A stretch of DNA of 39,863 bases from an uncultured Marivita sp. (GTDB lineage: Bacteria > Pseudomonadota > Alphaproteobacteria > Rhodobacterales > Rhodobacteraceae), in NCBI GenBank assembly GCA_947503115.1, contig CANNCS010000026.1, forward strand, positions 1 to 39,863, given 5' to 3'. Shown here one piece after another: positions 1 through 39,863 of the stretch; within the stretch, counting starts at the first letter, position 1; every line of letters starts with the position of its first letter. Below the pieces are notes generated by a model. That model did not search any database and was not told the origin of the DNA. It was given only the letters and a program-made list of their open reading frames with translations. The position numbers and the translations under genes are program-made.

Positions 1-71
1 ACAATTGAGGGCATACCATTCTTCGGTAGGAAATTAGCCATCAAGAAGCAATTGAGGATCAGAGTCGCGTA

Positions 72-683
72 GTGTGGGGTGGCGGTGTAGATGTGTTCTA
101 CCCCGCGGAAAACACCAGGCTGGCCGAAGACATCGTGACCGAAGGCGGGGCGCGTGTCAGTGAACAGCCGATGGGTTTGCAGCCACAGGCGCGGCATTTT
201 CCAGCACGCAACCGTATCATTTCAGGCATGACCCAAGCTGTCATCGTGGTCGAAGCCGCAGCGCGTTCGGGGTCTTTGATCACCGCCCGCACCGCCCTGG
301 ATCAGGGGCGCGACGTGATGGCTGTGCCCGGTCATCCGTTCGATGCCCGCGCCAGCGGATGCAACATGCTCTTGCGCGACGGCGCGCGGCTTGTGCGCAG
401 TGCCGAGGACGTGATCGAGGCATTGTCGCCACTCACCGAGCCGGCGGCATCCATCTCACCCGAACTGCCGCTTGTCGATGTCCCAGAGACGCGGTCACTC
501 GCCGAAGTCGCAGCGTTGCTTAAGCGTATTCTTGACCGGCTTGGCCCATCCCCCGTGGGCGAGGATCAATTGATCCGCGATCTGGGTGCCTCGTCCAAGA
601 CAATCTCTCCGGCGCTTACCGATCTTGAACTTGAAGGCCGAATTGCGCGCGGGGCAGGGGGTGTGATCTCTCTGCGCACGTGA
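72..683 (+). CDS. dprA: DNA-processing protein DprA (Smf), C-terminal part, 5' end missing
   Basis: DprA binds incoming single-stranded DNA during transformation and loads RecA. The visible part starts inside the Rossmann-like DprA domain (GGGVDVFYPAEN) and includes the strongly conserved block GLQPQARHFPARNRIISG, followed by SGSLITARTALDQGRDVMAVPGHP. It ends with a winged-helix-like tail of about 65 residues, as expected for proteobacterial DprA. Full-length proteins have about 360-400 residues, so roughly half is missing. Upstream of position 72 the frame runs only to a TAG at 27-29, and those codons do not resemble DprA. The GTG at 72 is therefore not a believable native start. The gene is cut by the window or contig edge, or by a rearrangement. 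topA follows in the same direction, a common arrangement in these bacteria. The family call is very secure; the 5' boundary is not. Confidence 0.9.
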   Translation: MWGGGVDVFYPAENTRLAEDIVTEGGARVSEQPMGLQPQARHFPARNRIISGMTQAVIVVEAAARSGSLITARTALDQGRDVMAVPGHPFDARASGCNMLLRDGARLVRSAEDVIEALSPLTEPAASISPELPLVDVPETRSLAEVAALLKRILDRLGPSPVGEDQLIRDLGASSKTISPALTDLELEGRIARGAGGVISLRT

Positions 684-1177
684 TTTCGGTTCGTTTTGCA
701 TGCACCGATTTTCGCATCGTTCTGGTTTTTGATGACACATCAGAAGGAACCTCAAAGGTGTGATCTCAAACTATACGAGACAGCGCTTTCCCGCTTCAGG
801 TTTTCTGCAGTGACCCTTGCTGCTTGAAAGACATTGTTGAGAAGCGATCACAAGCCACTTCATCTGATAAGACCCGCATCATGTTGGCCAAACCTACTGC
901 TGATGAGAACGTTTAGGCTGGCAATTGACCGCCCTGTCCGATGACAAGAAGACTAACCTTGGAAACGGTCCGAACCGCATCGATTGGGCCGATTTCATGA
1001 TGCAAGACCAGACGGTTTTCAACGGTCTTTTTTGTCGGTCGAAGCCAGCCAAGGACAGCGTGCAACTGTCACGCTGCGACCGTGTTGTTTGACAATTGCG
1101 ACTTGCACACCACATGCTGCCCGGCCATATGCAGCCAAGGTGCAGCACAGAATCCTTTGACGAAAGGTCCCTAATTT
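684..1177. other. Gene-poor 494-base gap between dprA and topA
   Basis: No convincing gene is seen here. The stretch is noticeably richer in A and T than its neighbours. A plus-strand open frame from about 901 to 1090 (contains NRIDWADFMMQDQT) lacks an ATG and a ribosome site, and a minus-strand frame at 894-1148 reads as low-complexity Arg/Ser/Cys. A TTGACA lies at 1089-1094, but no good -10 element follows at normal spacing. The gap probably holds the topA promoter and leader and perhaps decayed sequence. It is longer than the short dprA-topA spacer I would expect in this group. Confidence 0.5.
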
Positions 1178-3769
1178 ATGCCAGTTGTCGTTGTCGAATC
1201 CCCGGCAAAAGCCAAGACAATCAATAAGTATTTGGGGTCTGACTACACGGTTCTGGCATCGTACGGACACGTTCGTGACCTGCCACCCAAAGACGGATCG
1301 GTCGATACCGAAAACGGGTTTGACATGAAATGGGAGGTCGCCACCGAGTCCCGTAAACATGTTGCGGCCATCGCCGAAGCGCTCAAATCTGACGACGCAC
1401 TGATCCTTGCGACCGACCCGGATCGCGAAGGCGAAGCGATCTCATGGCACCTGAAAGAAGCGCTGACAAAGCGCCGTTCGATCAAAAAGACCACCGACGT
1501 TAAGCGCGTCACCTTCAACGCCATCACCAAGGCCGCTGTAACCGAAGCAATGGCCAACCCGCGCGACATCGACGTGCCGCTGGTGGATGCCTATCTGGCG
1601 CGCCGCGCGCTCGATTACCTCGTGGGGTTCAACCTGTCGCCAGTGCTCTGGCGCAAATTGCCGGGCGCGCGCAGTGCGGGCCGTGTGCAATCGGTTTGCT
1701 TGCGCTTGATCGTCGAACGCGAGATGGAAATCGAAGCCTTCCGCGCTCGTGAATATTGGTCGGTCAAGGCCATGCTTTCGACCCCGCGCGGGCAGGAATA
1801 CGAGGCTCGGCTGACCGTTCTGGCGGGCAAGAAGCTCGACCGCTACGACCTTGAAAATGAAACACAAGCTGAACTCGCGGTACAGGCCATCAGCAGTCGC
1901 GATCTGACCGTGCAGTCGGTTGAGGCGAAGCCAGGCTCACGCAACCCGTCGGCCCCCTTCATGACCTCTACGCTCCAGCAAGAGGCAAGCCGCAAATTCG
2001 GCATGGGGGCGCGGCAAACGATGAACGCGGCGCAGCGCCTCTACGAGGCAGGCCACATCACATACATGCGAACCGATGGCATCGACATGGCCCCCGAAGC
2101 GGTCGATCAGGCACGCGCCGCAATCAAAGATCGTTACGGTGCCGAATACGTTCCATCGCAGGCCCGCATCTACAAAAACAAGGCCAAGAACGCGCAAGAG
2201 GCGCACGAATGCATCCGGCCCACGGATATGGCGAAGGATGCCGCAAGCCTGAAGATCAGCGATGCGGATCAGCGCAAGCTCTATGACCTGATCTGGAAAC
2301 GCACACTGGCTTGCCAGATGGAATCGGCCCGCCTTGAGCGCACCACCGTCGATGTGGGCAGCGCCGATGGGCAAGTCGTGATGCGCGCCACCGGTCAGGT
2401 GGTCCTGTTTGATGGCTTCCTGCGCGTCTACGAAGAAGGCCGCGATGACGCCGCGGTCGATGACGATGACAAGCGCCTGCCGCAGATCATGCAAGGCGAA
2501 AAGGCCGAAAAGCGCAGCATCACGCCGGATCAGCACTTCACCCAGCCGCCTCCGCGCTACACCGAGGCGACGTTGGTCAAACGAATGGAAGAGTTGGGCA
2601 TCGGGCGTCCGTCGACCTACGCCAGCATCATCACCACCATTCAGGACCGCGAGTATGTCCGCAAGGAACAGAACCGCCTGATCCCCGAGGACAAGGGCCG
2701 GATTGTCACGATTTTCCTGCTCAATTTCTTCAAACGCTACGTAGAATACGATTTCACCGCCGCGCTTGAGGACGAGCTGGATCACGTCAGCGCGGGCGAG
2801 GGGGACTACAAAGAACTGCTCGCCAAGTTCTGGCGGGATTTCTCGGCCGCGATTTCGGAAACGTCGGATCTGCGGATCACTGAAGTGCTTGATGTGCTGG
2901 ACGAAGCGTTGGCGCCGCAACTCTATCCGCCGCGCGAAGATGGCAGCGACCCACGGGTGTGCCCGAAATGTGGGCTAGGCCAATTGCACCTCAAGACGTC
3001 ACGCACGGGCGGGTTCGTCGGCTGCGGCAATTACCCTGAATGCACCTACACACGTCCGATCGCGGGCGAAGGTGCCGAAGGTGACGAACGCGTGCTTGGC
3101 GAAGATCAAGGCGAAGAGATCTGGCTGAAATCAGGGCGCTTTGGCCCCTATGTTCAGCGCGGTGAACCGACCCCCGAGAACAAGAAACCGCCGCGGGCCA
3201 GCTTGCCCAAAGCAAAAGGCGATTATCTGCCGGGCTGGTCGCCGGATGATATGACTTTGGAAAAAGCGGTCACACTGCTGACGCTGCCGCGTGTTGTCGG
3301 CATGCACCCCGAAGGTGGTGAGGTGAAGTCGAACCTCGGTCGGTTCGGGCCGTTCATCATGCACCAGATGCCGGACGAATCGAAACCCGTCTATGTGAAC
3401 CTCAAAGATTTTCAGGACGTGTTCGAAATCGGCATGAACCGGGCGGTAGAGCTGCTGGCCGAAAAACGCGCCAATCCCGGTCGCGGACGTGGGAGTGCGG
3501 CGAAACCGCTCAAAGAGATTGGCGAGCACCCGCAGAACGGCGGCATGATTGCCGTGATGGAAGGGCGTTACGGCCCCTATGTGAAGTGGGAAAAGGTCAA
3601 CGCAACGCTGCCTAAGGATGTCGAACCAGACGCGGTGACGATGGACATGGCGGTGGCTTTGATCGCGGAAAAGTCCGCCAAGGCTGGTGCCAAGAAAAAA
3701 GCACCTGCAAAGAAAGCAGCGGCCAAGAAACCCGCCGCCAAGAAAAAGACGGCAGCCAAGAAATCCTGA
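1178..3769 (+). CDS. topA: DNA topoisomerase I (type IA)
   Basis: Relaxes negative supercoils by transient single-strand cleavage. The 863-residue protein starts with the Toprim domain (VVVESPAKAKTINKYLGSDY), including the acidic motif DPDREGEAISWH. The catalytic tyrosine is Tyr296 in ITYMRTDG. One clear C4 zinc-finger repeat begins near Cys595 (CPKCGLGQL, then CGNYPEC). It is followed by further C-terminal repeats with the GRFGPYV/GRFGPFI/GRYGPYV pattern. The protein ends in a Lys/Ala tail of about 30 residues rich in AAKK, probably for DNA binding, as in many alphaproteobacterial TopA proteins. Length and motif order fit an intact enzyme. The ATG is preceded by a GAAAGG ribosome site. It lies downstream of dprA on the same strand but is separated by a long gap, so it probably has its own promoter. 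Confidence 0.98.
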   Translation: MPVVVVESPAKAKTINKYLGSDYTVLASYGHVRDLPPKDGSVDTENGFDMKWEVATESRKHVAAIAEALKSDDALILATDPDREGEAISWHLKEALTKRRSIKKTTDVKRVTFNAITKAAVTEAMANPRDIDVPLVDAYLARRALDYLVGFNLSPVLWRKLPGARSAGRVQSVCLRLIVEREMEIEAFRAREYWSVKAMLSTPRGQEYEARLTVLAGKKLDRYDLENETQAELAVQAISSRDLTVQSVEAKPGSRNPSAPFMTSTLQQEASRKFGMGARQTMNAAQRLYEAGHITYMRTDGIDMAPEAVDQARAAIKDRYGAEYVPSQARIYKNKAKNAQEAHECIRPTDMAKDAASLKISDADQRKLYDLIWKRTLACQMESARLERTTVDVGSADGQVVMRATGQVVLFDGFLRVYEEGRDDAAVDDDDKRLPQIMQGEKAEKRSITPDQHFTQPPPRYTEATLVKRMEELGIGRPSTYASIITTIQDREYVRKEQNRLIPEDKGRIVTIFLLNFFKRYVEYDFTAALEDELDHVSAGEGDYKELLAKFWRDFSAAISETSDLRITEVLDVLDEALAPQLYPPREDGSDPRVCPKCGLGQLHLKTSRTGGFVGCGNYPECTYTRPIAGEGAEGDERVLGEDQGEEIWLKSGRFGPYVQRGEPTPENKKPPRASLPKAKGDYLPGWSPDDMTLEKAVTLLTLPRVVGMHPEGGEVKSNLGRFGPFIMHQMPDESKPVYVNLKDFQDVFEIGMNRAVELLAEKRANPGRGRGSAAKPLKEIGEHPQNGGMIAVMEGRYGPYVKWEKVNATLPKDVEPDAVTMDMAVALIAEKSAKAGAKKKAPAKKAAAKKPAAKKKTAAKKS

Positions 3770-3814
3770 TGACGGCCCGCCGGGTCACGACTTGTGGCTG
3801 GCGGGTCTCCAAAA

Positions 3815-3849
3815 GTGTCAACTTTGCCAATTATGTCTAAAGTTGACAC
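3815..3849. promoter_or_regulatory. Perfect 11-bp inverted repeat between topA and scoA
   Basis: GTGTCAACTTT (3815-3825) and AAAGTTGACAC (3839-3849) are exact inverted copies with a 13-base spacer. No run of T follows in either direction, so this is a poor intrinsic terminator. A looser GC-rich hairpin (about 3774-3808) immediately before it is the better candidate for the end of topA. The right arm contains TTGACA, so bound protein would cover a possible -35 element about 85 bases before scoA. A regulator operator for the CoA-transferase operon is the favoured reading, but this is inference. Confidence 0.45.
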
Positions 3850-3934
3850 ATGAAATCACCCCGTCGCGTGGCGTTGACTCAGGGGCTGTGACACGCCAAA
3901 ACAACGTTGCGTTGAACAGCTGGAGAATATCGCG

Positions 3935-4639
3935 ATGCAGAAGGTCTATGGATCAGCAACCGAAGCGCTTGAGGGCGTTCTTACAGACGGCATGCTGATC
4001 GCGGCTGGCGGTTTTGGACTGAGCGGCATCCCCGAACTCCTGCTGAGCGCGATCCGCGATAGCGGTGTTAAGGATCTGACGTTCGCTTCGAACAACGCAG
4101 GCGTGGATGATTTCGGAATCGGTATCCTGCTGCAAACGCGTCAGGTCAGAAAAATGATCAGCTCTTACGTGGGCGAGAACGCGGAATTCATGCGCCAGTA
4201 TCTTTCCGGTGAGTTGGAGCTTGAATTCAACCCGCAAGGCACGCTTGCCGAACGGATGCGTGCCGGTGGTGCAGGCATTCCCGGGTTTTACACCAAGACA
4301 GGGGTCGGCACCGTGATTGCCGAAGGTAAGGACCACCGCGATTTCAACGGTGAGACCTACATCATGGAAGAGGGCATCTTTGCCGATCTATCCATCGTCA
4401 AGGCGTGGAAAGCGGACACCACCGGGAATGCGATTTTCCGCAAGACTGCGCGCAACTTCAACCCACCAGCTGCAATGTGCGGTAAAATCTGCATCATGGA
4501 AGTCGAAGAGATCGTCCAACCAGGCGAGCTTGACCCCGATCACATTCACTTGCCGGGCATCTATGTGAACCGCATCATTCAAGGCGCGCACGAAAAGCGC
4601 ATCGAACAACGCACAACGCGCCCGAGGCCTGCAGCCTGA
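3935..4639 (+). CDS. scoA: 3-oxoacid CoA-transferase, subunit A
   Basis: Alpha subunit of the two-gene CoA-transferase that moves CoA from succinyl-CoA (or another acyl-CoA) to acetoacetate for ketone-body or polyhydroxybutyrate use. The 234-residue protein has the CoA-transferase family I glycine-rich segment AAGGFGLSGIPE near residue 23, SNNAGVDDFGIG, and the late motif PAAMCGKICIMEVEEIVQPGEL typical of ScoA/AtoD. The ATG at 3935 has GGAGAA eight bases upstream. scoB, the beta subunit, would normally follow immediately. Here an LOV photoreceptor gene of about 1.07 kb separates them, with a 23-base gap after scoA, so all three are probably co-transcribed. The substrate could also be another short 3-oxoacid, since AtoD-type enzymes are close relatives. 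Confidence 0.93.
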   Translation: MQKVYGSATEALEGVLTDGMLIAAGGFGLSGIPELLLSAIRDSGVKDLTFASNNAGVDDFGIGILLQTRQVRKMISSYVGENAEFMRQYLSGELELEFNPQGTLAERMRAGGAGIPGFYTKTGVGTVIAEGKDHRDFNGETYIMEEGIFADLSIVKAWKADTTGNAIFRKTARNFNPPAAMCGKICIMEVEEIVQPGELDPDHIHLPGIYVNRIIQGAHEKRIEQRTTRPRPAA

Positions 4640-4662
4640 GACAGAAAACAAAGCGTAAAGCC

Positions 4663-5733
4663 GTGGAACGATACGTTGAGAAACCAAAACTGACCTCGGT
4701 CCTGGACGACAGCCAGGCATTGGCTGGCTTTTCCCGGCTGAGCGTCGCGATGGTAATCACCAATCCGAATTCCGAAGATAACCCCATCGTCTACATCAAC
4801 GATGCGTTTGAACGGACGACGGGGTATCAACGGTCGCGGGTAATCGGTCGGAACTGCCGCTTTTTGCAAGGGCCGGACACCGACCCCGAGGCTGTGCAAA
4901 GGATCCGAAACGCGATCGAAGCCGGAGAAGATGTCGCGGTCGATATCCTGAATTACCGTGCCACAGGCGAAGCATTCATGAATCGCTTGTTGATCGCGCC
5001 GATCTCGGATGGGCTTGGCAAACCTGTCTATTTTCTCGGTATTCAAAAAGAACTGCGTGACGATGAACAGGACCGCGCGTCCGAAGCGACCCGTTTGCAT
5101 CTCGACACAGTTTGTTCACGGGTCAATCAGGATTTGGGCCTGATCGTCAGTTCGCTGGTCGACAGCACAGAATCCGACGACTCGCTTTCGTCCGAGGTAC
5201 ATAAGCGCCGACTTCGGATGTTGGACCAGCTTCCCCGGCGGTTGGAATGCCTGCAATTTGTCTACGAAGAGATGAAGCTTGCGGATGAGCAATGGAACCG
5301 CGACGGCATCGATCTTGGGTCACTCCTATCGCGTATCTCGCACACCATCGCGCATAACGAAGGCCGCCCCGGCGTGCGCTTTGTGTCTTTGATAGAACCG
5401 CTGGAAGTGAATCTCGACACTGCAATCCGGATGGCATTGATCACGTTTGAACTGGTGTCCAACGCGTTTCAGCACGCCTTTGATGGCCTCGATCAGGGCT
5501 ATCTCGAGCTGCGGGCCAACGGTCTTGCTGCCGGTGGATTACGTATGACCATCTCGGACGACGGTGTCGGCATTCCAAGTAAGATGTCCTTCCCCTCCGA
5601 GAACTCGGTTGGCGGACGGCTTGTGTCCTCGCTGCTTGATGGGCTGGAAGGCACGCTCAACGTGGTGCGCGGTGCCGCCGGGACCGTGATCATGATCGAT
5701 GTGCCCGTCGGGCCCACGGAAATAAAGCGATAA
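4663..5733 (+). CDS. LOV blue-light receptor with degenerate HisKA_2-type histidine kinase module
   Basis: The N-terminal LOV domain (residues about 25-135) carries the canonical flavin motif GRNCRFLQG at 62-70, with Cys65 as the photo-adduct cysteine. NYRATGEAF at 98-105 and FLGIQKEL near 124-131 complete it, so FMN binding and photochemistry are expected. Residues 147-230 align with the HisKA_2 dimerisation helices (normally HHRVKNNLQ), but the equivalent stretch is CSRVNQDLG (151-159), with Ser152 in place of the phosphoacceptor His. The HATPase is well kept: N box [11 protein letters not shown] (263-273), G1 box SDDGVGI (298-304) and a [10 protein letters not shown]2 region. It is therefore likely an ATP-binding pseudokinase or a signalling scaffold. 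The start is GTG, 23 bases after scoA; scoB begins 43 bases downstream. No response-regulator gene is adjacent. His146 and His180 lie nearby and could be alternatives, though neither is in the family position. Confidence 0.88.
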
Positions 5734-5776
5734 CGCCGCTCGCGCGGCATTCAAGATAAACAAAGGAAAGACCACT

Positions 5777-6403
5777 ATGGCATGGGACCGCAACCAGATG
5801 GCTGCTCGCGCGGCGCAGGAATTGCAGGATGGCATGTATGTCAATCTGGGCATTGGCATCCCGACGCTGGTGTCGAACTACATCCCCGAAGGTGTCACCG
5901 TGACGCTGCAATCCGAAAATGGGATGCTGGGCATGGGGCCATTTCCCTATGAGGGAGAAGAAGACCCCGATCTCATCAATGCGGGCAAGCAGACAATCAC
6001 CGAGCTGCCCCACACCAGCTATTTCGACAGCGCGACATCCTTCGGCATGATCCGCGGCGGCAAGATTGCGATGGCGATCCTCGGCGCGATGGAAGTGGAC
6101 GAAAAAGGCGATCTGGCGAACTGGATGATTCCGGGCAAGTTGGTCAAAGGCATGGGCGGCGCGATGGACCTGGTGGCCGGCGTGGGCCGTGTGATTGTGG
6201 TGATGGACCACACAAACAAGCATGGCGACAGCAAACTTCTTAAGGAATGCACGCTGCCGCTGACCGGCGCCGGTGTTGTGGACCGGATCATCACCAATCT
6301 GGGTGTGCTCGACGTGGTCGAAGGCGGTCTCAAGATTGTGGAAACTGCGGATGGTGTCACAGAGGACGAATTGCGCGCTGCGACGCAAGCAACCATCATC
6401 TGA
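5777..6403 (+). CDS. scoB: 3-oxoacid CoA-transferase, subunit B
   Basis: Beta subunit partner of the scoA product. It provides the catalytic glutamate that forms the glutamyl-CoA thioester: Glu47 in [11 protein letters not shown]. The 208-residue length is normal for ScoB/AtoA. Other family features are [10 protein letters not shown] near residue 23, [23 protein letters not shown], and [11 protein letters not shown]. The ATG at 5777 follows an AAAGGAAAG ribosome site. An intrinsic terminator 27 bases after the stop closes the scoA-LOV-scoB unit. The unusual point is the intervening sensor gene, since these subunits work as a tight complex and are normally adjacent or fused. Confidence 0.94.
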
Positions 6404-6429
6404 GGCCGGACCGAATTTTCGATAATTCG

Positions 6430-6459
6430 GGCGCAATCCTACCAAGGATTGCGCCTTTT
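6430..6459 (+). terminator. Intrinsic terminator after scoB
   Basis: An 11-bp perfect stem, GGCGCAATCCT (6430-6440) with AGGATTGCGCC (6445-6455), has an ACCA loop and is followed by TTTT. It lies 27 bases after the scoB stop and is the clearest Rho-independent terminator in the window. Confidence 0.9.
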
Positions 6460-6487
6460 GTGTTCAAGGTCCGCGCTGATTTCGTTC

Positions 6488-6543
6488 GGGGCGCCTTGGG
6501 GGTTTCACCCCCAAACCCCCAGCATATTTGGAAAAAGAAGAAG
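6488..6543. repeat. Roseobacter-type intergenic C/G-run hairpin element between convergent operons
   Basis: TTGGGGGT (6496-6503) and ACCCCCAA (6507-6514) form a compact hairpin, followed by a second CCCCC run and AGCATATTTGGAAAAAGAAG. From memory, very similar modules (G-run, C-runs, then TATTTGGAAAAAGAAG) recur at gene ends across Rhodobacteraceae. On the minus strand the A-rich tail reads as a T-rich stretch before the hairpin. Here it sits between the ends of scoB and apt, so it may terminate apt transcription. Only this copy was recognised in the window. Confidence 0.6.
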
Positions 6544-6553
6544 CAGGGGGTGA

Positions 6554-7096
6554 TTAAAGCCCGTCAAAGGCGCAGAGCGCGTGCACATCCATGCCCATTG
6601 CTTCGAGCTTCTTGCGCCCCCCCAGATCAGGCAGGTCTATGATAAAGGCGCAGCCGATCACTTCTCCTCCAAGCCGTTCGATCAGTTTGAGCCCTGCCTC
6701 TGCCGTTCCGCCGGTGGCAAGCAGATCGTCGACCAGCAAGACTTTCTCGCCCGGCTGAATCGCGTCGTCGTGGATTTCGACCACGGCTTCGCCGTATTCG
6801 AGGGTGTACTCTTCCGAGATCACAGCGCCGGGCAACTTGCCTTTCTTGCGCACTGGGACAAACCCGACCGAGAGCTGGTGGGCGATGGCTCCGCCAAGGA
6901 TAAAGCCGCGCGCCTCCAGCCCGACAACCTTGTCGAACCGTACACCGGCATAGGGATGCAGCAATTGGTCGATGGCCATGCGGAACCCTCGCGGATCAGC
7001 GAAGAGCGTGGTCACATCTCGAAACATGATCCCTTCATGCGGGAAGTCGACGATGGTGCGGATGTAGTCTTTGACGGTTTTCGTGCTTTTGGTCAT
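6554..7096 (-). CDS. apt: Adenine phosphoribosyltransferase
   Basis: Converts adenine plus PRPP to AMP and pyrophosphate in the cytoplasm. The 180-residue protein contains the PRPP-binding motif [17 protein letters not shown], the early block [18 protein letters not shown] and [19 protein letters not shown], all diagnostic of Apt. The frame is open for 22 more codons upstream, but those overlap the preceding rhtB gene and are not Apt-like. The ATG at 7096 ([13 protein letters not shown]) is chosen because it lies just 7 bases after the rhtB stop and gives normal length. It is the last gene of a minus-strand run that includes mtnP, whose product releases adenine from methylthioadenosine. The two enzymes therefore form one salvage route. 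Confidence 0.96.
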
Positions 7097-7103
7097 TTCG
7101 GTC

Positions 7104-7727
7104 TCAGCTTGTGCGACGGGCCATCGCGGTAAGTGCGCCCATAGCGATGAGTGTGAGGCCACCCGCGCGGGTCAACCAGCCAATAACGCTCTCGCGCCCA
7201 ATCCAACCGCGCAGGCGGTCAGCGGCCAGGGCATAGGCAAACGCGTTGAGCGCGGCCAATGTCACGAAGGTGGCGATGAGGATGGCGAATTGTGGCAGGA
7301 GTGCCGCTTCGGGGGCGATGAACTGCGGCACGAAGGCGATGAAGAAGGCGATGGATTTCGGGTTCAGCGCCGTAACCAGTGCGGCGTGGGTAAAGACTGC
7401 GCGCGCTTCGACATCACGTTCTGTTGGCGGCAGCGCGGCGTTGGGGGACGCACGCAGCAGTTTGATCCCAAGCCAGACAAGGTAAATCGCCCCGACCCAT
7501 TTCAGCACGGTGAAAAGGGTTGCCGAAGCCAGCACCAATGCGCCCAGCCCGGCGAGCGACAGGCTCATGGCGATTAAGTCGCCCAAGGCCACGCCGCTGG
7601 CCGACGCGATGGCCACGCGTTTGCCTTGGCTCAGTGCGTAGGAGAGCACCAGCAGAACGGTGGGCCCGGGGATCAGCAGCAGTGCGGTGGAGGCGGCGAC
7701 GAAGGTCAGCCAGAGGTCGATGCTCAT
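7104..7727 (-). CDS. RhtB/LysE-family amino-acid (or metabolite) exporter
   Basis: An inner-membrane transporter of 207 residues with about six hydrophobic segments. The LysE/RhtB signature near the N-terminus is recognisable: [20 protein letters not shown], followed by [11 protein letters not shown] and, later, [20 protein letters not shown]. Family members export homoserine, threonine, lysine or related metabolites by proton antiport. The gene sits between mtnP and apt with gaps of 17 and 7 bases, so it is part of the adenine salvage operon. Export of a by-product such as a methionine-cycle intermediate is possible, but the substrate cannot be told from sequence. Confidence 0.88.
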
Positions 7728-7744
7728 ATTGGGTCAGCCTTGGG

Positions 7745-8629
7745 TCATGTGCGTCCAGAAAGCACGCGACCCGCAACCGCGTCCAGCTTTTTGATCATCT
7801 CGGGGTCGCGGGCATCAGGCGCGGTGATCAGCGCATGTTCCAGTGCTGTGTCGCAACCTTGCGGACAAGGCGGATGGACAGTGTCCAGCAGCGCGGGGAG
7901 GGCTTTGATCATCCGGCGCGCGGCATCGGCGTTGCCTGCCAGGACGCGAATGATGTCGGTGACTTCGACCGCATCATGGCCGGGGTGCCAGCAGTCGTAA
8001 TCGGTGACCATTGCCACGCTGGCATAGCAAAGCTCTGCCTCGCGGGCGAGTTTCGCCTCGGGCATGTTGGTCATGCCAATGACCGAACAGCCCCATTGAT
8101 CGCGGTAAAGATTTGATTCCGCGAGTGTCGAAAATTGTGGGCCTTCCATTGCCAGATAAGTGCCGCCTTCATGTACTGTGACCCCGGCCTGTCGTGCGGC
8201 CTCGGCGCAGGTGGCGCCAAGGCTTTCACACACGGGATGGGCAACCGAGACATGCGCGACGCAGCCGGTGCCGAAAAAGCTTTTGGCCCGGGCAAAGGTT
8301 CGGTCGATGAACTGGTCGACGATGACGAAATCGCCCGGTGCCATGTCTTCACGGAACGACCCGCAGGCGCTGACGCTGATCACGTCCGTAACCCCAAGCC
8401 GTTTCAGCGCGTCGATATTGGCGCGGTAGGGCACATCTGACGGGCTGTGCACGTGGCCGCGACCGTGGCGAGGCAGGAACACGATCTCAAGACTATTGAG
8501 CGTGCCGCAAAAAAGCTGGTCCGACGGCGCGCCCCATGGGGTTTCCACGGTTTGCCATGCAGCGTCTTGCAACCCGTCCACGGCATAAAGCCCCGATCCG
8601 CCTATCACGCCAAGTTTTCGGGTTGCCAT
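7745..8629 (-). CDS. mtnP: S-methyl-5'-thioadenosine phosphorylase
   Basis: Splits methylthioadenosine with phosphate into adenine and methylthioribose-1-phosphate. The 294-residue protein shows GVIGGSGLYAVDG at the N-terminus (phosphate loop), VFLPRHGRGHVHSPSDVPYRANI, SACGSFREDMAPGDFVIVDQ, and the purine-nucleoside phosphorylase signature YLAMEGPQFSTLAESNLYR. The second-substrate region VTDYDCWH is also typical. The open frame extends about 70 codons upstream, but that part is Arg-rich noise. The ATG at 8629 with CGGAGGCAGCG just ahead is the clear start. rhtB and apt follow in the operon; the Lin0512 pair precedes it by 62 bases. Confidence 0.95.
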   Translation of the reverse strand: MATRKLGVIGGSGLYAVDGLQDAAWQTVETPWGAPSDQLFCGTLNSLEIVFLPRHGRGHVHSPSDVPYRANIDALKRLGVTDVISVSACGSFREDMAPGDFVIVDQFIDRTFARAKSFFGTGCVAHVSVAHPVCESLGATCAEAARQAGVTVHEGGTYLAMEGPQFSTLAESNLYRDQWGCSVIGMTNMPEAKLAREAELCYASVAMVTDYDCWHPGHDAVEVTDIIRVLAGNADAARRMIKALPALLDTVHPPCPQGCDTALEHALITAPDARDPEMIKKLDAVAGRVLSGRT

Positions 8630-8691
8630 CGCTGCCTCCGTCACCTCTTCCGGCGCACTGTCGCAGCGCAGAAGGCCTGCATCAAGCGGTG

Positions 8692-9036
8692 CTAGGCCTG
8701 ACGCGGCAAAAAGGCCTCGACGGCGGCGGTGGCGATCACCAATGTGGCGCCGCTGTCGGGGTTGGTGACGTTCAGGCCGCCTTCGACAGCTGTGACCGTG
8801 GCGCGACCGCGGGGCAGGCCTTTGACCAGTTCGGCGCAATCCACCTTGTCCGGCTCGGCCACACCCACCGTCACCTGCACGCGCATCTGCTCATGGCTCA
8901 GGCCGGTGGCGTCGAAAAGCGGAATCGAGGAATGGCGGATCGCGTCTTCGATCGCGCGGGCGGCGGCCTTGGTGTAATCCATGCCGTATTGGTCGTTGCC
9001 CATGCCCATTTCGATGATGAAGCGTTGGTCGCTCAT
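8692..9036 (-). CDS. Lin0512-family protein, second copy of tandem pair
   Basis: This 114-residue soluble protein is probably of the uncharacterised Lin0512 family, recognised from memory of its pattern: EMGMGNDQYGMDYTKAAARAIEDAIRHSS, then VQVTVGVAEPDKVD, and GRATVTAVEGGLNV near the C-terminus. It is clearly paralogous to the upstream neighbour: both share GMG, DYTKAA or DYTEAA, and a VTV-GGL core. The two overlap by 4 bases (start codon within the preceding stop, at 9033-9036), which implies translational coupling and possibly a heteromeric complex. No catalytic motif can be assigned, and the family has no biochemical role that I know of. Confidence 0.8.
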   Translation of the reverse strand: MSDQRFIIEMGMGNDQYGMDYTKAAARAIEDAIRHSSIPLFDATGLSHEQMRVQVTVGVAEPDKVDCAELVKGLPRGRATVTAVEGGLNVTNPDSGATLVIATAAVEAFLPRQA

Positions 9037-9383
9037 GCCACGCCCTCCAGATCAAGCGCCACGGAGATCGCAACATTCGCGATCACCGTCGGTTTGCCGC
9101 CATCGCTGCGTGGCACGTCGAGACCACCTTTGCGTGCAATTACAGTAATTTGGCCGTAAGGAAAAATCGCCGCGATCGTGTTCGTGTCAAGCGCGTCTGG
9201 GTTTTGAACGCCCACCTCGACTGTGATCTGCATATCGGGTTTATCCTTGCCGTACAGCTCTGCAAGGTTGATCGAGTTGTGCCAAAGCGCATCCTTGACC
9301 GCGCGGGATGCGGCTTCGGTGTAATCCTGTCGGCGCAGGGACGACCCCATGCCGAATTCGGTCAGCAGACGTTTGACAGCCAT
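9033..9383 (-). CDS. Lin0512-family protein, first copy of tandem pair
   Basis: The 116-residue partner of the downstream paralogue. It carries FGMGSSLRRQDYTEAASRAVKDALWHNS, then ITVEVGVQNPDALD, YGQITVIARKGGLDV and a VIANVAISVAL ending that the second copy matches with VIATAAVEAFL. The frame extends 23 codons further upstream into the flavin-reductase gene end. The ATG at 9383 is preferred because AGAAGGTG lies upstream and homology starts there (MAVKRLLTEFGMG). It follows the flavin-reductase-like gene by 17 bases. Function is unknown. The conserved aspartates and glycines of both copies differ at several positions, suggesting divided roles rather than a simple recent duplication. Confidence 0.8.
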   Translation of the reverse strand: MAVKRLLTEFGMGSSLRRQDYTEAASRAVKDALWHNSINLAELYGKDKPDMQITVEVGVQNPDALDTNTIAAIFPYGQITVIARKGGLDVPRSDGGKPTVIANVAISVALDLEGVA

Positions 9384-9400
9384 CTCGTGTTCACCTTCTG

Positions 9401-10066
9401 TTAAAGGACCGGATCGGACCCAATGTTTCGCGCGCGAAACAATAGGGCGCAAGGCGTGACCTTTTCACCCGGGCGTTTCAGGCTGAATTTTTCACGCACC
9501 ACCGAATAGTCGCGGTAGCCCATGCGGGTCAGCGGGTTGAAGCTTAGCACGTCGAACACGCCATCCTTGATGCAATCGTCGCGCATGTGAATGCCAGTGA
9601 CTTCGCCGAAAACGGCGAAATTGGCCTCTCCGGGGAGTTGGACAATCTGTGTCAGCTTGCATTCCAGCGTCGCGGGTGCACCCGCCACACGAGGGCAGTT
9701 CATCGTGTCGCATTCGGCTTTTTCAATGCCGGCGTGGGCGAACTCGTCCACATCGCGGTCCCATGCGCCCGAGGTCAGGTTCATGGCGTCGCGCATGGCG
9801 TATTCGACGACGTTTACGGCGAACACGCCTGTATCGCGGATTTGGGCCACGGAATCCTTGGTGTCGCCGCGATCTTCTTTGGCGGAAGTCGAGGCGAACA
9901 TCACCTGTGGTGGCACATAAGCCACTGCGTTGAAGAAGGAGTAGGGCGCGAGGTTGTCCTGCCCGTCGCTGCCACGGGTCGAGATCCAGCCGATGGGGCG
10001 GGGGGTGACAATGGCGTTGAACGGGTTGTGCGGTAGGCCGTGGCCGTCTTCGGGACGGTAGAACAT
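9401..10066 (-). CDS. Flavin reductase-like domain protein (FMN-binding)
   Basis: A 221-residue protein of the flavin-reductase-like family with an FMN-binding split-barrel. The motifs are TPRPIGWISTRGSDGQDNLAPYSFFNAV, typical of the subgroup, then KDSVAQIRDTGVFAVNVV and a late FGEVTGIHM. Members reduce FMN with NAD(P)H or act as oxidoreductases on aromatic or flavin-like substrates; the exact reaction is not readable. It is the first gene of the minus-strand run that ends with apt. Its start lies 99 bases from a divergent GNAT gene, so both promoters should lie within that short gap. Confidence 0.85.
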   Translation of the reverse strand: MFYRPEDGHGLPHNPFNAIVTPRPIGWISTRGSDGQDNLAPYSFFNAVAYVPPQVMFASTSAKEDRGDTKDSVAQIRDTGVFAVNVVEYAMRDAMNLTSGAWDRDVDEFAHAGIEKAECDTMNCPRVAGAPATLECKLTQIVQLPGEANFAVFGEVTGIHMRDDCIKDGVFDVLSFNPLTRMGYRDYSVVREKFSLKRPGEKVTPCALLFRARNIGSDPVL

Positions 10067-10165
10067 AAGGGCAAGCTCCCTGTTTGCCGATTGTTTTTCT
10101 GCGTGATAGGCCGTTTCGCAGCGGAATGCACGGGGGTGTACCGCGCGTCAACGAAGAGCGGTGCC

Positions 10166-10651
10166 ATGTTCACCCTGAGCCGGGAAACCAAAGATGATTG
10201 GTGGGAGGTCGAAGGCCTCTATGACCTGTGTTTCGCGCCTGGGCGCGAGGCGCTGTCTTCCTACCGGTTGCGCGATGGCATCCCACCCGTGGCCAGTCTG
10301 AGCCGGGTGGCGCGGGATGATCAGGGCATTTTGGGCGGTGCGATCCGATATTGGCCGGTCAGGATTTCCGAACATCGGATTTTGTTGCTTGGACCTGTGG
10401 CCGTTCACCCGACAGCGCAGGGCGAAGGGCTGGGCGGGGCGCTTATTCGGGACAGTCTGGATCAGGCCCGCCGCGAAGGCTGGGCCCGGGTGCTTTTGGT
10501 GGGCGATGCGCCCTATTATCGGCGGTTCGGCTTTAACAAACTGGACGGAGTCGAGATGCCGCCGCCGACCAACCCCGACCGGGTTCTAGGGCTGGAGTTG
10601 GTGCCGGGCGCATGGCATGGTCTGCGTGGTTCGGTGACGCGAGACGCTTGA
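10166..10651 (+). CDS. GNAT-family N-acetyltransferase
   Basis: A 161-residue acetyltransferase-fold protein. The acetyl-CoA binding motif A is visible as LLLGPVAVHPTAQGEGLGGALIRDSL (about residues 75-100), followed by VLLVGDAPYYRRFGFNKLDGVEMPPP, which places it in the YhbS-like subgroup. The open frame begins at 10040, but that overlaps the divergent flavin-reductase gene. The ATG at 10166 (MFTLSRETKDDWWEVEGLYD) gives the usual N-terminus. The acceptor substrate is unknown. The following gene begins 31 bases downstream in the same direction. Confidence 0.87.
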   Translation: MFTLSRETKDDWWEVEGLYDLCFAPGREALSSYRLRDGIPPVASLSRVARDDQGILGGAIRYWPVRISEHRILLLGPVAVHPTAQGEGLGGALIRDSLDQARREGWARVLLVGDAPYYRRFGFNKLDGVEMPPPTNPDRVLGLELVPGAWHGLRGSVTRDA

Positions 10652-10682
10652 ACCGTACGGCAAACGTCCCCAATTGTACGGT

Positions 10683-11432
10683 ATGACCGGAACCGATCTC
10701 GTGCCTCAAGACACCCAAACTGCCATCGCGTCACTGGCTCGCCGTCACAAGGCAGCCGGAGGCGTGGGGCTGCAAGTGTTGAACATGATCGGTGGGCGGG
10801 CGGAGAACCTGCTGGAACGGTTGCCGCAGTCTGTGAAGTTGGGTCTTGAAGGTGCCACCGAGCGCGCGCTCAGGGTGGCGCTGCAAGCAGCAAAACAGTC
10901 GCGCGGTGTGGTGCCGGACCAGAAGGGTTGGCTCAACACGGCGGTCACCACAGCGATGGGAGCTGTTGGTGGTGCAGGTGGGTTGCCCACGGCGTTGGCG
11001 GAATTGCCGGTCACAACGACGGTGCTCTTGCGCGCGATCCAAGGCATCGCGGCAGAATATGATTTCGATCCGAATGATCCCAACGTGTTGGCCGATTGCC
11101 TGACCGTGTTTGCCAGCGCCGGTCCCTTGGCGGATGATGACGGGGCCAACATGGCGTTCCTGTCGACCCGTGTGACCCTGAACGGAGCGGCAGTGCATGG
11201 CATCCTGAAATCAGTAGCGCCAAAGTTGGCGACTGTTTTGGGGCAAAAGCTGGCCGCACAGACTGTGCCGATCCTTGGTGCGGCTGCGGGGGCGGCAACG
11301 AATTACGCCTATACCAGCTACTATCAGGAAATGGCCCATGTGCATTTCGGGCTGCGGCGGCTGGCGATTGAGTCTGGCATGTCCGAGACCCTGCTGGTCG
11401 AGGAATTGCGGCGGGCCGTGAAAACCGTCTAA
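10683..11432 (+). CDS. EcsC-family protein
   Basis: A 249-residue protein resembling the EcsC family, named after a gene beside a Bacillus ABC transporter; its biochemical role is unclear. The pattern is an N-terminal helical region, then GAVGGAGGLPTALAELPVTTTVLLRAIQGIAAEY (membrane-active-looking amphipathic stretch), and GAAAGAATNYAYTSYYQEMAHVHFGLRRLA near the C-terminus, which is the family's best-conserved block. The ATG at 10683 is chosen over TTG at 10674. It lies 31 bases after the GNAT gene and may be co-transcribed. No signal peptide is seen. The gene-poor stretch at 11433-11819 follows. Confidence 0.8.
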   Translation: MTGTDLVPQDTQTAIASLARRHKAAGGVGLQVLNMIGGRAENLLERLPQSVKLGLEGATERALRVALQAAKQSRGVVPDQKGWLNTAVTTAMGAVGGAGGLPTALAELPVTTTVLLRAIQGIAAEYDFDPNDPNVLADCLTVFASAGPLADDDGANMAFLSTRVTLNGAAVHGILKSVAPKLATVLGQKLAAQTVPILGAAAGAATNYAYTSYYQEMAHVHFGLRRLAIESGMSETLLVEELRRAVKTV

Positions 11433-11819
11433 ATTTGGCGTAAATCGTCCGAACGCTTCATTCTATCTTAACGTTAATGGTGGATTTTGGACCTGTCCCC
11501 GAAGGCTTTCGGGGGCATGAGCGGACGGGGCGCTGTGATCCAATCATGATCCGGCACCGGAGCATTGCGCACCCGTTCGCCCGCAACCGCTCTGACAGCA
11601 CGCGGGTTGGAAAATCCGACTCTTGTCAGCCAGAATGGCTGGGGCGTGCTGTTGGGGGGGGGGCTTGTCCACCTCGGCGCGGGCGGGGGGGTATTCTTCG
11701 TACTGCCCGATGAAGGGGAACATGATCGACAGAGGGCCGCTATTGGAGGCACGCTCGCCCGCTTCAATAAACGGAGTGCGACCGCGCGCGCGGTGGCAAT
11801 TGCAACCGAAACCCGGGCG
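11433..11819. other. Gene-poor 387-base stretch between ecsC and the ABC importer
   Basis: No intact gene. It contains a short hairpin (CCCCGAA 11497-11503, TTCGGGG 11508-11514) after ecsC, an unrecognised 150-base stretch, a run of ten or more G near 11653-11662, and a decayed ptsP-like piece described separately. Open frames on both strands (for example 11474-12184 minus) do not look like coding sequence, as they continue into the ATPase gene in a different frame. The mixture suggests a scar of past rearrangement. Confidence 0.6.
11662..11763 (-). pseudogene. Decayed fragment of ptsP
   Basis: The plus-strand sequence closely matches the intact ptsP at about 23085-23185. Shared blocks include CTTGTCCACCTCGGCGCGGG, TATTCTTCGTACTGC and ATGAAGGGGAACATGATCG, in the same order, spacing and orientation. 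By eye about 80 bases match at over 90 percent, then similarity fades to about 11763. On the minus strand it would encode the PEP-binding-domain segment around IMFPFIAQYEEYTAARAEVDKA, but extra Gs break the frame. No other part of ptsP is present nearby. It is either a leftover of a second enzyme I gene or a stray duplication. Confidence 0.7.
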
Positions 11820-13856
11820 TCATTCTGCGGCTTGGCCTGCCTGCGCTGCCGCAAGATCGGTGATCGCGTGATGACAGCGGATCGCGTGGCCATCCGCCGT
11901 TTGGTGCCAGGGCGGCGTTTCGCTGTCACAGATCGGGCCGATCTTGCGCGGGCAGCGGCGTTGGAACGGGCAGCCCTGCGCAGGGGGCGACAGTTCAACC
12001 ACATCGTCTGCCGCAAGCGTGGGCGCAGTGTCCGGGTCCGGTTCGAGCACCGCCCCCAAAAGCACTTCGGTATAGGGATGCGATGGCGTGGCATAGACCT
12101 GATCAGACGGCCCGATTTCACATAAGCGTCCCTGGTAGAGTACCGCCACCCTGTCTGACAACGCCTTGACCACGGCCAAGTCATGACTGACGAAAATATA
12201 CGTCGTGCCCTGTTTCTCTTTCAACTCGTTCAACAGATCCAGCACCGCGGCCTGTACCGACACATCCAGCGCCGATGTGACCTCGTCGCAGAGCACGATT
12301 TCCGGGTCTGCGGCAAAGGCGCGAGCCACGGCGACGCGCTGTTTCTCACCGCCTGAAAGCTGGCTGGGCAAACGGTCGAGATAATGTCCGCCCAGCCGAA
12401 CCCGGTCGAGGATTTCAACGCTGCGGTCATGCAGTGCCTGCCCGGTCAGGCCAAAATAGAGCCTGAGCGGTTGTTCGAGGATCTCGGCAATGGTCTGGCG
12501 CGGGTTCAGGCTGTCATCGGGGTTCTGGAAGACCAACTGGATCCGCCGAAGATGATCAGGTGGGCGGTTCTCCACCACAGTGGCCAGCGCCTCGCTCTGC
12601 GCAAGGGTGATCTGGCCTCCCGCCGGGGGCAACAGGCCCGCGATGGATTTCAGGATCGTCGACTTTCCCGATCCACTTTCGCCGACAAGTCCCAACGTTT
12701 CTCCTCGGCGCACAGTCACGTCGATTTCGTCCACGGTGGCGACGCGTGCATCGCTACGGCCCAGGACCCTGTCGAACAGACTGGGCTGATGATAACTGAT
12801 CGACAGATCGGTCAATTGAAGGGCCGTGGCGCCGTCTGGCTTGATCTCGACGGGGACCGCGCCGCTCATCGTCCGGGACACCCGATCGGCCTGATCGGTG
12901 AAAAAGCAGCGCGCCAATTCACCGGTTGGTAGTGCTGTCAGGTCGGGTCGCTGGGATCGGCAGAGGTCTTGTGCCAGCGCGCAGCGATCTACAAAGGAAC
13001 ATCCATCCCCCGCGTCACCAGGCGCTGGAGGTCGCCCGTCCAGCGCAACCGGCAGATGGCGATCCGCCAGCCGCGGGATCGAAGCCAGAAGCCCGCGCGC
13101 ATAGGGGTGCGCTGGTGATTTCAGCACCTGCCGCGTGGTGCCTTCCATCACGACTTCGCCGGCATACATCACCACAACCCGGTCACAGACCCGGGCAATC
13201 GCTCCAAGGTCATGGCTGACATAGACCATCGCCATGCCGCGATCCCGCGCGATGTCGCGCAAAAGCTCAAGGATATGCGCCTGAGTTGTTACATCCAGCC
13301 CCGTCGTCGGCTCATCCAGCAAAAGCGCGTGTGGTTCACCCGCCAGCGCCATCGCTACGGCGACGCGCTGTTGCTGCCCGCCCGAGAGCTCGTGCGGAAA
13401 CCGCGACAGGATTGCTTGGGGATCGGGTAAACGCACTTGCCCCAACAGTTCGGTCGCCTTGGCCACATGTTCGGCGCCGGGCACTGCGGAGTGAAGACGC
13501 AGCGCCTCGATCAGCTGGGCGCCGATGCGCAATGTGGGTGTCAGCGACTGACCCGAGTTCTGCGGGATCAGCGCCAGTTCGCCGCCGCGTATCTTCTCAA
13601 GCTCTTGGCGGGTGCGAGAAAACATGTCCTGCCCGCGAAAGGCGACCGACCCGTCCAGTAGACGAAGCCCACGTTTCAGATAGCCCATCGCGGCCAGCGC
13701 CAACGTGGATTTACCCGACCCGCTTTCACCGACTATGCCGAGGCTTTCGCCCTCGGCCACTTGGAGGTCGATGTTTCGCAACACCGGCAGCGTCGCACCG
13801 GATTTTCCGGTGAACCCAACCGAGACATCGCGAATATCGAGAACGGGCCCTGTCAT
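11820..13856 (-). CDS. Peptide/opine-type ABC importer, fused double ATPase
   Basis: A single 678-residue chain combines both ATP-binding domains that are separate DppD and DppF proteins in E. coli. The first half has a P-loop GESGSGKS (43-50), signature LSGGQQQRV (157-165) and Walker [12 protein letters not shown]. The second half repeats GESGSGKS (392-399), LSGGEKQRV and a Walker B region [11 protein letters not shown]. After each half lies a Cys-containing OppD/DppF-type tail ([29 protein letters not shown]). Use of DEVTSALD in the second half is normal for the DppF side. The ATG at 13856 overlaps the permease stop by 4 bases. The open frame before it is another gene's other frame. It energises import with the next three genes. 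Confidence 0.95.
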
Positions 13857-14740
13857 ACTGGCGCCTTTTGTGCCCGGTCGATGCCAAGTGCCTTGGCCAG
13901 GGCATCGGCGGTCAGGTTGATGCCGATGATCAGCGAACTGAGCGCGATGACCGGTCCCAGCACGCCCCAGGGCGCAAAGGACATGAAGCCGCGCGCATCG
14001 GCGATCATCAGGCCCCAATCGGGCGTCGGAGGAGACACACCGAAACCCAGGAAGGACAACGACGAAAACGCCAGCAGCATCCATGACCAGCGCATTGCAC
14101 CTTCGACCATCAATGTATCCAGAACATTCGGCAAAAGCTCGCGTCGGATGATCGTTATGCGGCGATGCCCCCGCGCCCGCGCCGCAGACACGAAATCGCG
14201 CGCCACAACGTCATGGGTGGCAGCACGGGCGATGCGGATGACCGGGATGCCGTAAAAGAATGCCAGTGTCGGTATCAGAACCTCTATCCCGGTGCCGAAG
14301 GTGACGATCAGCACCAGCATTTTCAGGATCCAGGGCAGCGACAGGAACGCATCCACAACCCGCATCATCACCTCGTCGATGCGACCGCCCACAAGGCCAA
14401 AGAAGATGCCGACAAACCCGCCCCAGGTGACCGCAATGGGCGTGGCGATGCCGGTGACGAGAAGCGCCTCGCGCCCGCCGAGAAGCACGCGGGTAAAGAC
14501 ATCGCGGCCCAGATGGTCTGTGCCCAGCCAATGGGCGGCCTCGGGCCCGGTCAGCATCATGGCCGAGTTCATCGCCTTGTAGTCATATGGTACGATCAAT
14601 GGACTGATGATGGCCAACAACAGATGTGCCATGACGAGCGTCAGGCCAACTGCACCTGAGGGGCGCGCCATCACGTCTCGCAGGACCGATAAAAACCGGG
14701 CAAGACGGGTATTCTCATTGGGCACCGATGCGACGCTCAT
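13853..14740 (-). CDS. Peptide/opine-type ABC importer, DppC-like permease
   Basis: A 295-residue inner-membrane protein with about six hydrophobic segments. It has the DppC-family periplasmic entry [28 protein letters not shown] and the ATPase-contact loop [23 protein letters not shown]. It ends with [24 protein letters not shown], also diagnostic. It partners the DppB-like permease to form the channel. It overlaps both neighbours by 4 bases, which indicates tight translational coupling in the order binding protein, DppB-like, DppC-like, ATPase. Confidence 0.94.
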
Positions 14741-15696
14741 TTCCGCCTCATATGCAATGTGCGCAGGCGTGGGTTGGCGATCATTGTCAACAGATCGGCC
14801 GACAGGTTTACTCCGACATAGACCGTGGCTACGATCAACGCGATGGCCTGCACCACCGGCAGGTCGCGGTCAGAGATGCTGTCGATCATCATCCGGCCCA
14901 GGCCGGGATAATTGAACACCACCTCGATCACGACGACTCCGCCCAAAAGCCACGCAATGGTCAGCGCCACGACATTGATCGCTGGCAAAAGCGCGTTGGG
15001 TAGCGCATGCCGGAACACGATCCGCCAATAGGGCACACCCTTGAGCGTTGCCATCTGCACATAGTCCCCGGCCATCACCTCAATCACTGAAGAGCGCACC
15101 ATGCGCAGGATATGCGCGGTCATCACCATGGTCAGCACCAGAACGGGCAACAAGATCTCTGGGAAAAACTCGGCCGCTGGTGCATGGGCCGGGGTCAGCA
15201 CAATACCCGGCAACCATCCCAGCCAAACGGAAAAGAGCAGGATAAGCACCGTGGCCGACACGAATTCAGGAATGGTCATGGCAAAAATCGCCATTGTTGA
15301 CAGGGTCAGGTCAATTGGCTTGTCCCGCCAAAGCCCGGTGACAACGCCAAGGAAGATCGCCAAAGGCACGCCCAGAGCCAGCGAACAGGCCGCCAGCAGT
15401 AATGAATTCCCGAGCCGCGCACCGACAAGCTCGGAAATGCTTTTTTGTCCATTGGCGGAAACGCCCAGATTGCCCTGCACGGCGCCCGCCGCCCAATCGA
15501 TATAACGCTCGACAGCGGGGCGGTTGAGCCCCTGCGCCTCGCGGCAGTTTTCAAGCAGCTTGCCCTTGGCTTCACGCTCAAGAAACGCGGTGCAAGCGTC
15601 CCCGGGAAGCATTTCGACACCTGAGAAAATGATGATCGAGACGATAGCGACCGTCACGGCACCCAGAAACAGACGTCGAAGGAACATGCGCAGCAT
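14737..15696 (-). CDS. Peptide/opine-type ABC importer, DppB-like permease
   Basis: A 319-residue membrane protein with an N-terminal membrane segment (LGAVTVAIVSIIIFSGVEMLPGD) followed by the BPD transport domain. The ATPase-contact loop is TLKGVPYWRIVFRHALPNALLPAI, and the late segment VVVIEVVFNYPGLGRMMIDSISDRDLPVVQ is typical of DppB/GsiC/OppB. The DppB-type spacer between the first two membrane segments includes CREAQGLNRPAVERYIDWAAG. It starts 80 bases after the binding-protein stop and overlaps the DppC-like gene by 4 bases. Confidence 0.94.
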   Translation of the reverse strand: MLRMFLRRLFLGAVTVAIVSIIIFSGVEMLPGDACTAFLEREAKGKLLENCREAQGLNRPAVERYIDWAAGAVQGNLGVSANGQKSISELVGARLGNSLLLAACSLALGVPLAIFLGVVTGLWRDKPIDLTLSTMAIFAMTIPEFVSATVLILLFSVWLGWLPGIVLTPAHAPAAEFFPEILLPVLVLTMVMTAHILRMVRSSVIEVMAGDYVQMATLKGVPYWRIVFRHALPNALLPAINVVALTIAWLLGGVVVIEVVFNYPGLGRMMIDSISDRDLPVVQAIALIVATVYVGVNLSADLLTMIANPRLRTLHMRRK

Positions 15697-15776
15697 GAAA
15701 GCGTGTCCTGTTTTTCAAGAAGGGTGTCATGGACGGGGCGCCGCGTAGTGGCAGCGCCCCAAACCTGTTCCAGTGA

Positions 15777-17255
15777 TCAGTCGACCGTGATCTTATGCCA
15801 GCGCACGGCGTCGTTTTTGACCGCATCGAGGTCCTTGACCCGCGAAGACACGCCCACCAGCCGGGTCACGGTATAGGGGATCAGAGTGCCGCTGTTTTCC
15901 GACAGGTACTGCTGCGCCTTGACATAGATCGCCTTGCGCTTGTCGAAATCCAGCTCGCGACGCGACTCCGCGAGCATCGCGTCAAAGGCTTCGTCCTTGA
16001 AGTAGCTCTCGTTCCACTTGGCGGTGGAGAGATAGATTTCATGCAGCGCCTGATCGGCCGGGCGTTCGTTCCACCGGGTGGCTGCAACGTCCTTCTTCAT
16101 CCAGACCTCGGACCAGTAACCATCGGTCGGCATCTGAACCACGTTTACCCGGATACCTGCGGCGGCCGCTTGTTCCTGATAGGCGACGGCCAGTGTCGGC
16201 CATGTTGGCTCCAGCGTGGCCACATGCACGTCAACGTCGATCCCGTCGGGATAGCCCGCTTCGGCCAGCAATGCCTTGGCGCCCTCGATGTCCTGTGGAC
16301 AAGACATGTCGGCGCGATACTGGTCATTCGGTTCGACCGGCGCGTCGCAGGCAACGACGCCCTGACCACCCAGCACCAGTTTCACCAGTTCTTCACGGTC
16401 GGCGGCCATGCGCACCGCCTTGCGCACGCGCACATCGTTGAAGGGTTCCACATCGGTGCGGAAAACCAGTCCACGCCAGTTTCCGGTGGGAATGACCTGA
16501 ACGTTGAACTTATCCGATCCGGTCAGCATGATCTGCTGCTGCGCGGTGATGCCGCGTTCCATGTCGATCTGCCCCCCCAGAAGCGCCTGAAGCCGGGCCT
16601 GACCATCTGCGATGCCGATGACTTCCATCTGCGCCACTCCGGGCGCGCCTTCCCAGTAGTCCGGGTTCGCGACCAGCACGGTGGTGCCTTCGGCGTCAAA
16701 AGTCTCGACCTTGAACGGACCGGTGCCGTTGCCCGTGGTGGCGATCGTATCGCCTGAGCCTTCGTTCAGCATCCGCAGGCGGTAATCCATCAACTGGAGC
16801 GGCATGTCGGCAAACGGCGTGTCCAGCGAGATCTGAACTGTCATGTCATCCAGCGCCTCGACGCCGGTGATCATCTTCACTGCCGAGCGTGCCGGGCTGT
16901 CGCTGTCCGGGTCCAGAACCCGATTGAGGGAATAGACCACATCGGCGGCTTCAAAGGTGCTGCCATCGTGAAACTTGATCCCGTCGCGCAGCTTGAATGT
17001 CCAGACCGTTGCATCTTCGTTGGACTCCCAGCTGGTCGCCAGATCCGGCTCCGGCTTGCCGTCCAGCCCTGGGCGCACGAGGCGGTTCATGATTTTCTCG
17101 GTGATTTGGAACACGCGCCCTTTGGAAATGGGATCAAGGCTTGATTGCGCCCCGAAGCCAAGTTCATGCGCCTGACGGAATGTGCCCGAAGGCTCGGCGG
17201 CAACCATGCCGGCAACCATCGCCGACACAGCCGTCATGGTAAGCAACTTTTTCAT
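15777..17255 (-). CDS. Periplasmic substrate-binding protein of the peptide/opine importer (SBP family 5)
   Basis: A 492-residue exported protein of the solute-binding family 5 (DppA/OppA-like). It has a Sec signal peptide (MKKLLTMTAVSAMVAGMVAA, cleaved about residue 20). The family signature region reads RPGLDGKPEPDLATSWESNED, followed by WTFKLRDGIKFHDGSTFEAADVVYSLNR. The upstream frame is open for 79 codons, but the ATG at 17255 has GGGAGG six to eleven bases ahead and begins the signal peptide, so it is clearly right. It determines what the importer binds, most likely a small peptide or N-substituted amino compound. It faces a divergent peptidase-E-like gene across 235 bases. Confidence 0.93.
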   Translation of the reverse strand: MKKLLTMTAVSAMVAGMVAAEPSGTFRQAHELGFGAQSSLDPISKGRVFQITEKIMNRLVRPGLDGKPEPDLATSWESNEDATVWTFKLRDGIKFHDGSTFEAADVVYSLNRVLDPDSDSPARSAVKMITGVEALDDMTVQISLDTPFADMPLQLMDYRLRMLNEGSGDTIATTGNGTGPFKVETFDAEGTTVLVANPDYWEGAPGVAQMEVIGIADGQARLQALLGGQIDMERGITAQQQIMLTGSDKFNVQVIPTGNWRGLVFRTDVEPFNDVRVRKAVRMAADREELVKLVLGGQGVVACDAPVEPNDQYRADMSCPQDIEGAKALLAEAGYPDGIDVDVHVATLEPTWPTLAVAYQEQAAAAGIRVNVVQMPTDGYWSEVWMKKDVAATRWNERPADQALHEIYLSTAKWNESYFKDEAFDAMLAESRRELDFDKRKAIYVKAQQYLSENSGTLIPYTVTRLVGVSSRVKDLDAVKNDAVRWHKITVD

Positions 17256-17490
17256 TTTTTCCTCCCATTGATGCGATGCTGATCTTCCGCGCCGCTTCTT
17301 GAAAATGTTCTTCCCCCAAGCCGACTGCGGACAAACACATATCGGCATTTCCATAGATGGCATTATTTTTATCCACTGCCCGTTTGGGTTCATACCTCCC
17401 ACATCCACTTTTGGCCTTTGACAGTCATGGCGCAAATACAGTTTGTTACGGGATGCATCCAGAAATCGAATATGAAGTGGCGTCGCTAAC

Positions 17491-18168
17491 ATGAAGATTA
17501 TCGCAATCGGCGGGGGGGGATTTACCCATGATACCTTCCCCGAGCTGGATGATTTCTGCCTGAACCAGACTGGTCGCAGAAACCCGCAGATCGCCTATAT
17601 CGGCACGGCAAACCATGACGACCCGGCAAAAATTGCCCGTTTCAAATCGCGCTTTGCCACAACGTCCAGCGCGCGAATTCACCTGCCAATGTCTTTGTCG
17701 GCAGCTGAGCTTGCCCGTGGTCTGGACGGCGTCGACCTGGTTTACGTCGGCGGAGGAAACACCGAAGAGTTGGTTAACACATGGCGTCGCAACGAATGGG
17801 ACCGCGTGCTGGGAGATGCTGCCCGGTCGGGGGTAACTCTGGCTGGCGTAAGTGCCGGGGCTGTCTGCTGGTTCGATGCGTTCCTGTTTAACTCGGGGCA
17901 AGGACCAATGCGCCCGCTTGCCGGTCTTGGTCTGATCCCGATGGGGGCTTGTCCACATTACTCGACCGAAACCGAACGGCATGCGGCACTGCACAAGGCC
18001 GTTGCAGATGGTGCGATGCCCACGACTCTTGCGATTGACGATGGCGCGGCGGTGTCATTTGAAAACGGTCGTCCATTGGCGATTTGCAGCGCTGCACCCG
18101 GGGCCGGGGTCCATCGTGTAAAACGGACCTACAAAGGAACTGAAGAATTGACGCTATCCCTTGGGTGA
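17491..18168 (+). CDS. Peptidase E-like serine peptidase (family S51)
   Basis: A 225-residue cytoplasmic enzyme of the S51 family, whose E. coli member cleaves Asp-X dipeptides. The nucleophile elbow is Ser121 in LAGVSAGAVCWFDAF, the acid/base region includes VYVGGGNTEELVN (84-96) and a His is seen in CPHYSTE (about 155). The GVSAGAVCWF version matches the Gram-positive YgaJ-like subgroup more than classic PepE, so specificity may differ. Start ATG at 17491 has only a weak ribosome site. It is divergent from the importer and convergent with lysR, whose 3' end it overlaps by 15 bases. Cleavage of imported dipeptide is the obvious inference. Confidence 0.85.
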   Translation: MKIIAIGGGGFTHDTFPELDDFCLNQTGRRNPQIAYIGTANHDDPAKIARFKSRFATTSSARIHLPMSLSAAELARGLDGVDLVYVGGGNTEELVNTWRRNEWDRVLGDAARSGVTLAGVSAGAVCWFDAFLFNSGQGPMRPLAGLGLIPMGACPHYSTETERHAALHKAVADGAMPTTLAIDDGAAVSFENGRPLAICSAAPGAGVHRVKRTYKGTEELTLSLG

Positions 18169-19065
18169 ACCGGCGGCTTCAGTCAAAAGCCAATCAAGAA
18201 CCACCGAAACCTCGCGTGTTCGTGGGCTGCTTGGGCGGCTCAGCAAATAAAACGAACGTTCAGGCACCAGTTCGATGTCGAAGGGTTTGACCAAATGACC
18301 AGCTTCGACGTCAGCGCTCACGAACGGGAACACTCCGAGCGACACCCCCTGACCGTAGAGCGCCGCCTGAAGGACAAGGTTGGAATCCGTGATGATCGTC
18401 TCGGCCACGGGAGCGAATTCGGCAACGCCGGCCAGCCTGAACCATGCGGCCCACTCGGATTTGTCACGCTGGTGGATCAGCGGGAACCGGGCAAGGTCGG
18501 CAGGCGTAGTCAGTCCCCCGCATGCCTCAAGTAGATCGGCTCGCAGGATGGGTGCATAGGTCGTATCGAGCAGTTTTTGGCTGTTGAGCCCGGACCAGTC
18601 CCCGGTGCCCCAATCGACAGCCAAGTGAGACGTCATCATCGCTGCATCCGTAATCCTTGGACTATCATGCAATACAAGGTCGATCTTGGGGTGCATTTTT
18701 CGAAAGCGCTTCAGCCGGGGCACCAGCCAACGCAATCCGAAAATCGGGCCCACCGCCAGCGTAACGGACTTGCGCCCCGGGTTCATATGCACCTCTACCT
18801 CGGCTCGGATGTCATCGAAAGCGCGGGTCACCACCTGACTTAGCGAGCGGCCTTCATCCGTCAGAACAACCGCGCGGGTCTTGCGGATGAACAGCTTGCA
18901 CCGCCAGTCTGCTTCGAGCTGTCTGATCTGGTTACTGACCGTCGTGGCGCTGACACACAGCTCGTCCGCGGCGTCCTTGAAGCTGAGCCGCCGTGCGGCG
19001 ACCTCGAACGTGCGCAGAGCCGTCAAGGGAAGGCTTTTTGGTTTCTGTGGCACCGGCCAATCCAA
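18154..19065 (-). CDS. LysR-family transcriptional regulator (GcvA-like)
   Basis: A 303-residue regulator. The N-terminal winged helix-turn-helix reads LRTFEVAARRLSFKDAADELCVSATTVSNQIRQLEADWRCKLFIRKTRAVVLTDEGR, with the GcvA-style start PLTALRTFEVAARR. A substrate-binding domain fills the rest; AVDWGTGDWSGL and GQGVSLGVFPFV are typical of the GcvA/AmpR subgroup. No ATG exists. TTG at 19065 and GTG at 19053 are the possible starts. It is divergent from the mttB operon across about 100 bases and ends next to the peptidase gene. Control of the mttB operon, and perhaps of the importer, is the natural inference. The inducer would be the transported compound or a product. Confidence 0.92.
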   Translation of the reverse strand: MDWPVPQKPKSLPLTALRTFEVAARRLSFKDAADELCVSATTVSNQIRQLEADWRCKLFIRKTRAVVLTDEGRSLSQVVTRAFDDIRAEVEVHMNPGRKSVTLAVGPIFGLRWLVPRLKRFRKMHPKIDLVLHDSPRITDAAMMTSHLAVDWGTGDWSGLNSQKLLDTTYAPILRADLLEACGGLTTPADLARFPLIHQRDKSEWAAWFRLAGVAEFAPVAETIITDSNLVLQAALYGQGVSLGVFPFVSADVEAGHLVKPFDIELVPERSFYLLSRPSSPRTREVSVVLDWLLTEAAGSPKG

Positions 19066-19088
19066 TAGATGCTGTTTTTTTTATCTAT
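19065..19088. promoter_or_regulatory. Possible LysR-type operator in the lysR-mttB gap
   Basis: ATAGAT (19065-19070) and ATCTAT (19083-19088) are exact inverted copies with a 12-base T-rich spacer. The pair lies at the TTG start of lysR, upstream of the divergent mttB. LysR regulators usually bind a partly palindromic site at such a place. The arms are only 6 bp, so chance is possible. Confidence 0.3.
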
Positions 19089-19162
19089 AGCGGCCCGATA
19101 ATTTACTTGTCGAGCAGGTTTGCCCTTGAAAGGCTTGAGGACGAAATGCAAGGGCCCGGAAA

Positions 19163-20689
19163 ATGGAACCCAAGTCCTCACGACAACGCCGCCGTGCCAG
19201 GGTCGAAGCCGCGCCCGCGGAACGACGTGCTGCGCCAGTGACGGGGAAGATGAAACCGTTAAGTGCCGATGACATGGCCCTTATCAACGCGGCATCCCTC
19301 GAGCTTCTTGAAGAAACCGGGCTCAGCAACGCGCCGGAGCCGGTCCAACAGGCTGTCGTCGCTTGTGGCGGCCAGCTGACAAACAACGGCCGGCTTTTGT
19401 TTCCGCGGCATCTTGTCGAGGCCGCGCTTGAGGGGCTGCGCCGCGATTTCACCTTGTGCGGTCGCAATTCGGATCATGACATCGAGATGACGGCAGCAAA
19501 GGTCCACACCGGATCGGGCGGAGCATCTCCTATGGTAGTAGACCTCACCACCAGAGAGTATCGCCCGGCCACACTGGCGGACCTCTATGCCGCTGCGCGC
19601 CTAGTGGATACACTTGATAATATTCACTTTTTCTCGCGATCTATGATTGCCCGTGACATGAGTACTACCCGTGAACTGGATATCAACACCGCCTATGCGG
19701 CACTTGCGGGAACCTGCAAACATGTCATGACCTCGGCCAGCGAGTCCGAGCATGTTCGCGATATTGCCGAGATGTGTTTCCTGTTGGCGGGATCGCAAAA
19801 GGTCTTTCAAGCCCGCCCATTTCTGTCTTTGAACATCAATCATGTGGTGCCGCCGCTGCAGTTTGACGCGCAGGCTTGCGATGTGCTGATGACCGGCGCA
19901 CGGCTTGGCCTGCCGGTAATGGTCAACACTTTCGGGCAGATGGGTGCATCAAGCCCTGTCACCATCGCGGGCTGTCTGGCCCAGACCAATGCCGAAACGC
20001 TGGCCGGGATGGTCCTGGCGTGGATTGCCAATCCTGACGTTATGGCAATCTATGGTGCCCGCCCGATGGTGACCGATCTGCGCTCGGGAGGAATGGCAGG
20101 TGGCAGCGGCGAACAGGCGATCCTGACCGCGGCCGCAAGCCAGATGGCGCAGTTCTACAACCTGTCAAATTCAACCATCGCCGGAGCTACGGATAGCAAA
20201 ATAGCAGACGCGCAGGCCGGATACGAAAAGGCACTGTCCGTGACCATGGCGGTTCAGGCGGGGGCCAATCTGGTGACACAGGCTGCTGGCACACAGGCTG
20301 GGCTGATGGCGACCTCTTTCGAGGCCTATGTAATCGACAACGATATGCTGGGCGCTATTCTTAGTGCGGCCTCGCCGATCGAAGTGACCACCAAGACGCT
20401 GGCCGTGGACGTTATCGCCCAAACGGTGCAGGGCGAGGGGCACTTTCTGGGTCATCCTGATACGTATGCAAGGATGAAATCGGATTTCGTCTATCCGGCC
20501 CACGCCGACCGGCAGCCTCCAGATACCTGGCTGGCCAACGGTGCGCCGACAATCAACAGTGCTGCCCGCCTCACTGCGGAGACAACACTGGCGACGCATT
20601 TCCCGAGCTACATTCCCGCTGCCATCGATCAGGAGCTACGGGCCCGTTTTGATATCCGGCTACCGGAAGAAAGGATGCGAAGACCTTGA
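19163..20689 (+). CDS. MttB-family trimethylamine/quaternary-amine methyltransferase (no pyrrolysine)
   Basis: A 508-residue TIM-barrel protein of the COG5598 MttB superfamily, which transfers a methyl group from a methylamine or betaine to a cobalamin-binding partner. The N-terminal basic region (SRQRRRARVEAAPAERRAA) is typical for alphaproteobacterial members. Other blocks are VHTGSGGASPMVVDLTTREYRPAT (near 112-135), LNINHVVPPLQFD, and GGMAGGSGEQAILTAAASQMAQFYNL near 310-335. The frame contains no amber codon, so it is a non-pyrrolysine member, such as the glycine-betaine methyltransferase type, and its substrate is probably a quaternary amine. The next genes follow with 4-base overlaps. 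No corrinoid protein or activase gene is visible in the window, so it must use one from elsewhere or act differently. Confidence 0.9.
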   Translation: MEPKSSRQRRRARVEAAPAERRAAPVTGKMKPLSADDMALINAASLELLEETGLSNAPEPVQQAVVACGGQLTNNGRLLFPRHLVEAALEGLRRDFTLCGRNSDHDIEMTAAKVHTGSGGASPMVVDLTTREYRPATLADLYAAARLVDTLDNIHFFSRSMIARDMSTTRELDINTAYAALAGTCKHVMTSASESEHVRDIAEMCFLLAGSQKVFQARPFLSLNINHVVPPLQFDAQACDVLMTGARLGLPVMVNTFGQMGASSPVTIAGCLAQTNAETLAGMVLAWIANPDVMAIYGARPMVTDLRSGGMAGGSGEQAILTAAASQMAQFYNLSNSTIAGATDSKIADAQAGYEKALSVTMAVQAGANLVTQAAGTQAGLMATSFEAYVIDNDMLGAILSAASPIEVTTKTLAVDVIAQTVQGEGHFLGHPDTYARMKSDFVYPAHADRQPPDTWLANGAPTINSAARLTAETTLATHFPSYIPAAIDQELRARFDIRLPEERMRRP

Positions 20690-21621
20690 AAATTGTGGTT
20701 ATGGGCGTCGGCGCAATGGGCTCTGTCTATGCTGCACTGCTGGCCGACGCAGGGCACGAAGTCTGGGCGGTTGATACATGGAAGGAACATATCGACACGA
20801 TCAATATGCAGGGCTTGCGGCTGCAAGGCGCCAGTGGCGATCGCGTTGTGTCCTCGATCCGGGCGACCACCGACGTGACCGATGTCGGTTCCTGCGATAT
20901 GTGCCTGATTGCCACAAAGGCGTCAGCTGTGGGCGCCGCCGCCCGTGCCGCCGCTCCGGTCATCGGACCTGACGCGCTGGTCTTGACGATCCAGAACGGG
21001 CTTGGCTCGGGTGAAAGGATCAGCCGCTATATTCCGTCCGGTAATGTCTTGCTGGGGGTTGCCGATGGCTTTGGCGCGTCGATGAAGGCGCCGGGCCATG
21101 CCCATCACAACGCTATGAAGCTGATCCGGATTGGTGAATTGGACGGTGGACTCACACCGCGTCTGGCCCGTATCGAAAAGGTCTGGCAGGGTGCTGGGTT
21201 CGATGCCCGGGCGTTTGAGAACATCACTCAATTGATCTGGGAAAAGTTCCTGTGCAACGTGACCTTCAGCGCGCCCTGCACCGTGTTCAATGAAACGGTG
21301 GGCGAATTGATGGCAGATCCCGAGCATTGGGCCATCGCGCTTGGTGCCATGAATGAAGCGTTCTCGATTGCCCGCCTCAAGAGCATCCCGCTGGGGTTCG
21401 AGGATCCGGTGGCCTATGTCACTGCATTCGGAGAAGGTATGCCAAAGGCGCGGCCGTCCATGTTGCTGGATCATATGGCAGGGCGTGTGTCTGAACTGGA
21501 AGCGATCAACGGGATCGTTCCGGTTCTGGGGCGGGAAGTCGGGGTCAGGACACCCTTTAATGACACGCTCTCAGCGATCCTGCGACAACGCGAAAGCCAG
21601 TTTGCGGGAGGGAAAGCATGA
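20686..21621 (+). CDS. Ketopantoate reductase-like NAD(P)-dependent dehydrogenase
   Basis: A 311-residue protein of the ApbA/PanE fold. The N-terminal Rossmann motif VMGVGAMGSVYAALLADAGHEVWAVD is complete, followed by CLIATKAS and VLTIQNGLGSGE. The C-terminal helical domain has LIWEKFLCNVTFSAPCTVFNE with the conserved Lys-Asn pair, and late SMLLDHMAGRVSELEAINGIV. The start is TTG at 20686, overlapping the mttB stop by 4 bases, and the product begins MKIVVMG. Real PanE serves pantothenate synthesis. The catabolic operon argues for another 2-keto or 2-hydroxy acid substrate, so panE is not assigned. Confidence 0.88.
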   Translation: MKIVVMGVGAMGSVYAALLADAGHEVWAVDTWKEHIDTINMQGLRLQGASGDRVVSSIRATTDVTDVGSCDMCLIATKASAVGAAARAAAPVIGPDALVLTIQNGLGSGERISRYIPSGNVLLGVADGFGASMKAPGHAHHNAMKLIRIGELDGGLTPRLARIEKVWQGAGFDARAFENITQLIWEKFLCNVTFSAPCTVFNETVGELMADPEHWAIALGAMNEAFSIARLKSIPLGFEDPVAYVTAFGEGMPKARPSMLLDHMAGRVSELEAINGIVPVLGREVGVRTPFNDTLSAILRQRESQFAGGKA

Positions 21622-22472
21622 ATATCGGATCGTTCCTGTTGGACGGAGAACCTTGTTATGGCGTATTTTCGGGCGAAACGGCCATCCCCGCCAGCTCAGA
21701 TTTTATTAAAGTTTTCCGCACCCTGCGCGACGTTCTAGACGCCGATGCCGTGGCAGCGTTACGTCAGGACACCGACCACGACCGCCATGTGCCGCTCTCT
21801 GAAATCAGGTTTCTTCCTCCGATCCCCAACCCGCGCAAGATCATCTGCGTTGGCATGAATTATCGCAAACCCTATCCGGTCGATGGCGTCGCTCCACCGG
21901 ATCCCGACAACATCATCCTTTTCGGAAAAGAACGCGAGGCGATGCTAGCGCATGGTGAGGCAATGGAGATCCCCGCCGGAGATGCGGCGAAGAGTTTTGA
22001 CTACGAGGGCGAAATTGCCGTGATCATCGGGCGCACGGCGCGCCATGTTGCGGTCACGGACGCGATGGATCACGTACTGGGCTATTCCGCCTTCAATGAC
22101 GGATCGGTGCGCGACTGGCAAAAGCACTCAGTCTACGCGGGAAAGAATTTTGCCCGATCTGGCGCATGGGGGCCATGGATTACGACCGCCGACAGTCTGC
22201 CCATGCCCGAGGAACTGGAACTGACCGTCACATTGAACGGCGACGTGATGCAGCATACGTTTGGCCGCGAGATGATTTTCTCGATTGCCGAGCAGATTGC
22301 CTATGCGTCGCATCTGTTCACCTTGCGGCCTGGCGATGTGATCGCCACGGGGTCTCCAGATGGCACCGGCGGGAGCAGGCGTCCGAAACGCTTTCTCATG
22401 CCCAGAGACAATGTGACGATTTCGATTGGCCCAGATTGTACGCTGATCAGCTCGGTTCAATCTGCTTCCTGA
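21618..22472 (+). CDS. Fumarylacetoacetate hydrolase-family protein
   Basis: A 284-residue protein of the FAH superfamily, whose members hydrolyse acylpyruvates or decarboxylate/isomerise keto acids with a divalent metal. The metal site is visible as FDYEGEIAVIIGR (Glu and Glu near residues 131-133) with an upstream IICVGMNYRKPYP and a late GDVIATGSPDGTGGSRRPKRFL. The usual C-terminal PxxFLxxGD-like segment is present as RFLMPRDNVTISI. It overlaps the preceding gene by 4 bases, so it is translationally coupled. It is the last gene of the operon and ends about 120 bases before the convergent ptsP. Exact substrate is unknown. Confidence 0.88.
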   Translation: MNIGSFLLDGEPCYGVFSGETAIPASSDFIKVFRTLRDVLDADAVAALRQDTDHDRHVPLSEIRFLPPIPNPRKIICVGMNYRKPYPVDGVAPPDPDNIILFGKEREAMLAHGEAMEIPAGDAAKSFDYEGEIAVIIGRTARHVAVTDAMDHVLGYSAFNDGSVRDWQKHSVYAGKNFARSGAWGPWITTADSLPMPEELELTVTLNGDVMQHTFGREMIFSIAEQIAYASHLFTLRPGDVIATGSPDGTGGSRRPKRFLMPRDNVTISIGPDCTLISSVQSAS

Positions 22473-22592
22473 TTGCGACGGGCGCGAGATGCGGGGGATC
22501 CTGCCTGACGCGATGCACGGTATCCTGCGATTGGTGTGGACGTAGCGAAATGGCGATTTGTCCCGCGGAGCCGCAATCCAACCCGTTGAGGA

Positions 22593-24833
22593 TCACGTTA
22601 ACCCGCGCAGATACTCCATCACCGCCGGGCGCACGGATTGTTCCCCCGCGTCCCGCGCGGTTTGGATGATGTTGCGCACGTCATCCAGATTGCAGCGGCG
22701 GAGCAGGTGTTTGACCGGGCCAACCGAGGCGGGGCGCATGGAGAGCGACTGTAGGCCGATGGCGGCGAGACATAAGGCTTCGACAGGGCGGCCTGCGTCT
22801 TCTCCGCAGAAGGAGAGGCGGGTGTTCGTGGTCGCGCAGCGGTCGACGATGCCTTCTAGGAAAGTCAGGAAGCTGACGTTCAGCGTGTCATAGCGGCGGC
22901 GGACGCGTTCGTTTTCGCGGTCGGCGGCGAAGAAGAACTGCTTTAGGTCATTGCCACCGATCGACAGGAATTCGACCTCTTCGTAGAATTTATTGCTCGC
23001 GAAGGCGAGTGACGGGGTTTCCAGCATCGCGCCGATTTCGAGCTTTTCGGGCAAGGTGTGCCCCAGCTTTTTCTCACGGGCGATGGCCTTGTCCACCTCG
23101 GCGCGGGCGGCGGTGTATTCTTCGTACTGCGCAATGAAGGGGAACATGATCGACAATGGGCGGCCATTTGCGGCGCGCAGGAGCGCTTGCAACTGCATCC
23201 GCATGACGCCGGGTTTATCCAGACCAACGCGGATCGCACGCCATCCCAGCGCAGGGTTTGGTTCGTCCTGCGCCTGCATGTAGGGCAGCACCTTGTCCGA
23301 GCCGATGTCGAGCGTGCGAAAGACCACGCGCTTGCCTTGTGCTGCGTCCAGAACACGGGCGTAAAGCGCTGCGAGTTCGGTCCGTTTTGGCATCTGGCTG
23401 CGGACGAGGAACTGTAGTTCGGTGCGGAAGAGGCCCACGCCTTCGGCACCAGAGCTTTCAAGTGATGGCAGATCGGCCATCAGGCCCGCGTTCATGTCAA
23501 GGCGGATGGTCTTGCCACACAGGGTCACGGCGGGTTTGTCGCGGATCGAGGCGTAGCGTTCCTGCGCTTTGGCCTGCATCGCCATCTTGTCGCGGAACGC
23601 GCTGACCACGGTGTCGTCAGGGCGCAGGTGTACGACGCCCTGATCGCCGTCGACCATGACGTGATCGCCGTTCAGAGCCTCGTTCTGGATGCGCTTTGCG
23701 TTGATCACGAGCGGGATCGCAAGCGCGCGGGCGACGATGGCGGCGTGGCTGCCCACCGAACCCTCCTCGAGGATAATGCCGCGCAATTGGCGACCGTATT
23801 CGAGCAATTCGCCGGGGCCAATGTTACGCGCGACGAGGATCGGATTCTCGGGCAGTTCCGCCCCGGTCTGGTGGCCTTGGCCCGTGAGGATGCGCAGCAG
23901 ACGGTTCGACAGGTCGTCCAGATCTTGCAGGCGTTCGCGCAAATACGCGTCAGTGGCCTGCAACATGCGGGCGCGCACGTCGGATTGTTCTTTCTCGACG
24001 GCGGCTTCGGCGCTGAGACCGCGGTCGATGTTTTCCTCCATTCGTCGCAGCCAACCCTTGGAGTTGGCGAACATGCGGTAGGCTTCGAGGACTTGCACCT
24101 GTTCAGTGTCGCCAGATGCGCCAGCCAGAAGTTGATCGACGCTCACCCGCAGGTTTTCGACTGCGTCGGTCAGGCGGGCGCTTTCTTTTTCAGGGTCGTC
24201 GCCGACGAGGTTGGTGACAACGACGCGGGGCTCATGCAGCCAGATGTGCCCTTCGGCGGTGCCTTCCTGTGCGGTGACACCCCGGATCAGCACGGATTGG
24301 GTGTGGCGGGCGCGCAGGGCAGCGCCTTCGCCGACAAACGCGCCAAGCTCGGTCATTTCGGCCAGTACCATTGCCACAACTTCGAGCGCGTAGACTTCGT
24401 CGGCGCTGAACTCTCGGGCTTCCTTGGACTGAACAACCAGAACACCCAGCTTTTCGCCCAGACGTTGGATCGGCACGCCAAGGAAGCTGGAGTAGATTTC
24501 TTCGCCGGTTTCCGGCATGTAGCGGAACCCTTTGGCCGACGGTGCGTCAGCGGCGTTGATCACCTTGCCGGTGCGGGCGACGCGGCCGACAAGGCCTTCA
24601 CCCAGTTTCATCCGGGTCTGGTGAACGGATTCGGCGTTGAGGCCCTGTGTCGCGCACAGCTCAAGCGTTTCCTCGTCACGGAACAGGTAGATGGAGCACA
24701 CTTCGGTGCCCATGGAGTCGGCTGTCAGATGGGTGATCTGATCCAGCCGTTCCTGACCTGCGGCCTGACTGGCCATCGTGTCGCGCAACCGCCCTAGCAG
24801 CTTGCGGCTCTCGCTTTCGAATGTGTTTGGCAT
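22593..24833 (-). CDS. ptsP: PEP-protein phosphotransferase of the nitrogen PTS (enzyme I-Ntr)
   Basis: Takes phosphate from PEP and passes it to NPr in the nitrogen-related phosphotransferase chain. The N-terminal GAF domain is about residues 25-165 (ADSMGTEVCSIYLF, then GLVGRVARTGKVINAADAP). Then come the PEP-utilising N-domain, the swivelling His domain with the active His363 in GSVGSHAAIVARAL, and a TIM-barrel PEP-binding domain (GLFRTELQFLVR, IGSDKVLPYMQ, FLSIGGNDLKQFFF, LSFCGEDAG). At 746 residues it is complete. The frame begins at TTG 24863, but ATG at 24833 with GAGCGG upstream (MPNTFESESRKLL) gives the standard start. A decayed copy of part of its PEP-binding domain lies at 11662-11763. 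Confidence 0.96.
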   Translation of the reverse strand: MPNTFESESRKLLGRLRDTMASQAAGQERLDQITHLTADSMGTEVCSIYLFRDEETLELCATQGLNAESVHQTRMKLGEGLVGRVARTGKVINAADAPSAKGFRYMPETGEEIYSSFLGVPIQRLGEKLGVLVVQSKEAREFSADEVYALEVVAMVLAEMTELGAFVGEGAALRARHTQSVLIRGVTAQEGTAEGHIWLHEPRVVVTNLVGDDPEKESARLTDAVENLRVSVDQLLAGASGDTEQVQVLEAYRMFANSKGWLRRMEENIDRGLSAEAAVEKEQSDVRARMLQATDAYLRERLQDLDDLSNRLLRILTGQGHQTGAELPENPILVARNIGPGELLEYGRQLRGIILEEGSVGSHAAIVARALAIPLVINAKRIQNEALNGDHVMVDGDQGVVHLRPDDTVVSAFRDKMAMQAKAQERYASIRDKPAVTLCGKTIRLDMNAGLMADLPSLESSGAEGVGLFRTELQFLVRSQMPKRTELAALYARVLDAAQGKRVVFRTLDIGSDKVLPYMQAQDEPNPALGWRAIRVGLDKPGVMRMQLQALLRAANGRPLSIMFPFIAQYEEYTAARAEVDKAIAREKKLGHTLPEKLEIGAMLETPSLAFASNKFYEEVEFLSIGGNDLKQFFFAADRENERVRRRYDTLNVSFLTFLEGIVDRCATTNTRLSFCGEDAGRPVEALCLAAIGLQSLSMRPASVGPVKHLLRRCNLDDVRNIIQTARDAGEQSVRPAVMEYLRGLT

Positions 24834-25097
24834 CCGCTCAACTGCCTTCTGGTTCCAGAACAATTATAGGCGCTGAGGGGTAGCGGGGAAAGCGGCTATT
24901 CTGCCAAGGCCGCGCCATTATACCGCTGGGGGCGTGGGGTGGTTTCGCGTTTGGGTGCAAAATCAAAGTTGTTCCCGATGAAAACACCAAGGTGTGACGC
25001 ACCAAATGGTGAATCAAACGTGATTTGCTGGTTGGGCGGTTTGCACGGACAGTTTGCACAGAGACCTGTTTTTGCGCCATTTCAAAAAGGGCTTACG

Positions 25098-26486
25098 ATG
25101 AAGACCCCGACATTCCTGATCCCACGTTCTTCGATTCTATGTGCTGCCTTTGCCGCAGGTCTTGCTGCCATATCCTTGCCAGCAGGCGCCGAGGAGCCGG
25201 GTGCGTTGCCAGATTATGTGGTCGCGGCTTTCGGTACTCCGCCGCCAATACCGGACATGCCTTTGACGGAGGCCGTGCAGGCGGCGATCCAGACGGCCTT
25301 TGTAGACAGTATCGCATCGTCGTCTTGGGGACCTGATCAGCGGGCGGCATTGGAGGTTGTAACCGCGTCAGGCGATCCACGCCTTGCTTGGATCATCAGT
25401 GATCTGATGCGCTTTGTGTCTGGTGGGGCTCTGATCGATACGCTTGGTGCAGCCGCTGCGGACCTTCTGGAGATCGCGCCGCCTACGACAAACCATTGGG
25501 GTCTTATCACCGATCAGCTTATCGCTTGGGATATCCCTGCGCCGCCGGACTACCTGCAAGCAAAGCGTTCGATCTTTACTGGCGTCGTCCCACAGTGGAG
25601 TGACTTATTCGTGGACGGTGACATTGATTGGCGCCATGTCTCTTGGGGGGGCGTTCTGATCGACGATCGGCCCTTCGATCAGACAGAAGAGCCGTGCAAC
25701 TGTATCCCCGCGATCGACAATCCGGCCGTGTCTTCGGCCGAGGACGCCACTTGGTTACGCGATACCGATATCGTTTTTGGCCTTGAGGTGAACGGAGAGT
25801 ACCGCGCCTATCCGCGGCAGATCATGGAAGTGCGGGAGATGGTGAATGATACGCTGGGTGGGCGGGATCTTGGCATTCCCTATTGCACCCTATGCGGCGC
25901 CGCTCAGGCTTATTTTACGGACCGTATGCCGGCAGGCGTCCAGCGCCCTGTATTGCGGACGTCGGGCCTTTTGATCCGATCGAACAAGGTCATGTATGAC
26001 GTGGTCACGTCATCTGTCTTTGACACCTTCCTTGGACATGCCGTTACCGGGCCATTGGCCGAACGAGGTTTGCAGCTTGAGCAAGCCACAATGGTGACGT
26101 CCGATTGGGGATCTTGGAAAGCCGAACATCCCGAAACGACCGTACTGATCGAAGCATTGGCCCTTGGGCGCAATTTCGATTTCCGAAATGGCCGGGATGC
26201 CAATGGTCCGATTTTTCCGGTTGGAGATGTCGATCCTCGGCTTTCCGTCCATGAAGACATCATTGGCGCGATCACCGCTTCGGGCAAACCGATCGCGTTT
26301 CAGCGCAGCGCCGCATTGATCGCATTGCGCAACGGCGAGACGATCACATTCGAAGACATCCATTTAGAGCTTGATGCGGGAGGGATTCGGGCTGTTGGCG
26401 CAGATGGGGATAATATCGGCAGCCATCAGGCCTTTTGGTTTGCTTGGTCGCAGTTTCACCCGGACACAGAGCTTTGGTCCGGGTGA
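25098..26486 (+). CDS. Exported DUF3179-family protein
   Basis: A 462-residue protein with a Sec signal peptide (MKTPTFLIPRSSILCAAFAAGLAAISLPAGA, cleavage near residue 31). DUF3179 motifs are seen: CNCIPAIDNP (about residue 198), VFGLEVNGEYRAYPRQIMEVREMVND, and GIPYCTLCGAAQAYF, the paired-Cys block that is the family hallmark. Function of the family is unknown; the Cys pairs suggest a metal or disulfide site in the periplasm. The start at 25098 has AAAAGGG upstream. The further-upstream frame from 24939 has no signal peptide. A 264-base gap divergent from ptsP holds its promoter, including a GTTTGCAC direct repeat at 25039-25046 and 25052-25059. Confidence 0.85.
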   Translation: MKTPTFLIPRSSILCAAFAAGLAAISLPAGAEEPGALPDYVVAAFGTPPPIPDMPLTEAVQAAIQTAFVDSIASSSWGPDQRAALEVVTASGDPRLAWIISDLMRFVSGGALIDTLGAAAADLLEIAPPTTNHWGLITDQLIAWDIPAPPDYLQAKRSIFTGVVPQWSDLFVDGDIDWRHVSWGGVLIDDRPFDQTEEPCNCIPAIDNPAVSSAEDATWLRDTDIVFGLEVNGEYRAYPRQIMEVREMVNDTLGGRDLGIPYCTLCGAAQAYFTDRMPAGVQRPVLRTSGLLIRSNKVMYDVVTSSVFDTFLGHAVTGPLAERGLQLEQATMVTSDWGSWKAEHPETTVLIEALALGRNFDFRNGRDANGPIFPVGDVDPRLSVHEDIIGAITASGKPIAFQRSAALIALRNGETITFEDIHLELDAGGIRAVGADGDNIGSHQAFWFAWSQFHPDTELWSG

Positions 26487-26501
26487 GGATGTCGGTTGGG
26501 T

Positions 26502-26525
26502 TAAGCGGCAGGTGCCCGCCGCTTA
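26502..26525. terminator. Hairpin between DUF3179 gene and lysC ends
   Basis: TAAGCGGC (26502-26509) and GCCGCTTA (26518-26525) form a perfect 8-bp stem with an 8-base loop, 15 bases after the DUF3179 stop and overlapping the lysC stop codon. It lies between two convergent genes and could end both. No T run follows, so efficiency is uncertain. Confidence 0.55.
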
Positions 26526-27761
26526 GTCCGCTTTTTCCAATTCGAACGCATCGTGCAGCGCTTGAACGGCAAGCTCCATGTATTTCCGGTCAATCAACAC
26601 AGAGATTTTTATCTCGGAGGTTGTGATGACCTTAATGTTCACTCCCTCTTTGGAGAGAACCTGGAACATCTTGGCTGCGACACCGGTGTGGCTGCGCATG
26701 CCGATGCCCACTACCGAGACCTTGGCCACAGCGGTGTCAGCGACGATGTCGTGGAAGTTGATTTTACCCGCTTCCTTGGCGTCGCTCATCGCCTTTTCGG
26801 CCCGCTTCACCTGATCGGTGGGGCAAGAGAAGGTCATGTCGGTGCGACCTTCTTCCGAGATGTTCTGAACGATCATGTCGACGTTTACGCCGGCCTCGGA
26901 GAGTGGGGTGAAAATTGCCGCGGCGATGCCGGGGCGGTCCGCGACGGAGACGAGGGTCATCTTGGCCTCGTCGCGGGAATAGGCCACGCCTGCTACAACA
27001 TTGCTTTCCATGATGTCCTCCTCGTCGCAGACCAATGTTCCTGCGTCGTCAGATTGTTCCTCGAAACTGCTGAGCACCCGCAGTTTCACCTTATACCGCA
27101 TCGCCAGTTCAACCGAGCGGGTTTGCAACACTTTCGCGCCCAACGAAGCCAGTTCCAGCATTTCCTCGAACGCAATACGGTCAAGTTTGCGGGCCTTGTC
27201 GCAGATGCGCGGATCGGTGGTGTAGACGCCGTCCACATCCGTATAAATATCGCAGCGTTCCGCACCGAAGGCAGCGGCAAAGGCGACAGCGGTGGTGTCA
27301 GAGCCACCCCGGCCAAGTGTGGTGATGCGGCCCTCGGGGCTGATGCCTTGGAAACCTGCGATCACGGCGACCTTCATGCCTTCGCCGAATTTGCGAGAGA
27401 TGTTGTCTGTCGGGATCTCTTCGATCCGGGCCGAGGAATGCGCAGACGTGGTTTTCACCGGCACCTGCCAGCCCTGCCAGCTGCGGGCGGGTACATCCAT
27501 TTCCTGAAGCGTTAGGGCCATGAGGCCAGCGGTGACGTTTTCACCAGAGGACACAACGGCATCGTATTCACGCGCGTCGAACAATGGCGAAGTTTCGTTC
27601 ACGAAGCCCACAAGCTTGTTCGTTTCGCCGGACATGGCAGAAACGATGACGATCACGTCATAGCCTTTGGCCACTTCGACGCCGACGCGTTTTGCGGCGC
27701 GCTTGATCCGATCAAGCGTCGCGACGGAGGTTCCGCCGAATTTCATCACGAGAACGGGCAT
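26523..27761 (-). CDS. lysC: Aspartate kinase
   Basis: First step of the aspartate family pathway (lysine, threonine, methionine, diaminopimelate): ATP-dependent formation of aspartyl phosphate. The 412-residue product has KFGGTSVATLDRIKR at residues 7-21, the catalytic region SSGENVTAGLMAL, and GRGGSDTTAVAFAAA. The C-terminal half carries two ACT domains (VSVADRPGIAAAIFTPLSEAGVNVDMIVQN; VSVVGIGMRSHTGVAAKMFQVLSKEGVNIKVI), the site of amino-acid feedback control. Length and arrangement match the lysine-sensitive type found in alphaproteobacteria. It stands alone on the minus strand. Confidence 0.97.
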   Translation of the reverse strand: MPVLVMKFGGTSVATLDRIKRAAKRVGVEVAKGYDVIVIVSAMSGETNKLVGFVNETSPLFDAREYDAVVSSGENVTAGLMALTLQEMDVPARSWQGWQVPVKTTSAHSSARIEEIPTDNISRKFGEGMKVAVIAGFQGISPEGRITTLGRGGSDTTAVAFAAAFGAERCDIYTDVDGVYTTDPRICDKARKLDRIAFEEMLELASLGAKVLQTRSVELAMRYKVKLRVLSSFEEQSDDAGTLVCDEEDIMESNVVAGVAYSRDEAKMTLVSVADRPGIAAAIFTPLSEAGVNVDMIVQNISEEGRTDMTFSCPTDQVKRAEKAMSDAKEAGKINFHDIVADTAVAKVSVVGIGMRSHTGVAAKMFQVLSKEGVNIKVITTSEIKISVLIDRKYMELAVQALHDAFELEKAD

Positions 27762-27842
27762 ATTGGCCTCCCGGGTCAGACTCAGCGGGTGCTTTACGTC
27801 GGGTGGCCGTGCCGTGCAAGAGCACTGCGCAATGTAGGTGCA

Positions 27843-28292
27843 TTACGTGTCCCGATAGTCAACAGCCGAGAGACTGTCGGTGTTCACATGGGTTTCCTTG
27901 CCAGGCACCACATCGGTGTTCTGCGCCGCAACGGCCTGCCAGCCGGTTTCGATGCGATGAAGCACGAAAGTCAGTATGGTTTGGCGCGCGCCAGCGGTTT
28001 CGCCATTTGGTGCTTTTTGACCGGACAATGTGAAGCGGCAATGCACTACGGCATGATCCGGGCCAAGCGAGCGCGACGTGGTCACGCCGGGTTTCAGCGT
28101 TGTGTCGCTGAAAAAGGATTTAAGCGCGTAGTCATGTGCTTTGGAGATCGCGGCTCGGTCGCGCCACCAGAGACCGGTGACATTCACGAAATTCGCGTCT
28201 TCAGCAAAGAGCGCACCGATGCGGTGGCCATCGCGGCTGTGCCAGGCTTCGACAAAGGCCTTCGGGAAATCCTGTGGTGTTGCAACCGTCAC
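27843..28292 (-). CDS. SgcJ/EcaC-like SnoaL-fold protein
   Basis: A 149-residue protein of the NTF2-like SnoaL/SgcJ superfamily, called from the pattern FVEAWHSRDGHRIGALFAEDANFVNVTGLWWRDRAAI and a late FVLHRIETGWQAVAAQNTDVVPG. Homologues are small cone-shaped enzymes or ligand-binding proteins; its own ligand is unknown. The frame stays open to 28328, but GTG at 28292 is chosen because it overlaps the preceding SDR stop by 4 bases (GTGA), which fits the other tight overlaps here. Longer start would overlap SDR by 40 bases. It is the last gene of the DUF1178-SDR-SgcJ run. Confidence 0.8.
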   Translation of the reverse strand: MTVATPQDFPKAFVEAWHSRDGHRIGALFAEDANFVNVTGLWWRDRAAISKAHDYALKSFFSDTTLKPGVTTSRSLGPDHAVVHCRFTLSGQKAPNGETAGARQTILTFVLHRIETGWQAVAAQNTDVVPGKETHVNTDSLSAVDYRDT

Positions 28293-28939
28293 AACGGCAT
28301 TGCGTCGCCATTCCACATCTCGAAACAACCCGAGGTGTCGAGGGACAGCGCGTCGAAGCGTTGCAACAAACCGCGTGCCGAGTCGTCTGTGCTGATGTCA
28401 GCGGCATCAGAGCCCATCTCAGTGCGCACCCAACCGGGGTGGTAAATTCCCACGGGAACACCCTGCGGTTTCAGGTCCACGGCAAGGTTGCGGCCTAAGT
28501 TCAGTGCGGCTGATTTGGACGCCCTGTAGATATAGCTTTGTCCCTTGGCGCGAGTGTTTGATCCCATCTGTGACGAGATGATCGCCAGTTTGGGGGTTGT
28601 GCTGCGTTTGAGATGCGGCAGGAACGCCATCGCAGTCAGATAAACGCCGGTGACATTGGTGGCGAAGGTGTCGGCCCAAAGCTGTGTGTCAGTCAGCGCG
28701 TCGGCGGGCATCCCCTTTTCCAGATAGACGCCAGCGTTGCACACAAGCAGATCAATCGGCGTGTCCCTGAGCCGCTCTGCAAGAGCGGCACAGCTTGCCG
28801 GATCACGCACATCAAGTGGCAAGAGCGTGTCGTGCGCGGTGTCGCGTGTGGTGCCGAATGCGGTGTCGCGTCGGTTTTGCGCGGCCGTCAGCAGAGCGGC
28901 ACCAATGCCGCGGTTTGCCCCGGTGATCAGAATGTTCAT
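28289..28939 (-). CDS. Short-chain dehydrogenase/reductase
   Basis: A 216-residue NAD(P)-dependent oxidoreductase with all SDR marks: cofactor motif TGANRGIG (6-13), NAG in LLVCNAGVYLEKG, catalytic Ser region LAIISSQMGS, and the Tyr-x3-Lys pair in YRASKSAALN. It belongs to the short classical SDR group that includes CsgA-like proteins. Substrate is unknown. Its start codon shares one base with the DUF1178 stop and its end overlaps the SgcJ-like gene by 4 bases, so the three genes are coupled. Confidence 0.92.
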   Translation of the reverse strand: MNILITGANRGIGAALLTAAQNRRDTAFGTTRDTAHDTLLPLDVRDPASCAALAERLRDTPIDLLVCNAGVYLEKGMPADALTDTQLWADTFATNVTGVYLTAMAFLPHLKRSTTPKLAIISSQMGSNTRAKGQSYIYRASKSAALNLGRNLAVDLKPQGVPVGIYHPGWVRTEMGSDAADISTDDSARGLLQRFDALSLDTSGCFEMWNGDAMPL

Positions 28940-29373
28940 CAGTTGGATTTCCGTGTCGGTGTAAAGGGCAGGGGGGCGATGGGCACACCATCGTCGATCA
29001 GTTTCTTGGCTTCATCGCCGCGTGTTTCACCCCAGATCGGACGTTCAGGTGCATCGCCGGAATGGATCGCGCGGGCCTCTTTTGCGAAGTCTTTGCCAAC
29101 GTAATCCGAGTTCTTCTCGACGTAATTTTTTAGCTCGGCCAACGCCTTTTCGGCCGGGTTTGCCGGTTCGGTCAGCTTTGGTTTTGCGGGTGGCGTCGCG
29201 GCTTTTTCTGCGGTGCTGACGCGCGGTGCCATCATTGCCTTGTTCACCTTGGTGGAACCGCAGACCGAACAGCTGACCATGCCCGAAGCATGCAGTTTGT
29301 CAAAGGCGGTTCCAGACTGAAACCAGCTTTCAAAGTGGTGGTCATTAGCGCATTTCAATGTGAACTGGATCAT
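28939..29373 (-). CDS. DUF1178-family protein
   Basis: A 144-residue protein of DUF1178, common in alphaproteobacteria. It begins with a short zinc-ribbon-like segment MIQFTLKCANDHHFESWFQS and continues with CSVCGSTKVNKAMMAP, which together can make a Cys-rich metal site. A linker rich in Pro, Ala and Lys follows, then the conserved tail VGKDFAKEARAIHSGDAPERPIWGETRGDEAKKLIDDGVPIAPLPF. No function is established. It is the first gene of a three-gene overlapping run. Confidence 0.93.
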   Translation of the reverse strand: MIQFTLKCANDHHFESWFQSGTAFDKLHASGMVSCSVCGSTKVNKAMMAPRVSTAEKAATPPAKPKLTEPANPAEKALAELKNYVEKNSDYVGKDFAKEARAIHSGDAPERPIWGETRGDEAKKLIDDGVPIAPLPFTPTRKSN

Positions 29374-29446
29374 TCAGATGCCTGCGACAGGTGCTTTGCT
29401 GTTGTGTTAACTGAGTTCGCTAAAAGTAGATGTTTGTTGAGGGACA

Positions 29447-30661
29447 TCAAGCGTCAAGCGCAGAGGTGATATCCCGAAGAAGACCGTCGAGGTCGGTGTC
29501 TTGATGTAACACGTTTTGCGCTGCCTGTCCCAGCTTTGCCTGTTCGTCTGCCGTGTCTATCGCGAGCAGCGTGTCGTAAAGGGTCTGGGCGTCGGGGGTG
29601 CTGCGAGCTGCATCGGCGTCGGTCAATCGTTCGTAGGCCGCGCGGAAATTGCCAGTGTCTGGGCCGTGCAAAATGGCCGAGCAAAAGGCGGCGGGTTCGT
29701 AGGGCGTGTGCCCACCCCGGTCGGTCAAAGATCCGGCGACGAACGTGACACCGGCCAGCGCGTACCAAAGGTGCATCTCGCCGAAGGTGTCGACCAAGTA
29801 GACCTGTGCTGGTGTCGGATCTTCACCGCGGCTGCGTCGGGCGCAGGTCAGACCGTGGCCGTTGATCAGCTTTTCTATCTCATCGGCGCGCTTGGGGTGA
29901 CGGGGTGCGAGGATCAGCTTGAGGTTAGGCCGTGTGGCCAGCGCATTCTTGTGCGCCGTCAGAATGGTGTCTTCTTCGCCATCGTGGGTTGATGCGGCAA
30001 GCCATGTGTCGGAGCGATTGAAGCATTGTGTCAGAGGAGCATCTGGTTGAGTGTGCGGCGGGGAATACAGCGCCTTGAGGTCGAATACCGGCCCTTGTGC
30101 CCTTTCGGGCAGACCCGCCTGCGCAAATCGCTGGGCCGACGCATTGTCCTGCGCAGAGAGGTATGTCACCCGCGCCAGCATCCGGCGCACCAAGGCGTCA
30201 AACTTAGCCCATCCTTTTGCGGATCGGGCGGTGAGCCGCCCGCCCAAGACAAGCACGGGGCCGGACGTGTTCAGGATGCGAATAGGCCAGAGATCCGACT
30301 CCAATGTGATATGCGCAGTGATCTGCCAGTTACGCAACAAGCGCCGGGTGGGGCCAGGTAAGTCGATCGGTGCGAGACATATCTCTGCGTCCTTCAGCTC
30401 CCAACCTTTGGCCATCTCTACGGCGCTGTCGGTGTTCACCGTGATCAGGAGGGACCGCCCCTGTGCGCATAGAGCGCCAATGACAGGGCGGACTGACGCC
30501 AACTCTCCGTTCGAGGCGGCATGCAGCCATATGCGGTCGCGCTGTTGTGTTGGTCTCAGCAGGCCGAGCCGGGCGCGAAGCGCGTGCTGGTCTCTGGCCC
30601 AAATCCGTGCGGCCAGTTCCTTGGCTGCGAAGATCGTCATCAAGAGGCGGTACACCAGCAC
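29447..30661 (-). CDS. 3-deoxy-D-manno-octulosonic acid (KDO) transferase-like protein
   Basis: A 404-residue protein with the KDO transferase N-domain (GT30): IWLHAASNGELASVRPVIGAL, where Glu53 of the SNGE motif is the probable catalytic base, then DLWPIRILN and ITAHITLESD. The C-terminal GT-B half has AASTHDGEEDTILTAHK, ILAPRHPKRADEIE, VYLVDTFGEMHLWYALAGVTFVAGSLTDRGGHTPYEPAAF. The N-terminal hydrophobic helix matches WaaA membrane attachment. The start is GTG at 30661, 30 bases after the glycosyltransferase stop. It would add KDO or a related sugar to a lipid acceptor. Many roseobacters appear to have more than one such gene, so waaA is not assigned firmly. Confidence 0.88.
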   Translation of the reverse strand: MLVYRLLMTIFAAKELAARIWARDQHALRARLGLLRPTQQRDRIWLHAASNGELASVRPVIGALCAQGRSLLITVNTDSAVEMAKGWELKDAEICLAPIDLPGPTRRLLRNWQITAHITLESDLWPIRILNTSGPVLVLGGRLTARSAKGWAKFDALVRRMLARVTYLSAQDNASAQRFAQAGLPERAQGPVFDLKALYSPPHTQPDAPLTQCFNRSDTWLAASTHDGEEDTILTAHKNALATRPNLKLILAPRHPKRADEIEKLINGHGLTCARRSRGEDPTPAQVYLVDTFGEMHLWYALAGVTFVAGSLTDRGGHTPYEPAAFCSAILHGPDTGNFRAAYERLTDADAARSTPDAQTLYDTLLAIDTADEQAKLGQAAQNVLHQDTDLDGLLRDITSALDA

Positions 30662-30691
30662 TGTCAGTCGCGATCTGGACGAAGCATGCGC

Positions 30692-31870
30692 TTAAGCGGT
30701 CGCGTGGTCGGGCTCGCCACCCGAACTGGACGGCGCGATCAAGAGCGCATCCTGAATGTGCCGCTCCAACAGTTTGAGCAGAACGTGATTGTCGAACCGC
30801 TGCTCGGCCACCTGCCGGGCGCGGGCCGACATAGCCGAATGGTCCGGCACGTTGATGGCCGCCGCGATGGCTTTGGCAAAACCCACCTCGTCATGTTCAT
30901 CCACGAGAAAACCGGTTTCGCCTTCATCGATGGCCTCGGGGATACCAGCGTGCCGTGTGGATACCGTGATGCAGCCGCAGGCCATTGCCTCTTGAATGGC
31001 AGTGGGCAGACCTTCGGTGTTGCCATCGCGGGCCGTGATCGAATGTTGCAAAAAGAATTGCGTGCTCATCAGGCGGTCGCGCACAGTGTTGTGCGGTTGC
31101 GCGCCGTGAAAGCGCAGCTTGGCCGTGACGCCCAGTTCTTCGGCCAAGGCGCGAGTGGGTTCAAGTAGTGGGCCGTCACCGATAAAGTCGAGCCGCGCAT
31201 CAGGTTGATTTGCGGTTGCTTCAGCAAAGGCTCGCAGCGTGGTCATAGGGGCTTTTTTCTCGACAAACCGTCCGACGGCCAGAAAGCTAAGCGGGACTTT
31301 GGCCTGAGGGGCAAACCGCCGAATGTCGACACCTGACGGTATCACAGTGCTGTCAGGGTGCGAGATGCCGTGCCGGGCCAAGTTGTCGAGCAAAAACTGC
31401 GAGACCGAAAACACGCCAGTCAGTCGTGGCATCATCTTGCGATAGGCCGCCCGCATGCGTTCGGTGCGGATCGCCTTTGAAGCATCGGTGCCGCGGAAAT
31501 AGGTGAATATCGGGATGCCAAGCGCGTTTGCCAATGGGGCCAGCGCCAAGGCCTGCGTGCCGAATTCGGCCAGTATCACATCAACCCGTTCGTCACGGAG
31601 GAACCGGATCAGCGCCTCTTTCGCTTCGCCAAAGGGAAGGCGCGATGTCCCGTGGTGCATACGATTGCGCAAAAGCCACCATGGCGCGACCAAGATATCG
31701 CGGCCTGACAGGCCATCGCGGCGGACGAAATACGGCTTGCCATAGGGGTTGTCGCCCCGGAACCGGCCACAAACCACAACTGTATCGCCACCGAACAGAT
31801 GTTCGATGTGGCGGTTGATGAATGTCTCTCCGCCAAGGTGGTATTCGCCAGTTGCGATGGCTACGCGCAT
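30692..31870 (-). CDS. GT4-family glycosyltransferase
   Basis: A 392-residue GT-B glycosyltransferase of the GT4 family. It shows an N-terminal GGETFINRHIEHL, DVILAEFGTQALA, FRGTDASK, the mid-protein VIPSGVDIRRFAP and VGRFVEKKAP typical of GT4, and the nucleotide-sugar site motif NTEGLPTAIQEAMACGCITVSTRHAGIPE. The donor and acceptor are unknown. It sits 30 bases before the KDO-transferase-like gene on the same strand, so a surface glycan or lipopolysaccharide role is inferred. The 120-base gap upstream from the methyltransferase gene may hold a promoter. Confidence 0.9.
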   Translation of the reverse strand: MRVAIATGEYHLGGETFINRHIEHLFGGDTVVVCGRFRGDNPYGKPYFVRRDGLSGRDILVAPWWLLRNRMHHGTSRLPFGEAKEALIRFLRDERVDVILAEFGTQALALAPLANALGIPIFTYFRGTDASKAIRTERMRAAYRKMMPRLTGVFSVSQFLLDNLARHGISHPDSTVIPSGVDIRRFAPQAKVPLSFLAVGRFVEKKAPMTTLRAFAEATANQPDARLDFIGDGPLLEPTRALAEELGVTAKLRFHGAQPHNTVRDRLMSTQFFLQHSITARDGNTEGLPTAIQEAMACGCITVSTRHAGIPEAIDEGETGFLVDEHDEVGFAKAIAAAINVPDHSAMSARARQVAEQRFDNHVLLKLLERHIQDALLIAPSSSGGEPDHATA

Positions 31871-31990
31871 GAAACATGGTCCGATAGAAAACCGACTTCC
31901 TAGGTATCAGCGCAGTGTGGCACCAGCAAGGCTGGACGTGGCGGAGGTGAGTTCAAAGCTGGCCGCAATTTGCAATTTCGTATGAAATGC

Positions 31991-33400
31991 TCACCCGAAA
32001 AGCAGTGCTGGCTTCTGTACGGCAATCAATGTGCCGTAAATCGGAGCGCCCAATTCGTTCCGCAAACGTGCATGTTTGAGAAGCTTTTGCTTTGAAAATC
32101 CCGCTCCGGTTAGCGTTTTTGTCATGTAGTTCACAGTGTGTTTATGACGTCCTGATGAATACAGCTTGAATCCGTTTGGCACTTTCGGATCGTTTTCATT
32201 CTCGACGGTCAGAAGAAGCCACCCGCCCGGTGCAAGTATCTTGCTGAAATGACCAATAACGGTGTTCAACGCGCCGAAATAGGTCAGCACATCCGCACAC
32301 ACGATCATGTCGAACTTGCCTTCGGGAAAGGTGACAATCTCAGACAAGTCGGTACGTGCCAGAAAATCGTACCCACCTTTTTCGCGCGAAATCTCTAGCA
32401 TTTTGACCGACAAATCGACCCCGAACAGCTCTTTGGCATAGGGGCGCAGAAATCCGGCGCACAGGCCGGTGCCACATCCCGCATCCAATATGCGGCGCGA
32501 GGCGTTCTTGGGCAGCTGCAGTTCCTCAAGCGCGGTGAAGACCATGCTTGGACCGTTGTTGTCCAACTTGGTCAATTGCTTGTCGTAATCCTTTGCGAAG
32601 CCATCGAACAATTCGACAGCCATGCCGTGTTGGTCCAAATCCGTTTTCGACAGGCCCACAGACGCAGAAAGGAAATCAAGCCTGGCACGTTGGGTTTTTG
32701 TTTTGCAATGTGTTTCCGCCCGTTCCAGAAACGCGCGCGCACCAGCTTTGCCGCCAAGGTGCTCAAAGATGGTTGCAAAGTGAAAAGCGATGTCGAACTT
32801 TGGTTTGGCGTCTGCGTGGAATGTGTCAGCCACTTGAACTGCCTCGTTCTCCCTTTTGCGGTACACCAAGAATGCCACGTACCCCACGGCGACGGTTAGA
32901 TTGTCAGGCGCTTGCGCGATCGCCTTGCGACACAGGGCTTCCGCGTCGTCGTAATAGCCCATATCGGCAAGAGCCTCTGCCGCTGGCAACATTGCGTGTT
33001 CGGGATCTTTGATCCGATCAAGGTTTGTCGTGATTTGTGCGTATGCATCGCTGAAAATGGCCTCAGCGATTTCTGTCTGTCCGATTTCTTTTGCCAGTAG
33101 CGCCACTTTGACAGCTGTGTTCAATGGCAGGTCGGGCATCTGTATCAGGTGATCGCATATCGCCCACGCGCCCTCGTGGTCGTCTTGGTCAAGCAGAACG
33201 CGCGCCTCTTCCAACTTGCCGACAGTACTTGATGTCGCCTTTGGCGCGGCATCAAGAATGATCTCGGACGTTGCCGCGGCGGAGTGATCGATTTTTGGTC
33301 CCGACACGTTTCGATCCTTCGAAATGGTAATCGGCGTCGAGTGTGCTTTGATCGGAGCAACAAATCCAGTGTCGAGTTCCGGAAAAGCGCGCGTCATCAT
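31991..33400 (-). CDS. TPR-repeat protein with SAM-dependent methyltransferase domain
   Basis: A 469-residue two-part protein. The first half (about 70-240) is built of TPR-like helical pairs (ARVLLDQDDHEGAWAICDHLIQM, AAEALADMGYYDDAEALCRKAIAQAPDN). The second half is a class I methyltransferase: ILDAGCGTGLCAGFLRPYAKELFGVDLSVKMLEISREKGGYD (motif I at about 305-315) and FDMIVCADVLTYFGAL (motif II). Similar proteins join protein-protein scaffolds to methylation, but the target is unknown. Start: TTG at 33412, or ATG at 33400 (preferred). It lies only about 35 bases downstream of tRNA-Thr, with no terminator between, so read-through from the tRNA promoter is plausible. Confidence 0.88.
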   Translation of the reverse strand: MMTRAFPELDTGFVAPIKAHSTPITISKDRNVSGPKIDHSAAATSEIILDAAPKATSSTVGKLEEARVLLDQDDHEGAWAICDHLIQMPDLPLNTAVKVALLAKEIGQTEIAEAIFSDAYAQITTNLDRIKDPEHAMLPAAEALADMGYYDDAEALCRKAIAQAPDNLTVAVGYVAFLVYRKRENEAVQVADTFHADAKPKFDIAFHFATIFEHLGGKAGARAFLERAETHCKTKTQRARLDFLSASVGLSKTDLDQHGMAVELFDGFAKDYDKQLTKLDNNGPSMVFTALEELQLPKNASRRILDAGCGTGLCAGFLRPYAKELFGVDLSVKMLEISREKGGYDFLARTDLSEIVTFPEGKFDMIVCADVLTYFGALNTVIGHFSKILAPGGWLLLTVENENDPKVPNGFKLYSSGRHKHTVNYMTKTLTGAGFSKQKLLKHARLRNELGAPIYGTLIAVQKPALLFG

Positions 33401-33434
33401 TCCGAACCGCAAGGGACATTTTACAGGAAAAGAA

Positions 33435-33509
33435 TGGTGCTGTGAGAGAGGATTGAACTCTCGACCTCACCCTTACCAAGGGTGTGCTCTACCACTGAGC
33501 TACCACAGC
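33435..33509 (-). tRNA. tRNA-Thr (anticodon GGT)
   Basis: A complete 75-base cloverleaf on the minus strand. Acceptor stem GCTGTGG pairs with TCACAGC, the D arm is GCTC-AGTGGTA-GAGC, the anticodon stem CACCC/GGGTG encloses loop TTGGTAA with GGT at plus 33475-33477, and the T arm is GAGAG-TTCAATC-CTCTC. The CCA end is encoded in the gene. It reads ACC and ACT codons for threonine. Confidence 0.97.
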
Positions 33510-33537
33510 GCCGGGATGTCTTGCTCGACGTGGCGGG

Positions 33538-33566
33538 TGCTTAGACTCAAACGGAAATCGGTGCAA
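33538..33566 (-). promoter_or_regulatory. Likely promoter of tRNA-Thr
   Basis: On the minus strand TTGCAC (plus 33561-33566) and TAAGCA (plus 33538-33543) are separated by 17 bases, matching sigma-70 elements at 4-5 and about 4 positions. They lie 29 bases upstream of the tRNA 5' end, giving a short leader. Divergent to it, the plus strand must also carry a promoter for the murA run within the same 100 bases. Confidence 0.45.
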
Positions 33567-33609
33567 GCGCAATCTGGACCCTTTTTTGCCTCTGGGATAG
33601 GAAGTGGTC

Positions 33610-33777
33610 ATGACGCAGAAACCTTCATCCGGGAAATCGACCCCACAGGCGCGGGAAGACAGGCTCAAGGCCGCGCTCAAGGCGAATATGGCCAAACGCA
33701 AGGCACAAGCACGGGCGCGGTCGGCTGGGGCATCGGATGAGGCCAAGAACAACAAGAACTCGAGCGAGGGCAGTTAG
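33610..33777 (+). CDS. Small basic hypothetical protein upstream of murA
   Basis: A 55-residue ORF ([21 protein letters not shown] start) with ATG at 33610 and the ribosome site AGGAAG 6 to 11 bases upstream. It is rich in Ala, Arg, Lys and Ser; the middle ([24 protein letters not shown]) would form a basic amphipathic helix. It ends 5 bases before murA on the same strand. As I recall, small proteins with a similar [18 protein letters not shown] core lie before murA in other Rhodobacteraceae, which supports it as real. Function is unknown. Confidence 0.75.
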
Positions 33778-33782
33778 AACCT

Positions 33783-35054
33783 ATGGACCAGATTATCGTG
33801 ACCGGGAACGGCCCGCTTAGTGGGCAGATTCCCATCGCGGGCGCGAAGAACGCCTGTCTTACCCTGATGCCGGCGACGCTTTTGAGCGAAGAACCGCTGA
33901 CGCTCACCAACGCGCCGCGCCTGAGCGATATTCGCACAATGACTCTGCTGTTGCAGTCGTTGGGGGCCGAAGTGCAGGCGTTGCAGGATGGGCAGGTTTT
34001 GGCGATGTCGAGCCACGATCTGACCTCGACGCGGGCTGAGTATGACATCGTTCGCAAGATGCGGGCATCGATTCTGGTGCTGGGGCCGCTTTTGGCGCGG
34101 TTCGGTCATGCCGAAGTTTCGCTGCCCGGCGGCTGTGCGATTGGCGCCCGCCCTGTGGATTTGCACCTCAAGGCGTTCGAGGCGATGGGCGCAGAACTGG
34201 ATTTGCGCGATGGCTATGTCCACGCAAAAGCCCCTGCTGGTGGGCTTAAAGGCGGGATTGTCGATTTTCCATTTGTCTCGGTCGGTGCCACAGAAAACGC
34301 GCTGATGGCTGCGACGCTGGCGAAAGGCACAACGGTTCTCAAGAACGCCGCACGCGAACCCGAGATCGTCGACTTGGCGCATTGTCTGCGCAAGATGGGC
34401 GCACAGATCGACGGTGAAGGCACGTCCGAGATTACAGTTCAGGGCGTCGATCGTCTTGGTGGCGCGACACACCGTGTTGTGACTGATCGGATCGAACTGG
34501 GCACGTACATGCTGGCTCCGGCGATTTGCGGCGGAGAGGTCGAGTGCCTTGGCGGTAAGATCGAATTGCTGGCTGCGTTTTGTGAAAAACTGGATGCGGC
34601 GGGGATTTCGGTTGAGGAAACGCCAACGGGGTTGAAGGTCGCACGCAAGAGCGGGCGGGTGTCGGCTGTCGATGTCACGACCGAACCGTTCCCGGGATTT
34701 CCGACCGACTTGCAAGCGCAGATGATGGCGCTGCTGTGCACCGCAGAGGGCACCAGCGTACTTGAGGAAAAGATCTTCGAGAACCGTTTCATGCACGCCC
34801 CTGAGCTTATCCGCATGGGTGCCAAGATCGACGTTCATGGTGGGACAGCGACTGTCAAAGGGGTTGATCGGCTGCGCGGTGCGCCTGTGATGGCTACTGA
34901 CTTGCGCGCCTCCGTGTCGTTGATTCTTGCCGGTCTCGCGGCCGAAGGTGAGACAATTGTCAGCCGCGTATATCACCTTGATCGCGGCTATGAACATGTC
35001 GTCCGCAAGCTGGAAAGCGTGGGGGCCAAGATTGAACGGGTGAAAGAACAGTGA
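33783..35054 (+). CDS. murA: UDP-N-acetylglucosamine 1-carboxyvinyltransferase
   Basis: First committed step of peptidoglycan synthesis: transfers enolpyruvate from PEP to UDP-GlcNAc. The 423-residue protein is complete. The Lys22-Asn23 substrate pair is in [11 protein letters not shown], and the PEP-binding Cys118 is in [16 protein letters not shown]. Having Cys and not Asp means fosfomycin sensitivity is expected at the enzyme level. Other blocks are [33 protein letters not shown], and [18 protein letters not shown]2948 begins with a GTGA overlap at its end. It is part of a run that ends with hisD and murD. Confidence 0.98.
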
Positions 35055-35530
35055 CCGCAGACGCCACATTCGAAGACGGTACGGCCAAGCCTTTGCGGCT
35101 GGTCGCCATGGATGACGAGGATTTGCAGGTGCTTTCAGCGCTGTGTCAGGACGCGGTCTTTCCGGCCAGCGAAATGCAATGGCAGCGCAGCAAGCAGCGC
35201 TTTGGAATCCTGCTCAATCGGTTCCGCTGGGAGGACATTCCTGTTGCGCAACGTGGGGGTCGCACACCCGAACGGGTGCAATCCGTGCTGGCAGTCGAAA
35301 ACGTGGTGCGGGTCTCCAGTCAAGGTGTGACACCCGGAGATGCGGATACGGTTCTTTCTATTCTGTCGGTGGCATTCGAAGAAGACGCCGCTGGTGGGGG
35401 TGCAATTCTGCTCATGCTTGCCGGTGATGGCGCGATCCGGTTGCAAGTCGAAGACCTGGAAGTGGCCTTGCGTGATGTGACCAAGCCCTATGCCGCCGTG
35501 TCGGGCAAGGTGCCGGATCACCCTGCGTGA
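35051..35530 (+). CDS. DUF2948-family protein
   Basis: A 159-residue conserved protein of alphaproteobacteria. It reads [30 protein letters not shown], then [13 protein letters not shown], and late [30 protein letters not shown], the pattern of DUF2948. No function is known. It starts with GTG overlapping the murA stop by 4 bases and ends with a GTGA overlap into the GNAT gene, so it is coupled at both ends. Confidence 0.9.
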
Positions 35531-36045
35531 CGGTCCGGCGACTAACGCCAAAGGATCTGTCTGCCTTTCGCGCGCTTTGGGCGGATGGTCTGATGCGGGT
35601 TCCCAACGCCTTCCTTTTCAGTGCGGAAGAGGTCCGGGCTTTGCCCAATAAGGACGTGGAACGGGGACTTGAAATCAATCTGACTTTGGGCGCCTTCAAT
35701 GACGCTAACCGGCTGGTTGGGTTTGTTTCTGCACGGCGCGGCGGGCCGAAACGCATGCGGCATATGGCGGATATCGGACCGCTTTACGTGCATCCTGATG
35801 CGCAAGGGCAAGGTTTTGGTCGCCTGTTAATGGAGGCTGTGTTGCAGAACCTTGGCGACGTTGGCGTGCAACAGGCTGAATTGGTTGTCGATGTCGAAAA
35901 TCACGGCGCGCAAAAGCTATATCTCGCGCTGGGCTTTCACGTCTTTGGCAGGCGTCCACGATCCGTGTTGATTGACGGGGTCGGGCGTGATGATTTCCTG
36001 ATGATCAAGGCGTTGGATGGTGTAGACCTGTCGCGCGACGCTTGA
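35527..36045 (+). CDS. GNAT-family N-acetyltransferase
   Basis: A 172-residue acetyltransferase. Motif A is IGPLYVHPDAQGQGFGRLLMEAVLQNL (about 80-106), followed by VVDVENHGAQKLYLALGFHVFGRRPRSV, which resembles RimI/phosphinothricin acetyltransferase relatives. Start is GTG at 35527 overlapping the DUF2948 stop. In relatives, the murA-DUF2948-hisD order often lacks this gene, so it may be an insertion into the run. Acceptor substrate is unknown. Confidence 0.87.
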   Translation: MTVRRLTPKDLSAFRALWADGLMRVPNAFLFSAEEVRALPNKDVERGLEINLTLGAFNDANRLVGFVSARRGGPKRMRHMADIGPLYVHPDAQGQGFGRLLMEAVLQNLGDVGVQQAELVVDVENHGAQKLYLALGFHVFGRRPRSVLIDGVGRDDFLMIKALDGVDLSRDA

Positions 36046-36098
36046 GGGTTGGTGCCGCGCGGTCTAAGTACCCGGCAACTGCTGATCCGGAGGGCGCA

Positions 36099-37400
36099 AT
36101 GCCGCAATTTCTGTCCACGCTAGATGCCGATTTCGAAACGCGTTTTACTGCGATCCTTAATGCCAAGCGCGAAGACAGCCCTGATGTGGATGATGTGGTC
36201 GCTGGTATCATCGCAGATGTACGTGCGCGGGGCGATGCCGCAGTGCTTGACCTCACGGCCAAGTTCGATCGGCTTGAGCTGACCGCCGCGCAGATGCGCG
36301 TTTCCGAGGCCGAGATCGACGCCGAGATTGCTAAGGTGCCGGATGCAGAACGTGTGGCGCTGGAAACCGCTGCCGAGCGCATTCGCGCCTATCACACCCG
36401 TCAGATGCCCAAGGACGAGATGTGGACTGATCCCGAAGGCGCCACTCTGGGTTGGCGCTGGACGGCCGTATCAGCGGCGGGGCTTTACGTGCCGGGTGGT
36501 TTGGCCAGTTATCCTTCCTCGGTTCTGATGAACGCGGTTCCGGCCAAGGTGGCGGGGGTCAAACGGCTTGCGGTTACGGTGCCGACGCCTGATGGCATCA
36601 TCAACCCGCTGGTGATGATGGCCTGCCGGATCGCTGGCGTGGACGAAGTTTACCGCATTGGCGGCGCGCAGGCTGTTGCGGCGCTCGCCTATGGTACCGA
36701 AAGCATCGCGCCCGTGGATAAGATCACCGGGCCAGGCAACGCTTTTGTCGCGGCTGCCAAGCGCCGGGTGTTTGGCAAGGTGGGCATCGACATGATTGCC
36801 GGACCGTCCGAGATTTTGGTCATTGCGGATGGCGAAAATGACCCCGACTGGATTGCCTTGGACCTGATGTCTCAGGCCGAACACGACGAATCTGCGCAGT
36901 CGCTGCTGATCACCACTGATGCCGCGTTTGGTCAGGCCGTTGCAGATGCGGTTGAGACGCGCCTTGAAACGTTGGAACGCCGCGCGATTGCCGGGGCAAG
37001 CTGGCGTGACTTCGGCGCGGTGATCACTGTGCGCGATCTGGACGAGGCGGCGGACCTTTGTGACCGTATCGCCCCAGAACACCTTGAGCTTTGTGTTGAT
37101 GATCCTGATGCTCTGTCTGCCAAGATCACCCACGCAGGCGCGATCTTCCTTGGGCAATGGACACCCGAAGCCATCGGCGACTATGTCGGTGGCCCGAACC
37201 ACGTTCTGCCGACGGCACGGTCGGCGCGGTTCTCGTCCGGGCTATCGGTGCTCGACTTCCTCAAGCGGACAACGTTGGCGAAAATGTCACCCGAAGCGTT
37301 GCGCGCCATTGGTCCGGCGGCAGAGACGCTGGCGCGGTCGGAATCGCTCGAGGCGCATGGGCTGTCGGTAACGGCACGTCTGCGTAAGCTCAACGGCTGA
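36099..37400 (+). CDS. hisD: Histidinol dehydrogenase
   Basis: Last two steps of histidine synthesis: oxidises L-histidinol to histidine through the aldehyde with two NAD and a zinc ion. The 433-residue protein has GGLASYPSSVLMNAVPAKVAGVKR, PVDKITGPGNAFVAAAKRRVFG, the metal and substrate region LDLMSQAEHDESAQS, and the late GDYVGGPNHVLPTARSARFSSGLSV. The frame opens at 36042, but the ATG at 36099 has GGAGGGCGC directly ahead and gives a normal N-terminus (MPQFLSTLDADFE). It lies 53 bases after the GNAT gene. Confidence 0.97.
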   Translation: MPQFLSTLDADFETRFTAILNAKREDSPDVDDVVAGIIADVRARGDAAVLDLTAKFDRLELTAAQMRVSEAEIDAEIAKVPDAERVALETAAERIRAYHTRQMPKDEMWTDPEGATLGWRWTAVSAAGLYVPGGLASYPSSVLMNAVPAKVAGVKRLAVTVPTPDGIINPLVMMACRIAGVDEVYRIGGAQAVAALAYGTESIAPVDKITGPGNAFVAAAKRRVFGKVGIDMIAGPSEILVIADGENDPDWIALDLMSQAEHDESAQSLLITTDAAFGQAVADAVETRLETLERRAIAGASWRDFGAVITVRDLDEAADLCDRIAPEHLELCVDDPDALSAKITHAGAIFLGQWTPEAIGDYVGGPNHVLPTARSARFSSGLSVLDFLKRTTLAKMSPEALRAIGPAAETLARSESLEAHGLSVTARLRKLNG

Positions 37401-37460
37401 TCTTTCCCGTCACGCGCAGATGCGGTAGCGGTTGTTCCAAGACAGCAGCAGAGGTGCGCG

Positions 37461-38864
37461 ATGATCCCCGTTCAGGGCTTTGAAGGCCATCAAGTGGCCG
37501 TGTTGGGTTTGGGCCGATCCGGCCTTTCTGCGGCACGCGCACTGCGCGAAGGTGGCGCCGCGGCAGTTTGCTGGGACGATAATCCCAAAGCACGCGAGGC
37601 CGCTGAGGCCGAAGGCTTCGAGATCCGCGAACTCACCCGCGACGGCGCTTTTGATGCCATTGCCTGCCTGATCGTCAGCCCCGGCATTCCCCATCTGTAC
37701 CCGACACCGAACCCCGTGATTGCCAAGGCTTGGGCGGCAGGTGTTCCGGTGGACAACGATATCGGGCTGTTCTTCCGGTCCTTGGCGACCAGAGAATGGG
37801 ATGAGTTTGACACAGCCCCGCGCGTGATCGCTGTCACCGGGTCAAACGGCAAATCGACCACATCGGCATTGATCCATCACATCTTGTCCACGACTGACCG
37901 ACAGAGCCAGTTGGCGGGCAATATCGGGCGCGGCGTGCTGGATATCGACCCGCCCGGGGATGGCGATGTGGTGGTGTTGGAGTTGTCCAGCTATCAGACC
38001 GACCTTGCACGCGCTTTGACACCGGATGTGGCGGTTTTCACCAATCTGTCGCCGGATCACCTTGATCGGCACGCCGGCGTGGGTGGCTATTTTGCCGCCA
38101 AACGCCGACTTTTTGCCGAAGGTGGGCCGGATCGCGCTGTGATCGGTGTGGACGAAAACGAAGGGCTTTATATCGCCAATCAACTGTCCGAGGGGCCAGG
38201 AGATGATCGGGTGATCCGCATCTCGTCGGGTCAAAAGCTGACCGGACCGGGCTGGCACGTCTACGCCCGCAAAGGATTTTTGACGGAATGGCGCAAGGGC
38301 AAGCAGGTGGGCTCTATCGATCTGCGCGGCATCAAGGGATTGCCTGGCGCACATAACCACCAGAACGCGTGTGCGGCCTATGCTGCGACCCGCGCGCTGG
38401 GCCTTGCGCCGCGTCAGATCGAAGCTGCGATGAAGTCCTTCGGTGGACTACCTCATCGCAGCCAGATCATTGGCGAGAAAAACGGCGTGACCTTTGTTAA
38501 CGACAGCAAGGCTACGAATGTGGATTCTGCGCTTAAGGCATTGCAGGCGTTCCAGAATATCCGCTGGATTTGTGGTGGATTGCAAAAGGAGGGTGGCCTT
38601 GACGGTTTGGCCCCCGGCTTTGAGCATGTTCGCAAAGCCTATGTCATCGGGCGCGAAGCTGATGGTTTTGCTGTGCAACTGACTGGCGTCGAGGCCGAGG
38701 CCTGCGGCACGATGGAGGCTGCCGTGGCACGCGCCGGAGCCGAGGCCGAACCGGGCGACGTGATACTCCTTGCCCCGGCGGCGGCAAGTTTCGACCAGTA
38801 TGACAGCTTCGAGAAACGCGGTGAAGATTTTGCCGCGCGTGTGCAGGCGCTGCTAGAAGGCTGA
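37461..38864 (+). CDS. murD: UDP-N-acetylmuramoyl-L-alanine-D-glutamate ligase
   Basis: Adds D-glutamate to UDP-MurNAc-L-Ala in the cytoplasm, ATP dependent. The 467-residue product has an N-terminal UDP-binding fold ([21 protein letters not shown]), the ATP P-loop [18 protein letters not shown] (about 126-143), the Mg and substrate region [20 protein letters not shown], and the ligase C-terminal motif [17 protein letters not shown]. It starts 60 bases after hisD. A hairpin follows the stop. Confidence 0.97.
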
Positions 38865-38905
38865 CCCGAAGACGCGATACGCCCACGGGTCAGGTGTTTG
38901 GTTTA
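38861..38905. terminator. Terminator-like hairpin after murD
   Basis: CTGACCCG (38861-38868) and CGGGTCAG (38886-38893) are exact inverted copies with a 17-base loop, starting in the murD stop codon. A T-rich stretch (GTGTTTGGTTTATTT) follows on the plus strand. It lies between murD and the convergent exported-protein gene. The long loop makes it a moderate candidate. Confidence 0.55.
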
Positions 38906-39379
38906 TTTGAGTTTCTGCGCGATGTTGTCGGCAAAGGCGTCGATCATTGCGCGGTACAATTCGGCGCTGGCGATGGTCATATTGGCCAGATCGACCTCGG
39001 GCGAGGCGGCTGACATGGCTTGACCCGCAGTTATCGACAGCTCGTATGCCTCGTTGTTCAGAAGACCGGGTTCGCGAATTTCAACAAGGCCCGCAAGGGT
39101 GGAATTGTCGAGGGCATATGCATTCTCGAACGCTGACGCCAAGGCCACTTCGTTGATGTCGACAACCACTTCGGAGCCATCTTCGCCCAGTTGCGGCGCG
39201 ATCCGTTCGGCGATGGCGGTTTCGAGGTCGGTGCCGAGTGATGTCCACACCTGCGCTGCTTCGCTGTTTTCGATGGCGGGAAGATCGACAGAGACGTCAA
39301 TCTCACTGACGGTCTGAGCGGCTAAGCCGGCAGTTGCGAGAGCCGAAAAGGCGAGGCCGGTAGCAAGATTCTTGAACAT
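38903..39379 (-). CDS. Exported small hypothetical protein
   Basis: A 158-residue protein with a clear Sec signal peptide (MFKNLATGLAFSALATAGLAAQT, cut near residue 20). The mature part is acidic: EIDVSVDLPAIENSEAAQVWTSLGTDLETAIAERIA, then EVVVDINEVALASAFENAY. No known domain was recognised. It is likely a periplasmic or secreted protein of a Rhodobacteraceae-specific family. The ATG at 39379 follows GGAG; the longer frame to 39448 includes MET at an upstream ATG (39391) but no better ribosome site. It is convergent with murD. A hairpin covers its leader. Confidence 0.8.
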   Translation of the reverse strand: MFKNLATGLAFSALATAGLAAQTVSEIDVSVDLPAIENSEAAQVWTSLGTDLETAIAERIAPQLGEDGSEVVVDINEVALASAFENAYALDNSTLAGLVEIREPGLLNNEAYELSITAGQAMSAASPEVDLANMTIASAELYRAMIDAFADNIAQKLK

Positions 39380-39386
39380 GATGGTC

Positions 39387-39426
39387 TCCATGTGTTGTTG
39401 CAGCCGATCAACACCGACCACATGGA
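39387..39426 (-). promoter_or_regulatory. Hairpin over the ribosome binding site of the exported protein gene
   Basis: TCCATGTG (39387-39394) and CACATGGA (39419-39426) are exact 8-base inverted copies, and GTTG (39397-39400) with CAAC (39409-39412) extends the stem inwards. In the minus-strand mRNA, the 3' arm CACATGGA runs into the Shine-Dalgarno GGAG. Folding would therefore hide part of it from the ribosome. A thermometer-like or autogenous control is possible. Confidence 0.4.
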
Positions 39427-39460
39427 AACCGTTCCCGTGACGTATCAAGAGATCTGCGCA

Positions 39461-39863
39461 TTACCGCCGAACCGGACCTTTGCGTAGCTCTGCCATTACC
39501 CCGGCTTGGACGGCCTCGGAATGGATCACACCCAATTGTGCGGGGACCTTTTGTAGATCGAGGACATAGGCGATGGCAAAACGGTGCATACCGCCTCCGT
39601 CCCGGAGAGGTGTGCCGTCCCGTGCAATATGGACAAGAATGCCGCCCTGTTCGCCCCGTGTTTCGTTCACGCTGCCATGTGGGCGCAGTGTGCCGGTGCG
39701 TTGGGCTTCGTCGTAAATCCGATCAAGCCGTTCGTACCGTTCAATAAGATCCTCGCGGGTGTGGCAGCCGTCAATGCGTCCCTTCTGGGAATGTCCCGAA
39801 CGATGTTGAAAAGCGTTTCGGGCGACGCTGCGGATTTGATGGTTACGCAGCCTGAGCCAACGG
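39461..39863 (-). CDS. Hypothetical protein, C-terminal part (runs off the right edge)
   Basis: The minus-strand frame is open from the window end to a TAA at 39461-39463, about 134 visible codons. It reads RSGHSQKGRIDGCHTREDL, then LIERYERLDRIYDEAQRTGTLRP, and GEQGGILVHIARDGTPLRDG, with GGGMHRFAIAYVLDL and VPAQLGVIHSEA near the end. The GGG-HRFAIA pattern resembles the ParB-like small domain seen in scattered marine bacterial proteins of unknown role. The earlier suggestion of a start at 39670 (GTG) would cut conserved-looking sequence. The N-terminus lies outside the window. Confidence 0.7.
   Translation of the reverse strand, partial: RWLRLRNHQIRSVARNAFQHRSGHSQKGRIDGCHTREDLIERYERLDRIYDEAQRTGTLRPHGSVNETRGEQGGILVHIARDGTPLRDGGGMHRFAIAYVLDLQKVPAQLGVIHSEAVQAGVMAELRKGPVRR

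Follow-up and report, generated by a model that had tools for sequence, protein, structure and literature searches.

A probable ldaP ortholog encoded between the CoA-transferase genes scoA and scoB in Marivita and other Rhodobacteraceae

Introduction

LdaP of Dinoroseobacter shibae (Dshi_1135) is a 338-aa LOV protein in which Arg148 replaces the phosphoacceptor histidine (PMC10890935). According to the main text of that study, PpsR co-purified with Dshi_1135, no autophosphorylation of the protein was found, and its FMN photocycle is known from D. shibae; the authors proposed that it acts as a dark-state antirepressor of PpsR and gave it the name LdaP. In a Dshi_1135 transposon mutant 437 genes went up and 122 went down, and ScoAB is absent from the 15 enriched LdaP partners given in Table 2 of the same paper (PMC10890935). 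Apart from that study, the locus tags turned up in just one other paper, which names Dshi_1135 once, as a LOV kinase gene; LdaP is mentioned in a 2025 review.

AppA is likewise a blue-light antirepressor of PpsR, a likeness in role for which homology is not claimed, but its photosensor is BLUF, with FAD (PMC10890935). EL346 of Erythrobacter litoralis (PDB 4r3a) is a LOV histidine kinase with its phosphoacceptor, His142, in place. Here we describe a LOV gene from an uncultured Marivita sp., found in a stretch of 39,863 nucleotides (contig CANNCS010000026.1), hereafter the window, and compare it with these systems.

Results

Organization of the locus

Relocating the open reading frames of the window gave the same coordinates as the initial annotation, with a LOV gene between the two subunit genes of a 3-oxoacid CoA-transferase, all three on the + strand and separated by 23 bases (scoA/LOV gene) and 43 bases (LOV gene/scoB):

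3935..4639, + strand: scoA, 3-oxoacid CoA-transferase subunit A (TIGR02429, 234.2 bits, cut-off 128.5; PF01144)
4663..5733, + strand: ldaP-like gene, LOV and histidine-kinase-like protein without the phosphoacceptor His, 356 aa (EL346 4r3a, E 3.2e-70; LdaP clade)
5777..6403, + strand: scoB, 3-oxoacid CoA-transferase subunit B (TIGR02428, 334.3 bits, cut-off 243.55)

The LOV gene starts with GTG at 4663, and topA lies upstream of scoA in the window as it does in D. shibae. From this packing, we infer that the ldaP-like gene is co-transcribed from the scoA promoter, scoA-LOV-scoB being probably one transcription unit. Joint expression, for which selection had been suggested, is plausible: most of the gaps are very short or are overlaps, and 27 of 394 family genomes share the order.

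This recurrence in Rhodobacteraceae, whose examination had been proposed, rules out an order unique to the window strain. Thirteen of 17 Marivita genomes have scoA-LOV-scoB, as do all 9 genomes in the genus of G373. A LOV match at E 1e-30 or better was obtained in 45 of the 394 genomes, and the flanks were read for sco genes in 41 of them (G123, G166, G251 and G379 left out): 27 have scoA-LOV-scoB, 1 has scoA upstream only, and the flanks read in the other 13 are free of sco genes. Gaps around the LOV gene are mostly of a few bases or overlaps, exceptions reaching 433 bases, and topA falls within the flanks of 39 of 78 loci, which were short enough for absence to say little.

A LOV kinase with its histidine intact is present in 10 of the 17 Marivita genomes (L016-L025), with no sco gene within flanks of 1.5 kb; 9 of these 10 genomes also carry a His-less gene in scoAB.

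Relation to LdaP

The window protein and LdaP (L033) fall in one clade of 31 His-less rows (support 98/86) in a LOV-kinase tree from which the H-box columns were excluded. L033 fits the published description of LdaP, with 338 aa, Cys61, Arg148 and GRNCRFLQ at 58-65, and both published ldaP cloning primers, with their 5' tails left off, match the L033 genome exactly. The second contig of this genome agrees with D. shibae plasmid records at 100% identity across the 6000 bases compared, DFL 12 being among the best matches. Since the forward primer lies at the ORF start and the reverse primer inside scoB, ldaP itself is located between scoA and scoB; in the L033 genome, the scoB ATG comes 26 bases after the ldaP stop.

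LdaP resembles the window protein in joining a LOV domain to a kinase-like half that has lost the phosphoacceptor histidine, and its gene resembles the window gene in the order topA-scoA-ldaP-scoB and in a genome that carries PpsR. It differs in having Arg148 where the window protein has Ser152, and in that its function is shown, in the work cited, only in D. shibae.

The initial annotation knew of no described LOV protein encoded inside scoAB. LdaP had in fact already been studied, but we found its place in scoAB unmentioned: the main text of PMC10890935, supplements aside, contains neither the locus tags Dshi_1134 and Dshi_1136 nor the words 'transferase' and 'neighbor', and literature searches pairing LOV proteins with CoA-transferases gave nothing on topic among the papers listed. 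We place the gene with LdaP; its arrangement, real, conserved and mostly explained, is one that the literature covered leaves unremarked.

Loss of the phosphoacceptor histidine

The window protein matches both PAS_9 and HATPase_c above the Pfam cut-offs; the initial annotation is silent on this kinase-like C-terminal half and on its missing phosphoacceptor. EL346 is its best PDB match, with a homology spanning residues 23-350, that is the LOV, DHp-like and CA parts, but Ser152 of the window protein stands where EL346 has His142:

4729..5067, + strand: LOV domain with Cys65 in GRNCRFLQG (aa 23-135, bounds approximate)
5104..5145, + strand: degenerate H-box (aa 148-161; Ser152 at EL346 His142; Asp157 in place of the His of His-intact relatives)
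5308..5712, + strand: ATPase (CA) domain, HATPase_c, with Asn267 and DDGVG retained (aa 216-350, bounds approximate)

The Cys65 motif is thus present as first annotated. The histidine at the phosphoacceptor column is missing in 34 of 78 aligned LOV-kinase rows, where it is replaced by S, N, R, D, G, A or E. For a thinned comparison, we kept 20 rows of the main clade, without 11 Marivita rows and the outliers L040, L042 and L074, and 32 His-intact rows, without L017-L025, L175, L176 and L178. His152 occurs in none of the 20 clade rows and in all 32 His-intact rows, and position 157 is Asp in 20/20 against His in 32/32. Lys155 and Asn156 are lost in 18 and 20 of the 20 clade rows respectively, both being kept throughout the His-intact set. 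The two outlying His-less rows that are sco-embedded, L040 and L042, retain His at 157. On the ATPase side, Asn267 is retained in 19 of the 20 thinned rows (exception L046) and D299, G301 and G303 in all 20.

Compared with eight Marivita relatives, dN/dS is 0.05-0.09 for the whole LOV gene and 0.02-0.08 for the CA domain, and it is highest in the linker and H-box (0.08-0.26, six computable pairs), these ratios being rough as dS exceeds 1 in many pairs. The low values indicate that the gene is under purifying selection.

Individual rows depart from this picture. In L046, a member of the LdaP clade, the ATP-site Asn is lost together with a Gly of the second glycine motif while the LOV Cys is kept, and this protein may thus do without ATP binding. 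L074, from a Hellea MAG, has lost both the His and the ATP-site Asn in a LOV kinase outside the LdaP clade.

The best tree demands at fewest 3 changes for the loss of the histidine. When every His-less row except L074 (33 of 34) is kept in a single clade, the tree is not rejected (p-AU 0.63), which makes a single loss of the phosphoacceptor likely.

Co-occurrence with PpsR and photosynthesis genes

The genome of the window carries PpsR, and 40 kb read on the same contig hold bchL, bchH, bchB, bchN, bchG, bchP, pufC, pufM, pufL, bchZ, bchY, bchX and bchC. PpsR was called by TIGR02040 over its cut-off, a level at which none of 14 control genomes matched (8 of 14 matched below it). In G326 and G074 it was counted by E-value (3.3e-104 and 6.5e-98); elsewhere, 6.5e-98 corresponds to 328 bits, over the cut-off.

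PpsR is found in 164 of the 394 family genomes and the His-less gene in 19, of which 18 have it in scoAB (G000, G003, G051, G074, G129, G155, G164, G195, G246, G267, G280, G282, G293, G318, G326, G358, G373 and G391) and one, G203, outside scoAB. Among these 19 carriers, all but G280 have PpsR (18/19; hypergeometric p 9.5e-7, ignoring relatedness). Over all sets, sco-embedded His-less genes come from 38 distinct genomes, 36 of them with PpsR (29/31 plus 7/7 further, G373 being already counted and G429 being the same genome as L056). The two exceptions are incomplete genomes, G012 being 87% and G280 77% complete.

By comparison, PpsR is present in 3 of 15 genomes with sco-embedded His-intact genes. 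L166, with scoA upstream and no scoB within 1.9 kb downstream, is counted as not sco-embedded in this 3/15 and is kept as sco-embedded in the tree labels and change counts. The link between histidine state and PpsR loosens outside scoAB, where PpsR genomes account for 20 of the 28 His-intact rows, 9 of these 20 being Marivita second copies.

As one loss of the histidine is likely, the PpsR counts are not independent, and since the loss is compatible with a single event, the tie between the His-less gene and PpsR rests on co-retention. Tests on independent pairs gave 1 to 3 pairs and had no power, and Fisher values, which take no account of relatedness, were given no weight. PpsR evidently works without the His-less gene: of the 164 PpsR genomes sampled no more than 18 carry it, and it is absent from Marivita G008 and G011, both with PpsR.

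Separation of the LOV gene and scoAB

Marivita G013, which is 99% complete and has no PpsR match, keeps scoA and scoB at 97-98% identity to those of the window. Between them, its LOV gene is cut to a 43-codon in-frame remnant with the start joined to the end. The opposite situation is seen in L061 and G203, two PpsR-bearing genomes nested within the LdaP clade, where topA is followed by ldaP and no scoA or scoB match occurs in the flanking DNA read. Because these three genomes separate the gene and scoAB both ways, the His-less gene appears, in these few cases, to go with PpsR and not with scoAB. At two His-intact loci, L041 and L050, topA and a LOV gene likewise occur without sco, in genomes without PpsR.

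Other occupants of the scoA-scoB gap

We surveyed the gap in 113 scoA-scoB pairs matched in 120 evenly drawn family genomes. It is shorter than 60 bases in 84 pairs, in agreement with the view that the two genes normally touch, and measures 60-150 bases in 2, 150-900 in 13, 900-1600 in 6 and more than 1600 in 8. The gaps of at least 150 bases thus number 27, 6 with a LOV gene and 21 others, and all 6 gaps of 900-1600 bases hold the LOV gene. Of the 21 others, 20 were read (all but G055), and none of these gave a LOV match.

These 20 LOV-free wide gaps (L190-L209) contain a GSCFA-motif protein plus a second ORF in 6 cases, a GH9 protein in 2, a DUF1801 protein in 1, a small ORF of 64-87 aa in 10 and no ORF of at least 50 aa in 1. 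Pfam searches covered one of the GSCFA proteins and one of the second ORFs, both GH9 proteins, the DUF1801 protein and three of the small ORFs, and the latter three gave no match. Since such gaps carry unrelated genes, insertion into scoAB is not by itself a sign of ScoAB control. One of the two GH9 proteins carries RTX repeats.

Upstream region of scoA

Inspection of the DNA upstream of scoA revealed two candidate control elements:

3815..3849, no strand assigned: inverted repeat GTGTCAACTTT-N13-AAAGTTGACAC, candidate operator, upstream of scoA
3873..3879, + strand: GTTGACT, putative -35 of the operon promoter, invariant in 14/14 aligned Marivita scoA upstream regions

The exact repeat core, TGTCAACTT-N8..18-AAGTTGACA, occurs at one place in the window's own genome. 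Judged by eye, both arms are near-intact in 8 of the 14 aligned Marivita upstream regions and degraded or missing in 6. No PpsR-type site (TGT-N12-ACA) lies in the 190 bases upstream of the window scoA; such a site is found in 2 of 14 Marivita scoA upstream sequences.

Discussion

We consider it highly probable that the window gene is an ldaP ortholog, whose product would act as a dark antirepressor of PpsR, be released by blue light and do so without phosphotransfer. By homology with LdaP, the gene is best read as placing photosynthesis genes under light control. In darkness, the LOV protein with its bound FMN would bind PpsR and relieve photosynthesis genes of repression, while under blue light the Cys65-FMN adduct would form, PpsR would be released and repression would follow; phosphotransfer would not be needed at any step. 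The histidine would have been lost, probably once, in a LOV histidine kinase already located between scoA and scoB, and the ldaP-like gene would be expressed from the scoA promoter. Besides the limits of the tie with PpsR given above, two findings count against this explanation: the window protein shares 53% identity with D. shibae LdaP, and the L074 genome has no PpsR over the cut-off despite the loss of the histidine.

The place of the gene in scoAB could be that of neutral cargo, if scoA-scoB tolerates an insert and LdaP merely uses the expression of the operon. We lean slightly towards this explanation, which is compatible with the antirepressor one: gaps of at least 150 bases exist in 27 of 113 pairs, the LOV-free ones with unrelated genes, and topA-ldaP occurs without scoAB in two genomes. 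Many genera, however, retain the LOV insert, mostly overlapping or near-touching its neighbors, and selection on gene order predicts likewise.

A more doubtful alternative is dosage coupling, in which carbon supply would act through the scoA promoter on the amount of LdaP and hence on PpsR relief, so that metabolism would control the light regulator. LdaP is reported to act by binding PpsR (PMC10890935, main text), so its amount should matter; the probable single transcription unit and the inverted repeat ahead of scoA, with a core found once in its own genome, are in line with such a coupling. On the other hand, two genomes have LdaP without adjacent scoAB, unrelated genes occupy the scoA-scoB slot elsewhere, and 6 of 14 Marivita lack the repeat or have it in degraded form. 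As the boldest reading, we propose only tentatively that scoAB could serve as a metabolic dial, with ketone-body or leucine catabolism setting LdaP dosage and with carbon and blue light meeting on PpsR via one pseudo-kinase, which would have arisen at this locus by exaptation of a LOV histidine kinase. Were the scoA promoter responsive to carbon supply, this signal would reach PpsR through LdaP dosage.

The initial annotation had suggested that acetoacetate or PHB metabolism is under light- or redox-linked control. This suggestion is not borne out, because the gene falls in the LdaP clade, whose reported target is PpsR (PMC10890935, main text), because the His-less sco-embedded genes accompany PpsR and because the gene and scoAB are separated in both directions in three genomes. 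Comparisons of gene order, PpsR and the published partner list gave no sign of the LOV protein acting on ScoAB. That the protein controls CoA-transferase activity or synthesis by light, as gene order had led to propose, is very improbable, and we dropped it: most sampled scoA-scoB pairs adjoin without a LOV gene, G013 has kept scoAB and lost the LOV gene, and ScoAB is not among the enriched partners of LdaP in Table 2 (PMC10890935). That the protein is still an active kinase under light control, with a different acceptor residue and a role such as the one in the general stress response stated for EL346 (PMC10890935, main text), would agree with the low dN/dS of the CA domain and with the ATPase motifs, intact in 19 of 20 thinned rows, but it is equally improbable given that His152, Lys155, Asn156 and His157, all present in 32/32 His-intact rows, are lost in 20, 18, 20 and 20 of 20 clade rows and that the same main text reports no autophosphorylation of LdaP.

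With the window gene read as encoding an LdaP-type antirepressor of PpsR, this blue-light switch of aerobic anoxygenic photosynthesis would extend from one strain to a clade present in 19 of 394 family genomes. The signature of the main clade, His152 lost and Asp157 gained, would be hidden by a histidine-kinase annotation. The history of the locus suggests a kinase turned into a non-kinase regulator with its place unchanged. A transposon in ldaP could moreover have a polar effect on scoB, so that the expression changes published for the D. shibae mutant (437 genes up, 122 down) may mix two causes.

Elsewhere in the window, a gene at 19163-20689 matches the trimethylamine-corrinoid methyltransferase model TIGR02369 with 352 bits, under the cut-off of 525.
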